DNA of 64,000 nucleotides from assembly GCA_007026445.1 (NCBI GenBank), contig VDMD01000001.1:2046001-2110000 (forward strand), read 5' to 3'. Position 1 is the stretch's first letter. Each line of letters opens with the position of its first letter. The position numbers were made by a program, and so were the translations under genes. The DNA is from Schizophyllum amplum. Lineage: Eukaryota; Basidiomycota; Agaricomycetes; Agaricales; Schizophyllaceae. Shown piece by piece: positions 1 through 64,000 of the stretch. Under the pieces are notes generated by a model. It had not been told where the DNA came from, did not search any database, and worked only from the letters and a program-made list of their open reading frames with translations.

Positions 1-607
1 CCTGGACTACGAGTGAGTCCACGCTGTGCCTGGGAGCGACTGGTCAGTGAAGAAGAAGTGCGGAGGTGCATGCGCGACGCACCACATCGATGCAGGAAGC
101 GCGACTTGTCAAGCGTCTGGGTCTTCGCGCGACGGATGTTGGCACCAACGCTGATCAAGCGCTGACAGGAAAGGCAAGCTCAAGGATGCTAGCTACGACC
201 AGGCATCCATTCTTCCCTTCGTGGAGTGCACGCGCAAGTCGCATGGTCCTCCATGGAACGCCGGCTTTCGGACTGGAATGAATTTGAAGGATGGAAGGTG
301 TTCTTTATGTTGAACACTGCGGGACGTCAACTCTGGGTGAGACGGGGCATGACCATGGACTGCGAGCATAGTGATAGTTGCACAGACGGCCAAAAGACCA
401 GGGGGTTCTCTGTTGGGCGCTTCCAATCCAGGTCGCACTGCCTAGACATCCATTTCACCGAGCCTTGTGTCAGTGACGGTCAAGGCGCGGAGAAAGAATG
501 GTCGAACATGAGGCCTAGAGCGCTAGAACACCATGGAAGGCGGCCTTCGAGTCAGCAAACGGTGTCTATAATGAGATTACACGAAGGAACTTACCGTGTG
601 CATCGAA

Positions 608-874
608 CTACGACATGAACTCGAACGCGCCACAAACCACTCGACGACCCAGTTCATCTTTCGTCTGACAAGAATAGGGCGCGAAGTGTGGTCGCAAATG
701 AATGAGAATTAGGGTGAGATGCGCAGCAATAAGCGCCAGGGTGCTGAACGGAACTTGCGAGATCAATCGTGCCTTCAACAGCTCGAAGGTCGCCCACGCC
801 ACACAAGCGAATGTGGACAGCAGAGTCAGAAGTCCAACGAGTTGGAGCCGCCGAATTTGGAGTGTCCGGAGTCA
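608..874 (-). other. possible membrane-protein exon or gene remnant
   Basis: The minus strand carries an open stretch with two hydrophobic segments, one beginning LVGLLTLLSTF and a second beginning FSTLALIAAHLTL, joined by a short polar loop. This spacing resembles the first half of a small four-helix (MARVEL-like) membrane protein. A third weakly hydrophobic stretch (LLAVCATITMLAV) lies further downstream near 350-400 on the same strand. No start codon fits, because the nearest in-frame ATG is followed directly by a stop, and a stop codon precedes the good GTAAGT donor near 600. I can therefore not build a complete gene. It may be a decayed gene, a gene with unseen exons, or chance. The rest of 1-1068 shows nothing I can support. 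Confidence 0.2.
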
Positions 875-1068
875 CATCAGAGGCACAAGCGCTAGACTAG
901 GTCCAGATAGGTCCAAAGCCTAATCCGATGGAAACCTGCCGAGCACCATGGACCGCTTCTCTGTCATAGAGGCCGCGCAAGCACAGGCAGGAAGAGGACG
1001 TCCGAAGCAAATAATGATAAGATTAAGCGGCGTGTACAGGTAGACTTACAATCTCAAGCTCAGTAATA

Positions 1069-3095
1069 TCAAGCCTGCGGCTCGTATACAGTCACCCGCA
1101 GCGGACATCGGCTTCCCTCCTTGTACTTTCCAGTGACGTAGGGACGCGTGAGTACCCTAGAGGCATGCTGTCGTCAGCAAGGTGGAAGGGAGACGGCAGA
1201 CCGGCGGACCACGCACACGTTCGCCTTGATGACCTGCTCTTCCGTTGTAGCGAAGACGAAGTTAGTGATGAGGGTGTAAAGCACGGCTTTGATCTCGATG
1301 ACGGAGAAGCGCATGCCGATGCAGGACTGGATACGTTGTTGAGCAGCTGTTCTTCACTCTTGCAAAGCAGGACGTACCCTCGTGCCACCTGAGAAGGTTA
1401 GGATACTTGGGAAAACGCCCGGCTGGTTCTTGGCAAGCTCTGGCAAATCGTCCCATCGCTGGGGTCTGTGAAGAAAATAAGCTCGCGGCTGAAGTACAGC
1501 GCAGCAGAACGCACTTGAACTCCCAAGCGTCGTCGCCCCAGACCTCCTTGTCAAGGTTGAACGCCTCGATGGGAACGTGCACCATCGTGCCCTTGGGCAG
1601 AAAGAAGTCGTTCTTGCCTTCTATAACACGGCCGTCGCCGTCATGCACCGGGTACTTGGTCGGCACGACATCGTCTCGCGTGCACACCCGCAGCGAGGAG
1701 TGGATTGGCGGGATAAGCCGCAGCGACTCCTGCATCACGTTGTGTAGCAGAGGCTGGTCTGCAACGGCGTCGTAGAGAGAGTGAATTTCGTCCGCCGTGA
1801 GCGTCGCGGTTGGTGGCGGGCGCAGCGCAAGGAGTTCGTTGCGGAGCTGCGTTTGTATATCGGGGTGCTCCGCGAGGAGGTGGAGAGTCCAAGTGAGCGC
1901 GAGGGAAGACGTGTCGGAACCAGCGAAGGCGAGAGTATTGATGTTGTCGAGAAGGTCCGCGTCTGTGATGCGCTGGTCGGGCGGGATGTCGGTGGACATG
2001 TTGGACTTGAGGAGGAGGGTGAGGATATCCTTGGCTTCGTAAAGCTTGCCGGAGCGGACGCCCTCTTCAAGCTTACGCTTCTTGTGCTGGATGATGTCGC
2101 CGGTGATGCGCCGAATGGTTCCGCGGCATCGGACGATGGTCCGTTGGGCTTTGGTAGGCTGGCATAGGGCTCATCAATGACTGGCCTGCCCATGGTGCGT
2201 ACAACTCACGAAGATGCGGAGCAAAAATGGCACGTATATGGAAGTCATGGTATGCAAGAAGCTACCTTGGGAGACAGCAAGTTCAAACATGTCCTTATAT
2301 GCGCACAGCAGCTCGTTGTCCTCACGCTGGATCGCCTGGAAGTCGTAGTCAAAGCCTAACACGTATGTTAGCCACAAAGCAAGGGATATAATCAGATGAT
2401 GTACCTGCTACACCAAAGACATCGAAAGTAGCGCGGCTGATCCAATGGGCGATGTCGAACACGCCCGAGCTGCCTTCGTCCATTTCCCGCATGATCGTCA
2501 TCCACCGATCCTTGAGCTCTTCACCCTTGCCAAACACAACAGGCACAAGAGCGCGCATGTTCTGCGGGGAGAAAGCGGGAGTGGCGACGCGTCGATGGCG
2601 TTTGTGCATATGGCCTTCCGAGGCGAGGATGCCGCAGCCGATGAGGGACGAGATGAACGCGCGCGATTGCCAGGGTTTCTGGTAGATGGTAGCGTTACGG
2701 AGGACATGGTTGAGAGCAGTTGGATCGAAGGTCAGGAGGCGTTCATCCCACTGTAGGCTGTGCGTGAGTGGGAGACGGGGAACGAGGACATGGATGCGCA
2801 CCGGACCGACGCCGCGGACGCGTACATTCCGCCCATACTTCCTGATCATAAGGTCATGAACGCGGGGAGATATAGCAGGGCTAAGGATTCAGTCGATCAG
2901 CTTCCCCCTTCAGCGACGGAAAGACCAGAGGACGCACTCTAGCAGGGCATGCAGGTGGTTACTGAAGACACCCTTCACTGGCGGACCGGGTAGCCGGCGT
3001 ATGGGACTGAAGCGTGGGGCAACAAACAAAGTGTACAGCGCATAGAGCAGGAGAAGGAGCAGAGATGCGAGCAAAGCAAGTATAATGGTATGCAT
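1069..3095 (-). CDS. cytochrome P450 monooxygenase (CYP5150-like)
   Basis: Haem-thiolate monooxygenase, expected to be anchored in the ER membrane. The protein opens with a hydrophobic anchor (MHTIILALLASLLLLLLYALY), cut here at 21 residues or fewer, followed by the Pro-rich hinge RRLPGPP. Further motifs in order are the I-helix oxygen-binding AGSDTSS, the K-helix ESLR, and the haem-binding loop FSGGTRSCIG with the Cys ligand. The haem loop is created by splicing out a short intron near 1326-1373. The C-terminus ends VVLTRPYVTGKYKEGSRCPL, as is usual for mushroom P450s; it needs a last intron at 1157-1216, and without that the frame stops early. Length is about 510-530 residues, full-size, with many introns. 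The start is the ATG just before the membrane anchor. Substrate cannot be read from sequence. CYP5150 is my best family guess from overall pattern. Confidence 0.88.
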
Positions 3096-3531
3096 CGTGG
3101 GCGTCGTGAGTGGCGTGCGGTCGTGAAAACGCAATATAAGTTGTTGGGTGCGCTGCCCAGACGTGTCGCGAGCCCTTCTAATCGCGGTCGAGGGCAGGAA
3201 GGACAAAGGGGCTGGCCAATCGGCCGCCCGGCGCTACGAGACAAAGAACAATAGCAAAGGCGGAGGACAATAAAGAGTCACCGGAAACGGTCACGTGAGC
3301 GGGAACCGCGGACAATGGAATTCGTTTCGTCACTTCATGTGCGACTCGTACATAGCCTGGACCTTCAACAGGTACATTTAGGAAGTAGGTCATAGAAGTT
3401 GGAGGATAGTATACAGAAGAGATACGCATAGTCAGATAGAGGTTGTGCAGTGGTTAGAATACAGTGTGCGTTCGGATAGATCTACAATGCCAAGTTTCGG
3501 GCGAGCTGGTTCTGTAATATGCCCTCCCCGC

Positions 3532-4788
3532 TCATACGTCGCCATACATCATGATGAACTGGTCTACCGTGCACCTCTTCATGAGGGCTTCCCTCGATTC
3601 CGGACCGCTTTCCACGTCTGAGAAACCCTCAGGCCCTTTGTCGCGCTCCTCGCTGCTGGATATGCTCTCTATGAGCCCGTCTAACGCGGACGACATCGTC
3701 GGTGGTGGGATGGGAAAGTTCACCAGGTCGAGCGAGGAGCTTGTGGTAGTGATGGTGCTCAGCGTGTCCGTACTGGGCCCTGTTACGATCAAAGTCGGCG
3801 TGAAGGACTTCTTGGGAATGACTTCGCCCGGCGTGAGCATCGTGGAGCTCGGAGAAGTCGAGAGGCGCCAGTTCATCAGCACTCCGCGCCCGACCTCCAT
3901 GCTCTGCGTTTGCGCGCGCCGGACCTGGCAGATATCCGCGCTGGCGACGCTGTCCACGTCCGACAAGGCCACGCTCTCGACGGAGGTGCAGGAAGATTGC
4001 GAGCTGCTCGTCGTGAAGAACGTGCCAGACACAGATGACTCGTCCGAGGTTGATGGGGAGAATGCGCGAAGGTCAGAGAAGGGCGATTGTGAGGACGTAT
4101 TGCTGTCGTCCGCCCACGCGCGGCGCTTGATGCTCTGCACGGCGGCCTGGGTCAGAAGGCGGTGAAGATTCGAGTCGGAGGTGTGGAAGATGCTGTGGTC
4201 GGACTCCGAGGCGCGGATGACATAGACCTCTGGTTCGGAGTACGGCGTTTCGAGAATGGGCAGACCGGAGATGTCCTGTTCTTGATCAGCCGAGCACATC
4301 CGGAGAGCTTCAGCAGATGCAGTGGTCGTTTTCTCTGCAGAGAACTTGGCGTGCAGAGAGGTCGGTGGTGGCATGACGTAGGATGTGGTAGGGCGTTTGA
4401 GGATCGACTTGAGCGGCGCTTTGGGGATCGAGGTGTTCGCCGTACAGCCCTTCTTGATGAGACCTTTGTCCTGGAGGAGCACGCGAGCTCTATGCACGAG
4501 ATCGCGGAGCCGTTCAGAGCCGACCCAGAAAACCACGACCAGAGATACGATGGCCAGCATGCCGAAGAGTGCGATGAGTACGATACTGGCGGGCGTGACG
4601 CGCATGGGTTGACCGTCGCTGCCGAGGAACGCGGGCATAGGCATCATCTGAGCGCGAGAGGTTGAAGAGAAGGCAGCGTGGTCTTTAGAGAGCGCTTCTA
4701 CGTCGGGTGATCGCACAGCCAGGGAGTCGGTGTGCGCGACATAATCATCCGTGTGTGAAGCGGGGGAGTGCAGTCCGAAGTCGTTCAT
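3532..4788 (-). CDS. single-pass membrane protein with Ser-rich cytoplasmic tail, unknown function
   Basis: One uninterrupted exon encodes about 418 residues from the ATG at 4788; the frame stays open another 50 codons upstream, so a longer start is possible. One clear transmembrane helix (ASIVLIALFGMLAIVSLVVVF) lies about 75 residues from the N-terminus and is followed by basic residues (RLRDLVHRARVL), which suggests a cytosolic C-terminus. The remaining 300 residues are Ser/Thr-rich and low in complexity, with an RSIL-type basic patch (KAPLKSILKRP) and an acidic end. I do not recognise the family. It looks like one of the basidiomycete-specific single-TM proteins with a long disordered tail. 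It lies between ELL and the P450 on the same strand without shared spacing that would suggest co-regulation. Confidence 0.65.
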   Translation of the reverse strand: MNDFGLHSPASHTDDYVAHTDSLAVRSPDVEALSKDHAAFSSTSRAQMMPMPAFLGSDGQPMRVTPASIVLIALFGMLAIVSLVVVFWVGSERLRDLVHRARVLLQDKGLIKKGCTANTSIPKAPLKSILKRPTTSYVMPPPTSLHAKFSAEKTTTASAEALRMCSADQEQDISGLPILETPYSEPEVYVIRASESDHSIFHTSDSNLHRLLTQAAVQSIKRRAWADDSNTSSQSPFSDLRAFSPSTSDESSVSGTFFTTSSSQSSCTSVESVALSDVDSVASADICQVRRAQTQSMEVGRGVLMNWRLSTSPSSTMLTPGEVIPKKSFTPTLIVTGPSTDTLSTITTTSSSLDLVNFPIPPPTMSSALDGLIESISSSEERDKGPEGFSDVESGPESREALMKRCTVDQFIMMYGDV

Positions 4789-5248
4789 GATGTGCCGTAC
4801 GTGAGGCGGTATACCGCATCGCTGGCTGAGACGGTGGCGAGCGTAAGACCAGCGGACAGGAGCCATTCTGTTGAGCGGATAGAAGGTAGTCTGACTGTGT
4901 TGTGGGCCGATGGTGGTGAGCGTACGATGCAAGCGCAAAATCGCTGCGGCTCAAGCTCATTTCGCACGGCCTCACGTGAGTTTCACGCGCTTCCTGTCTC
5001 ACGGTCGTCGGCAATTCGCCAAAGGTTCTCCTTCCACCTTTTCCCACTGGAATTGCCACATTGAAACCGACTTCGAACTCTCAAGAGCAGCCCCTGAGCG
5101 CTTACTGAGTCGCTTTGAAGCCAGGTTTACGCACGCAGACGCGCCCGAGCTACGCTGATTATGGTAGTCCGAGTCCATAGACCGATGCAGCAGATATTCA
5201 GATTGATTTTCCTGACAAAACAGACGTCGACAGACCCCATCCATAACC

Positions 5249-7625
5249 TCAGGCAGCCGCGGGCGCTAGCCTCATAAATTGCTTCTCCAAATCAAGCAGC
5301 TCACCACGAAGCCGCAAATGCTTCGCATGCAGGTTCTGACCCTCTCCCTCGCTCAGCAACCCATCTTCATCCGCCGATTCGTCCGAGCGCGCGTCGAGGA
5401 GGCGCTCCACGATGACCCGCTGCTTGCGGTCCGCGAGCGCAACCGGCATGTACTCCAAGAACTTGTGCTGGTACTCCTCCTGAACCGTATCGATCGTGAC
5501 CGGCCGGCTCTTGCGCGCCTTGGTCGTCGAGGGGCGTGGCGTCGCGGAGGGCCGCGGGGTGGAAGAGGCGCTTGAGCCGGCAGAAGGACGCGGGACTGCA
5601 CCGCTGGGAGCGGCCTTCTTCTTGATGGGCCGCGGCTCGTCCTCATCCTCGGAAGACGATGTATACTGCGGCGTTGACGCGCGGCGGCGCTTGTGACCCT
5701 GGGACGAGCCCGATGAGCCACTGTTTGCAGAAGTAAGACGAGGAGCGGCGGCGGGCATAGGAGACGCGCGGCCTTTGCTCTTTGGGATGCGACCAAGGCC
5801 TGCCAATGCATCGCGTTCTGGGTTCTTCGAACGCGGCGGCGGCGGCGGTGGCGAGTCACTCCGTTTGACCTTGACGGGGTCGGCTTTCTTGACCGTAGCA
5901 GAAGGGCGAGCCGCCCCGTCGCCCGCCTTGCGTCGTTTGCTGTTGCGCACGCGATCATCGTCGCTGGACGAGTCATAGGAGTTGTCGCGCGCCGGCGCTT
6001 TGCGCTTGACGCTCTTCTTGGGCGGAGTCTCCTCTTCTTCACGCTTTAAAGCGTGGCGGCGGGCTTCATCTACCGGCTTTTTAACCTCCACTGCCTTCGC
6101 CCGGACGGTGTTGGAACTGGGATGGGGTCGCTCCTTGCTATCCGCGCGAGCGCGAGACGCCTGCGCAGAAGAGGCTACCCGGTCACGTTCGCGAGGCTGA
6201 GGCTGAGGAGTCGGCGTAGAAGAGGAAGCAACGCGTGATTGTTCAGCACCGGACCGCGCAGCAGATGGCCCTTTTGACGTAGACGCACGCGCGGACTCCT
6301 TGACGGATGGGAGTTCGTCCGAGCTCGCGCGGCTATCAGACGCAGCCAATGTACGAGCAGGCGGGGTCAAAGTCCTCGGCGCCTTGTACCCAGACCCAGG
6401 CTGCTTGCGGGTGGTCGTCGCAAGGGCTTCGACGCGTGCAGGACGCGGAGGCTCCACTGGTAAAGCTGCCAAGCTCTTCGGTGGCTCCTTGCTTCTGACG
6501 CCGCCGGCGTGACCAGAGGCAGTTGGAGCCAGATGACGGTCGTCCTTTGCCGAGGTCCCCTTCGTCTCGGGCTTTGCTCGAGGCTTTTTGTCTTTCGTAC
6601 CGGTGGGCCGTTTAGGAGGTTCCGGTGGGGAAGGTTTTGCAGGCAGAGGGTGCCTAGACGAGGACGCGACCGATGGCTTTGAAGCGGCGGCAGGCGTGGG
6701 GGGCAGCACCGGAGCGGGCTTCGGCTGCGCCAAATTCTCCCAACGCGGGTCACCCTCCGGTATCTTGTGCAACTTGAAAGCGGCGGTCACCTTCTGTAGA
6801 ATCAACTGTCGGTCTGTATCACTCCAGTGCGACCATTTGAATGGCTGCACTTCGAGCCAGCCCTTACTGCTGAGTTGCCACAAGCCTTCCTTGGCTTCGC
6901 CGACGTGACGCATGATTGCGTGAACGTCGTTCTTCTTGCTCTCGTCAGCAGAGTGACCGCACACGCGCTTCACTAGTTCGTCGGGCGTGCGGTTATGGCT
7001 TGCGAGACAGTGGACGACACGATAGCGGAGGTCTGGGTTGATAGCGGACAGAGGCCGAGACGGCGCTGCCGGAGGCGCGTGCTGAGTGCTGGATGGCCTA
7101 GCGAGAGCAGTGGATGATGATGCGGCTGCTTTGCGCGCGGGGGCTTTCGTTTTCTTGGCCGTAGTCATGCTAGTGGTGGGAGGTTCCTCGAGCATCACGA
7201 TCTTGCGCTCCTGGCGCTGCTTGTTCGCCTCGTCCGTCGCAGTCCTCAGCTTCTTGGCCGCCTCATCGAGGCTGCCGGCGCTGACGGTGAAGCGGGCAGA
7301 GATATCGGCATAGTGCTTGAACGTCTTGTCTCGATGCAAGGGCATGTGCATGAAGAGCTCATTGGGGCTCTGCTCCTTGGTCATGGTGAGCCCAAAGACC
7401 TGGTCGTTGACGTAGATGTTCTGTGGATCTGTTAGACGCCTGCCGTGATCTATGAGTGCTGCGGCGCACCTTGCTTGTAGGACCAAACTCGAAGGAGAGG
7501 TTCTGGGGATTGGCCATGAGGGCCTCAATGAGGTCCTCGGACATCCTGAGGGTGATTGCATGCTTGTGCTTGTCCTCTGAGGTGTTGGGGCGGACTGAGA
7601 TGGGCTGGTTATCTGGCAACGGCAT
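5249..7625 (-). CDS. RNA polymerase II elongation factor ELL-like protein
   Basis: Homologue of the ELL elongation factor (fission yeast Ell1), a nuclear protein that suppresses Pol II pausing together with EAF. Two exons are joined by a 49-bp intron (7421-7469), giving 775 residues. The N-terminal ELL domain covers about residues 1-130, with NIYVNDQVFGLTMTKE at the junction. A second folded segment around 190-300 (LRYRVVHCLASHNRTPDELV ... KEGLWQLSSKGWLEVQPFKW) matches the winged-helix part of ELL proteins. The middle 350 residues are Lys/Ser/Pro-rich and disordered. The C-terminal 65 residues (QRVIVERLLDARSD ... LRLRGELLDLEKQFMRL) look like an occludin/ELL-type helical end. The start MPLPDNQP is the first ATG that leads into the conserved part. 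It is divergent from the amidase gene. Confidence 0.78.
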
Positions 7626-8096
7626 CTTTGCAGGAGATGTGGGCGTTGCAGAGAGATGGTAGGAAGAGAGGTGCAGAGCCGTGACCGCGGTCGAATCGCG
7701 GGTCGAAATGCAGGCACAGCGGCAGTGACGGCGGCACTTCGGGAGTAAATCCGAATTCGGAATTTGAACAATAGAGCCAAGCACGTGTCAATCTGCGGTA
7801 AATAGACATCAATACTTGAATCGGAAGGCGTCTTGCTCCTGACCTGCCTCGTCCAAGTCTTTGACCGAGTCCAGCTTCTGGAATCGAGGCTATAAAAATT
7901 CAGCATGATACTTATATGCAGAACAATCTATTCTACTCCGTTCAGCCTTCATTGTCCTCCTATAAGCTATGGTCCATGAAACTGCCACGCTAGTCAATCG
8001 TGCGTCACCGCCTGAGAAAGGTCACGACGCGTATCTGTCTTCAAGTTACTTTCAACTTCCCGCTGGTCTTGTTGATTCCCCACCTTGACACTCATC
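7626..8096. promoter_or_regulatory. shared divergent promoter region, ELL-like gene and amidase
   Basis: These 471 bp separate two divergent start codons. A good TATA-like element (CTATAAAAATT, 7890-7900) sits about 200 bp upstream of the amidase ATG on the plus strand. No matching element is evident for the ELL side, which would fit a TATA-less housekeeping promoter. Assignment is by position and motif only. Confidence 0.4.
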
Positions 8097-10963
8097 ATGT
8101 CCAGCACTCCCCTTCGTATCTTTGCGTCCTTACCTTTGCAGTCAGAGGAGCAGACCCGCAAGCTGCTCGACCTAGAGAGTGAGTCCCGACTTCCGCACAT
8201 TGGACCACTGCCTTGCTAACATCCTGTATAGATTGTATCTTCGATAAGCGCCAGCGCCAGGTCGCGTCCATCCCGAAAGATTGGCTCCTCACCGACCCCC
8301 CTCCATCTGATCAATGCAATGTTTTCGATATCCCTCGGAAGTGCGGAATGCTCTCACAGCGCGAGCTCGAGATCACGGAGACGGACGATGTGTCGGTCAT
8401 CTTGAAGAACTTATCCACCGGCAAGTGGTCAGCAGTCGAAGTGACGACGGCATTCAGCGAGCGCGCAATCGTCGCACATCAGCTGGTCAGTGCATGTTTC
8501 GCGTGCAGTCCAAAAACATCACTGAATCAACTGCGGTCCCGAAGACGAACTGTCTGACTGAAATATGGATCGAGGATGCGCTGACGCGTGCCCGCGAGCT
8601 CGACGCGGCTTTTGCAGAGCACGGACCTGTGGGGCCGTTGCACGGCTTGCCCATCTCCTTGAAGGATCAGTACGTGCCACACATCATAGACTTGTTCGTG
8701 CTGATCCTGAGACATCCGCTACCATCAGGTTCGATGTCGCCGGCAAGGAATGCACCATGGGCATTGCCAGCTGGATTGGCCGCATATCTGCTGAGGACGC
8801 AGGTCTCGTCACCGTGCTCAAGAACGCCGGCGCTGTTCTGTACGTGCGCACGAATGTGCCGCAGACGCTGATGCGCGGCGAGACGGACAACTGGGTCTTC
8901 GGCTTGACGACGAACCCGCACAACCGGACGCTAGCGGCAGGCGGGAGCAGCGGCGGGGAGGGCGCGTTGGTGGCGTTGAAGGGAAGGTGCAGTGCCCGCT
9001 ACGACTGGCTTTGATGTGGGCTGACCGATGTCCGATTGGCTGAAGCCCGCTGGGCGTTGGCACAGACGTGAGCCCTTGCCTCTGAGGCAAAGCAAGACAA
9101 CTGTTGACTGTATCGCCAGATTGGTGGCTCCGTTCGCATTCCGGCGTCTTTCAACGGCATATACGGCCTCCGACCGACTATGCGCCGCATGCCTTACTAT
9201 GGCGCATCGAACACATTCCTTGGTCTTGGTGGGTCCTCCTCGTAGTGCCGCTCGACTCTGATCTCATATAGTGATCCTCATTGGTTAGAGGCGATCGAGA
9301 GGTGGTTGGCTTTAACCTGCGGTATGCACGAGAGCGCGTCGATTGCTAACAAGCCATCAGCACTCTGGGACCCATGAGCCGGTCCTTGTCTGGCCTTGCC
9401 GAGTTCGTGAGGGCAGTGACGACGAGCAACGTGAGTAGCTCTTCGATGCCAAGCAGAGCAGTATAGCTGACGATCTGCCAAAGCCGTCCGACGTCGACCC
9501 GAAGGTTGTTGAGATGCCATGGCGCGAAGAGTGCGAATTATAACTCGCTAGTAGTTTGACACCTAGGATCCTGACAGTCCTGCAGCATGTACCAGCTGAA
9601 GCATATCGGTGGGCGCGATACCAAGCTCTGCATCGCGTACTACGAGTCCGACGGGGTCATCATGCCTCACCCGCCCGTGCGGCGTGCCATCCAGATGACG
9701 GTCGCTGCACTGCGCAAGGCGGGCCATACAGGTGCAGTACTCTCCTATCGACATCTTTTGTGGAACATGAAAAGTCTCCTTGGCATCATTGAGCCTTGTT
9801 CATTGATTATCGCGTCTAGTACAGAGCAATGCTGGTACTGACAAAGCCCGCCTCAGTGATCAAGTGGGAACCATACCAACACGAATTTGCGCACGAGACG
9901 ATTCAGCGCATATTCGAGTCGGACTACGGCGAGGACTTTGACCGCATCATGGCGGAGGCGGGCGAGGTGAGACACTGTGCATTGGGCCTCTCGAAAGCCG
10001 CAGTTGCCTCTCGAAGGTCGCACTGGGTTCTTGAAGGCCACACTAGGCTTGTCTAGGAATGCGCTAGGCTGACACTCGCGCAGCCATTGTGGCCGAGCAT
10101 CGTACATCGGTCATACCCTCAGATCACCGTCTGGCAGTCCTGGCAGCTCAATCGGGAGAAGGAGCTCTTTGTGAGTTACATTTTTCCCCAGTCACATTGT
10201 TCCCAGAGTCGGAATCCTCCACCGAAATCGATGTTCTGCATCGGATGGATGGGGGTTGGATGCATCATAGCGTTCTCGAGAGGACGTTCAGGCCAAAAGC
10301 TGAGCGCCATTCTAACAGAGGAAGAAGACGCTGGAGAAGTGGGTAGCCACGAAGGACCTTACGGGTAAGTGTGACTGAGATAGGCAGGAAGGCGAGGACT
10401 CTCAGCCCGTACTTCCGACCTCGTGATTTGCGGCTAAGGCGCCAATCTGCAGGGACCGGCCGACCCATCGACGCGCTGCTGTGCCCGATGGCTCCGCACG
10501 CCGCGCCCCCGCACGAGACGTTCGAGTACGTTGTTTATCACTGTCCGCCTGTCCGACGATTTAATAAATGCGATACTGACGTCTAGATACACGGGATACA
10601 CGAGTATCTTTAACTTCCTGGACCTGCCCGTGAGTCCGACGGCTAGTCTCCCTGGGACTGCTGCACCGTCGTACTCGCCCTCCGAGGGGCGGCACGCTTG
10701 CCTTCCGTTGGCCTATCTTCCACGAGCTAACTGTCCGTCCATAGGCCGCAATCTTGCCGGTGACACGCGTGGATCCCGCCTTGGACGTGAAGGACGAGGG
10801 ATATCTGCCGAAGAGCGACCTTGACGCGAAGATATACAACATGTACACGCCAGACACGTTCCGAGACGCGCCGGTCGCTGTGCAGCTGGCGGGAAGGCGC
10901 TTCCGCGAAGAGGAGCTGCTGGGAATCTGCGAGGTCGTGGACGAGGCGCTCAAGGCCGCGTAA
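8097..10963 (+). CDS. amidase-signature enzyme (acetamidase / fatty acid amide hydrolase type)
   Basis: Hydrolyses an amide bond by the Ser-cisSer-Lys mechanism of the amidase-signature family. Order of motifs: GPLHGLPISLKDQ contributes the catalytic Lys; LAAGGSSGGEGALVA contributes the cis-Ser; VGTDIGGSVRIPA, formed across an intron, contributes the nucleophilic Ser. Further exons give FNGIYGLRPTMRRMPYYG, DTKLCIAYYESDGVIMPHP and the C-terminal AVQLAGRRFREEELLGI. The gene has roughly eleven short introns and about 550 residues, the usual length. A stop that seems to break the frame near 9538 disappears when the donor GTGCGA (within 9528-9540) is joined to the acceptor before 9594, restoring REDMYQLKHIGG, so I regard the gene as intact. 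Mushroom genomes carry many of these enzymes; the substrate is not predictable. Confidence 0.88.
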
Positions 10964-11697
10964 CTCTTGTTTGACTGTCGACGAAGGCTTCCTCCTTATA
11001 AGGTTGTCGTAGGCCGGGGTGAACGGGGTTGATTTACGATGAATTTATACTTAAACGAACGACAGTGGGTGGGAAGTCAAGAGCGTTGACGGACCGGCCG
11101 CAGAACGGGAGGGATGTGGGGAAGGAAGGAAGGAAGGCAGTCAACAAGTACGAGAAGATTGCGAACTAGCAGGAGGCGATGGCTGCGCGCTCGGATAAAC
11201 ATCAGATGCGACCGCCACGTACTAGTAGCGCTCACGAAGCGCATTCAGCTGATGCAAACGAAGAGGGGCAGACAAGACGCAGTCTATCAGTCCAGTAGGA
11301 CAGGGCGCGCGCACGTCGATAGCGCGCGCAGTGCTAGACTTTGATGTCGTAAAAGCGTCTCTCGCAACCGAGGGTGGGCCTTGGCGTCCCGGTGGATGGC
11401 ATGGACACGCACGCGAACGCGAGGTCGCTCGAAGATCGATATGCGCCAGGACCCTATCGGGGTCCTGCTCGCGGTATGGCTCAAGTAGCAGTACGTGAAC
11501 GTGAGGCGCCCCGAGAAAGGCGGGGGCAAGGCGGCTGTGACATCGATAGCCATCAGGAGGTGGCGGCATCCGTGACCGCAACGTTGGAAAGGGACTGAAG
11601 ATCATAGGCGCGCGCCCCGCTGAGGGCGGACAGGCTATGACAGAGAGGGTACGAGTGGGAGAGAGGCTGACATGACGCCCACCGACGGAGGGAGAAC
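10964..11697. other. intergenic, no supported gene
   Basis: No frame shows a recognisable domain. A (GGAA)4-like run lies near 11124-11140. A minus-strand frame (11222-11704) is open for 160 codons up to the transposon target site, but its composition (Arg/Pro-rich) looks like a GC-driven chance frame. Confidence 0.5.
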
Positions 11698-11705
11698 GAT
11701 GCACA
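11698..11705. repeat. 8-bp target-site duplication, left copy (GATGCACA)
   Basis: GATGCACA directly precedes the CACCTAAGG terminus and is repeated exactly after the opposite terminus at 14224-14231. This is the footprint expected from cut-and-paste insertion. Confidence 0.85.
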
Positions 11706-11974
11706 CACCTAAGGCAGGGCCATATGAAATAGAAGTATACCAGATGGGCCCCGTAAATCAGCCATCAGAGGGCCCCAGACGGTCTACTTCCAACGAACTT
11801 CCGCGCCTGCAATCCATATCGGCGTCAGATCTCGCCCGAATATTTTCGCCAGGGGCGCTATCGCGTGCGCTGATTCACGTGCGCGCGGCGCGCCAGGAAC
11901 TTCGCGTAGTACAGAACTTCGAGGAAGTTCAACTTTGCGAATTTCCAGCGTTCGCGTACTTCTGCAGCGCTGCT
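11706..11974 (+). repeat. left terminal inverted repeat
   Basis: These 269 bp match the reverse complement of 13957-14223. The match ends at GCAGCGCTGCT, after which the two sides diverge. The small GC-rich palindrome GCAGCGCTGC marks the inner boundary. Confidence 0.85.
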
Positions 11975-13956
11975 GGGCCGCTCCCTGCTGCTGCGAGTCC
12001 CGCGTGGTATTGCGCGCTGCTACATTTCTTCGAGTCCGGCCTTCTCTCATCGTACACACCGGGACACCCGAACTTCCCTCACTACTTACATCCAGCCTCT
12101 CGACCCGCTCCCAATGCGCATATTCGAGCCCGTATTTCTCACGGATCACCAGTATGGGAAGCTCCGTAAAATTAGAGTAGCTGTATCATACCAGATACTA
12201 TGAAGTTCTGCTATATATCAGTACATCATTCGCCTTGAGCGCTCCTCGCGGCTCAGTAAACATCGAGAGACTACAGTGGCGCGTAGTGGCGCGTTCCCCT
12301 TGGGTACCCGCGTGAGCCGGATCATTGAGCCGGCCGATCCCGGTGCACGCATGCATGCATTTCGAACTTCTTGCACTTACTCCTGCGCCGAAATTTGTGG
12401 CGCTGACGCTGAAGTTCTTCTCAGCGCTGAACTTCCTGAGGTGCTGAATTGTACCTACCATGATCTCCGCAGAGCATGTCCTTGCATGACAAAGGTGTCT
12501 CCTATAGCCCTTATAGCATAACGGACGGCTCGTGTCCTCCGCGTAGACGAAGCCCGCGCACCAGTCGGAAGTTCGAACTTCGGGACCGAAGTTGAACTTC
12601 GCAAAATTCCGGGCGTCACGTGGGTGCACCCACCGACACCTGCAGCTTGCTTACACGGCTTTCCAGGCGCCGAAGACCATAGTATTATCCTACAAGTAGT
12701 ACCACCAATCAATATCAGTGTGTAGATAAACATATCGATGTGCAGACCGGACTCCGTGCGGCACGGAAGTTGCGAGCGCGCCTCCACCGCTCCGACCGCT
12801 TTGAGGAGCTACCAGCAGCGTGTGACGGGCGCTGTCAATGTCCAGCGACAACTGTACCAGTCACAGCTTATAGTCAGACAGTCCCGAGGCATTCTGACAC
12901 CAATAGCACTTGGATTATGTGACAATAGACACAGAACGAACGTCAATACCCGCTCTAGGGCTGCGAAACTTCGAGGCTGCTTCGAGAGATGTTCAAACCA
13001 TTCAACACAAAGACCGAGGATCTGCAAGCACATAAGCAGCTGGGGCAGAAAAAGACCGTTAAGCTTCACGTACAATCATGTATTCAGCATTTCGTTAGCC
13101 CACGATACGAACGAAAAGAGACATGGGGTACCGCTGTTTTGGAAAGAAGTTCTCGCGAACTTCTACACAGGTCTTGTGCACGGTGCTATGCAGCATAGAG
13201 GGCTCTATACTTCATAGAAGTTTATAGGACACCTGGAAGCTACACTGCGCTCGTGCGAGACGAGAAGCGGAGGACAGACGAGGCGGCGAACGGGCCCGGA
13301 CTGTAGGTGTCACGTGCTATGTTCAATTTCGGCAAATGCCGTTTACCAGCTGAACGGAAGCGCGGCGCCTGCCACCAAGCGCGCTGAGCCTCTTGGGGCA
13401 CCATCACATGTCATAAGACTCTAAGTCAACTCTATAGGGAGACCCCAGAGTATCCAGTAAATTTATTCAGGTATTACGCACCGGAAGTTTGTGGACAGCG
13501 CGAGGAGGAACACGTTCCTCTGATTCGGAACTTCGCATTCAGTTCAAATGCCTACCAAGGCAAACTGAGTGCTAATTGGGCAGGTTATAGAGATTGCCTC
13601 ATGCGTTGGGGCGGTAGCATTGTGTGCATCCCTCCCACAGAACTTCCTCGGAAGTTGATCTCGAGGTTCGAGAGTAACTTCTTTACGTGCAGCTTCAGGC
13701 AGGGCACAGTGGTAACGGCGCTCAGTGCTACACGTGCACTGAAAGTGAGAGGTAGGGCAGCGGCAGTGGCCCGCGCACAGGTGCACAAGAAGTATCTACA
13801 TTGAAGTAGAGAACAATGGAAAATTGGAACTTCCTTGCGTTCTCCGAAGTCTTTAGCGCGGGCGAGCGAGCTACTGAGCGGGTCTCCCTCAAGGATAGGT
13901 AGCGGCGCGCGATATCGCGCGGGATTCCCAGCACCAAGCGGCCCAGCAGTGGGCCT

Positions 13957-14223
13957 AGCAGCGCTGCAGAAGTACGCGAACGCTGGAAATTCGCAAAGTT
14001 GAACTTCCTCGAAATTCTGTACTCCGCGAAGTTCCTGGCGCGCCGCGCACGTGAATCAGCGCACGCGATAGCGCCCCTGGCGAAAATATTCGGGCGAGAT
14101 CTGACGCCGATATGGATTGCAGGCGCGGAAGTTCGTTGGAAGTAGACCGTCTGGGGCCCTCTGATGGCTGATTTACGGGGCCCATCTGGTATACTTCTAT
14201 TTCATATGGCCCTGCCTTAGGTG
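13957..14223 (-). repeat. right terminal inverted repeat
   Basis: These 267 bp are the inverted partner of 11706-11974. They lack two bases of the GCGCGCGG run and differ at about two further positions (TTCGCGGAG versus TTCGCGTAG, and GAATTTC versus GAACTTC). Confidence 0.85.
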
Positions 14224-14231
14224 GATGCACA
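14224..14231. repeat. 8-bp target-site duplication, right copy (GATGCACA)
   Basis: Exact direct repeat of 11698-11705, immediately outside the ...CCTTAGGTG terminus. Confidence 0.85.
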
Positions 14232-15067
14232 GGTCGAGCAAATGCAGTACAGGTTCGTGTCGAGGTGAAGCAAGACTGATCAGGGACTGCAGTCTCAGGA
14301 GACTTGATGAATCGTTCAGCCGCATGTGTATCGATTTGAGGGAACGTGGGGATGGTGAAACGAACCTGTTGAGGAGAGGGGCCTGGTGAAAAGCCAGATT
14401 GCTGGCCTCCTCGCACCTCTCCTCCGAGTGTTCGCCATAGCAAGGCAGAGTTCTGGTGAACTCCGACCGTGGGAATTTCGATGATTTCCAACATGCGAAG
14501 CGTTTGATGGCGTCTCCGTGGGACGCGACGCGACGGAGGTGGAAGAAGCGCAGCGAGGCGGCAGCGAACCCGCGGTCGCGCTTGCGCTTGGGACTGAGGC
14601 TGTTCGCGCGCGCCGTCGGCACCCGTGAAGGAGTTGGATCGCCGCTCTTTCTCCGCGGGGAGGTCGGTATCTTTTTTCTGTTTAGAAGGCGCGCGTCGGT
14701 GATGTGCCACGCCGCCTGCACACGGTGCTTGCGGGATGGGTGATTTTCCGTGGCTGGCGGGGCTGGGTGGGCGCTGGGTGGGCGCTGGGCGGTGAACTTA
14801 CAGACAGCGCAGGGCTGCTGGGGGTGGCAATGTCCGTGGCTGTAAGTACATAAATTGAAACGCGCCGGGGCGGGCGCTTGAGCGCGTCTTTGTTTGGCAT
14901 TTGAATTTGGCTATGGCATCCCGAGATATCTATAGTGCATCCCGTCACGCTTTCCCTCTCTGTTCTCCTCCGCTCATCTCGAGCGCGGGCTTTTAGCTGC
15001 CCGTCGTACCCGGTCTGCTCCTCGTCCCCATCCTTCACTGTCCCCGTCGACAGTATCACCGGCGGAC
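14232..15067. promoter_or_regulatory. upstream region of the alpha-glucan synthase gene
   Basis: No convincing gene lies here. Minus-strand frames from 14721 and 14710 are open but resemble nothing I know. A tandem pair of GGGTGGGCGCT (14765-14786) sits about 280-300 bp upstream of the glucan synthase ATG and could bind a GC-box type factor. The stretch from 14930 to 15067 is pyrimidine-rich (CTCTCTGTTCTCC, CGTCCCCATCCTT), as is common just upstream of strongly expressed fungal start codons. Confidence 0.4.
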
Positions 15068-18000
15068 ATGCGGTCCCTGCTCGCGGGCGCGCTCGCCGCC
15101 CTCGCCCTCCGCGTCGCCGCCCATCCCTACAACGAGACTCTGCTCGACTACAACATCAACACGAACAAGGATGCCACAGACCCGCTCGACTACACCACCG
15201 ACAAGCAGGGCTCGTACATGCCCTCGCCCGATAACTGGCGCGCCCTCCCCGTCTACACAATTTTGATGGACAAGTATGCCGACGGCGACCCCACGAACAA
15301 CGATTATTTCGGCACCATGTACGAGCAGGACTGGAGGGAAACGCAGATGCGTTACGGTGGTGATCTCAAGGGCCTCGTTTCCAAGCTCGACTACCTCCAG
15401 GGCATGGGCATCAAGGTCATCTTCGTCTCCGGTACACCCTTCCTCAACATGCTCTGGCAGGCGGACAGTGCGTATCGCGTTTTTTCGAGCCTCTGTACTT
15501 GCTGAACGACGCGCCAGGTTACTCGCCTCTCGACATGTCCGTTCTGGACCCGCACTGGGGAACTCTCGACGAATGGACGGATGTCATCAAGGAAATCCAC
15601 AAGCGCGACATGTACTTCATGGCCGATTTGACAGTCGGCACCATGAGTGATCTCATCGGCTTCAAAGGGTTCGTCCATGGCTCTCGATTGCGAACGAAGT
15701 TAATCATGTTCTCCGATACAGTTTCCTCAACGTATCCGCGCCCTTCACCATGTCCGAACACGACTACGTCTATAAGCACCCCGCTCGCATGCCTTGGGGC
15801 ATTGACGAGTACAAGGACTTTTCGCCAAGCAACGACTGGAATTCTTCCTGTGAACTCCCTCGCTTCTGGGGCGACGACGGTACGCGCGACTATCCCGACG
15901 ATACTGTTGCCGGCTGCAAAGCGTCCGAATTCGATCAGTACGGCGACCTCGAGGCCTTCGGTGTCTATCCCGAGTACAAGCGCCAGTTGACCAAGTTCTC
16001 GTCCGTGCAAGATCGTCTACGAGAATGGCAGCCGCATGTCATGGCCAAGCTCAAGGTCTTTGCTTGCATGGTCGTTACCCGTCTGGACATCGACGCCATT
16101 CGTGTCGATAAATCTACACAGGTGTCTGCGGATGCCCTCGCGGAGTGGTCGTCAAGCTTGCGCAAGTGCGCGAACGATCTTGGCAAAGACAATTTCCTTA
16201 TTCCTGGCGAAGTTACTGGTGGCGACCATTACGGGTCGATTTACATGTGAGATTCCATTCATTGCGCGTATAAACACCGGCTGACGTTCTGATAGCGGTC
16301 GCGGTCGTGCTCCTGACCAATATCCTGACGATTTCGACACTGCAGTCAAAATCACTCTTGATGACGACGAGTACTTCATCAGAGACGCGCCTTTGAACGC
16401 CCTGGATGGTGTTGCCTTCCACTACTCCACTCACCGCGCTCTCACGCGCTTCCTGGGCTTAGATGGTCAACTTACGGCCGCCTACGACACCGACGTCAAC
16501 TTTGCCGATCAGTGGAACGAGCTCATGGTCCACAACGACTTCTTAAACCCAGCGACTGGCGATCTCGATCCCCGTCACTTGTACGGTACATCCAACTTCG
16601 ATATCTTCCGTTGGCCTGCGTTGCAGAACGGGACGCAGCGCAGCTTGCTCGCGACATTCATCACGACGATGATCATGCCAGGAACACCTCTGGTGCGTTG
16701 TGCAGTGGACTTGCGATACGGCAGAGACTAACATCGTATGCAGTTCTTCTTCGGTGAAGAGCAGAACTTCTACATCCACGACAACACGGCGTCCAACTAT
16801 CTCTTCGGGTATGTCGCACTCACGCCATTCGGAAAGTATACTCACGATACATAGGCGTCAGGCTATGTTCGGCAATGTTGCTTGGAAGAATCATGGCTGC
16901 TACCACCTTGGCTTCGACCAGTATTACATCGCTAACATTGAGAAGGCGTACCTTGGATGCTACGACGACTGGAACGCCTTGGACCATTTCGATCCGACGG
17001 CTAACACCCGCCGCATGTTCTCCCGCTTCAACTTCCTGCGCAGCGTCTACGGCGTCATCCAAGACGGTTTCAGTCTCGTGCAGACAGGCAACTGGACGTA
17101 CACCATTCAGATGCCCTACTCTGGCGATCTCACGACTGAGAAGGGTCTGTGGGCGGTGACTCGCGACAAGCTGCAGCACCACAACACGATCGACGGCATG
17201 TACAACGACATCGTCTGGCTTTTCTACACGAACGAGAACTCGACGCAGACCTACGACTACAAGTGCGGCAGCAAGAAGCAGATCCTCTCGCCGTTCCAGA
17301 GCGACGTGACGCTCCGCAACCTGTTCGCCCCGTACGAGACGTACGACCTGACGGCATCTGAACAGCCATACTATTACGATGGCAAGGCTCCGTACTTTGG
17401 ATGTCTGGGATCGATCACGTTCGACCCGTACGGCTTCAAGGCGCTCGTGCCGGAGGACCAGTGGGTGGGCCCAGTGCCGGCGATGACCAAGTTCACTCCT
17501 GGGCACGATCACCGCATCCAAAGCTCGGGTGGCACGGACGACGTCGACATCTCCATCGAGTTCAACATGGAGATGGACTGCGACAAGATGACGGACGCGA
17601 TCAGTCTGACGATGAGCTCGTCTGGCCACGGAGATGCGCCCAAGATCTCCAACGTCAACTGCGGGGCGGTAAAAAACCCGGACCCGGCGCTGCTTACGGG
17701 CGACGACCAGAGCGCGTGGGCGTGGTCCGCGACGTTGAGCGGAATGCCCGATGGCGTGCTCGAGATCAAGGTTGATAATCCTGCGTCGTCCGATGGTACC
17801 ACGACCGGAGTACGTTCTACAGGCTTGGTTCTCTTCTCAATGGCTAACATGTTCCGCAGGCCACCGACCATCTCTTGTTGCGAAAGGGCACGGAAACCAA
17901 TGTTATGGTGTTCCCTTACAACGACTACAACCAATCGGCGTTCGACATGTCTGGCGACAACCTTGTGTACAAGCATCTGGCGTACGGCGCTGACAAGTTC

Positions 18001-21000
18001 CGCTACTCGTGGAACTTCGGCCAAAACTGGACGGAGTGGAAGGACTTCGAGGACGAGACGTCTGTCGACACGGACAAGTTCGACGATGAGGACAACTTTT
18101 GGGACGGCTATCATATCATGGTGCAGTGTATGTGCGATCCTCTCCGTGCCTCTGAGCCATATCGCTGACAGCGCTTGCAGATTGGAGCGAGCTCACCATG
18201 TCGACGTCTCATGTTACCAACGCGGACTACAACTACGACGGGCACAAGCGACGCGTTCCGCGCTTCATCGCGCGTGGCGACTTCAACAACTTCGGCTTTG
18301 ACCTCGCCATCGAGTCGGAATTCAAGCAGAACGACGACGGCCTTTGGCAGTTGGATCTCTCCGCCAACTGGCCTACCTATATCCAGTTGAACGTCTGGGA
18401 CTTCGACGACTACTGGTACGGGGATGTCGACAACGACGGCGTGCTCGACCGTTTGCCTCCCAACACTGCAGCGCCCAGTCAGCTCAACATCTCCGCTCCT
18501 CCTGGCAAGCATTTGTCGTTCCGAATCACCGTCGACGATAGCACCATGCGCTGGTACCTCGAACCCCGTGGCGAAGCGAAGGTTGGCATCATCACTTACT
18601 CTCTGCTGCTCGCTATCCCCTTCATCACCGCTGTCGCCGCCGTCGTCATCTTCATGCGGTCCTTCTACGGCATCAAGCACAACCGTTACGGTGTTCAGCC
18701 GTCCAACAAGGGCAAGTACTTCCCGATCATGGACATGTTCGGCAAGTCGAAGACCGACCTGCACGACGCTGAGGCCAGCGCTGGCTTGGGTGGACTATTC
18801 GGCGGCCATAAGAAGTATCACGGCGACATCATCGGGTGGCCAGAGGACAAGAACAAGCGACGCAGGGTCCTCATCGCGACGCTCGAGTACGAGATCATCG
18901 ACTGGAAGCTGAAGGTTAAGATCGGCGGTCTTGGTGTCATGTCGAGTCTCATGGGCAAGGCGATGTCCGACGTGGACCTCATCTGGGTTATCGCCAAGGT
19001 CAAGGATCTCGACTACCCGGCCGGTGACCCGATGGAGCCCATCGAGGTTGTCATCTTCGGACAGGCATACCAGGTCGAGGTCGAGACGCACGTCGTCGAC
19101 AACATCACATATGTCATCCTCGACAGCCCAGTCTTCCGCGCGCAGAGTAAAGCCGACCCCTACCCGCAACGCATGGACGACTTGAGCTCCGCCATCTTCT
19201 ACTCGACGTGGAACCAGGCGATCGCTGCCACGATCCATCGCTTCCCGGACATCGACATCTACCACATCAACGATTACCACGGTGCCCTCGCTCCCATCTA
19301 CCTGCTCCCGAAGGTCATCCCCGTCTGCCTGTCCCTCCATAACGCCGAGTTCCAGGGTCTTTGGCCGCTGCGTACGAAGGAGGAGATGAAGGAGGTCTGC
19401 TCGGCGTTCAACATCAGCAAGGCGCACTGCACGAAATACGTCCAATTCGGCAATACGTTCAATTTGCTTCACGCTGCTGCCTCCTTCATCAGTGTCCACC
19501 AGAAGAGTATCGGTGTCGCTGGTGTGTCGGACAAGTACGGCAAGCGTTCTTGGGCACGCTATCCGGCCCTCTGGGCTCTCAAGCACGTCGACTCTCTTCC
19601 CAACCCGGACCCTACGGATATCGCGGCGCTCGACGAGAACCCGACGGAGGTTCGCAAGATCAAGATTGACGAGGAGGCCGAATCGAAGCGCCCCGAGAAC
19701 AAGCGGCAAGCGCAGGAATGGGCCAATATTAAACAGGACCCCAAGGCGGACTTGTTCGTGTTCGTCGGTCGGTGGTCGAAGCAGAAGGGCGTCGATCTCA
19801 TCGCGGACGTCATGACCGGCCTGTGAGTAATTTCCGTGCCACTGCGCTCTTTTCTCATCAATCGCAGACTCGACAAGCAGCCGTCTATACAGCTCATCGC
19901 TGTCGGTCCCGTCATCGATCTTTATGGCCGGTTCGCCGCTGAGAAGCTGGCACGCCTGATGGAGTTGTACCCGGACAGAGTCTACTCGAAGCCTGAGTTC
20001 ACGGCCCTACCCCCTTACCTGTTCAGCGGTGCGGACTTCGCCCTCATTCCGTCGCGAGACGAGCCTTTCGGTCTTGTCGCTGTGGAGTTCGGTCGCAAGG
20101 GTGCTCTCGGAGTTGGAAGTCGTCTGGGCGGTCTGGGCCTCATGCCCGGTTGGGTAAGTTTGCCTGTCTGACTTCTTGTTCAATTCCTGATCAACGTATT
20201 GCAGTGGTTCCCCGTCGAATCAAGCTCGACCGCGCACATGTTGTCTCAATTCCACAAGACTGTGAAGATGGCTCTGAAGTCGACGGAGGAGGAACGTGCT
20301 ATTCTTCGCGCGCGATCCGCCGTACAACGATTCCCAGTCGTCGAGTGGCGTCAACGGATGGAGGACTTCCACACGCGCAGTATCAATGCCAGCAGGAGTA
20401 TCGCGGGACATGATGCATGGCGTCCTAGTGATGGTAACGCAGCAACAAGCTTCGGCATCATGCAAGAGACGGACGACTGGAACCCCGAGGCTGTCGCCCA
20501 TCCTCAGCAACCCAGCTGGGGCAGGAACAGCATGGCGAGCGTTAGTGGCAACAGTGTCATCAGCCCGATCCCGAGCACGCCAGGCTCCCCGCAGACTCCG
20601 TTGTCGGGGGCATCGCCAGATAGCGGTGTGGCGAATGACTACCTCTCTGCAAGGCCGCGCCTGTTGGACTCTGGCAATCGAGGCTCCGTAGCGTCGGAAG
20701 ACGGCCGACTGTACGACCCTGGCGCTGAAGACTTCCAAAACTTCCTGTCTCGTGCCAACCGCGCCATCGCCCGCGACCAGCGTGGTGCTCCCGATCCCTT
20801 CCTCGAAGGCGCCGCGCCCGCTCGTCCGTTCACCATGTACTCCCGTGTCTCATCCGCCGAGTCCATCGCGTCCATCGTCGATGAGAAATCGGACTCGCCT
20901 CTGAACAAAGCGATAGCTTCGGTATGTCTTCTCTTCCATATCGTGCACTGTTTCTAATTCAAGCTCTAGTTCACGGACGCCGATGGTGCAGTCGCTGCCG

Positions 21001-22944
21001 ACTTCGTCCAGAAGTTGCGTGAATTAAACCCCAAGAACTCGGAACACGAACTGTCCATCGAGAAGTACCTCATGAAGAGCGAGGAAGCATTCTTCGAGAA
21101 GGTCCGCAAGGACAAGTTGGACACCGCCGCCAGCCTCCGTTCGCACCGCGACTCTTCGTTCCATTCGCGCCCAAGTTCTGTGTACACGGCGTCCGAGCGT
21201 AAGCTGTATCTGCTGTTTTATTTCTATATCTGACTGATCCCTTCCATAGTCGGCGGACAGCGCAGTAGTATGACGCTATCACGATACTCCACCGGCGCGG
21301 AGGATGCACCACTACAAGAGGAGAACATTGTCTTGATGAACCGCACGCAGATCTTGATGTCCAGGGAAGTCGGAGGCTGGCCTTTGTATACCATCTTGAT
21401 GGCCATTGCTCAGGTGCGTCGCAGCCTTACGTCTTCTTATTATTCCTAACTTTATTATAGATGCTTAGCGCGACTAGCTTCCAAATCGGTTTGCTCAGCG
21501 GTACAAATCGTCAGAACGATACGCAGTTCTACATCATCGGCGGTGTTTTCCTCGCTGCATCAGCCGTATGGTACCCCATGTTCCGCCTCAAGCCGTCGGT
21601 ATACATCCTGTCCATTCCGTGGCTATTCTTCGGCATCGCGTTCTTCCTCATTGGCCTACCGTATGCTGTCACGGCCTTGGACGATGCACGGGAGGGCCTG
21701 ACAAACGGAGCCACCTGGGCGTACGCAATTGCATCCGCGGCTTCATTCGCGTTCTTCGGTCTCAACTTCGGCGAGGAAGCAGGTGCCGCTACGGAGGTCT
21801 GGATGCTTCGCGCATGCGTTGTACAAGGCTCGCAGCAAATCTGGGTTGCCGCCCTCTGGTACTGGGGCTACTCCCTTACGGGCAAGGACGATAGCTACCG
21901 CGCGCCATGGTGGATTTCGTGCATCGTCTTCCCGCTGGCGGCGATGAGCTTCCTCTTCTTCTGGTTGCTCTTCCACGGTCTTCCTGGTACGTTTGCGTCC
22001 ATCCTTATCCTCGCGTCCGCTGATGTTTCGCCCAGACTACTACCGACAGAAGCCACCTCAAGTGCCTCAGTTCTTGAAGACAATGTTCCGCCGTCACTTG
22101 GTGCTTTGGTTTCTGGCTTCAGAGATTTTGCGCGATTATTGGCTCAGTGTGGTAAGCTTGTTACTCTCTGTTTGCGCTCTCGTAGCTGATGGAGAATCAG
22201 CCCTATGGCCGTAACTGGACCTATTTATGGACAGTGCCGATACCGGTTTGGCAAACAGTCATCCTGGTCTTCGTCTTCTTCGTCGTCGTGTGGGCGATAC
22301 TCATGTTCATCCTCACCCACTTCGCCAAAACGCATACCTGGCTATTGCCTGTCTTCGCTGTTGGTCTCGGTGCTCCTCGATGGTGTCAAATGTTGTGGGG
22401 AACATCGTCCGTCGGCCTCTACCTCCCCTGGGCAGGCGACGCCGGCTACCACCTTGGAGTGTCTTTGTGGTTGTGGCTTGGTGTCCTAGATGCCATCCAG
22501 GGTGTCGGTCTGGGCATGATCCTGCTACAGGTGGGTCGAGCACACGAATGCGTCTACACCATGCTCAACGCTTCTTGCAGACGCTTTCTCGATTACACGT
22601 CTGCGCGACGCTTGCCTTCTCGCAAGTCATTGGTTCGATAGTGGTCATGATCGCGCGTGCGACCTCGCCACCATCCACTGGCGCGACGGGCGTCTTCCCA
22701 GACGTTGCCAAGTGGCAGCCCAGCGAAGGCGTGACCGGTATGTTGGCTACTGCTCCTGCCACATTGGTAGCTAACAGCTGAATAGGGAGCCCTGTCGCAT
22801 CGCCGTTGTTCTGGATTGCGCTCATCTGTCAGCTCATCATCGTTGTCGGCTATTTCTGGTTCTACCGCAAGGAGCAGCTTTGTACGTTGTTTCTCTGTGT
22901 TGCCTGATCGTCTTGACTGACAATGCCCCACAGCGAAACCATAA
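15068..22944 (+). CDS. ags1: cell-wall alpha-1,3-glucan synthase
   Basis: Large plasma-membrane enzyme that makes alpha-1,3-glucan for the fungal cell wall. About 2300 residues in roughly 18 exons. The N-terminus has a signal peptide ([18 protein letters not shown]) and then a GH13 amylase-like domain: [23 protein letters not shown], the nucleophile loop [13 protein letters not shown] near residue 310 and the acid/base loop IPGEVTGG near 350. A transmembrane helix ([20 protein letters not shown]) follows near 18590. The cytosolic GT5 glycogen-synthase-like domain then begins, with [16 protein letters not shown] at 18912 and [16 protein letters not shown] Ser-rich linker is followed by a C-terminal domain of many membrane helices (21450-22860). 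The last exon adds only SKP and the stop. All domains look intact. Confidence 0.95.
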
Positions 22945-23358
22945 TCGACCACAACGCGCGATCGCCGTCTGCCTAACTTATTCACCAAGCCTCGTTGACT
23001 ACTCAGCTTTCATCACATCGTCACATGTCGTACATTATCAAAAGATGACTACTATAGCCGTATATCTACTCAGTCGTTACACGAGGACCTTATTGACCAG
23101 TATGTATATATTAGAGTGGGTTGCTAGACTGAAAACCTGTCTATGGACTCTGGAGACTGCGTATCTATGCGTATCGGGCGTCGCTAACGAACTTGCTGAC
23201 AACACTGTGTGTCTCTCAGTGCCGTGTGCAGACTCGCGGTGCTCCCTGGTGACCAGAAATCACAGTTTCTCCTCGAAACTTCAACTTCAAGCTCGATGTT
23301 TGCGTAAGTAACAACTGAATGGATGCATAGGTACACGCTGGAACTCTACCCTGTAAGC
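22945..23358. other. intergenic, 3' of ags1
   Basis: No gene seen. It contains a short cluster of the AACTTC-type motif (CGAAACTTCAACTTCAAGC, 23274-23292) like that inside the 2.5-kb transposon. Confidence 0.5.
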
Positions 23359-23441
23359 GTCGGTATCGATTAGGGGTTAAATCACCTCGTTGTGGCGGGT
23401 CTCTCCCCGAGGAGCCGCAGGTTCGATTCCTGCTACCGACA
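23359..23441 (+). tRNA. tRNA-His (GTG), with an 11-nt intron
   Basis: The 83-nt gene folds with a 7-bp acceptor (GTCGGTA/TACCGAC), a GATT/AATC D stem, a CCTCG/CGAGG anticodon stem and a GCAGG/CCTGC T stem with the B-box core GGTTCGATTCC. The anticodon loop reads TTGTGG, then 11 extra bases (CGGGTCTCTCC), then C; this places the intron after position 37, the standard site. Anticodon GTG reads His codons. The discriminator base is A. A TTTTT terminator follows directly. A second copy lies at 31950-32032 on the other strand. Confidence 0.9.
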
Positions 23442-23590
23442 TTTTTGCACCTTCTTTCTTCCTCGAAGGACAATGGATGGTCGCGCTTCTCAGTTGCAAA
23501 GATGCTCGCCTCAGAACGGCGCCGGTGATTTGGCATCATCATACTAATAGCGCCAAACTGAACGATCAACATCTCTCCCTTCACTAGCGA

Positions 23591-24724
23591 TTACATAAAC
23601 TGCGTCTCAGCATACATCAACCTCTTCAGGTTTACAAATTCCTCATCGAGAGCGCGCATCAGCCCTTCGAGAGCCTGATCAAAAGGCTCCCCTCCCTCCT
23701 GCGTACGACGATCGATCTCGTCGAGAATGGCTGTTCGACTCGCTTCGCTGATCCGGTTCTGCGCATCCGCGGGAATCGGTGTACCTCGCCCAAGCCTGGT
23801 TGCCCAGTTGATCTCGTCTTGCAACCATCTGTACGTCTCCGGAGAACCGTTCTCGCCTTCTCGCTTCGCTGCGAGCTCGGTACACGCGGCTTCGACACAC
23901 TCGGTGGCAAAGTGCCAGTCGGCGCCGGTCACGACGTACATATCGAAGAAGTTGCTGGCGTTCATGTAGACGTCCAGGATGACCTTGAGAGGGTACTGCG
24001 TTTTCATGTAGATGCAGTACGCCCGCAGCGACTTGGCCTCGTTATCCTGGTTCAGGGTGACGACCCGACGCGGTTCCTTCATCTTCGGCTTGTCGTCGTC
24101 AACCGCAGGGTCAGCAGGAAACCCTTGCTTGCTGACATTCTCGAGTATGAGTCTGGAAGAACCTGTCAGCATCGGATACAGTATTCTCGACAAACTGAGG
24201 ACTCACTTAGTGCTCGCGTCGCTCACTACGCTGGCTCCACCAACAAGTGCTGCTTGTGTACTGGTCTCAACGGTAACCTTGCCCATAGCACCCGTAACGC
24301 TTGACGCGCCAAACGCCCCTCCAGCAGCACCCGTTACAGCACCAATCAAAGCGTCCTTCCCCGCCCTTTTCCAGGACACTTCCCCAACGCCGCCCTTGAC
24401 TTTCTCGTCGTCGATGGTTGTAGAGATCCCGTACTCGACGACCATACCAACCTGAGCCGCTGCCGCGCTCCCAATCCCTCCGCCGGCGATAGCGCCAGCT
24501 ACGACTCCCGCCGGACCGCCGACCACACCGACTGCTGCTCCTGCGACGGACCCCAGCACGGCGCCGGTGGTAGTAATGACCGCGTTGGTACTGGTCGCAG
24601 CCGCCCGCTTGGCGTGTTCGGGGTTTCCTGCGATGAGTTGGATTGCTGCAACGCCGTAGCCTATGACGGGGAGCTTCTCGCAGAAAGTCGTGACGGAACC
24701 GTCCCTGCTGGTAGCGTTGCCCAT
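23591..24724 (-). CDS. glycine-zipper protein with N-myristoylation-type start, unknown function
   Basis: Two exons (intron 24153-24206) encode 359 residues. The N-terminus MGNATSRD fits the N-myristoylation pattern (Gly2, Ser6). Residues about 45-95 and 110-145 are long Gly/Ala-rich stretches with GxxxG-type spacing, such as GAVLGSVAGAAVGVVGG and AGAIAGGGIG; these suit tightly packed membrane hairpins. The C-terminal 190 residues are soluble-looking and helical (LRAYCIYMKTQYPLKVIL, TECVEAACTELAAKREG, RRTQEGGEPFDQALEGLM). I do not recognise a named family. By architecture it may be a membrane-targeted protein that inserts or oligomerises through the glycine zipper; that is inference. It lies between a tRNA and the RecQ-DUF6589 element but outside the element's target duplication. 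Confidence 0.7.
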
Positions 24725-25231
24725 GGTGCAGAAAGTCAAGTGTAGAAGAGATGGGGAAGATGGTGGACTGAGCCAGTGACTTCCTTGACTCCCGCAGTCA
24801 GCGAGCCGTTTATGAGGGAATGGATGTTCACTGCCACTGTTCAGGCACTCGGTGAGGACGAGAAAGGTACCTAGCCTAACGTCCGCCACCAAGTCTTCCT
24901 GTGTTCAGCTTCATTGGGAGCACTTCAATGCAAAAAGACAGGCAGAGTCATGACTTAAGGAGGGCAGTAGTGATGGTGGCTAGCTTCAGGCAGGTTCAAT
25001 GCATCACTTCCATAGAGTCACTGCCGGACGCTGGTCCCATTCCGTCCGCCAGGTATCATCCGTATATGCAACCTCTGTCAGCGTCCAATAGACCATGATG
25101 TTGCTCTGGGTCGTTACGATCGGAATGCACTGCCTGTTGGCGTGTTCCTCGAGTATGTATGCCCCGCGGCGAACGATAAACTTGCTTGTTACATTGAGGT
25201 AGCAGACAAGAACGCATACAGTACAAAAGTA
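24725..25231. other. intergenic, upstream of the glycine-zipper gene and left of the RecQ element
   Basis: No gene is supported. It ends at the left copy of the 9-bp duplication. Confidence 0.5.
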
Positions 25232-25240
25232 AGTCCAAAG
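25232..25240. repeat. 9-bp target-site duplication, left copy (AGTCCAAAG)
   Basis: AGTCCAAAG lies directly outside TAGTCT and is repeated in direct orientation at 31890-31898. With neighbouring bases the shared string is AAGTCCAAAGTA (12 bp), so the true duplication could be 9 to 12 bp. Confidence 0.65.
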
Positions 25241-25337
25241 TAGTCTCCCGTAGGCAGCCGTTCCGCAAGGAACGTCTGCTACTTATCAAATGCGGCCGTT
25301 TGGCAGCTCGGCCAATTTCTCATCACATGACTCCCAG

Positions 25338-25354
25338 CGCTTTGACAACCGCTT
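25338..25354 (+). repeat. subterminal 17-bp motif, left copy
   Basis: CGCTTTGACAACCGCTT lies 97 bp inside the left end and matches CGCTTTGACATCCGCTT at 31814-31830 with one mismatch, in the same orientation. Confidence 0.5.
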
Positions 25355-25464
25355 GTACCGCGCGTAATTTATGATCGATCAAGCATGATTTGACGCGTCC
25401 TGCCGCGCATCTTGTCGCTGGCGAGCGTGCTGCCCGTGCAAAAACTCCGTTCTTCGCCGTAACA

Positions 25465-27484
25465 ATGGCTTTTCAGTTTTCTTCGCCCGAGGGTCGATCT
25501 CTCTGCTCCAGAATAATTCAAGATAAAACAGAACAAGAGCCACACGACCATCAGCTCGATGTTATCACGCGCGTCCTCGACCGCAAACACGTCCTGGCCG
25601 TAACCTACACAGGAAGCGGAAAGTCCGGGTACATCTATATGGTCATCATCGTTCTACGTGCCCTTGCTAGTGATCCATCGCTCTGTCCACAATATAAAGG
25701 ACCACAAAACCCTGTTATTACCGTTATCTGTCCCACTAATGCCCTCGAAGATGACCTTGTGAGTACATGTCTGCATGTTGAGCAAACTTCCCCTAATGAC
25801 AGTATAGGAAGCAAAGATGCACCGATACTCGATTCCTACGCTTGTCATCAGCAAGGAGCGGAGGGAGAAGATGAAGAACGAGCAGCACAAGGATATCTTT
25901 CGGGAAGCAAAGAGCACGAGCTATAGCGTCCTGCTCATGACACCCGAGATGCTCGCATCTAACGCATTCGGCCATCTTCTGGAGGACCCTGCGTTTGCGC
26001 GGCGCGAAGCTGCTCTGATGGTGGATGAAGCTCATCTCATGTGGGTATGGGGACCAGGCTTCCGCACGGAGTACACTCAGATCGGCCACATCCATTCGCG
26101 CTTCTCGAAGGGCTGTCCTCTCGTCGCGTTCACGGCTACCCTGCGCTCTGGAACTGCAGAAGTTTCGCCTCGCAATGCTGTTTGTCGCTTCCTCGGACTA
26201 CAAGCGGGCCACTTCCATTTTGTTCATCGGTCAAATGCCAGATATGAGATGAAAATCTCTGTCCGTCCTCTCCACCAGAGCCGCCAAAGCGACCGCTTTC
26301 CAGACCTCGATTGGCTTCTTCATGCGAAGGGGAAAATCTTGGTGTTCTGCTCGAGCATCAAGTGGGGCAGCAAGATCGCGTTCTATCTGCTTGGAAAGCA
26401 GTCGGGTGCAACAATGGCATCTCGGCCGCGCACGTACCATCGCCTCCACACCGACGAGTATAATCGCGAGACTCTGGAGCTCTTGCGCACGTCGTCGTCG
26501 CTCTTGGTCATCGCAACCGATACGCTCTCCGTTGGCATTGACATTCCAGACATCGATCTCGTCATTGTCATTCATCCCACCGATCTCGATGACGCTGTAC
26601 AGAAAGGTGGTCGTGCAGGACGTGACTCAATCGCCGTTCCCTCACCCCACTTGATCATCTACCTCCCCAACAAGACCTATACCGAAGCGAGTGCCATCAT
26701 TGCGGAAGCTGAGGAGAGCCCTCATAAGCGAATCGACACCAGCCTTCCACAGCTAGCCCTCGCAGCGTGCAAGGTAGCAAACATCGATGAACAGTACGAG
26801 AACGATCCAGACGAGCAGCCTTGCTCATGCAGCAGCTGTCGCACACGCCCCCGCCATCCATTCCCCTCGCCATGCACATGCTCTGGCTGTCAGCCCGAAG
26901 TAGTGGACGCTCCTGCATCTTCGGCTCAACCAGCAACAGCGTCCACTCAAAAGATCCCTGCGAAGAAGCGGATCTCCGCCAGCATGCGAGAGATCGGGAG
27001 GAAGGAGCTTGAGGGCCTGCGATGGGATATCGCGCGCGGCATTACAGAAGATGACGATGCACCGCTCATCGCCATTCTATCGCCACAGACGATGGACAGA
27101 TGGCTTGATCTCATGCAGACCAAGCTTGATTCTGAGACCGTCTCTGCGTTGATCTCTGGGGAGCACCTTCGCGAACTGGACAAGCCGCTCGAGGACATAC
27201 ACGAGATTCAGCTCTTGATCGCGGACAACCGGCACCTTCGAGCTGCGTGCACCAAGATCCTGAGCTGTCTCGCGAAGCTTCATGCGATCTTCCATGACAT
27301 TCGCGAGTTGGCACGAGTCAAGAGGAATGCTCAAGCTAGACTGCGTCGGCAGACACAGAAGGCAGCAAAAGAGGCGGAGATTGCACGAGCAGCAACCGCC
27401 CAAGTACAGATGGAGCTTCATGCCATCGAAGAGCAGGCAGGGATAGATAACGTAGAATCTGACGATTGCGAGGAAGATGTATAG
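25465..27484 (+). CDS. RecQ-like DEAH-box ATP-dependent DNA helicase
   Basis: Superfamily 2 helicase of RecQ type, 656 residues in two exons (intron 25759-25807). Visible motifs: Walker A TGSGKS (residues 49-54), DEAH (from 171), FTATLRSG (motif III), IATDTLSVGIDIPDIDLVI (motif V) and QKGGRAGRD (motif VI, from 363). After the core comes a Cys cluster CSCSSC ... CTCSGC (from residue 437), which may bind zinc in place of the classical RecQ zinc domain. The last 150 residues are helical, with a coiled coil rich in Ala/Gln/Glu. No HRDC domain is evident. The start is the ATG at 25465; no better upstream ATG was seen. It converges with the DUF6589-like gene, whose stop lies 25 bp beyond its own. 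Likely role: DNA unwinding or strand processing for the element, by inference. Confidence 0.85.
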
Positions 27485-27509
27485 TCTATTGGTGTACCAG
27501 CGTGTAGAT

Positions 27510-30500
27510 CTAGCAGTCATCGTATTCTATGTCGGAGGTACGGTCCATCTCCGCATCCTCAATCTCCGGGAGCGGGTCACTACTTGGAATGATCTCATCC
27601 TCCAGCTCCTCCCCATCACCGTGAGCCTGCAGATGTAAGTGATCCAGAACTTCAAGCATCTCTTCCTCGAGATCAGTAGAAAGAACAAAGAGATGCCCGT
27701 CAATGACCTGTGCAAATACCATGTCCTCGTCAGGACCCCCTACGTGCTCCTCGCCATCTACATCTGCATCGTCGCCGTCTGCATCGGTATCTCCTTCGCC
27801 ACCGGGAATTGTGACACCATCCTGGCTGTTGGACGGCACAGGGGAGACGTCGGTCGGAGCCGTACTGGGCAGCTTCTGTGCTACGCCTCGCCTCAGCAAG
27901 CTACGACGAAGAAATGAAGCAAGCTTCTTCTTCTCGAGGCTCTGGTAGCCAGCAGAGAAGCGATCGAGGTTGTCATCGACAATGATGCGATGAGGGCGGT
28001 AGGTATGCAGCTGGTGTGTGCGATATACATTCAGCAGTGTACGCATGTCGGCCTGACGCGAGGGATCGCTATGTGCAGCCGAACGCTGCTTCAGACCTAG
28101 CCCCTCAAGCCACTCGCCCTTGAGCTGGGCGACGTGATGAAGATTGCGGGACCAGACATTGCGAATGAAGCTATCTCCGTACTCCACTCCTTTATGGCGC
28201 ACGACAGCATCAAGAAGGCGGTTGAAATATTCCTGGACGAGATCGCCATAGGAGAACGCGCCCGGCTTCCCCGTCAAGTTGACGAGACTGAGGCGCAGGA
28301 TCTCCTCCTTCAGCTCCGGTGATGCCTCCTCCAAGCGCACAATCATCTCGAGAACGTAGTCCGTGTATTTTGAGTGCGAGCCACCGGCGAAATGGAATAG
28401 CTGACACTTCGTCATCTCGTAGACACGCCCAGGATCGCCTTCAGCAGCAGCAAGCATGGACTCGCGGAGCAGAGCGGCTCGACGCATGAACAAACGGCTG
28501 TTTGCAAGGACATGATCACCTGGGAACGCTTCAGCGTCACCGGCCGCTGACTCGCCAGAGGCAGCAGCACCTGTTTCCTGCTGCGATTGCGCTTTCCGGC
28601 TCCGCGATTTCGTCCGCTTGGCACCAGCGTGCTGAGCGGCTTTGCCATGCGTGATTTCGCCGAAATCCTTGCTCGAATCGTCCTGGATGACGGTATCCCA
28701 GGACTCGCCTATGGGCAGAATCGTCTGCTCAATGCCAACTCCAGACATTACGACGTCGTGGAGATTCATCGACATATACGCGCGCGCGAGTTTCCGGGCA
28801 ATGCTGAGCAGCTCGTCGCAGGTCGGAAGCCCACCGTCAGCGTGCTCCATGGCTTCGAAGTACTCGAAAAGGTCGTCCGTCTTGTAGTACAGTCTATGCA
28901 ACGCAGGGTCAGTATCGAATTTAGAACACCACAACAACACGTACCGCCAACAATCGAGCATGCGCGCGTCCAGCGTCAGAAACATCAACTGTGTACCTTG
29001 GCTATAATCGACCTTCTTCAGATCCGCAGGCCGTCGCCTGCCCAGCTTAGCGGCCGAGTGCCCCAACGCCGAGTAGTCGCGCGTTTGAGGTTGCCCGTAA
29101 TGTGTCTCGAAGATGTCGCAAACCTCCGTCCAGTCCTTGTGCCAGCCTTCGAGCAGGGGAAAAAGGATCTCGAAGCTGTCGAACGCATTGCCTTCGAACT
29201 GCAGGAATTCGTGAAGCTCTAGAAGCTTTTCGAACGTCAATCCGTCCCCTCCGATGGGCTGTAGACGCTGCTTGAAGTTCGCCTGCGTTTGTCCACCCTG
29301 CTCCAGCATGTCGATGATGTACTCCTTCAACTCCGTGAGGTATACTTCGTTCTTCGACGACGACGCGAGCGGGTGGACCTGGGTTTTTGTCGCAGGAAGT
29401 GGAAGCTTCGATGCTAGGGAGCGGTAGAGATTGGAGACATATGGAGAGATCGACCTCAGCTGTGGCACGAAGTCCGCAAGCACGCGAAGCCATTGCAGCG
29501 AAAGAATCGTCATGACATGTTTCTGGTCGATGAGCTCGTACAGCTTGCGCACTGTCATCGATTGGCGGCGATTTTCGGCCAGGCTGCGACGGTACGCGTC
29601 CAAGGCGAAGACATCAATGTTCGCGCTTTTCGGCGCCTCGTAAAGCGCGCCCGACGACCCAGTGATCAGCTTGCTTTCGCGTCCGAGGGCCATATCACGT
29701 TGTAGAAGGTAGTTGTGGACGTTATCGAATCGCAGCACGTAAAGGGTCTGCGGATCCTCGCCGAAAAGACGCGTGCGGAGTGCCGCGTCTTCAGAGAGAC
29801 GCTGCATAGCGCGCAGAATGGTCGAATAGCTCGGCATATTCCCGACGCGACTGTGGTAGCGGAAGAGGTCCCACGACGCGAGCGAGCCGAAGTGAAGGAC
29901 ACCTGATGCGAGGGGCAGCAGATTTGCGCGGTTTGACCGCGAGAAGTCGAGGATACTGATAGCATTTGTGGCCACCTAATGATATACATGAGCAACGCAA
30001 AGAAGACGAGATCTGGAGGAAGCTCACATTATCCACGGTTCGATGCTGCCGAACAACATCTTCTCCATCTACCTGACGAGGCTTGCGCGACGCGACTGCC
30101 GACACGAGATAATATAGAAGCGGCTGGTGCTTGAGCAAGACGCCGCGAACGTTGCTGACAGTCGCAGCGCCCAAGTCCGACCACTCGAGAGGCTTTGCGT
30201 CGGACTTCTTGCCTAGTGAGATGTGCAGGCCACTGTCGACTGCGATGGCGGCCTCCGCCTCGCGTACGAGCTTCTGTTCGATGAGCTGGGCCGCCCATGC
30301 TGACAGACCCAACCGAACGTGGCGTAAGCCCGCGAACGACACGTCCGTTGCATAGAGCTTGTCCGGTTCGTAGTTTATCGAGCCGTATGAATGCCGAAAC
30401 CACAAGTCGATGATGCGTGAGGGGAAATAATGATGATCTTGGCCTTGAAGGAAGTTCGTGAGGCAGTGGTTCTGGGTTTGGCTGGCTGACATCGGATTTT

Positions 30501-31683
30501 CGGGGCGGGCAGCGCTGAGGTACAGAAGCTGGCCGTAACTCCACTGCAGTTCGACACGCAGGAACCAGAAGAAGAGATCCAGTTTTTGTTGGATCGTTCG
30601 GTATCCACGGGACGCGCCACGGCCAGTTTCCGCTACACGATCCGCTTCAGCCGCCTCGTTTGTGCTCTCGGACCGTGGACGCTTGTTGGTGCGTCCCAGG
30701 AACGCTTCAGAGAGCGGCTCCTTCATCTTCTCCAGGCGCGCAGCGAGATCCTTGGGCCAGATTGATTTCCCAGGCTGCGTGGTGCCGCCCGCTGTGTGAG
30801 AAGCGCCAAGGACATGTCTCGCAGCCGCGGGTGGCGGCGCTCCGCCGCGTCCGTGTCCGCGCCGGGGGCGCCCCCGCCCTCCTCCACGTCCGCGCGCGAA
30901 TCCACGCTCGGCTTCGCGGTCACTCGCTGTCCCTTCTTCGAGGTGTTGATTTCGCGGCCTTGCCATCGCGTTGTCGGCCGCAAACACGTCTCTCGCGGCG
31001 TACGCGCTGTCTTCGATTCCCTCGGCTACTGGCTGATGGAGCGCCTCGAGGTCGCTCTCGGGTATGGGGGGGTCGCGCGAGGTCGAGTAGGTGTCGTCAT
31101 TTTGGCTTATCGATGGTGTTAGATGGATGGGGGAGTCCAGAAAATCCGTGGGCGCTGTATGCGGGATCTTCAGCAACGACCTGCTTGTATCCGCGTAGAC
31201 GTCGCGAGCAGGGACATGAGTCGCCAGGAGGGAGCGCGATGCGTCAGATCGCGTTGGAGAGGACGGGAATGTAGGGGCACGGGACGTGGAGGGTGCGTTC
31301 GCCGACGGTGCTGGTATGTAGTGAGGGGCGGCAGCGGCATTTCTCTCCTTGAGGCCCGACACCTTTTTCCCCCAGAGCAGCTTGCTTTCCTCGCGTTTCG
31401 AAAGAGGGGGGGCTCGCGGTGGAGCGCTAGCCAATTTTTTTGCCCATGCGTCCTTACTTTCCTGTGTACGTCGGTGGCGGAGGTCTGGGTCCCTGTATGG
31501 GCTTTCGTAGACATCCGAGTCTATTATACTTCGTAACGGCGTAGACACGCTTGGTGCAATCGTACGTGGCGTCGCAGTTTGCGCGGCGGCGCTAGCGGCA
31601 GCCTGAGAGAGCACCAAAGAGTCGTCATAGGCAGGCGCTGTTTCACGTAGAGTTGTAGATTCAAAGCTTTCATTGTGTGCCAT
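27510..31683 (-). CDS. DUF6589-like protein, putative element-encoded recombination or mobility protein
   Basis: About 1356 residues in three exons (introns 29976-30027 and 28894-28944; the second is 51 bp and open). The N-terminal 390 residues are disordered and include an Arg/Gly-rich patch (residues 260-281) of nucleic-acid-binding type. The middle part contains LRFDNVHNYLLQRDMALG and LPLPATKTQVHPLASS. The block GGDGLTFEKLLELHEF ... LEGWHKDWTEVCDIFETHYG and the later CQLFHFAGGSHSKYTDYVLE ... LVNLTGKPGAFSYGDLVQEYF match the pattern I know from DUF6589 proteins of mushrooms. The C-terminus is acidic (EDEIIPSSDPLPEIEDAE). The function of DUF6589 is unknown to me. Position next to the helicase, and within 210 bp of the element end, suggest it is the element's main enzyme; that is inference. 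Confidence 0.75.
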
Positions 31684-31813
31684 GAGTGATTTACTGAGGC
31701 ATGAAAGTCGATAGATGGACGTGGACTCAAAGCAGACAGCGAGAGGACAAGAGAGTTGAACTTAGAGCGCTAATCAGGAAGGTCGCGTGCACCGGTCCGT
31801 CGCGGGCCTTTGA

Positions 31814-31830
31814 CGCTTTGACATCCGCTT
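31814..31830 (+). repeat. subterminal 17-bp motif, right copy, within three CTTTGAC repeats
   Basis: CGCTTTGACATCCGCTT is the partner of 25338-25354. CTTTGAC occurs three times between 31808 and 31834, which suits clustered binding sites for a mobility protein. Confidence 0.5.
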
Positions 31831-31889
31831 TGACCTGATGGCAACAATACCCCTCACCTCAGAAACTGCTGGCGTTTGATTGCAGACTA

Positions 31890-31898
31890 AGTCCAAAG
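31890..31898. repeat. 9-bp target-site duplication, right copy (AGTCCAAAG)
   Basis: Exact direct copy of 25232-25240, directly outside AGACTA. It lies about 50 bp from the 3' end of the tRNA-His gene. Confidence 0.65.
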
Positions 31899-31949
31899 TA
31901 AACAATCACAATAAGTATGCACGATTCGAACGACCTAAAGCGAGTAAAA

Positions 31950-32032
31950 TGTCGGTAGCAGGAATCGAACCTGCGGCTCCTCGGGGAGAGATCCGCCACA
32001 ACGAGGTGATTTAACCCCTAATCGATACCGAC
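31950..32032 (-). tRNA. tRNA-His (GTG), second copy, with an 11-nt intron
   Basis: The mature sequence is identical to the copy at 23359-23441. The only difference I see in 83 nt is one base within the intron (CGGATCTCTCC versus CGGGTCTCTCC). It is followed on its own strand by TTTT. The two copies face opposite ways, and flanking sequences show no further similarity, so they are separate genes rather than ends of one duplication. Confidence 0.9.
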
Positions 32033-33729
32033 TTGTAGACAAGACCGTCGGGGCCGTTGGTGAGGCTTGTGAGCGTAACATCATTATATCTGAGTGTCAC
32101 TATTTTCCGCTACGGCCGTTATCCGGGCGCCAGCTCAGTGCGCTCGCAAAATGCCTCCTACATGCTGACCTCTCTTCCATCTTCCTTTCCGTATGTCGTC
32201 TCTCCCGACATTCTTCTACGTGCTCAAGGCAGTTCCGCCACGCTGCCGCCGTCGACGTGTTATATAAGCGATACTTACCGGCAGACGAGCATACCTTGTC
32301 GGACACCATCGGACGATGTTTGCGATGCGATTGCTAGCCAACGCTATGGCTTGACTATGCCAAATCTTCTTACCTTGCACTACGGCGAATCCGTCGGCTT
32401 CTCATACGGAGGTCTCGACGGCGACCTCTTCTGCCATGTCTACATCGGACTTCTTTGCACCTTTGCACGAAGGCTGGACGCGGTCTCTTCAATGCAAAAT
32501 TCGGCAAGCAAGGTTCAGAACCGTAGCCAGAGCTTTCAGAATCAGATTCTTCTGTCTGTAAGTTCTAGTCGTCCAACACGTTGTTTTGGTGCGTCACGTT
32601 GTTAAAAGTTCTGCCCGGGCAAAACTCTGCATGGCTGGCAGGCTGCGCACGCTTGCTGCCAAATCCGCCACGCAGGCCAGTGACTGCTCAGGCAAGTTCG
32701 CTTCCGACGTTCTTCGCCTGTTCTCGCTGCATGCCGCCTACAGTCCACCGCCGCACGCATGGAGGTTGTCTTCGGAGAGGAAATAACACTGAATGGATAC
32801 ACGACTGAACATGACATAAGGGAGAGATCTGGAAGTGACCCGGGGGAGGAAGGGGCCCGGTGGCTGCAAGGATGATTTCGTATGTTATTTGGCTCCGTAG
32901 CATAGTGATAGCGCACATTGTGTAGTACGGGCACTCGGGTAATATCACCACCACCACCTGCGGAGTCAATGGCAATGGCTCATGTACGGGTTCATATCGG
33001 CTCTCGTGCTCGACGTCGACTCGTCACCCACCGGGGCTCAGCGCTCAGCAGTGGGTTTAGTGACTATCCCGAACCCGCCAGCCTTGCACCGACCCATACT
33101 TACGTAGTCCGCAAGGCAAGGTTGGAGACCGGCGTAACGGGAGCTTTCTCAGAGTTGGGAACCAAGTCGATGCTTTAGACAAGATTTTCCCTGAATCGAA
33201 TTCTGCTTGTTATAATGCGAAGGGATCACGCTCAGTTGGGACTTTGATAGTAGATTGACGCGCCTTCATAGTGAGTACAGAAACATAGTTCGTATTTACT
33301 TGGGTGAAGCAACAGTCCAGCGGGAGTGCGCGTATATGCTGCTGAAGCTGGCGCGATATAAAGCGCACTAGATACATGAGAAGGCTAGTAAGTAGTCAAT
33401 AAGAATTTAAAGGTATATAAAGTACCAGAGCTGGTTCCGCATAGATACAGCCACCATCCGGCATCCCTGATAACATGCGTAGCTCTTGTAACAAAAGCGG
33501 TGAAAAGAAAGGATGCGCGAGCTGAACAAGATCGCGCAGAACAAAGAGATAACGACGGTGAGCAGAATTGAAGTTACATGAAGCAAGATTCCCCCCCATA
33601 ACCCAAAGTTCGTACGTAAAGAAAAGCTAGAACACGCACGACTATGGTGAATAGATTAAGCACAGTGTTCTCGGACGGGCCGCGATGGATGAGTGTCCTT
33701 TCCGTCTGCCAGTATCGGATGCCATAGAC
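32033..33729. other. 1.7-kb intergenic region, no supported gene
   Basis: Frames such as 32057-32605 on the plus strand are open but have no domain, biased codons or plausible splice structure. It includes the 3' flank of the zinc-finger gene. Confidence 0.5.
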
Positions 33730-36700
33730 TCACGAGCCGCGAGGCCACTGTTGATATGGATCCAGCATCCAATTCTCCTCGGGGCGCATCTGGGTTTCAG
33801 GCAGCGGCTGGAGGTGACCGTACGCCCGACCGTCCAGTCTGAATTGGGGATCGGGGAGAAGTGGTCCGTCGGGCTGCTGCGGCAAGGGCGGGGGAAACGA
33901 CGACTCGTATGGCATCATATCCAGCTGGCCCGGCATGAACTGGGCTGCAGCTTGCGTCTGACCCGGATAGTCGGGGGGATACTGATTCCATTCGAACGTC
34001 GACTGCAGCGCCTGTTGCACCTGGGGAGACGGAAGGGGATACTGTTCCTCTGTTGTTAAGGGGCGCAGTTCGTCCCATGCTCGTTGTTGAGCGAGAGGTT
34101 GTTGACGGCCCGCTCGCTCGCTCGTCATCCCAGGGTAGAAGCCGTCCTGCGCCATCCCCAATGGACCCGAAAGAGGAGGGAACGGCGCCTCCCATACGTC
34201 CGCCGTTCCCGCGCTCGCTGCCCGTCCCCGCGAAGCCCGCGTCCGCGCCGGAGGGCGCGAAAGTGTAGCGGCTCGCGTCGACGCCATGGAGCTGCTCGCG
34301 CGCACTGGCAGGTCGGCGACTGGAGCCGAAACCGAACTCGGACTCGGCGCGCTCGACGCGCTCACGGGCGTAGGGCTGGAACCGCCGTCGCGAAGCTTCG
34401 ACATGACGTTCTGCATCTGCGCCTGCTGCTGTCGTATGAGGTCCTGAGCGTAGGCCGACATCACGGGATTCGCTGACGAATGGCGACGGCGAGAATCCTC
34501 TTGGAGATGGCTCGTCGACGTCGATGGGCTCGCCGCTGCCGTCGCGGTCGACGTTGACGGCGCGTCCGCGGTAATCTCGGGCGAAGCTGTTTGTGGTGAA
34601 ACCACGCTCTGCGGCGGACTGGTCAACGGGGGAGATTGAGCTCCGTTCGCGGTCATTGATGGCGAGGGCGCTGAGCCCGAAGCTGCCTGTGTTCGGTCGG
34701 GCTGCTGGCCGGATGCTGCTGTTCGGGGAGACGCGCCCGACGCTGCCTGGGGAGACCCTCCTGCTTGTCCCCGGCCGGCTGAACGAGCCAGCGAAGCCGG
34801 TACCGGGCCGGACGCCGCCGCTGGTCCCGGGCCTTGCTTCGTTATCGCAGAGCTCCATGAGGGAGAGCCGTCGGCTAGCGGGACGGGAATCGCTTGGCTC
34901 GTAGCTGATGCTGTGGCGTTGGCTTGGCCCGGCTGCATCGTCGTCCGGTCCATCTGGGCTCCCGAATGTCCGTTTGCGAGTTGCGCCTGCTAACACAACT
35001 GAGTTTAGGCAAGAAAAGCAGAAAAAAAACAAGAGACTCACCTGGGCTGATGGACTCTCGCTCATCCGATGGTGGGTGGAAGGAGAAAGGCGAGGGGTCA
35101 TCGAGGCCGGCAAGTGCGCTGAATCGTCCTCCTTCTTCATCGTCCCTGCTCGCTGGTCCAGCTGCGTACCCGGTGGTATCGCTACCCCCGTATCCTGCAG
35201 GGAGAATTCCCAAGCCCAATCCCTGTCCTGCGAAGTAGAGGGTGGTCGGCGCTGTTGACGGCCTTGACGCATATCCTGCGAAGCCGGTCCCTGGCCGGGA
35301 GCCCGCATATCCTGTCCCTGGTCGGGAAACGCTGGGAAGGGGAAGTGTGCGGTCTCCCCCATCGATGAGGGGTGGAAGGGCGACTGCTGATGCCCCGGAG
35401 ACGGAAATGCTCCCTGATGCGGAGACGCCTGGCCCATCAAGTGGTGGGAGGTTATGCCCGGATGACCCGGCGAGGTGAAGGCCCCCTGCTGGTGCGGCGA
35501 GGGCATTGATTGACGGAAGGGCGAGGCCACGCCCTGTCGCGGAGCCTGCAGATTGCCCAGCGATCGCGGAGACGACAGCCGCAAGTGGAGGGAGCGCCGT
35601 TCCGCCAGCCGTTGTTGGCCGGGATGCGCTTCCCCGGAGGAGTAGATCCCCGTCCCGTGCGCGAAGCCCGTCTGCTGCGAGCCGATCTGCAAGTTGTCCT
35701 GTAGCGATAGCCTCGGCGAGGGCCCCGGACGCTGTCGAAGGTCGCGATAGGGTTGGTAGGCGCGCCCCTGCTGAAGCTGACGAGAAAAGTGATGTGGTAG
35801 GCCGTCCGCCGCTCGTAGGTGGGCGTCCATCGCCTGCGTGAACGCCGCCGGATGTTGTTGGCCGAGAGACGGATGGTGGGAGCCTTGACGATGTGGCTGG
35901 CCGAGATGTGAGGGAAGAAATCCCAGAGGTAGCGGGCCGTCCTGCCCCTGAGAGAAATCCAGCGGACCCGGTCCCGAAAAACCCTGTCCCCGCTGCTGAC
36001 CGGGATGAGGTCCCAGGTCGACTCCCGCCATTCCATGGGGTGGTGAGGGGGTGAAATGCGTCCTGCTGGGATCGAAACTCATTGGATTGTTGGTTCCGAA
36101 AGTCGCTGGATTGGTCTCGAAAGCTACTGAGTTGCCCCCGAAACGACTCTGACTGTTGACCTTGAAGTTCACCGAGTTGGCCTCGAAAGGAGTGCCCCGC
36201 GCCTTCACTTGCGATAAGTGAGGATTGAATGGCAAGGAAGAAGTGTATTCACCTGCTGATTCCCGAAAGGATTCGCCTCGAAAGGGATGTTCGCCTGAAC
36301 AGACAGTCAGGAAGAGCTTCTTACCGTGAGGTCCGTAGCATACCTGGCCTGGCTTGAAAGGATTGGCTTGCGCCAAGAAAGGACGAGCTTGCTGCAACTG
36401 CGTCAATGGACGTAAGCGGCGGATAGAATTAACCCGTACCGGATTCGCGAAAGGCCCGAAAGGAATGAGAGCCTCCCCGAAAGGAGGCGTCCTGCCCTCG
36501 AAATGCGTTGAAGTCCATGCCCTCGTATCCCGTGCTCGTCTCCGGGCGAACGTTCCGGCTATTGCCGCGAGGCATGCTGTGAGTCGCCGTTTCCGTCTTG
36601 ATGTGGACGGCATCGAGGTCAGATGGCTCAGCCTCGTCCATATCGGCGTCACCGTCCGCGTCGCGGTCATCGGCATCGTCGAGGTCGCCATCCGCGGAGG

Positions 36701-37632
36701 AATCTTGCTGAGCGGACTTTTTCGCTCCACGTCGGCCGCGCGAGCCGGCCTTGTTCGCCGCCACCATGCTGGCGTGCAGCGACGTCAAATCACGCATCAT
36801 CCGTTCGTTTTGCTCCTAAAAATGACGATAAGTCCATTTACGTTGACGACGGGTGTTGGACCCCACGGTGATCAGTACCAACCTGCTTATCCGCGTGAAC
36901 CGTCTGCGCATGCTGGCGAAGGTTGTCCAGACGAGAAAACTGCTTTCCACAGTGGCAGCTGAAGGGACGCTCGCCGGTGTGTTTCCTGAGAAAGGATTTA
37001 AGATTAGTTGAGGTTTGAAATTCAGTGTCGGAAGACACGGTAACTTGCCTGATATGACGGGCAAGGTGCTCGCTGCGGCTGAAAACCATCCGACAGTCTC
37101 CGTACCCTCTGCACTGAAAGGTCTTCGCGGGTGCAGGGCGATAGCGCTTGTTGACCCCGGAGTCTTGTGCGTTTGACGGGCGCGGACCTGAAGACAGGGC
37201 CGTAAGCACGCTTGTACATGAGATGAAGGATTGAGTGGAGGATCGAGCGCGTGTCCGCGCTAGGAGAGGAAGGGGGAGGGGTTCATGCAGAGGAAGCCTT
37301 GACAGGGCCAAGGGACAGGGACGAGGGTATGGATGGGACAACCGCATATATGCGCGGAGACGAAGACAAGTCCTTGAGTGCACGCACCTGCTCCGTTCAT
37401 GTTGGGAGACGCGACTACTGCTGCCATTGCGTTGCTGCTGCTGCAATTATCGTCAGCCTGATGTCTGGACGCCGCTGGGAGCGTAGCCGGGCGCGGTCTT
37501 CGCCTACCCCTTATCGGGCTCGGTGCAAGAGGCTGGGAGTACGCGCCCGTCGTGTGCTCGCGAGCAGAGAGCAGCCACATACCTGGTCTGCTGTGGATTG
37601 TCGTCTTGATCGTTCGGGTCTGCGCTGTCCAT
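33730..37632 (-). CDS. C2H2 zinc-finger transcription factor (Rsv/Usv1-like)
   Basis: Two adjacent C2H2 fingers near the N-terminus: [24 protein letters not shown] and, after an intron, [30 protein letters not shown]. This pair resembles fission-yeast Rsv1/Rsv2 and budding-yeast Usv1/Rgm1/Com2 stress regulators. The first exon is probably [12 protein letters not shown] at 37632, joined over a longer intron to the exon at about 37219 or 37205; this start is tentative. The intron between the fingers (36986-37048) is GC-AG. Downstream come an acidic segment ([13 protein letters not shown]), a stretch of NPF-like repeats, and a long Pro/Gln/Ser-rich region. The C-terminal exon after the 34990-35041 intron is read in the frame ending [16 protein letters not shown] at 33730. 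An alternative frame also stays open there. Total is about 1050 residues. Confidence 0.75.
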
Positions 37633-39471
37633 TCGACGCGGGGTTTTCGGTGGCCGCCTGTGGTCGGCGTCGACGACGTTGAGGGCAGCTCTGTGAGGTC
37701 GGCGAGGCGGTAGAGTGCCTGGTGCTAGGCGAGAGGCGGGCTTGGGTGCCTAGCGGAGGACGGAGGATGTGAGGTTAGAGAGAAAGAGTGCCTGAACTCT
37801 GAAGAGCGCTGTGAAAAACCGAAAGCAAAACTGTGCCTGGCCGTTCAGGGGCCAACACACGTGCTCCAAGTCATGTGCCACGGCATTCCGCCGTCGATGA
37901 GCCGCTATCGGTGCACCGCCTTCGGACCCACTCTTCCAGATGTTCGACGTTCCCTTCGGTCGGCGCAAGGCCTGGATCCCCCAGTCCAGGCGCGGATCTG
38001 CCTCCACCAGCGGCGAGCGCTAAACGTGTGCCCATCTCACGTACGAGCCAACTGCCACCACCCTCGGACGCTGTCCTCTGTGAGATCCGCCAACCTCGAC
38101 CGCTCAAGCTCAAGTCTCTCCCGCTTCCGAGGCCTATCTGGGGTTTCCCCGGCCTTCGTCCGTGCTCTCGCTATACAGTCGAGAGATGTCAGCCTGATTT
38201 ACGACGACCGACCTCTTCGCTTAGTCCTCTGCTGAGTGCTGGCAGACGGCCGCGCTCAATTCCCACCACGTCTCATCTGACAACTTCCACTGCCGCCCAG
38301 GACCCGACGCTTCAGGCTGCAAGCGCGGCCGTCCGTCCTTCGCACGTCCGCCATTCGAACCTTGTCCTCGACATCAAGACCGGTCCGGTTCAGGATCACA
38401 GATTTACCGCCGTAGCGAGATAAAGCTCCGCCACGTTCGGCGTTGTTGGCCGCCTTCCCCGGAGCGACAGAAAGGCTTTTGGCTGCACAGACTCCCGGGC
38501 ATACTTCTCGTTCTTTCAAACATCGCCTACCCCGCGATTTGCAGGCACCCGTCTCTCATCAGTTGCAGTGGAGCATCAGAGAAGCGTACAGGCCAGTGGA
38601 GCATCAAGGAACTCATGTCGGTACCGGCCACTTGTGTCCTCGTATGGTGCCCTTGTTCTCTTTTCGCCCACGTCGAATGCGTCGAGCCCTATGTATGTAT
38701 CTGGATTATCTCCGCAGCGTGAAAGCCAGGGGGATATCGCGGCGTCCCCTAACATCCATCTCCTTGTTCCTCGTCTAGTGATATTGGCCTTGCGAACGTA
38801 CTAACGATAATTAAATGGCCTAAGGCATCGCCGTACGTCCCGTCCACCACGGACAATCAATCTTTTAGCATTGCGTTCACCGTTAACGTTGGCTGTGTTC
38901 TGAACCATTTTCTGTAGTGCAGCCTCTTTCTGCCTACTTACCTGCGACTTGAATATCGTCCGGGCTGCCAATGCTTCCGAGGCGCAGGTTCTGGACCGTT
39001 CGGCAGTCTTCACAGAATGAAACCTCGCATTTGCACGATGTCATCGGGAAATATGAAGCTTCAAGCTTCAAGTTTAAGAGTAGCCCGCGTCTTGAATCGA
39101 GGTTTTGTCCCGTGTCTAACGGCTGCGGGCTCGTGCGCAGTTGTCCTCGCTATTGACCACGCTTCGATAGAGGTTTGTACAGCAGCAGCCAAAACGAATT
39201 CCATCATCATATACTTCATAGGCTGGTAGCAGTCTTTGGTCCAAGTCTTCACTGTGGTCGCCTACCTAAGAGTTCAATAAGTACTTATTGCCATGAAGTT
39301 GAACTCTGTCGGTTCCGGCTCCACGTGAGGCTGTGTCGGTCACATGACATTAGAAAGTTCTCGACGTTTTCCGACGTCGCGTCCGCGTTCGCGTCTTTTC
39401 TGCTACCACCAAGACGTTTGACCACATTCGAACCCTCATCATCTCACCGTCCCACTATAAAACGCGTCAAG
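37633..39471. other. 1.8-kb intergenic region, divergent upstream regions
   Basis: This lies between the starts of the zinc-finger gene (minus) and the 39472 gene (plus). Open frames on the plus strand around 37833-38423 are Ser/Pro/Arg-rich and show no homology I recognise. A short self-complementary stretch GAAGCTTCAAGCTTCAAG lies near 39055-39072. Confidence 0.45.
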
Positions 39472-40374
39472 ATGGACGTATGGACTCAAACGAACCCCGT
39501 CGCGTCCTACACGGATTACGCCCCCCACATCCGACACCCCTGGCTCGCCAAGCCGTGCATGAAGCGCCAGCATAGCTCTAGCCCCAGCGACACCGAATCC
39601 AACGACAACGAACGCCGGCTGAAGCGCAGGAAGTACACCAATTTCGAACGCGGTTTCTCCCGGCTCAGCCTGGGAGGCCCCCTGCGCAATTCGTCCCCGT
39701 CCGCGGGCTCCTCCAGCGCGCATTCCAGCGTACCGGAAATCACGGAGATCGAGCTCCCGCATACGGACGTGCCAATTGACGGAGATGGGACGACGCCCAT
39801 GGACCTGGATACACCGCGCGTGGAGGTAGACGGCTCGCTCTTCCCTACCCCCACCCCTACCCCCGTTTACCCCTTAACTGTGAAGCCTACCAGCGTGGAG
39901 GAGCCCGGGTTCAAAAGCCCGAGCCTGACCCTGCCTGCGCCGGACGTTCACATGAAGGGCATGCACTCGTATGAAGTGGGCCGAGATCGTGAGCGCGACA
40001 CCGCTGTCACCCTATGGCGGGATGCGCTGACCGCCCCTTCTCCAGGTATCGTTATCACAGACCTGGACACGTCGTCGGACGAAGAAGACCTTGCAACCAA
40101 CGAGACGGATGGGATAGACACGAGCTCTATCACCGTGTCGCCTGCGCTGTTGCAGCGCTTGCGGCAGCGCCAATTCGAACAAACACCCATTCCCCTCACA
40201 CCTGGTCCCAGTCAGGCGCTCGTCCTGTTCAAGCCCTCTCCCCCGTTGTGGAAATCCTCAACTGGCGAGGAAGACGATGCACCATCTTCATCGCTACCCA
40301 GCGTTCGCCCGGAATATTCGACACCAGTTGATACCACAGGGGACGACGATGCTATGGACGTGGAACCTATTTGA
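39472..40374 (+). CDS. hypothetical acidic Ser/Pro-rich protein
   Basis: A single exon encodes 300 residues starting MDVWTQTNPVASYTDYAPH. It carries a basic patch (ERRLKRRKYTNFERG) that could be a nuclear localisation signal, a short FSRLSLGG motif, a PTPTPTP run and an acidic tail ending DDDAMDVEPI. No enzymatic or binding domain is visible. The composition suggests a disordered nuclear protein. I do not recognise it; basidiomycetes have similar short orphan proteins. The sequence CTATAAAACG lies only about 10 bp before the ATG, which raises the possibility that translation starts at the in-frame ATG near residue 30. Confidence 0.6.
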   Translation: MDVWTQTNPVASYTDYAPHIRHPWLAKPCMKRQHSSSPSDTESNDNERRLKRRKYTNFERGFSRLSLGGPLRNSSPSAGSSSAHSSVPEITEIELPHTDVPIDGDGTTPMDLDTPRVEVDGSLFPTPTPTPVYPLTVKPTSVEEPGFKSPSLTLPAPDVHMKGMHSYEVGRDRERDTAVTLWRDALTAPSPGIVITDLDTSSDEEDLATNETDGIDTSSITVSPALLQRLRQRQFEQTPIPLTPGPSQALVLFKPSPPLWKSSTGEEDDAPSSSLPSVRPEYSTPVDTTGDDDAMDVEPI

Positions 40375-40807
40375 AGATTTTGTTTGGAGGAAGCGAAGGG
40401 AAGAGATGGATTGGTATGTGAATGGTATCCCAAATCCAAAGCTCGACGCGGACGACATGGGAACCTTTGAGGTAGCTTCGTCGATCTTTCACATTTGTAT
40501 GTACGTACCTGGAGGTATCATGATACTTATGTCGAGTTCCTTCGGGTTTACGTGCGGGCACGCAGATTCGCTGGAAGCCACGAGTGGTTTCACTCTCCTG
40601 AGCTCAGAGCAAGCTGAGAATGTCGAATGAGCGACCCAGGCCGACCTGCAGATGATCGATGATCCCTGGGCGCATTATCGAAACTGTGGCGGTGCGATAA
40701 AAGCCACGTGGAATGCAGCGGGAGCATTACATACATTGATGATGATTGCGGCACGGCAGCCTTGCGTGGCTTCATTCACCTTTTGTTCACGACGACCACC
40801 TTCGACG

Positions 40808-42015
40808 ATGCCCATCATCTACAGCTCTGCAGAATTCAGCCGCCGCCATCGCCTACCGTCGCCCGCCGATAGCGACATCATCGACGCCGACGACTCTATT
40901 GTTCTCTCTGATCTCGTGCGGACCGGCGAGCAGTCTCGTCTGCGCCGCCGCGGCGCCATGCGGCTCGACCACGGCATGTATTCGCACTCTCAGCCTACGG
41001 CGCGCGGCGCAGCGCCGGCAGACGAGATGGACGAGGGTACGACTGGCTCTTCGTCCGATCGCGCGCACATGCGCTTCCCGCTTCGACGATACTCCTCCGT
41101 GGGACCAGCGGACGACTACCGGTACCGGCTCTATTGTTATGGATGCCAGTTGCAGGACACCGCCGACCCGCAGCCGTCGTGGGTGGAAGGGTCCTGCACG
41201 ACGTACGAACCGTCCCCGCTGCCGCTTTACCCCACGCCCCCGCATTCTGCGGCGCCAGGATCGCATACGACGAAAGGGGCGCTGAGTTGTGGGGCTCTTA
41301 TACATGCACAAGCCGCCCCTCGTCATCGTCTTCGTGTGTGGACTGCGAAGTGCGAGGCGTCGGATGTGGTGGTACCCATGGATCCGGAATATTTCGACAG
41401 CGCCGCATCCGCAAAAATCGTACACAGCCCTTGTGGATGCGTGCGCGAGGGTGTGGGCTGTGCTCTCTGGTGAGTGCTACGTTCTCCTAGATCTACTGCT
41501 TAAACTGACCCAATAATTGTAGTGGAAACCCCCTTGGCACACGCTACAAGCCCTGTCGCTCCGCGGCCACCGGCTTGTTCAGCTCTTCCTCGCGCCACCC
41601 CGCCCCTAAACCCCATTCGGCTGCAGCGCCCAGCGCGCCCACCTGTCCGTCCGGTTCCGACTATCACAGCCCTGCGCCCATTCCCCAGACCTCTTCAGCC
41701 GACGAAAACGACATGTTCGTGTACACCTTCTTCTCCTCGTCTGTCACGTCATACCCTCGCTTCACCTTCCCTCCGCGGCCGATCGACGAAGAACGACATA
41801 CCCAAGAAACCTCGTCAGGCTCTGTGGATGCAGATACCCTCGACCAGGATCAAACGCCGACGATGATGTTCGACCGCTTCGTCACCTCATCACCGCGCCC
41901 AGCGTCGTTCATGAGCACGGAAGGCGACCCCGCGTCGCCTGTCAATGAGGGGTGGAACGGACTGCCAGCCATGATAGATCCGGATGATGAAGATGGTTTA
42001 GGAGGATGCTACTGA
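40808..42015 (+). CDS. hypothetical protein with a Cys-rich CxC...CxxC module (VGCALCGNPLGTRY)
   Basis: Two exons (intron about 41472-41521) encode roughly 385 residues from the ATG at 40808. The junction falls inside a conserved-looking Cys module: SPCGCVREGVGCAL then CGNPLGTRYKPC. Its spacing suggests one bound zinc. A further conserved-looking segment MFVYTFFSSSVTSYPRF is followed by a low-complexity acidic end. I have seen this combination of a CxxCGNPLGTRY knuckle and an FVYTFFSxxVT segment in mushroom hypothetical proteins, with no known function. It is transcribed in the same direction as the 39472 gene, 430 bp downstream. Confidence 0.65.
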
Positions 42016-42614
42016 TTGCCAGCCGGCAGCCGGTGGCAGGGGACTCATCCCCTCGATATTCGATGGTCGATGGTGCCGCAAAGCCATACATGCTTACTCG
42101 AAGAAGACTCATTGCACGATATGACATGCTGAACGCCCACCCCTCTGACTGGCTGGCCCAGTTCTATGTATGTCTCCATCTACACGCCTGCAGTATGTAT
42201 GCATACCTACACTCGCATTCATCACTTGTATCATAAGGACTTGCCTGGGACTCATCTTGTCTACTTAGTGCGATAGGGAGCGGGAATATAACGAATATCA
42301 TCATCAAAGTCTGAAGCTGGTCTGAAGCCCGGACAGAACCTTCAAAGGTTCAAAGCTTCACCGGCACCAGTCACTCTCCCCGAGTTATCTCGAACACCGC
42401 TTCAGCACACGTCCGCAGGCTTCAAGCCTCCTGAAGAATGTCTTGACACTTAAGCATTCCGAGCAGTAGCGACCGTTCTCTCGGTCGATTGTGTCAGCCA
42501 CGATAGAGCGCACTGCATAAATTGACGCGGAGCAGCGTCCAAAGACCGCGAGCATAGAAGACATGACATAAAATGCATGAGAGTGGAATAAGATGCCATA
42601 CAGAGATCCAACAT

Positions 42615-43246
42615 TTAACCACGCTTCTTCGACACACCGACGGTCTTGCCGCGACGACCTGGCCGTGTATGTCAGTACATGGTGGTGGGAGGGCAGGCGC
42701 AAACGAACCGGTCGTCTTGGTGTGCTGGCCGCGGACACGGAGGCCCCAGTAGTGACGGAGACCACGGTGGGCGCGGATCTTCTTTAGCCGCTCAAGATCA
42801 TCACGGAGCTTCGAGTCGATGCCGTTGGACAGGATCTGGTAGTCCTTGCCGTCGACGATGTCCTTTTGCCTGTTCAAGAACCATGTGGGGATCTTGAACT
42901 GCGTCGGGTTTTGCATGATCGTGACAATGCGCTCGAGCTCGTCAGAGTTGAGTTCACCAGCGCTGAACAGGGGGGATAGCGTCAGCTCTTATGTGATCGG
43001 GATGCAGGACGCGCGACGCACCGCTTGTTGAGGTCGACATCAGCCTTCTTGCAGACGATGTTGGAGTAGCGGCGACCGACACCCTTGATCTCGGTCAAGG
43101 CGTACATGATCTTGCGCTTGCCATCGACGTTGGTGTTGAGCAGACGCAGGATGTGCTACGGAGATAGTTAGACGTCTCTGCAAGCTGCGATTGCGGGTGA
43201 GACGCACCTGGAACTGCTGGTGGGCCTCGGGGACAACGAGAGACAT
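42615..43246 (-). CDS. rps18: 40S ribosomal protein S18 (uS13)
   Basis: Small-subunit ribosomal protein at the head of the 40S, contacting P-site tRNA. Exons read [33 protein letters not shown] ... [40 protein letters not shown] ... [36 protein letters not shown] and [13 protein letters not shown]. This is the complete eukaryotic S18 of about 155 residues with three or more short introns. The start ATG at 43246 and the basic C-terminal tail agree with the family. The 600 bp downstream (42016-42614) holds no further gene. Confidence 0.95.
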
Positions 43247-44583
43247 CTTGAGGTAGGAAAGAGGCCTAGGAGGGGCAGAATTTCGTCAGACTTGGTTCTG
43301 GCTGGAGGGTGGTATCCGGAGGCGTTTGAAGCGATCCAACTCGAAAACGGTTCGTATGGTACCGTTCAAACGGCAGAACGTGTGTGTAGATCGCAACGAA
43401 CGCATCGAGGGGACGGGCGGACAGCAATATTCACCTGGAAGCTCTCTGTGATAGTCGTCGGGCGTGGGGAGGACCAAAACTTCGTCCGCGCGAGTGGTCA
43501 CGTCCCGTCACGTATGTGTGACCCAGCCCAGGTCGCGCGATCTTGTGTCCTCAACTCAACCTCGGCCAGGCCTCTCTATTGCGCCCTACATCAATGTCGC
43601 AAGACCTGTGTACTCAAACGAACTCCTTGATACCACGCACGTTCTCAAGGCTGTACCAGACGTGACGCTCATTCACGCCCTGTTAATCTCAATCCTCTTG
43701 TGTAAAGTGCACGTTGGCCTGTGTCTGGACTCTTGCTATCTTTTTAGTGACGAGTTCTGGTTTGCCGGAGCTATGGTGTGGCCACCGCTGGACGAAACGC
43801 CAAAAATTGCTTACAGAGGACGGCACCGTCGTCGCCTTGCGGACTGCGATGCGATTGAGAAGGTCAACGGCTCCTTGCCGTTGCTGTCTTTTAGCCTCTC
43901 ATCGTCACATTTCTGTGAAGCCGCACGCATCCTCTCTCGTTGTTTGTTGCCGTCGCCCGGTCCCTCTTGCAAGTTGAAGTATGAAATTGCTGCGATGATC
44001 AGGAGTGTCCACTGGACGTGGCTTGACACTGCAGAAGCTTCATCGGAATGGTTGACCGACATGACGCCAAGGGCTGGCTAAGGGATTGACTCTGAGGCCT
44101 GTTTGAGGCTCTTTGTTCAGACGTGGTGGAAAGAGTCAAAAACATGGAGTCGTTGTAGCGCTCAGTACTTACATCCTGGTTCGACAGTACACATCACGGC
44201 TTTGCAAGGTGTGCACTCTAGCACACGATTGGTGGCAGACAAGCGAGACCTCGGAGGTGACTCTGAAGCTCTGACCATCATAAGTGCAACAAACCGTGTC
44301 GGGCCTGGTGGTCTGTGTGTCCTTGTGGATACTCGCTACGATACTAATGGAAGCATCTGAGGCCCGAAGTGTATGCATTCAAATGATCACGCAAGCAGTC
44401 GATACGCCGCTTTCGCACTAGGTTCATCTTCAGAATCGTGTGGGTCCACTCGTTAGCTAGCACGTGACGGGGATATCCCGACTTGGCTCAGGCTGCCTAC
44501 GTCGTCATCCGGACTCTGAGCTCGACGTCGACCGCATCCTCGAAGCGACCGGCCAGCGACGACGCGGGCTGATACAAACTACA
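43247..44583. promoter_or_regulatory. divergent upstream region of rps18 and hse1
   Basis: This is 1.3 kb between two divergent start codons. The plus-strand frame at 43464-44081 is open for 205 codons, but its sequence has no domain and mixed codon usage, so I leave it out. An in-frame extension of hse1 runs back to 44464 without the VHS consensus. Confidence 0.45.
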
Positions 44584-47500
44584 ATGTTTGGTGGTTCCGG
44601 CGCAAACCCGTACGACGACGTCGTCAACAAGGCGACGGACGAGAACCTGACCGGCGAGAACTGGGAGATCCTCCTCAATCTCTGCGACAAGGTATCAGAA
44701 GAAGGTCAAGAGGGCGCGCGCAATGCGCTCGCTGCACTCCTCAAACGTCTTGTCCATCGCAACCCCAATGTGCAGCTCTACGCGCTCTCCGCTGCGGAGG
44801 CGCTATCCAAGAACTGCGGCATAGAGGTCAATCGAGAGATCGCGAGCCGAGCCTGGACGCAAGGCATGGAGAAGGTCATCACCGACAGGAACACCCACGA
44901 CAAGGTCCGCAAGCGTGCACTGGGTCTCATCGCGCAGTGGACGGCGGAGTTCCAGAACGACGAGACGCTGGGCATAATGGAGGACTGCTACCACTCCTTG
45001 GAAGCAAAGAGTATGTAACCTGCACTAGCAGTGGGGCTACCACTGATCTATGCAGACTACAAGTTCGAGACACCCAGCGAGCCGCCACCGCCAGCAGTCG
45101 ATGACGAGATCAGGAGAAGGGAAGAGGAGGAGCTGCAACGCGTTCTCGAGATGAGTATGCAAGATCGTGGTGGTCGGAACACTTGGGGTGCGTGCCTGTC
45201 GTCTGTCTACTTCTGTATGGCATGTTAACATCCACCCAGCGGAATACGGCGCCAATGGTGATACTGCTGGGTCGTCCAGCAGCGGAGGTGGCTACAGTGG
45301 TGGCTATGCGCCGGCCGCAGCACCAGCGACAGCTGTCGTCAATGCTGCACATCCAGCAACCTACTCTGCGCCCCAATCGGCCTCGTCATATACGGCAGCC
45401 TCGCCGGCGCCTTATTCGGCCGCAACGCCCACGTATACACCCTCGACCCCATCGATGATCAGCGGGGCCTCGACAACATCGCCGGCGACGCCCATACCCA
45501 CAGGCAGTACTATTGTGACTAGGGTGAGGGCATTGTATACCTTCGAGCCGACCGAGCCCGGAGAACTGGCCTTTGAGAAGGGGGACATAATCAAGGTAGG
45601 ATTAGCTGCCATCCCCGCTCGCCTCATACTGAGCTTCGACTCAGGTCGTCGACCGAGGGTACAAAGATTGGTGGCGGGGTCAATCAAAGGGTCGAACTGT
45701 ACGTATTTGGATATTGCGTGTGGTACTCGCGCGATAACTCAAACGAATACACAGGGCATCTTCCCCGTGAATTATGTGGAGCCTTTGCCGGAGCCTTCTG
45801 CAGCGGAGCTTGCTCGCGAAGCTGAGGCAGAGGCTGCTGTGTTTGCGCAAGCTGTCAATGTTGACCGCCTGCTGAACATGCTCAAGTCCCTGGATCCCTC
45901 GCGCGACAACCTGGCGGACAATGAGGAGATACAGGTAAGCGATCGCATGGTCTGAACCCGCAGCAAATGCTGACAATTATTCTCAGGAGCTGTATCATGC
46001 CTGCATGTCGCTTCGGCCCAAGATAGTGAAGCTCATCGACAAGTATAGCCAGAAGCGAGGTATGTGTTACCGCCTTCTCCAGTAGACAGTCCCTCACTTC
46101 AACTATCTTCACAAGCCGACCTGGTTTCGATGAATGAGACCTTTGTCCGTGCTCGGACCATATTCGACCGAATGATGGAAGACAGCTTACAACGTAATGG
46201 TGGGTCGACCTCATATATAAGATGATCCATCTGCTAACGAACCCAGTATATGACCCGTCCACCTACCGCGTGCCCAGTGCCGCTCCTTACGGCCAGCGCC
46301 CCGATGCATCGTATGGGCCTCCCCGTCCCGACTCCCGGGGCACCGCTCAGTTTGCTGGTTATCCCCAACAAGCTGCATATCAGCAGCCAGGATATCCATC
46401 TCCTGCGCCATACGAAGCGTATCCGCCGCAAACCCCAGGTGGAAGCTACGCGCCACCGACTCCTGGGGCGCCGTATCCTGCGCAAGCAACACCGGCCCCA
46501 TATGGCGCGCAACAACAAGCTGCGCCCGGACCTTACGGCCCTCAGCAGCAACCTGCGCCCTACGGGTACCGGCAGCACCAGCCTGTACCGCAAGGCTATG
46601 CTGCCCAACCTGGAGGATACCCACAACAAGCAACATACCCTGGTCAGCTGGGTGGTCAGTCATATCCCCAGCAGGGTGAGCCACAGCCCCCGGCGCCGGG
46701 ACATCAGCAAAGTCCTGGTACCGCGCCTCAGCAGCCGTCGTCTGGACAAATACCACAGCAGCATCCCTCTGGCCCTATGCCTCAGCAGCAGCAACTCCAA
46801 CAGCCACCTGTAGGCCATCCAGAGCCGGTAGGCTCGCCTGTCGGCGCGCAGTCGTACGAGAATCCGATGCAATCTCAGCCGTATGGTGCTTCGCCGTACC
46901 CTGCAATGGACCAGGCCGTGTCTCCTCAGCCTCACCTCCAGCCGCAGGCCGCGACATCGCAACAGTCGCTTCCTCAGATGCAGCCCTCCGCTCAGCCGCA
47001 GCCTGAGCCGCAGCAACAGGCTGCTGTTCAGTTGCAGGCCAGCACTTACCAGCCTGCCGCACAGCAGCCGACTGCGCAGGAACAACAGCAGCAGCCCATC
47101 ACACAAGGTCCTCCCTACGTCTACGACCCGCATGCCAAGTACGCGGACCCCAACGTGCAAGCATGGGCGACCTACTACTCGCAGGGCGGTCGTGACCCTG
47201 CAGGCGCCGTATACTTCTTCAGCGTGCCCGGCGTCACAGAGGAGTTGCCGAATCCCGCGGGTGCGCCGCCGCCGTCTGGACAAGCGGCAGACAACGCATC
47301 CTCCCTGCATCGTGTGGACTCGAACAGCGGTGCTTCCGTGATAAGCGCGGGTGCGTCGACCGTGCGCGCAAACTCGATTGGCGGTGCGTCGTTCATGGGC
47401 GACACGCCCGCGGTAGCAGTGACCCATCCCACGAGCTCGAGTCCTGAGCTCGCCAACCCACACGCTCAGGCGACGGCTTCGCAGGCGGGCGTTGAGGCTG

Positions 47501-47691
47501 CGGGTCCTGCCCCGGCGGCGGGAGGTCTGCCTGCGGCAACGCCGTCTTGGGTGCTCCCGAAGCGCGCGCCCGGCAGTGGGCTGATGGGCGCAACGCACGG
47601 TGCGCCGGCGTCGCCGGGTGGTCCTGAAGGTGGTATGCATAGCATGCAGGGCCAGTTCGCCGCGATGAACGTGGGCAGTGGGGCGGCGTAG
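44584..47691 (+). CDS. hse1: ESCRT-0 subunit HSE1 (STAM-like; VHS-UIM-SH3)
   Basis: Works with Vps27 on endosomes to capture ubiquitinated cargo for the multivesicular body pathway. Domains in order: VHS (residues 1-145: NPYDDVVNKATDENLTGENW ... LYALSAAEALSKNCG), a UIM (EEEELQRVLEMSMQD), an SH3 domain (VRALYTFEPTEPGELAFEKGDII, then the intron-split VVDRGYKDWWRG and GIFPVNYVEPL), and a helical GAT-like segment that binds Vps27 (NVDRLLNMLKSLDPSRDN ... ELYHACMSLRPKIVKLIDKY). A very long Pro/Gln/Tyr-rich tail of about 480 residues follows in the last exon. Total is about 915 residues, longer than yeast HSE1 because of that tail. The ATG at 44584 (MFGGSGANPYDD) is chosen as the VHS start. Confidence 0.92.
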
Positions 47692-48369
47692 ATACCCGTC
47701 TTGATCTGAGAGAAGAGTGGACAGGGCTCGGAGACGACGCCTTATTTAAGTATCGATCTCTGTATTTATGCATAATAAGACAATAGCTCTGGACGAACCC
47801 GGCCACACCGAGATGCAACAGCAAAGTCGCATGCAGAGTCGCAGGACGCGGTTTGAAACGGTTGAGCGTACCAAACAACAACTTTGAGATCAGTTAGGCG
47901 TATGGCAACTCACTGCGATGGGACCAACAGCGCCAAGGTCTCATCCGAATTCATGAAAGTCTTCGCAAGACTTGTAAAGACGGGTGTTGCCATCTATCAA
48001 TAGTCTACGACATAGCGTGCGGTAAGCGTACAACCCTTGTAAAGGCTGATATATCGAGTCCTTGAGAAAGACGTAATCAAGAGCGAGAAGTGATGAGATA
48101 CAGTGTGGGCCTAACAGTAAAAAGACTGATAAAATGAAAGCGGGATATGAGCAGAAAACCTGGGCTCGAGAGTAACAAAGGAGGCCATAAAAGGATGCAG
48201 ATTATAGATGAAAGGGGATAAATACATGAATCCTCCGCGAAAGCCATAAACGAGTGAACCAGGGAAGTAAAGACAGGTCCATGCGCAGAAAAGGAGTGGA
48301 GGGATGCCACGAGGTGCGAGACATGGGTAGGAGACGCATAAAATAACACATAAAGAACCATACACGCCT
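47692..48369. other. convergent intergenic region, no gene seen
   Basis: 3' flanks of hse1 and the RhoGAP gene. AT-rich relative to its neighbours, with AATAAGA-like sequences near 47771. Confidence 0.5.
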
Positions 48370-51300
48370 TCAGGTTGATACCTTAAATACGAAGGGGGCA
48401 TTTTCGACAAGCCATTCGATAGTGAGTGCTTTGCCAGCCATGTCACCGAACTCGGCACTCGGGTCGGACGACCGCATCAGCGTGGCTGGGAATACTCGTC
48501 AGTCGAGCCGAAAGTATAGCCTCTCACAAACGACACTCACGACCAAAGACGACGCCGAGGTTACGCGCATTCATGAGGTTCCGTTCCGAGCGCTCGTATA
48601 CTCTGTCAATCAAGTTAATATATGTTCCGTGTTAGCACACGTCTTCTTACCTGTTCAGATGAAGCATGAGCATCCGTAGCGTAAAGTAATGAGGCGAAGG
48701 AAGGTTGTTGACGAGATCCAACAAAGCTTTATTCTTCGTCGGCACGTCCTTGATCTCGACTGCGGCAGCTACGAACTGTTCATGCAACTCGTAGGTGAGC
48801 AGGGGATTTGGAAGGGCGCGGAAGTACGACTTGAGGACCGACGTTACGCTACATATGTCGTTGAATCGATCAGAGTCGCGCAGGTCGAAAGACAAGTAAT
48901 CGCCGCGTTCAAACAGTTGAGTAATCGTCTTGCTTTGGTTGGAGCCTCCAGTCTTTCGGTAGATACCCTCGTAGTCGAGCGCCAGTGTCTCTACGGCGTC
49001 GATGCACTTTTCTACGATGACGGGTACGTGTCGGTCGACGCCAAGTCTGTTTGCGTCTGCTAAAACCTGCTCTACGAGGTCTCTGCCGAACATGGACGGC
49101 GCTAGAGATTCATAATCAGTATCGAGCTTCGTACAGTGGAGCGGACATACGAGGAGGACCGTGCGACTCTTCCCGAGCGCCGTTGGGCAGGTTGTGATTG
49201 CACGACGCCTGCACGAGGTTGAGGCAGCGCACATGTACGGCGACATTGCAAACTGGGCAGCATTTAGCAAAGGAAGTGTGGAAGAAAGATGCAACGAACT
49301 GGTGCAACGCAACTGCGATCCCCACATCTTATCCCCGCAATGGTCACAGCGAGTGAACCGCAAGATACTCAGCTGCTGGAAGTTATGGTCCTGGATGGCC
49401 TTCGTTCCCTTCCCGTCGGCACCCGGCGTCGGCAGGTCCTTGGTTTTCGACCGGAACCATTTCGCCTTGTTCGGTGTCATGTCAGGATCGACCTTGATGA
49501 CTCGCGCTAGGTTCTCCTGGCTGTCATTGCTGAGGGAGGGCGGCAGGACTATCGGGTTCATGGGCCCAGATATGACGGGCGGCGTCAACTGTTGCGTCGG
49601 CGGAGGCTTCTTGCGCAAAGATGCTGAGCGTCCGACGTTCTGCTTCTGAGGCGTTTCGGGCGGATTCTCAAGCTTGCGCGTGTACTGCGCGCTTAGCTGC
49701 GCGAGCTCCTCGTTACGAGCGTTCAGGGTGGTGGTTTCCTCGAGGAACACGTCCCGGACCGCCTTAAGCTCAGCGATCTCCCGTTGCAAGGTTTCCCGTT
49801 GCTGCGTCAATGGTACGAGGTCATGCTGGTACTGTGTCTTGATATTGTCGAGACGCATGGAAAGGGTGCGACTAAGGTTGGCAGGCGGGTCTGGGTACGA
49901 AGGACTAAAACGGACATCAGATACGCACTCATCCAGCGACGTTAGAACCGCGTACCTCTTCGCAGTGTTCAGCTCCTCCACCTCGGCTAGGGTCATGTCG
50001 CGCTGCACTTTTAACTTGGAAAGATCTTGCTCCAGGCCGGACAGCCGCTCATCCATCTCCCGAGTGACCTTCTGACGAAGTTCCTGTCGTCTACTATCTC
50101 CAGAGAGCGCCGTGAGCCGCGCCGCTTGTCCCGATAGTAGGACCCGCAACCGAGTGACCTCCGCTTCAGCCTCGCGCCTCGCCTTCAGCTCGCGGTCGTA
50201 CTCTGTCTGGGCGACGGACAGCCCGTCGATATACTGTCTGCTTGTCCGCTAAAATAGCCGTTCAGTAAGCGATAGAAAAGTGACCGATTGTATGCACCTT
50301 CTCGCTGTCAAACTTGGCTTTGAGGTCATTGAATTCGGTGGACTTGGAGTTCCAGGCCGCTACGATGGCCTCCACGAACGTCTTGTCCAGCTTGACGTCC
50401 TGAGCCTCGCGTCTTCTCGCGTCCCTCAACACGTCCTCTAACCGCTGCATGACAGCCTGCGACTGCTCCTGCCGCAGCTGCCCATTCTCAGAAAGGGAGA
50501 TGGCTATGCGCGGAGGACCTGAGGGGTCGGACAGGGAACCGCTAGGATGGCGGCCGGTAGACTCGGATATGGCGCGGGCACGCAGAGGGAGCGAAGGGTC
50601 ACTACCTCCGTTTCCAAGCGGTCTAGGATATGACGTTAGGATTCAGGTCACTCGCGATCCGCGCAATACTCACAACGAAATCCCATTCTTCAACTTGGGT
50701 CTGACATCGGCGTCATGGGCCGTGGACGGCGTCCGAGGCAGCATTGTAGAGCTTCCCGACGTTGGAGTCGTTCGCCCGTCTGTCGTCTCCGCCTGGGTGG
50801 CGGCAGCCTTTGCAAAAGCTTCCGCCTTCGAGTCGGCCTCCTTCGCGTCCGATCTCTCCGCAAGCATCGCCAGCTTCTTCTGTATATCCGCGGTGCTCAT
50901 TGACCCTGAGCCGCCTTTGCTCATCCCAGAAAAGAGCTCCGAGAAGTCGGCCGTGTTCATGGAGAAACGTATGGGCGGCAAGGCCGGCGCTATGTAGGTC
51001 GCGATGGACGTGCGCTCAACAGGGCGTGATTCGTCCATGTCATCAGAATCGTCGGGCTGAAGCGTGTCTTCCCTTCCGTTCAGCGGGCCTGCTTGCTGAT
51101 CCCGGTCCAAGCTCTTCGTCGCCCGACGGCGGTGGTTGGCACCATCGGGCTCCGCTTCCGTGTCCGTCCCGCTCTCAGCGCTTCTGGGAACGTCAGCGCG
51201 ATGGGAAGGAGATGCGGCGTGCTCCCGTCCTGCGTAGCTCCCCGAGCGCGCGCGACCTGAGGGGGATACCGGCCTTGCCCCTCGTTCGTCGAAGGATCTT

Positions 51301-52879
51301 TGCTGACGCAAGCCGTTCGTAGGCAACTGAGGATCGCCAAGTAGTTGTCGGTCGGTGCGATGGACGTCCGGTAGGGAGCGGGCAGTATCGGGCGGCTGAT
51401 GGAAAGAAGGGTATGGCGCGGCGGGGGATGACTCGATGTGTTGGAGTGGTGGTCGTTCTTGGACTACGGTCCGGTCGGGGGCATCATCAGGAGGGAGCGG
51501 TAGCGTTCGTTCGTACGGAGATGTCGGCGACGTGTGGAACTGACTCGGAGATGGACTGGGCGTACGAGAAGAACCACTATGGTCTCCTCGATTTGGCGCA
51601 TCCCGGTCGCCACCGATTGGTGGTGTCGGAGACCGAGAGCTAGTCGTCGGTCTTCCAGAGAAAGAGGCCGAGAGCGGGGATAGCGAAGGAGAGGACTGCG
51701 GAGGGCTGACGGGCATGTTAAAGTTGCTAAGACTAAGGGCCGGGTTAATCGATCGCCGCTTGTTACGCTTAGCTTCGTCGCTAGGAGCTAAGCTGCTAGC
51801 TGAGCTCTCAGACGTGAGGAAATCACGGCTCGGCTTGTTGGGGACATGGAGTGGCTTGGTTGGATAACCCGCGCGTTCCTGTTCCTTGTCAGCGAAGGCG
51901 GCATAGGCAGGCAACGCGTTCCGTTTCATCTCGCTCCGAGAGGTCTCCACTGAGGACGCCGACGCTGTACGGTGCATGGGTGGATGCTGAGGAACTGGCG
52001 GGCGATCTCCGTGGTCCTGAGGAGGGGCGACAGTTACAGCGGGTGGCGTAGCCGTGGCACTGTCGCGACGTGATAGAGGATGCGGCGAATGGGCGATGGG
52101 TGTGTTAGGCATGGATCTATCGCTGCCCGGTAGTCGCTGTCGATCAAAGGCTTCCATTGTAGGGGTAGAAGTCTTCATTCATATGTCAGCAAAGCCGAAT
52201 TCGCCAACTGGAATGGGATACGCACAGCGCTGTCCTTGTGGTACTGCCTGGCATCCCTTTCGCGCGATTTGGACGAACCGCTGCCCCCAGCTGCGCGTTC
52301 TCGCTCGGCTTTCCGCTGCGTGTGCTTCCTGATTCTGATCATGCGGTCGTTATGACAGTTCATGCAGTAAATGCCTTGACTGGTCTTGGCGAATACGAGA
52401 TCGTCGATCCTGTTCTTGCAGACCTTGCAGGTGAAGCAGTGGGCATGAAAGGAGTCGTCGCCGGTCATGATGGCCTCGTCAAGGATGGGCTGGTGGCATA
52501 GACTGCAGTTATACGAGCAGTTGGCGCAGATGGGGGAGCCGTCCGACAGAAGAAGCAGATTGGTGTCCGCAGTAACCTGGTTGTGGCATTTGGCGCATTT
52601 GAAGCAATTGACGTGAAAAAGGGATTGCCTGGGCGGGCACATTCAGCATGACGATAGGACTTGTTTGTACGTGGATCGGGGAGGAATGCGAGTTGTAAGA
52701 GAGCAGGAGACGCACCCAAACGCGACTACAAGTCCTCCCTGTTCCGTGAAAGCGGACTTGTTGCATCCTGGGCAAAGTCTGTCGTCGGAGGCCAAGTCAG
52801 CGACAAGATTGTCATGGGCGGCGGACTGATCGAGCTGAGTGGGTTGGGCGGATGTGGGGGCGTTCATCGTCGCGAGCAT
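48370..52879 (-). CDS. Rho GTPase-activating protein with two LIM domains and a C1 domain (Rga1-like)
   Basis: Likely stimulates GTP hydrolysis by Cdc42/Rho GTPases at growth sites. Order: LIM1 and LIM2 (CPGCNKSAF ... FHVNCFKCAKCH ... CSLCHQPILDEAI ... FHAHCFTCKVCKNRI) at about residues 30-150; a long Ser/Pro-rich disordered region; coiled coils (LKAKFDSEK, VTREMDERLSGLEQDLSKL); a C1 zinc domain (HNFQQLSILRFTRCDHC ... CCPVCNVAVHVRC); and a C-terminal RhoGAP domain. The latter carries the arginine-finger loop YEGIYRKTGG (Arg in GIYRKTG), LKSYFRALPNPLLTYELH and NARNLGVVFGPTLMR. About 1250 residues. The start MLATMNAPT precedes LIM1 closely; MNAPT is an alternative. The stop at 48370 follows APFVFKVST; an additional short 3' exon cannot be excluded. 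Confidence 0.88.
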
Positions 52880-54185
52880 CGTCCCGGGGGGGCGACGGTT
52901 GAGAGGGCGCTGGACGCGGTAAAGAGCGAGGAAAGGAGAGGGAAGGCGGGGGTTCGCGCTAGACGCGTCGTGGCGAATGGCGGTTTAGAACAAAAGGCGA
53001 CGTCCACACTGCCGCCGTCGTCGCGTCCGTCGTCGTCCAAATCAGAACGTGGTTGATATCACCCTCGACTATGCACGATAAACAACCGACAACAGTTTGG
53101 GTCCAAGCGGCGGTTGAACTTGAATGTTCTCTCTATGCGGATGCGTACGTATGACCTGGCGGTATTCGATTGCAACACATTATACGGTACTTATGAGTGT
53201 CTAAACGCATGGTAGGCGGAAAAGCGGGCTTGCGACGTTGTCGGAGCGTCAGCTGGTGCGAGCCAGCGGAAGGCTGAGATTCGCTTGGGCTGAGTGCCGC
53301 TGAGCTGCTCGAAGCGATGTATTCATAAGTATGATTGGGTCGAATGTCAGTCACAGGTCTAGATAGTATGGAAGACCAGCCTGCGACGACACAAGGTCGG
53401 CGTCTGCAGATCTAGTTAGACTCTGAAGTAGCGCGCAGCTGCCGCCAGCATGGCAGCCTTCTTCCTCCATATTGAGTCCGCATCACCATGAGTGTCACAA
53501 ACAGCGCTAACTTCCTCTACGCTCGCAAGATGAGCGCTGAGCCCAGGCGCGTCAGAAGAACAGGGTGGGATGGCAATGCGAAGTCAAGACTCAGAGTTGA
53601 ATCAGAACTTCGAAGTTCAAGTTGTCGAACCTCCGGGCATCGCCGTTTCCGGACCGAGAGCCGACTGGTCCGTGCGTCGCTGATGCTCTCATATATGGAC
53701 CAAGAGCGCGTCCGTGTTCCCCATCTTTGTGCTCGGGCATGTACGCTCACCAGTGAAGTTTCGACTGAGGTAGCGTCTTTTGCTGATTGCAAATTAATTT
53801 CCGACTCGTCTGGTTGCTTCGGCTTCCAGCAATTTTTGGAACCCTCCTCTTCCCTCCATTCCTTCTCTTTTCTGCCCGGTGAGGACGACGCGTCTGAGGG
53901 CTTCGGTAGATAGAATACATAGCTTGCAACGCAGTTGGTGCTATCAATCCTGTTCGAAAAGAGTCAGCAATACTCCGAAGATCGTCGGTGACTCATACGA
54001 AAGTTCTACCCTCAGTGCAACTCAGGTGGCATTCGCGGTGTGCAGTTGATGGACCGCGGTGGACCCTCGTCGAAAGTACTCTGAGATTACGACCGCCGAC
54101 CGCTAGAAACGTCTCTATGCACTCGTTTGTCGCTGTGCGCGTCGACAATGTTGAATGAATGCTATACAACTTGGTCCTAACGGTC
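52880..54185. other. 1.3-kb intergenic region, divergent upstream regions
   Basis: Separates the RhoGAP start and KTI12 start. A palindromic AACTTCGAAGTTCAAGTT cluster lies near 53607-53624, similar to the motif in the 2.5-kb transposon. No supported gene. Confidence 0.45.
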
Positions 54186-55321
54186 ATGGCCTTCATCACC
54201 ATTTCAGGATATCCATGCTCTGGCAAAAGCACAGTGGCACAAAAAGTAAAAGCGGACCTCGAACGAAGACTACAGAACACGGAGTACCACGGGCCATCCT
54301 TCCGAGTGATCGTTGCGTCGGACGAGAGCCTGAGCATCCCCCGCAGCGCATACGATGGTAAGAAACAGATCATCCCAGCAACTCAGCCCGTTCTCGCATT
54401 ACCAGCCCGCTCACGATCACAAGACAGCCGCTCAGAAAAGCCTGCCCGCGGGGCGCTCTTCACCGCCGTGCAGCGGCACATGAACCAGGACACCATCCTC
54501 ATAGTCGACGCGCCGAACTACATCAAGGGCTTCCGCTACCAGATGTACTGCGCCGCGCGCGAGAGCAAGCTTCGCGTGTGCACTGTGCGTCCTTCTCGCG
54601 CCGTTCCTCGTATGTTATCCCACCAAACTCACGTCCCGCTCGAGAAGTAGCTCTATACGGTGGCTACGCCCGATGTGTGCCGATCGCGGAATGAAGCCAG
54701 GCCAGAGAGCGAGCGCTACGCGCCTGAGACGTACGTGGTTCCTGCGATGGGCGCGCGATGAGTTGCTGACGGTGCGCATAGGTTGCAGAACATGATCGCC
54801 CGGTATGAGGAGCCGTCGTCGATGGTGCGGTGGGATTCGCCGCTGTTCACGATCACCTGGACGGATGAGACGCTGCCGATGGACCAGATCTGGGACGCGG
54901 TCACCCATGGGAATGTGAAGCCGCCCAACGCGGGCACGCAGGCGGTGTGTGGGGAGCAGCGAAATGTGAGGTCCCGGATACTGAGCTATTGCAGGTCGTG
55001 AAGGCGCCGACGTCTGCGCTGCAGGCGCTAGAGCAAACCACGACGGCGATGGTGTCTGCGATCACTGCACAGCAGGCGACGCTGGACGGCATGGGGGGTA
55101 AGGTCACGCTGCAGTTGCCGAACTCAGAGGTGAAGGTGCAGGTGATGCTGCCTTCGCGGGTGGTAACGCTGCCCGAGCTGCAGCGGATGAAGCGCCAGTT
55201 CGTCACCGTGCACAAGAAGGCGATCACGCTGGGCACGACGGAGAAGGGTGTGGTGAACTGGTCGGAGGAGAGCATCGCGAGAAAGTTTGCAACGTATCTC
55301 GAGGAGAATATAAGGCCGTGA
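54186..55321 (+). CDS. kti12: Elongator-associated ATPase KTI12
   Basis: P-loop ATPase that partners with Elongator in tRNA wobble-uridine modification. The N-terminus MAFITISGYPCSGKST holds Walker A. Following exons give RVIVASDESLSIPRSAYD, SRSEKPARGALFTAVQRHMNQDTILIVDAPNYIKGFRYQMYCAARE (Walker B-like DAPNYIKG), a VATPDVC segment, and LQNMIARYEEPSSMVRWDSPLF. The C-terminal domain reads RVVTLPELQRMKRQFVTVHKK ... FATYLEENIRP. About five exons and roughly 300 residues, the normal size. It converges with rpa43 with only 65 bp between stop codons. Confidence 0.92.
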
Positions 55322-55386
55322 ACACGGTGGGATACTAATGCAGACGGTACAATGCGAAGACGGACAACGGAAATGTGGAGGCAGGG

Positions 55387-56632
55387 TCAGTCGGACGCTT
55401 TCTTCCGTTTCTTCTTCCCTTCCTTCAGCTGTGGTGGTTCCTGCTCTGTGTCCGCCGCTGCCTGCTCTCGCTTTCGCTTCTTCTCCTTCTTGCTCTCGCC
55501 TTCCTTCTTCTTCTCCTTCTTCGCTGCCTTGGCTGCGGCCTTGTCAGCCTCCGCTTGCGCCGCCGCCGCCTGCTCGGCTTCGCGCGCCGCATCTGCTTCC
55601 CTGCCCAACCTACGCATGAGGTCTTCTGCATCGTCGTCGTCGTCCGCGATCGACTCGTCATCATCCTCAACGCGCAGAGGCGCCTGGGGCGGTTCGTGGC
55701 CGTCTTCGACGTCTTCTTCTGCAGGAGATTGTGGTAGAGCAGCATCGTGCCGGGAATCGAAGGGGTCTGGCTGAATCGAGCCAACAAGCGACAGCATTTC
55801 ATTGGCGATGGTCAACCTGTTGAATATAAGTAGATAGTCGCGCGAACTGTAAGGACACGTACCCGATCACTGTAAAGGAGAGGTATCGCGATTCGCCGGC
55901 GAGTGGTTCACGGGTAAGATGATGTACCCATCGGCCACCAGTATCACTGTCCACCGCCTTCTCGTCTTCGTCCTCGTTCGTGTCTGCAGCGGGTCCGAAC
56001 TCTGGGTCATTCTCCGCGGCACCGTACTCGAACTCCCACTGGTCTTCGGGTATATGTCGGCGAGGAATGGAGACGTTGAAGGTGCGGTGGAGGAGGAGGG
56101 ATATATGATCGGGCGAGGACAGGTTGATCCTGCCAACTGCAACTATAGTAAGTAAAGCGGACGGCATCAAATGCATGATCGGACGCACCGAGCTTCATTC
56201 CGATGTGGGGATGCCAAACCGTGGCGCTAAAGGCGATCTTGCAGACGAGAAAAGGGCACTCAGCGCGGAGTTGCGCGGCATGCGAGAGGAAATCGAGATT
56301 GGAGTGGGAGAGGACGACGCCTTGGAAGGCTGGTATGTATCTGTGAGATCGGGTGACTACGAGGACGCGACGCGACTTGTGAAGGCAGCGCACCTCATGA
56401 CCATCGAGTCGAGCATCTCGAGCGCGCCCCGCGCGGGATCCGCTGTGAACGCGGGAGGGACGGAGATGACGAGGGAAGCTCTGACGACCTGGAACTCGGA
56501 GTCGGCGGGTGCGCGCGCCTTGCCCTTGTTCTTCTTCGGCGCGTCCAAAACGGGCGCATCCTTTTTCGCCTTTTTGTGGGGGGCGGCTGGTTCTGGGGCG
56601 TGCTTGCGCTTTTTGTGGGACGCGGGGGCCAT
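55387..56632 (-). CDS. rpa43: RNA polymerase I subunit RPA43
   Basis: Stalk subunit of Pol I, counterpart of Rpb7, contacting Rrn3. Exons: a basic N-terminus (MAPASHKKRKHAPEP) leading to FQVVRASLVISVPPAF and LEMLDSMVMR; then YIPAFQGVVLSHSNLDFLSH and CPFLVCKIAFSATVWHPHIG; then GRINLSSPDHISLLLHRTFNVSIPRRHIP (the OB-fold). After it comes WVHHLTREPLAGESRYLSFTVIG. The C-terminal exon is an acidic stretch and a Lys-rich tail (AAAKAAKKEKKKEGESKKEK), as in other fungal RPA43 proteins. About 350-360 residues. The start at 56632 faces tim16 across 130 bp. Confidence 0.88.
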
Positions 56633-56762
56633 GGCGGCGGGGACGAGCAGCTGCAGCTCAGCTCAGCTCCGGCGTCCAGGTCCGGAAATTTTGGAAGTAG
56701 GCCACGTGATCGATCGCTGTCTCTGCTCTCGAGTCGACGTCCGCGTCCAGCCGCCGCCGTTC
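56633..56762. promoter_or_regulatory. 130-bp bidirectional promoter, rpa43 and tim16
   Basis: The two divergent ATGs are only 130 bp apart, so both promoters and 5' leaders share this stretch. It holds CACGTGATCGATCG (56704-56717), an E-box-like CACGTG, and a repeated CAGCTCAGCTCAGCTC motif (56653-56668). No TATA box. Confidence 0.45.
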
Positions 56763-57412
56763 ATGGTAAGCGCCTGCCCCGTGCCACCCTCGCACCGGCG
56801 CTCACAGCCGCCCAGTCGTCCCCAAAGGCTCTCATACAAGTCCTCATCAGCGGCTCTGTCATACTCGGCAGGGCACTACGCGCGGGGGCGCAGCAGGCCG
56901 TCAAAAGTACGTGCACTCACCTCCACACGCGACGGCGCTGACGACGGACGAATAGATGCAAAGTACTCTCCACAGGCGGTAGCAGGAGGGGATGTTGCGG
57001 GTCTGAAAAACGCGACCTCTCAGTCCATGACAGACCAGTTGACGCGGCAACACCGAATGACGCTGGACGAGGCGGAGCTCATCCTCAACGTCAAGCGCGA
57101 GGCAGAGATGGAGCAGGTCATGAAGGTGCGCACTCATACGCCTGTCTGCCTGCGGCCCACTGACACTCCCACCAGAACTACGAGCACCTCTTCAAGATGA
57201 ACGCCGCACCGGAAGCCCCGGCGCAGCCCCAGAAGCCCGTCCGCGGCAAGAAGGTCACACCCCCATCTCACTCGCACTACTTGCAGTCCAAGGTCGTGCG
57301 TGCACGGGAACGCATAGAGGCCGAGCGTCAGACAGGCCAGCCGCCATCGGGCTCACCCATGTCCGCCGACGCACCGCCGCCGCCACCAGCAGAGGCGCCC
57401 AAGTCGGGTTGA
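56763..57412 (+). CDS. pam16: mitochondrial import motor subunit TIM16/PAM16
   Basis: J-like regulator of the presequence translocase motor, held at the matrix face of the inner membrane, partner of PAM18. Protein: MSSPKALIQVLISGSVILGRALRAGAQQAVK, then NAKYSPQAVAGGDVAGLKNATSQSMTDQLTRQHRMTLDEAELILNVK (J-like domain, with no HPD motif as expected), then NYEHLFKMNAAPE and a Pro-rich tail. About 155 residues. The first coding exon consists only of the ATG at 56763-56765; a 50-bp intron (56766-56815) follows and coding resumes with TCGTCCCCAAAG. This is the only arrangement I find that gives the conserved MSSPKALIQ start. Two further introns lie at about 56908-56955 and 57126-57177. Confidence 0.9.
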
Positions 57413-59362
57413 AGCGCGAGTGGAAGAGGCCGGTAATACCCTACAGCTGTATAATAGTTGCTAATATTTGGAGTCACACTTCCCCCCATTCACGACTAGC
57501 AATTGCATCACGACTTTCTCGACTTGCGAGCCCGAGCACGAACGGGCGTGGATCATATGGGTGAGTGTCATTGGGTGGCCTCCTTCTCCAGTGCTATTGT
57601 CGTCAAATTTTTTGTCGAAGCAGGCACGATGGAGACCTGTGCATGGACGAGCGCCTACGCATGCGCGACCTTGCTGGACCTGCGCTCCGAATCGGTAAGT
57701 TGTCTTGTCGATATTGAACATGTCAGATGGGTCCGTCCGGCGGTGTATCTGACGCCTTGCGATACACCACGCCACCTATACAAGCTTTCTTCGCCGCCCG
57801 TGACCATGGAGCATGCCGTCTACCAGCGTGAGGTGTAGCGGGCACCAACTCATCTCTCGCGCGACGAATGCAGACAGGGCATGACGAGGGGCGCGCCGCG
57901 ATGGGGAGTGTCTGCGGAGAGAATGTACTGTCTGCAGTGGACAGCCCGTCCTCTCCTCTCCCGGCAGCTTTCGACTGGTTCGCGGACTTCCCGCTCGGGC
58001 CAGGAGGAGAAAGTCAAGTACAGACAAAAGTCAAGGACGGCCGAGAGGCAAGTACGGCACCCAAGGCAAGTAAGTAGAATGCAGACGAGTTCGACAGCCG
58101 CGTCCCTTTGACTACACCCTCTCTACTCTCCTTCCCCCACTTCACCCTCCTTCCTTCGATCATTTTTCCCTCATATTAACTTCGCCAGCAGCCTCGGCTA
58201 CATGTTTGCGCTGCTCTGTATGGGGAGGGCAATTCGTGAGGATAGCGGTGAGGGTCGGCGAGGAGGTCAGCTCCCCCCGCGGAACAGCAGGAAGGACGAC
58301 GCTCACCACAAACCGCTCGTAACTCCGCTCCTTCTGTGGCCGATACGGGTCCTGACTGTCCATTAGTATGGACAAATCTCTTCTGCGTAGCGACAGACAG
58401 CATGCCCCACGACCTATCCCCCAAGGGCTGAACAAAGCAGCCGCCTTCTCCCAGATGAATGCAGATGAACCCTTCAGGCCAGTGCCGCGCATCCTTTTTC
58501 CTTGATTTGTCTCCGGACCAGTGGGTTGCCAGGCTCACGCTCTTTTTTGGCGTGGACATCGACCGTCCGAACTCATTCACTCGACCAGAGCGGTCATCCA
58601 GGATGCTCGGATTCCCAGTCTTCGGCCTCGATGATTTTGGAACAGTGCTGCAGGGACTGGTAATTACCATCTCATCTTGTCAGTCACTTCGCTGTTCGGC
58701 GATTATTCTGTCTCTTGCTTCAGTCAGAAGTGCCTTTTCTGTGCGTAGAACTCTATCTAGAGCACCTTGAGAGCTGTCCTGTACCAGGGGGGGGGGGGGG
58801 CTCACCGGGTAGCCCAACAAGGTCGAGACCAGGTCGAGACGCTGCCCCCCGTTGCAAGACTGGTAAGTAAGTGACTGACATGGTGGGTCGGTAGGCGACT
58901 GACATGGTGACTTTAGCGCCCTTGGGCTTTGGCCCCCGGTGTAACTCCTGGGCGCCCGTGTCAACAGCCATCCAGACCGCGGAGCATCCGCACGTAAGTT
59001 ATTGGGTGCTGTCGGCGAATGCCTGTCCACAACCTGTCCAAACTTACACACGAGACATATCTATTCTGCAAGAAGCTGTCAGTACTGCAATCCCATTACA
59101 CTCAATCACTCACAGCGTGCTTTGAGGCCGAGAGGCCTTCCTTCAGCTGTACTTGATCCTACTGTATAAACCTAGGTAACATCTCCGCGCTGTTGGACGC
59201 ATCGAACATGAATTTTGCGGAGGAAAGAGCTGGTGCAAAGGGCAAGCAGAGGCTGGAGAAGAACGGGGCGATGCGCGCTTCCAGAATTAAAGTCGACGTT
59301 CACGACCACGTGACTAGAACACGCGTTGTGTTTGTTGTCTCTGACGTCGATCAACGTCTGCC
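57413..59362. other. 1.95-kb region without a supported gene
   Basis: Several frames are open (for example 58176-58670 minus, 57503-57838 plus), but none shows a domain or a coherent exon chain. The stretch includes a G14 run and two short direct repeats near 58820-58910. A small gene cannot be ruled out around 58160-58490 on the minus strand. Confidence 0.4.
58787..58800. repeat. homopolymer tract of 14 G
   Basis: Fourteen consecutive G residues on the plus strand. Nearby are GGTCGAGACCA repeated twice (58821-58840) and GACTGACATGGTGA-type repeats at 58873 and 58897. The tract is likely length-variable. Confidence 0.8.
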
Positions 59363-61707
59363 ATGTTCCCAAGAGGAGCACGGTTCGAGCCCGTCAAAGG
59401 TTTGCAAACGAGCCCTTTGTCGCTCTTTGTGTTGACCACTATGCACAGAGTCCCAGGTTCCTGGTCCAGGCGCATACAATGTCGATCAAGGTGGCTTGCT
59501 TCGGTACTTCAAAGTCAACATACGTTGACCTTTGCCCAGAGTCAAAGCTTGACGGCTACAAGCGAGGTGCACTCCTCGAAAAGGCCGACAGGCTCAACTG
59601 CAGCGAGAACTCACCCGAGGGTGCAGGTGTGTGGCGTTTTCTACGCATGCATCTATCGTCTGACGGCCCCGCAGAGCTTTCCGCACCGCCATCCACCAAG
59701 GACGCCCCAAGGCAGAGACTCAAGTCCATGAAGCGCACATCCCCACCGTTAACGGACGGAAAATATCTCGTACTGCAGCGAAAGCTTGAGGAGCTAGAGA
59801 AGCTTCACCAAGACTCAAAGAAGACGGTGCGTCTACCAATCTCTCTTTACGTGCAACATCTCACTCCCGAAAACAGCATGCTTCTGAGCTTCACCGCGCG
59901 AACAAGGCCAACAATGACCTTACCGAGCGACTCGATAAGCAGAAGAAGCAGATCGAAGCCCTCGAAGCCAAAGTCCAGGACCAGAGGAAAGCCGCCATAG
60001 CCGAACATGCTGAGATCAAGGAACTGCGTATGCGCCTACGCGTATCTGAGCACGAACGGCAGCAAATCACCCAGCGACGCGGAGACGCCGGTGAACTCAA
60101 GAAAGCCCTTCATTCGCTCGAAGCGCAACGGAAACAGGACATCCGCGAGCGCGATGAGCGGATAGAGGAACTTGAGAAGGCCGCTTTACGGGAGAAGAAA
60201 CTACGGGACGCCACCGAAGCAAAACTGCAAGACGCTTTCAAGAAAGCGGAGAGCGAGCGCGACGCGGCTCAGGCGACAAATATGGCGTCGCAAACCGAAC
60301 GAGACACGCTTCAGTCGGACGCGAAGGCTGCGCAAGCGTCTGTCGAAGACCTGCGAGAAGAAATGTCCGCGCGGCACGAAGACCTTATCAATCAACTCCA
60401 ACAGCATCAAGCTCTCGCTGTCGAAGTCAGCGAGCAGTATGCCCTGCTCGCTCACGCGAAGCACCAGCTGGAGGAGACTGCTCGCCGCGAGGCTATGTTT
60501 ACCAGTCTGCAATCTGAGCGTTTGCAACGCAAGCTCGCCAACTCGGAAGGCCAGGTTATCGAGCTCGCCTACCTTATTCGGCAAACGAAAGCAGACAACG
60601 TGCTGCTGTTAGCACAGCTGGCGGAGGCGGAAGAGGAGATGGCGTTTGTGCGGCAGTCCCTTGCGGACGTCGCTGCCTTATCCTCTGCACCGCGCGCGAC
60701 TGACGCTGATGTGGCGGCTCTACTACACGACATTGTGGACGGCGAGCTCGAGGTTCAGCGCTGCATAGCGGAAGCCGACTCAAGAACCCATGCCCTCACG
60801 GACTCCTACAAGGAAACACTTCGCAGCGAGGTTGCTGTTGCCTACGCTCTGGCAGATCGCGAGACGCTGCTGCAGTCCATGATCATGCACATCGACGAGG
60901 TGGACATACATGCCTTGCGAAAGGACGTACAGGAGGTCCGCAGAGAGCGCGACACTACCGTTGCGCGGGTGCGAACTTCAGAGGCTGAGGTCGCCCGCCT
61001 GGTGCAGGCGCAGGCCGAGATGGAGTCGCGATTGGTGGTTGCGGAGGCGGAGATGCGTGCGGCGACTGCGCGGCACATGAAAGCCGTGACGCGGGAGAAG
61101 GAGGCAGCGCAGCGTATGAATACATCGCTGCAGAAGAGTAGGCAGGCGGAGGAAGGTCTGCGGGCGAAGATCAACGCGTGAGTGGTTATCCGAGTACTTG
61201 GCAACCGTGGGCCTGACGATGGCTTGATAGGCTCACGGTCGAGCTGGAGCGGGCGGTCGAGTATAAGGAGGCCTATGAGGAACTCATTGAGGACGCTCGC
61301 GTGCTCGCTTCTCGCAACGAGATTGCGGAGGCGGAGGCCAGGCAGTTGATGAAAGCGAACGCCGACATTTTGGGGCATAGCAATCCGTCACAGCGCATCG
61401 TATACGTGGACAAAATCCGCAATGAGCTGCACGATGCTCGACAGGTGCGTCTACAGTCTATCTCTGCACACGGCTCGCTCGAGTGTTTACCTTGCCTTAG
61501 GAAATTGCCCGTATGCGTGCTGACCGACAAGTGCTGGCCGCCAGGCATGAGGCCGTGCTGAACGAGCTGGACAGTTACAAGTCCGTCATGGTGTCGCTCG
61601 ACGGCAGGCCGAAGACGCACATGACGAGGGTGGCGCGCATGCCGCTGACGAACATGTCCACTGCTGTCAACGAGAGCGATGGTGAGACTGGCGAAGAGCG
61701 GTATTGA
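59363..61707 (+). CDS. HMMR-like coiled-coil protein (hyaluronan-mediated motility receptor type)
   Basis: About 690 residues, almost entirely coiled coil. The N-terminus, built from small exons, reads MFPRGARFEPVK then SQVPGPGAYNVDQ then ESKLDGYKRGALLEKADR; the PGPGAY motif is the hallmark of the HMMR N-terminal domain. The long central exon (from about 59890) is a continuous heptad region (ERQQITQRRGDAGELKKALH ... EVARLVQAQAEMESRL). The C-terminal exons contain QLMKANADILGHSNPSQRIVYV, which resembles the LxGHxNxxQKIxxV motif of HMMR and related spindle proteins. In animals HMMR (RHAMM) acts in spindle assembly with microtubules; a similar cytoskeletal role here is inference. About six introns. 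The start ATG at 59363 directly precedes the GARFEP segment. Confidence 0.75.
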
Positions 61708-62076
61708 AAAAGAAAGCTGACGATCATGAACGATAGTGCTGTACATCGCGTCTCCTCAACGTACACCGTCACCGTGAAGGAATGCCAGCCGCTTCACTTT
61801 GAAAATGATCTCTGTTGCGTTGGACATTCTCGTTCTTTATACTTGTGTTACGAGTTTTGCTTTGCGATCTGCTCCCATGCTATTTCTGTTGCATCTACAG
61901 TCTCGGTAGTCTTTATTTTCTTTCGTGCTTATATATGTTCTTCCTGTGTCTTTTGGATTGACGAGCGTTCATACGTTCAGTGCGCGACATCGGTCAAGGG
62001 CGAAAGACGCAATGTGGTGGACATATGATACAAGCATTCATTCGACTATACACTCACAAGCGGAGCAACGATAACA
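61708..62076. other. convergent intergenic region, T-rich
   Basis: 3' flanks of the HMMR-like gene and rad23. T-rich stretches between 61840 and 61960. No gene seen. Confidence 0.5.
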
Positions 62077-63472
62077 CTACTCGTCGTCAAACCCATTGTC
62101 AAAAAGGTAATTCGCTGCTAATTCCTCGTTCTTGTCGCAAGCGAAGTAGGCTTCTATGACTTTTTGACGAGGGAAGCCCATGCCTTCCAGCTAAGACAGA
62201 ATCAGAGACCGTTAATGCGGGCTGGGACGTGAACGTACTCTTTGAATAGCCTCCTGCTCCGCCTCAGTGACGTGCAATACGTGGGAACCGGGTGCCGGGT
62301 TCATGTCATCGTCTGCGTCTTCGAAGTCGACATCAACACCCAATAACTGCATCAAGGCTTCCGGATTCTGGATGATAGCTTGCGCAATGGCGGGGTTGGA
62401 GGAAGCGAGCTGCTGGACAAGTGGCTGTACAAGCGCCGGGTTCTGCTGAACTAGTTGGCGCAGCTGCTGGATCTGCGGGTTGTTCTGGAGTGCCCCGAGA
62501 TCGAGCCCTGGCACCTCTGCGCCAGCACCCGCGCCCGCGCCGACGGCGGCACCGGCACCAGCGCCGGCCTGACTTTGCTGCTGTTGCTGCTGGGCGAGCT
62601 GGAAGAGGTTCTGTGGTGCACCGGTAGCAGCTGCAGGAGCGGCCGGTGCAGCAGCGGGAGCGGCGGCGGCGCTACCAGATTGTTGTGCTGCCGCTGGTTG
62701 AGGAGCGCGGGCTGGTCCCGCAGCTTCAGCCTCTAGATGTGCTGGAATGCCCTGCGTCATGATCAGCATCGAAGCGGCTTCGCCATAGAGAGTAACACAC
62801 ATTCATCAAGTACTCCACCGCGCGATCGGGGTTGTTGAAGCTCGCCTTAAGCGCGCGCAAGACCTGGTCGCGGGGGAAGCCCATCTCGGTCATATTGTTG
62901 ACTGTCTGCTGCAGTACGTCGCCCGTGACGAAGGAGCTCATGTCGCCAAACGCGGGGGCATTGGCGGAGGGCGTTGACGGAGTCGGCACAGGGACTATCA
63001 TAGAAACCGGCTGGGGGGTTACAGCAGGTGCGGGCGCGGCGGCTGGCTGAGCGGCGGGTGTAGCGGCAGCTGGAGCAGCAGGAGCGGGAGTGGGGGTAGG
63101 CTTAGGCTGTATAGAAAGTAAGTTCAAGGTTCTTGGGGGCGCTACAGGTACACGCACCTTGGAGACCATGAGCACAAGGAAATCCTTCTCTTTGATCCCG
63201 CAAGACTCGATGGTCTTGTCGTCGGGGAGGATCTTCCCTAGATGGCGGTGAGTGGTGCTCCAATTGTAGGTCAGGATTTTCATACCTGAGTAGATGACCT
63301 TCTGAGATGCGACAGGGTGGCCATGCGCGTCCGAGATCTTCTGCTTGAGCACGCCGACCGTGTCGGGGCCGTCAACATCGATCTACGCTGATATCAGGGA
63401 GATTCGGGATGAGTTAGACGTTTAAGTTACCTGGAATACTTTCTGCTGTGTTGTCTTTACAGTGACCTTCAT
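62077..63472 (-). CDS. rad23: UV excision repair / ubiquitin shuttle protein RAD23
   Basis: Delivers ubiquitinated proteins to the proteasome and stabilises Rad4 in nucleotide excision repair. Order: N-terminal ubiquitin-like domain ([61 protein letters not shown]); an Ala/Pro-rich linker; UBA1 ([32 protein letters not shown]); a second Ala/Gln-rich linker; the Rad4-binding STI1-like domain ([21 protein letters not shown] ... [13 protein letters not shown]); and UBA2 ([37 protein letters not shown]) at the end. About 375 residues in six exons or so, as expected. The start at 63472 is the first residue of the UBL fold. Confidence 0.95.
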
Positions 63473-64000
63473 GGTGGTTGGGGAACAAGGAGCGGACAGC
63501 AGCACTAGCCCTGACGCGCGTCACATCAGCTGGCAATCACACGCAAACATCATGCTTGTCAATTTTGTGGCGCATCCATTATAAGTAATGCCTTCGCGCC
63601 TTTGGCAGTGGCTACGCCTGCTGCCGGATCATAATACATATCGTCAATGATCATGCCGTATCTACTATCTGACCAAAGGTGCAGCACTCCGCAAGAGGAA
63701 TCAACAGCCTATCTCACTTGATCAGCTCAAGCATACTAAGTAGGTGCGCGCACCGCATCTATCCACATCGACACCATCCCGGAACCTAGCGCTGTCCACG
63801 ATCTACAGCATCCATGTAAGGCGCCAACATCGGCGCGTAGCATCGCGTTCGGAAGCTACTGCATAGCTGTGGTTCATCGACAATTTTCTGGGATATTCTG
63901 CTCCGATGAGAACAGCGCATAAATAACCGTCAGCCTCATCATACGAATGAAGAACAACTAGACTTACCTGCATACGTAGCATGAGTCGCGCGCCCGTGTG
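63473..64000. other. upstream region of rad23, no further gene seen
   Basis: Contains no frame with a domain. The last 500 bp may include 5' sequence of a gene beyond the window edge, but nothing is certain. Confidence 0.4.

What the first reader, a model, noticed from the sequence alone, without database searches (positions are those of the whole stretch)
25232..31898. A self-contained RecQ helicase - DUF6589 element with target duplication and short inverted ends
Seen: AGTCCAAAG at 25232-25240 and again at 31890-31898, with TAGTCT just inside the left copy and AGACTA just inside the right. Between them lie exactly two genes, convergent, each starting about 200 bp from its end. Chance agreement of a 9-12 bp direct repeat plus 6-bp inverted ends at such symmetric places is small. 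Known: DUF6589 and RecQ-like genes are both multi-copy in mushroom genomes. Inferred: the pair is one mobile unit with the DUF6589 protein as the mobility enzyme and RecQ as the unwinding partner. I recall no described transposon with this gene pair.
Basis: partly seen in the sequence, partly recalled or inferred. Interest (0 to 1): 0.88.

Follow-up and report, generated by a model that had tools for sequence, protein, structure and literature searches.

The report
RecQ–DUF6589 transposon with one hairpin end
A jumping gene in a fungal genome carries its own DNA-unwinding enzyme beside a protein of unknown function; it is probably of an already described kind, but only one of its two ends carries a hairpin, and short pieces of that end found alone in the genome suggest an unusual lopsided way of cutting itself out.

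Summary
Of 23 copies in this genome whose two junctions I read, 20 have exact 9-bp duplications (3 of them two-gene copies); the other three have 8 of 9, a decayed one, and flanks from two loci. DUF6589 lies beside a RecQ-like helicase at 9 of 10 loci. RecQ helicase plus 9-10-bp duplications is what papers report for AcademH, so this is most likely AcademH with DUF6589 as its transposase; that homology and the catalytic fold were not shown. Two features that my paper searches did not turn up: one end carries a hairpin just inside TAGTCT and the other does not (12 of 12 hairpin-less ends of one subfamily face a hairpin end), and 80 of 113 hairpin ends lack an exact second hairpin arm. All 4 such unpaired ends I could read are 26-29-bp inserts followed by a repeat of the 9 bp before them (9/9, 9/9, 8/9, 7/9). 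They look like excision footprints of a one-sided long staggered cut, comparable to the P element's 17 nt.

The parts
25241..31889 (.). the element, 6,649 bp, TAGTCT...AGACTA
   Evidence: Copies elsewhere in the genome start or end their similarity at these bases
25232..25240 (+). left copy of the 9-bp target site duplication AGTCCAAAG
31890..31898 (+). right copy of the 9-bp target site duplication
25241..25246 (+). terminal inverted repeat TAGTCT, hairpin (H) end
31884..31889 (-). terminal inverted repeat TAGTCT on the - strand, hairpin-less (N) end
25254..25279 (+). sub-terminal hairpin of the H end (DNA fold -9.6 kcal/mol, z -3.8); none at the N end
25274..25279 (+). GTCTGC, where H-end and N-end sequences of related copies become alike; the 4 solo H ends read elsewhere break 0-5 nt before the matching point
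25465..25758 (+). RecQ-like helicase, exon 1 (TGSGKS)
   Evidence: Pfam DEAD E 1.4e-5, 25.3 bits against a cut-off of 26; gene model
25808..27484 (+). RecQ-like helicase, exon 2 (DEAH, QKGGRAGRD)
   Evidence: Pfam Helicase_C 1e-11; PDB best Bloom syndrome protein 7auc, E 1.4e-14
30028..31683 (-). DUF6589 gene, exon 1 (no Pfam match)
28945..29975 (-). DUF6589 gene, exon 2
27510..28893 (-). DUF6589 gene, exon 3
28071..29573 (-). stretch matched by Pfam PF20231 DUF6589 (E 1.9e-114), the proposed transposase core

Best explanation
A cut-and-paste DNA transposon with both its genes intact, most likely of the AcademH lineage. Shown: the unit, its ends, exact 9-bp target duplications, the two genes, and many relatives in the same genome (33 intact hairpin ends). 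Inferred: the DUF6589 protein is the transposase and joins the ends to target cuts 9 bp apart; the RecQ-like helicase helps to open DNA at the ends. Further inferred, and less sure (0.35, the novel case): on excision the hairpin-less N end is cut at its tip, while at the hairpin-bearing H end the two strands are cut about 26-33 nt apart, so that donor and excised element each keep one strand of that stretch; the helicase separates the strands, the single strand folds into the hairpin, and repair leaves a 26-29-bp remnant between the two target copies. The stated confidence is for the transposon and the roles of the two proteins, not for the staggered cut.
For: Ends exact in other copies. Exact 9-bp duplications in 20 of 23 copies with both junctions read, no other length: C1, C79, C46, 7 of 7 and 9 of 9 further pairs, the C246 composite. 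Both genes open, pN/pS 0.22 and 0.23 between C1 and C77. RecQ match. DUF6589 and helicase matches adjacent at 9 of 10 loci. H ends 113 against 1 in the reversed control; H ends with an exact second arm 33 against 0. Of the 100 H ends listed, 29 of 32 with the second arm but 1 of 68 without it have an N end facing them within 25 kb. All 4 unpaired, truncated H ends read are 26-29-bp inserts followed by a repeat of the preceding 9 bp, 9, 9, 8 and 7 of 9.
Against: DUF6589 has no PDB relative by sequence and the single-sequence model is worthless (pLDDT 35.7), so the catalytic role is not shown. The AcademH paper is not held, so homology to Academ was not tested. Only 4 of 80 H ends without an exact second arm were read; some of the 80 may merely be mutated or spaced differently. 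The 7 of 9 match alone is not significant (null 5.8%; one intact control also reaches 7). No empty site for the window's own copy was found. C77 joins a left flank from another locus to this element, unexplained. C245's duplication is decayed.
Confidence: 0.8

Rival explanations
1. Same transposon, but the 26-29-bp remnants arise after insertion, by breakage or replication slippage at the extruded hairpin, not from a staggered transposase cut.
For: The breaks lie at the end of the hairpin loop or up to 4 nt into its 3' arm; the 58-bp copy C244:1436199-1436256 also departs from the H end near the hairpin apex while keeping its N end.
Against: In the 4 solo ends the remnant runs straight into the second target copy, so the other breakpoint is at the N tip, which a random deletion would not choose.
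Confidence: 0.3
2. The solo ends are primary insertions of tiny aborted fragments, or a separate micro-element family.
For: They carry 9-bp or near 9-bp duplications, and H ends without an exact second arm outnumber those with it, 80 to 33.
Against: They lack the second end that the copies with duplications otherwise have, and their sequences follow the different H-end types.
Confidence: 0.15
3. KolobokH transposon (RecQ-carrying, fungal).
For: [quoted passage not shown]
Against: Duplications are 9 bp with varied sequence; Kolobok uses TTAA (recalled).
Confidence: 0.04
4. Two neighbouring host genes kept together, with chance repeats around them.
For: pN/pS 0.22-0.23 between the C1 and C77 copies would also fit a host function.
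Against: The pair recurs at scattered loci, three of them bounded by the same ends with different exact 9-bp duplications; shorter copies with the same ends exist.
Confidence: 0.02
5. Helitron or other rolling-circle element (hairpin near one end plus a helicase).
For: A hairpin near one end only is Helitron-like (recalled).
Against: Exact 9-bp duplications, inverted ends, RecQ-like rather than Pif1-type helicase, no Rep/HUH match in the four reading frames scanned.
Confidence: 0.01

Closest known systems
AcademH (Academ superfamily; Kojima 2020, not held; known to me here only through passages of PMC10045372, PMC3627910 and PMC10799480)
   Same: Helicase-carrying DNA transposon, RecQ helicase reported for Academ, 9 or 10-bp target duplications, found as low-copy elements in Basidiomycota.
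   Different: Homology of DUF6589 to the Academ transposase not tested. The one-sided hairpin and the 26-29-bp remnants appear in no passage I read; whether the original paper mentions them is unknown.
KolobokH
   Same: RecQ helicase, fungi (passage of PMC9587614).
   Different: Kolobok duplications are TTAA (recalled); here 9 bp.
P element
   Same: Works alike in the proposed step: atypically long staggered excision cut, 17 nt (passages of PMC7776569); the repair pathways named there include the Bloom helicase homologue.
   Different: P makes 8-bp duplications and 17-nt cuts at both ends; here 9 bp and a remnant from one end only. No P transposase match in Pfam.
Kyakuja-Dileera-Zisupton (KDZ) transposons
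   Same: DNA transposons of fungi; one is nested inside the C77 copy.
   Different: Different transposase (PF18758) and 7-8-bp duplications (passages of PMC12730594).

Membership tests
AcademH | RecQ-type / superfamily II helicase encoded by the element | tested here: met
   Bloom syndrome protein 7auc E 1.4e-14; 36 of 48 PDB sequences matched are RecQ-family helicases; Helicase_C
AcademH | 9 or 10-bp target site duplications (passage of PMC10045372) | tested here: met
   20 of 23 copies with exactly 9 bp
AcademH | DDD/E transposase of the Academ superfamily | not testable with these tools
   No Academ reference sequence held; original paper not held; protein database switched off
AcademH | terminal inverted repeats | tested here: met
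   6 bp in C1; about 100 bp identical in C46 and about 120 bp at 95% in C79, apart from the hairpin
DDE transposase (DUF6589) | RNase-H-like fold with a D-D-E triad | tested here: inconclusive
   Candidate acids conserved between clades (RxD, GDxxT/S, DLxQE; the last in 3 of the 4 sequences, the fourth ends before it); model pLDDT 35.7
KolobokH | TTAA target duplications (recalled) | tested here: not met
   9-bp duplications of varied sequence
Helitron | no target duplication; Rep/HUH plus Pif1-type helicase (recalled) | tested here: not met
P element | 8-bp duplications | tested here: not met
   9 bp here
P element | long staggered cuts at both ends | not testable with these tools
   Remnant from one end only in 4 of 4 solo ends read; the cut itself needs a biochemical test

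The most novel reading that the evidence does not exclude
A eukaryotic cut-and-paste transposon whose two ends are processed differently: a clean cut at one end, and at the other a long (about 26-33 nt) staggered cut over a hairpin kept by selection, opened by an element-encoded RecQ helicase, so that excision leaves a half-hairpin footprint between the 9-bp target copies. The dozens of H ends without a second arm would then make the genome a record of past excisions.
Probability: 0.35. Interest if true: 0.78.

Novelty: new variant of a known kind. Interest (0 to 1): 0.58.

Why it matters
It offers a likely function for DUF6589, a Pfam family of unknown function, as a transposase that travels with a RecQ helicase. 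It also suggests a job for a helicase inside a DNA transposon, an open question as far as I know: to separate the strands between widely spaced cuts at a hairpin-bearing end. The half-hairpin remnants give a direct test of that idea, from sequence alone and from a simple excision assay, and could be used to count past excisions in fungal genomes.

Tried and rejected
Rejected: tRNA targeting. The window's copy ends 51 bp from a tRNA-Thr gene, but ARAGORN finds none in 13 other loci scanned (the sites of the short copies were not scanned). Rejected: Helitron, KolobokH, host gene pair (see rivals). Rejected: reading C90 as one element with two hairpin ends; its outer flanks are reverse complements and show no 9-bp repeat, and each hairpin end has its own N end, so it is two H/N copies in inverted order. 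Their own duplications were not read and they are left out of the 23.

Led nowhere: relatives in viral contigs and in prokaryote genome contigs (3 and 13 stretches matched a pattern, none confirmed); single-sequence structure model; PADLOC; PDB by sequence for DUF6589; an empty site for the window's own left flank; papers naming DUF6589 (none) or PF20231 (one unrelated); papers with Academ, hairpin, excision and transposase together (none). Ends of the divergent pairs C7 and C299 were not found; I could not read far enough. C273, C223 and the second C245 pair were never read.

Slips: one search used a wrong frame; the helicase model was out of frame and was redone; one search held a meaningless second row; one search failed; the C90 hairpin row is a script artefact; one search paired ends before the second N-end pattern was known. 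The lists of ends were typed over, of which one search lists 100 of 113.
Full report
WHAT IS THERE. The element runs from 25241 (TAGTCT) to 31889 (AGACTA) between two copies of AGTCCAAAG. By my splice models the helicase gene (exons 25465-25758 and 25808-27484, +) encodes 656 aa and the DUF6589 gene (exons 31683-30028, 29975-28945, 28893-27510, -) 1356 aa; the stop codons are 25 bp apart. Pfam gives DUF6589 at 1.9e-114 and Helicase_C at 1e-11; the best PDB relative of the helicase is a Bloom syndrome protein, E 1.4e-14, so it is RecQ-like. Taken alone the repeat pattern is only moderately improbable: 6 of 300 shuffles gave something as good in the flanks.

IT IS A TRANSPOSON. The window lies in G000 (49.65 Mb, 309 contigs), probably a mushroom-forming fungus judging by genes and transposons (inference). 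DNA searches show copies whose similarity starts at 25241 (C77:19656, C246) or stops at 31889 (C246:238330); C277 and one C246 match start one base earlier, C146 and C244 stop one base earlier. Four other copies with both genes were read. C79 (218289-225028) has ends TAGTCT/AGACTA and duplication GAATCACCA. In C46 the left flank predicted the duplication TGTGTATCC, which was then found at the right end, 254083; this copy spans 23 kb because the helicase gene is split by an insertion of about 16.5 kb, not identified. C245 (65645-84457) has a decayed duplication, GACCGTCTGG against GACCGTCTT. C77 is 99.4% like the window over 12 kb including the right flank, has an 11-kb KDZ transposon with 8-bp duplication TATGATCG inside, and a left flank from another place; contig C201 holds that place (97%) and runs on without the element exactly where TAGTCT begins in C77. 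Whether C77 is a real rearrangement or an assembly join is open.

THE PAIR TRAVELS TOGETHER. The 19 DUF6589 matches (a lower bound) fall into 10 loci, counting C245:85932 and C245:97473 as two parts of one gene (my reading of the profile positions). At 9 of the 10 a RecQ-like helicase match lies within about 6 kb; C223:893772 has none. C77 is a near-identical copy of C1. Seven are convergent (C1, C77, C79, C46, C273, and two on C245), two divergent (C7, C299). Three helicase matches (C260, C157, C201:345398) have no DUF6589 neighbour. Between the C1 and C77 copies both genes are open and show pN/pS of 0.22 and 0.23 (25 nonsynonymous against 36 synonymous differences in all).

EXACT 9-BP DUPLICATIONS. 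I searched the genome for the two kinds of end. Pattern H, TAGTCTCCN{0,4}AGGCAG: 113 places against 1 for the reversed pattern. Pattern N1, TAGTCTGN{1,5}CAAACGC: 22 against 7, so several N1 hits may be chance. Pattern N2, TAGTCTN{0,8}TGTCGCGCC: 12 against 1. Junctions of 7 H/N1 pairs and 9 H/N2 pairs were read: 16 of 16 have exact duplications, always 9 bp. With C1, C79, C46 and the composite C246 (CGCTGAGGG) that makes 20 exact. The 58-bp copy C244:1436199 has 8 of 9, C245 a decayed one, C77 none: 20 of 23, no copy with another length.

ONE END HAS A HAIRPIN. Just inside TAGTCT one end (H) carries an inverted repeat; the other (N) does not. Folded as single-stranded DNA, 5 of 5 H ends beat all 200 shuffles (z -3.8 to -7.4; two of the five are of the window's own type), 0 of 3 N ends do. 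The inner stem of the C46 type differs from that of C79 on both sides at 5 of 5 pairs and still pairs; as this is one contrast between two stem types it is modest evidence of selection on structure. In C46 and C79 the rest of the two ends are long inverted repeats (about 100 bp identical, and about 120 bp at 95%), so the hairpin is the main difference. The H end is on the helicase side in C1, C46 and C245 and on the DUF6589 side in C79, as an inversion of the body between the long repeats would give (inference). The N2 pattern makes no use of a partner: 12 of 12 N2 ends have an H end facing them within 25 kb and none an N end; for N1 it is 16 of 22, and the only N-N pair lies inside the C246 composite.

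HALF-HAIRPIN REMNANTS. Only 33 of the 113 H ends have an exact second arm (GTCTGC at 8-28 bases; control 0); the other 80 are truncated or altered there. Among the 100 H ends listed, 29 of 32 with the second arm but only 1 of 68 without it have an N end facing them within 25 kb (Fisher 1e-20). In all the sequence I held there were 4 independent unpaired ends of this sort (C146 carries a near copy of the C244 one and is not counted): C2:166180, 29 bp between GCTGATTAG copies (9/9); C277:779118, 28 bp between GGGAATGTG copies (9/9); C13:111926, 28 bp between ATGCCGAGG and ATGCCCAGG (8/9); C244:1922405, 26 bp between GTCCATGTG and CTCCAGGTG (7/9). By chance the best of 25 offsets reaches 9 of 9 at 0.07%, 8 or more at 0.7% and 7 or more at 5.8% of window positions; among intact H ends, used as controls, one reaches 7 and none more. 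Compared with related intact ends, all four break between the end of the hairpin loop and GTCTGC, the point where H and N ends become alike.

HOW IT MOST LIKELY WORKS. Shown: unit, ends, duplications, gene pair, hairpin asymmetry, remnants followed by target copies. Inferred: DUF6589 is a DDE-type transposase. Acidic positions shared by distant clades are candidates, but the fold is not shown. Inferred, at 0.35: excision cuts the N end at its tip and the H end with the strands cut about 26-33 nt apart. This would leave one strand of the H tip with the donor and one with the element, explains why both remnants and new insertions carry it, gives the hairpin a place (the single-stranded tip) and the RecQ helicase a task (separating the strands between the cuts). 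The P element is a precedent for long stagger: 17 nt at each end, with the Bloom helicase homologue among its repair factors (passages of PMC7776569; see also passages of PMC10983969).

WHAT IT IS CALLED. Passages I read say that AcademH makes 9 or 10-bp duplications and is linked with a helicase (PMC10045372), that a RecQ helicase is known in Academ (PMC3627910) and that AcademH occurs as low-copy elements in Basidiomycota (PMC10799480). The AcademH paper itself is not held. KolobokH also carries RecQ in fungi (PMC9587614), but Kolobok's TTAA (recalled) does not fit. I file this as most likely AcademH, with the transposase homology untested, and call it a variant for the hairpin end. No held paper holds the word DUF6589; none holds Academ, hairpin, excision and transposase together.

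CHANGES AFTER RE-CHECKING. The C46 repeat length was corrected to about 100 bp, 'autonomous' was replaced by 'two-gene' (C46 and C245 are interrupted), and 'truncated' by 'without an exact second arm' where only the pattern count supports it.

Noticed in passing
G000:C77:19656-43224 (loci L023-L026): Second copy of the element, 99.4% like the window through its right flank, but with a left flank that belongs to the C201 locus and ends exactly at TAGTCT: a rearrangement with a breakpoint at the transposon end, or an assembly join.
   Followed up: partly
G000:C77:19789-31003: 11-kb KDZ transposon (Pfam PF18758, 337-bp inverted ends, 8-bp duplication TATGATCG) nested between the element's H end and its helicase gene.
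   Followed up: yes
G000:C246:235649-238379: Composite of two inverted ~900-bp copies with fold-back hairpin ends, flanked as a whole by CGCTGAGGG.
   Followed up: partly
G000:C112:3133915-3136691 (L058, L059): An N-like end (CTATCAGACTA), then CTAGAGTAC, then an H end whose own far end is followed by CTAGAGTAC: apparently two copies in tandem sharing one target sequence; the pattern of ends recurs 14.7 kb further on.
   Followed up: no
G000:C7:12501-22000 and C299:797001-806500 (L043, L044): A distant clade (20-25% identity in the DUF6589 frames) with DUF6589 and RecQ-like helicase genes divergent instead of convergent; ends not found.
   Followed up: partly
G000:C244:1436199-1436256 (L062): A 58-bp mini-element made of part of an H end and an N end, duplication 8 of 9.
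   Followed up: partly
window 23359-23441 and 31950-32032: Two tRNA-Thr(TGT) genes in opposite orientation (the first is 98.9% like C77's copy of the second); the second lies 51 bp from the element.
   Followed up: partly
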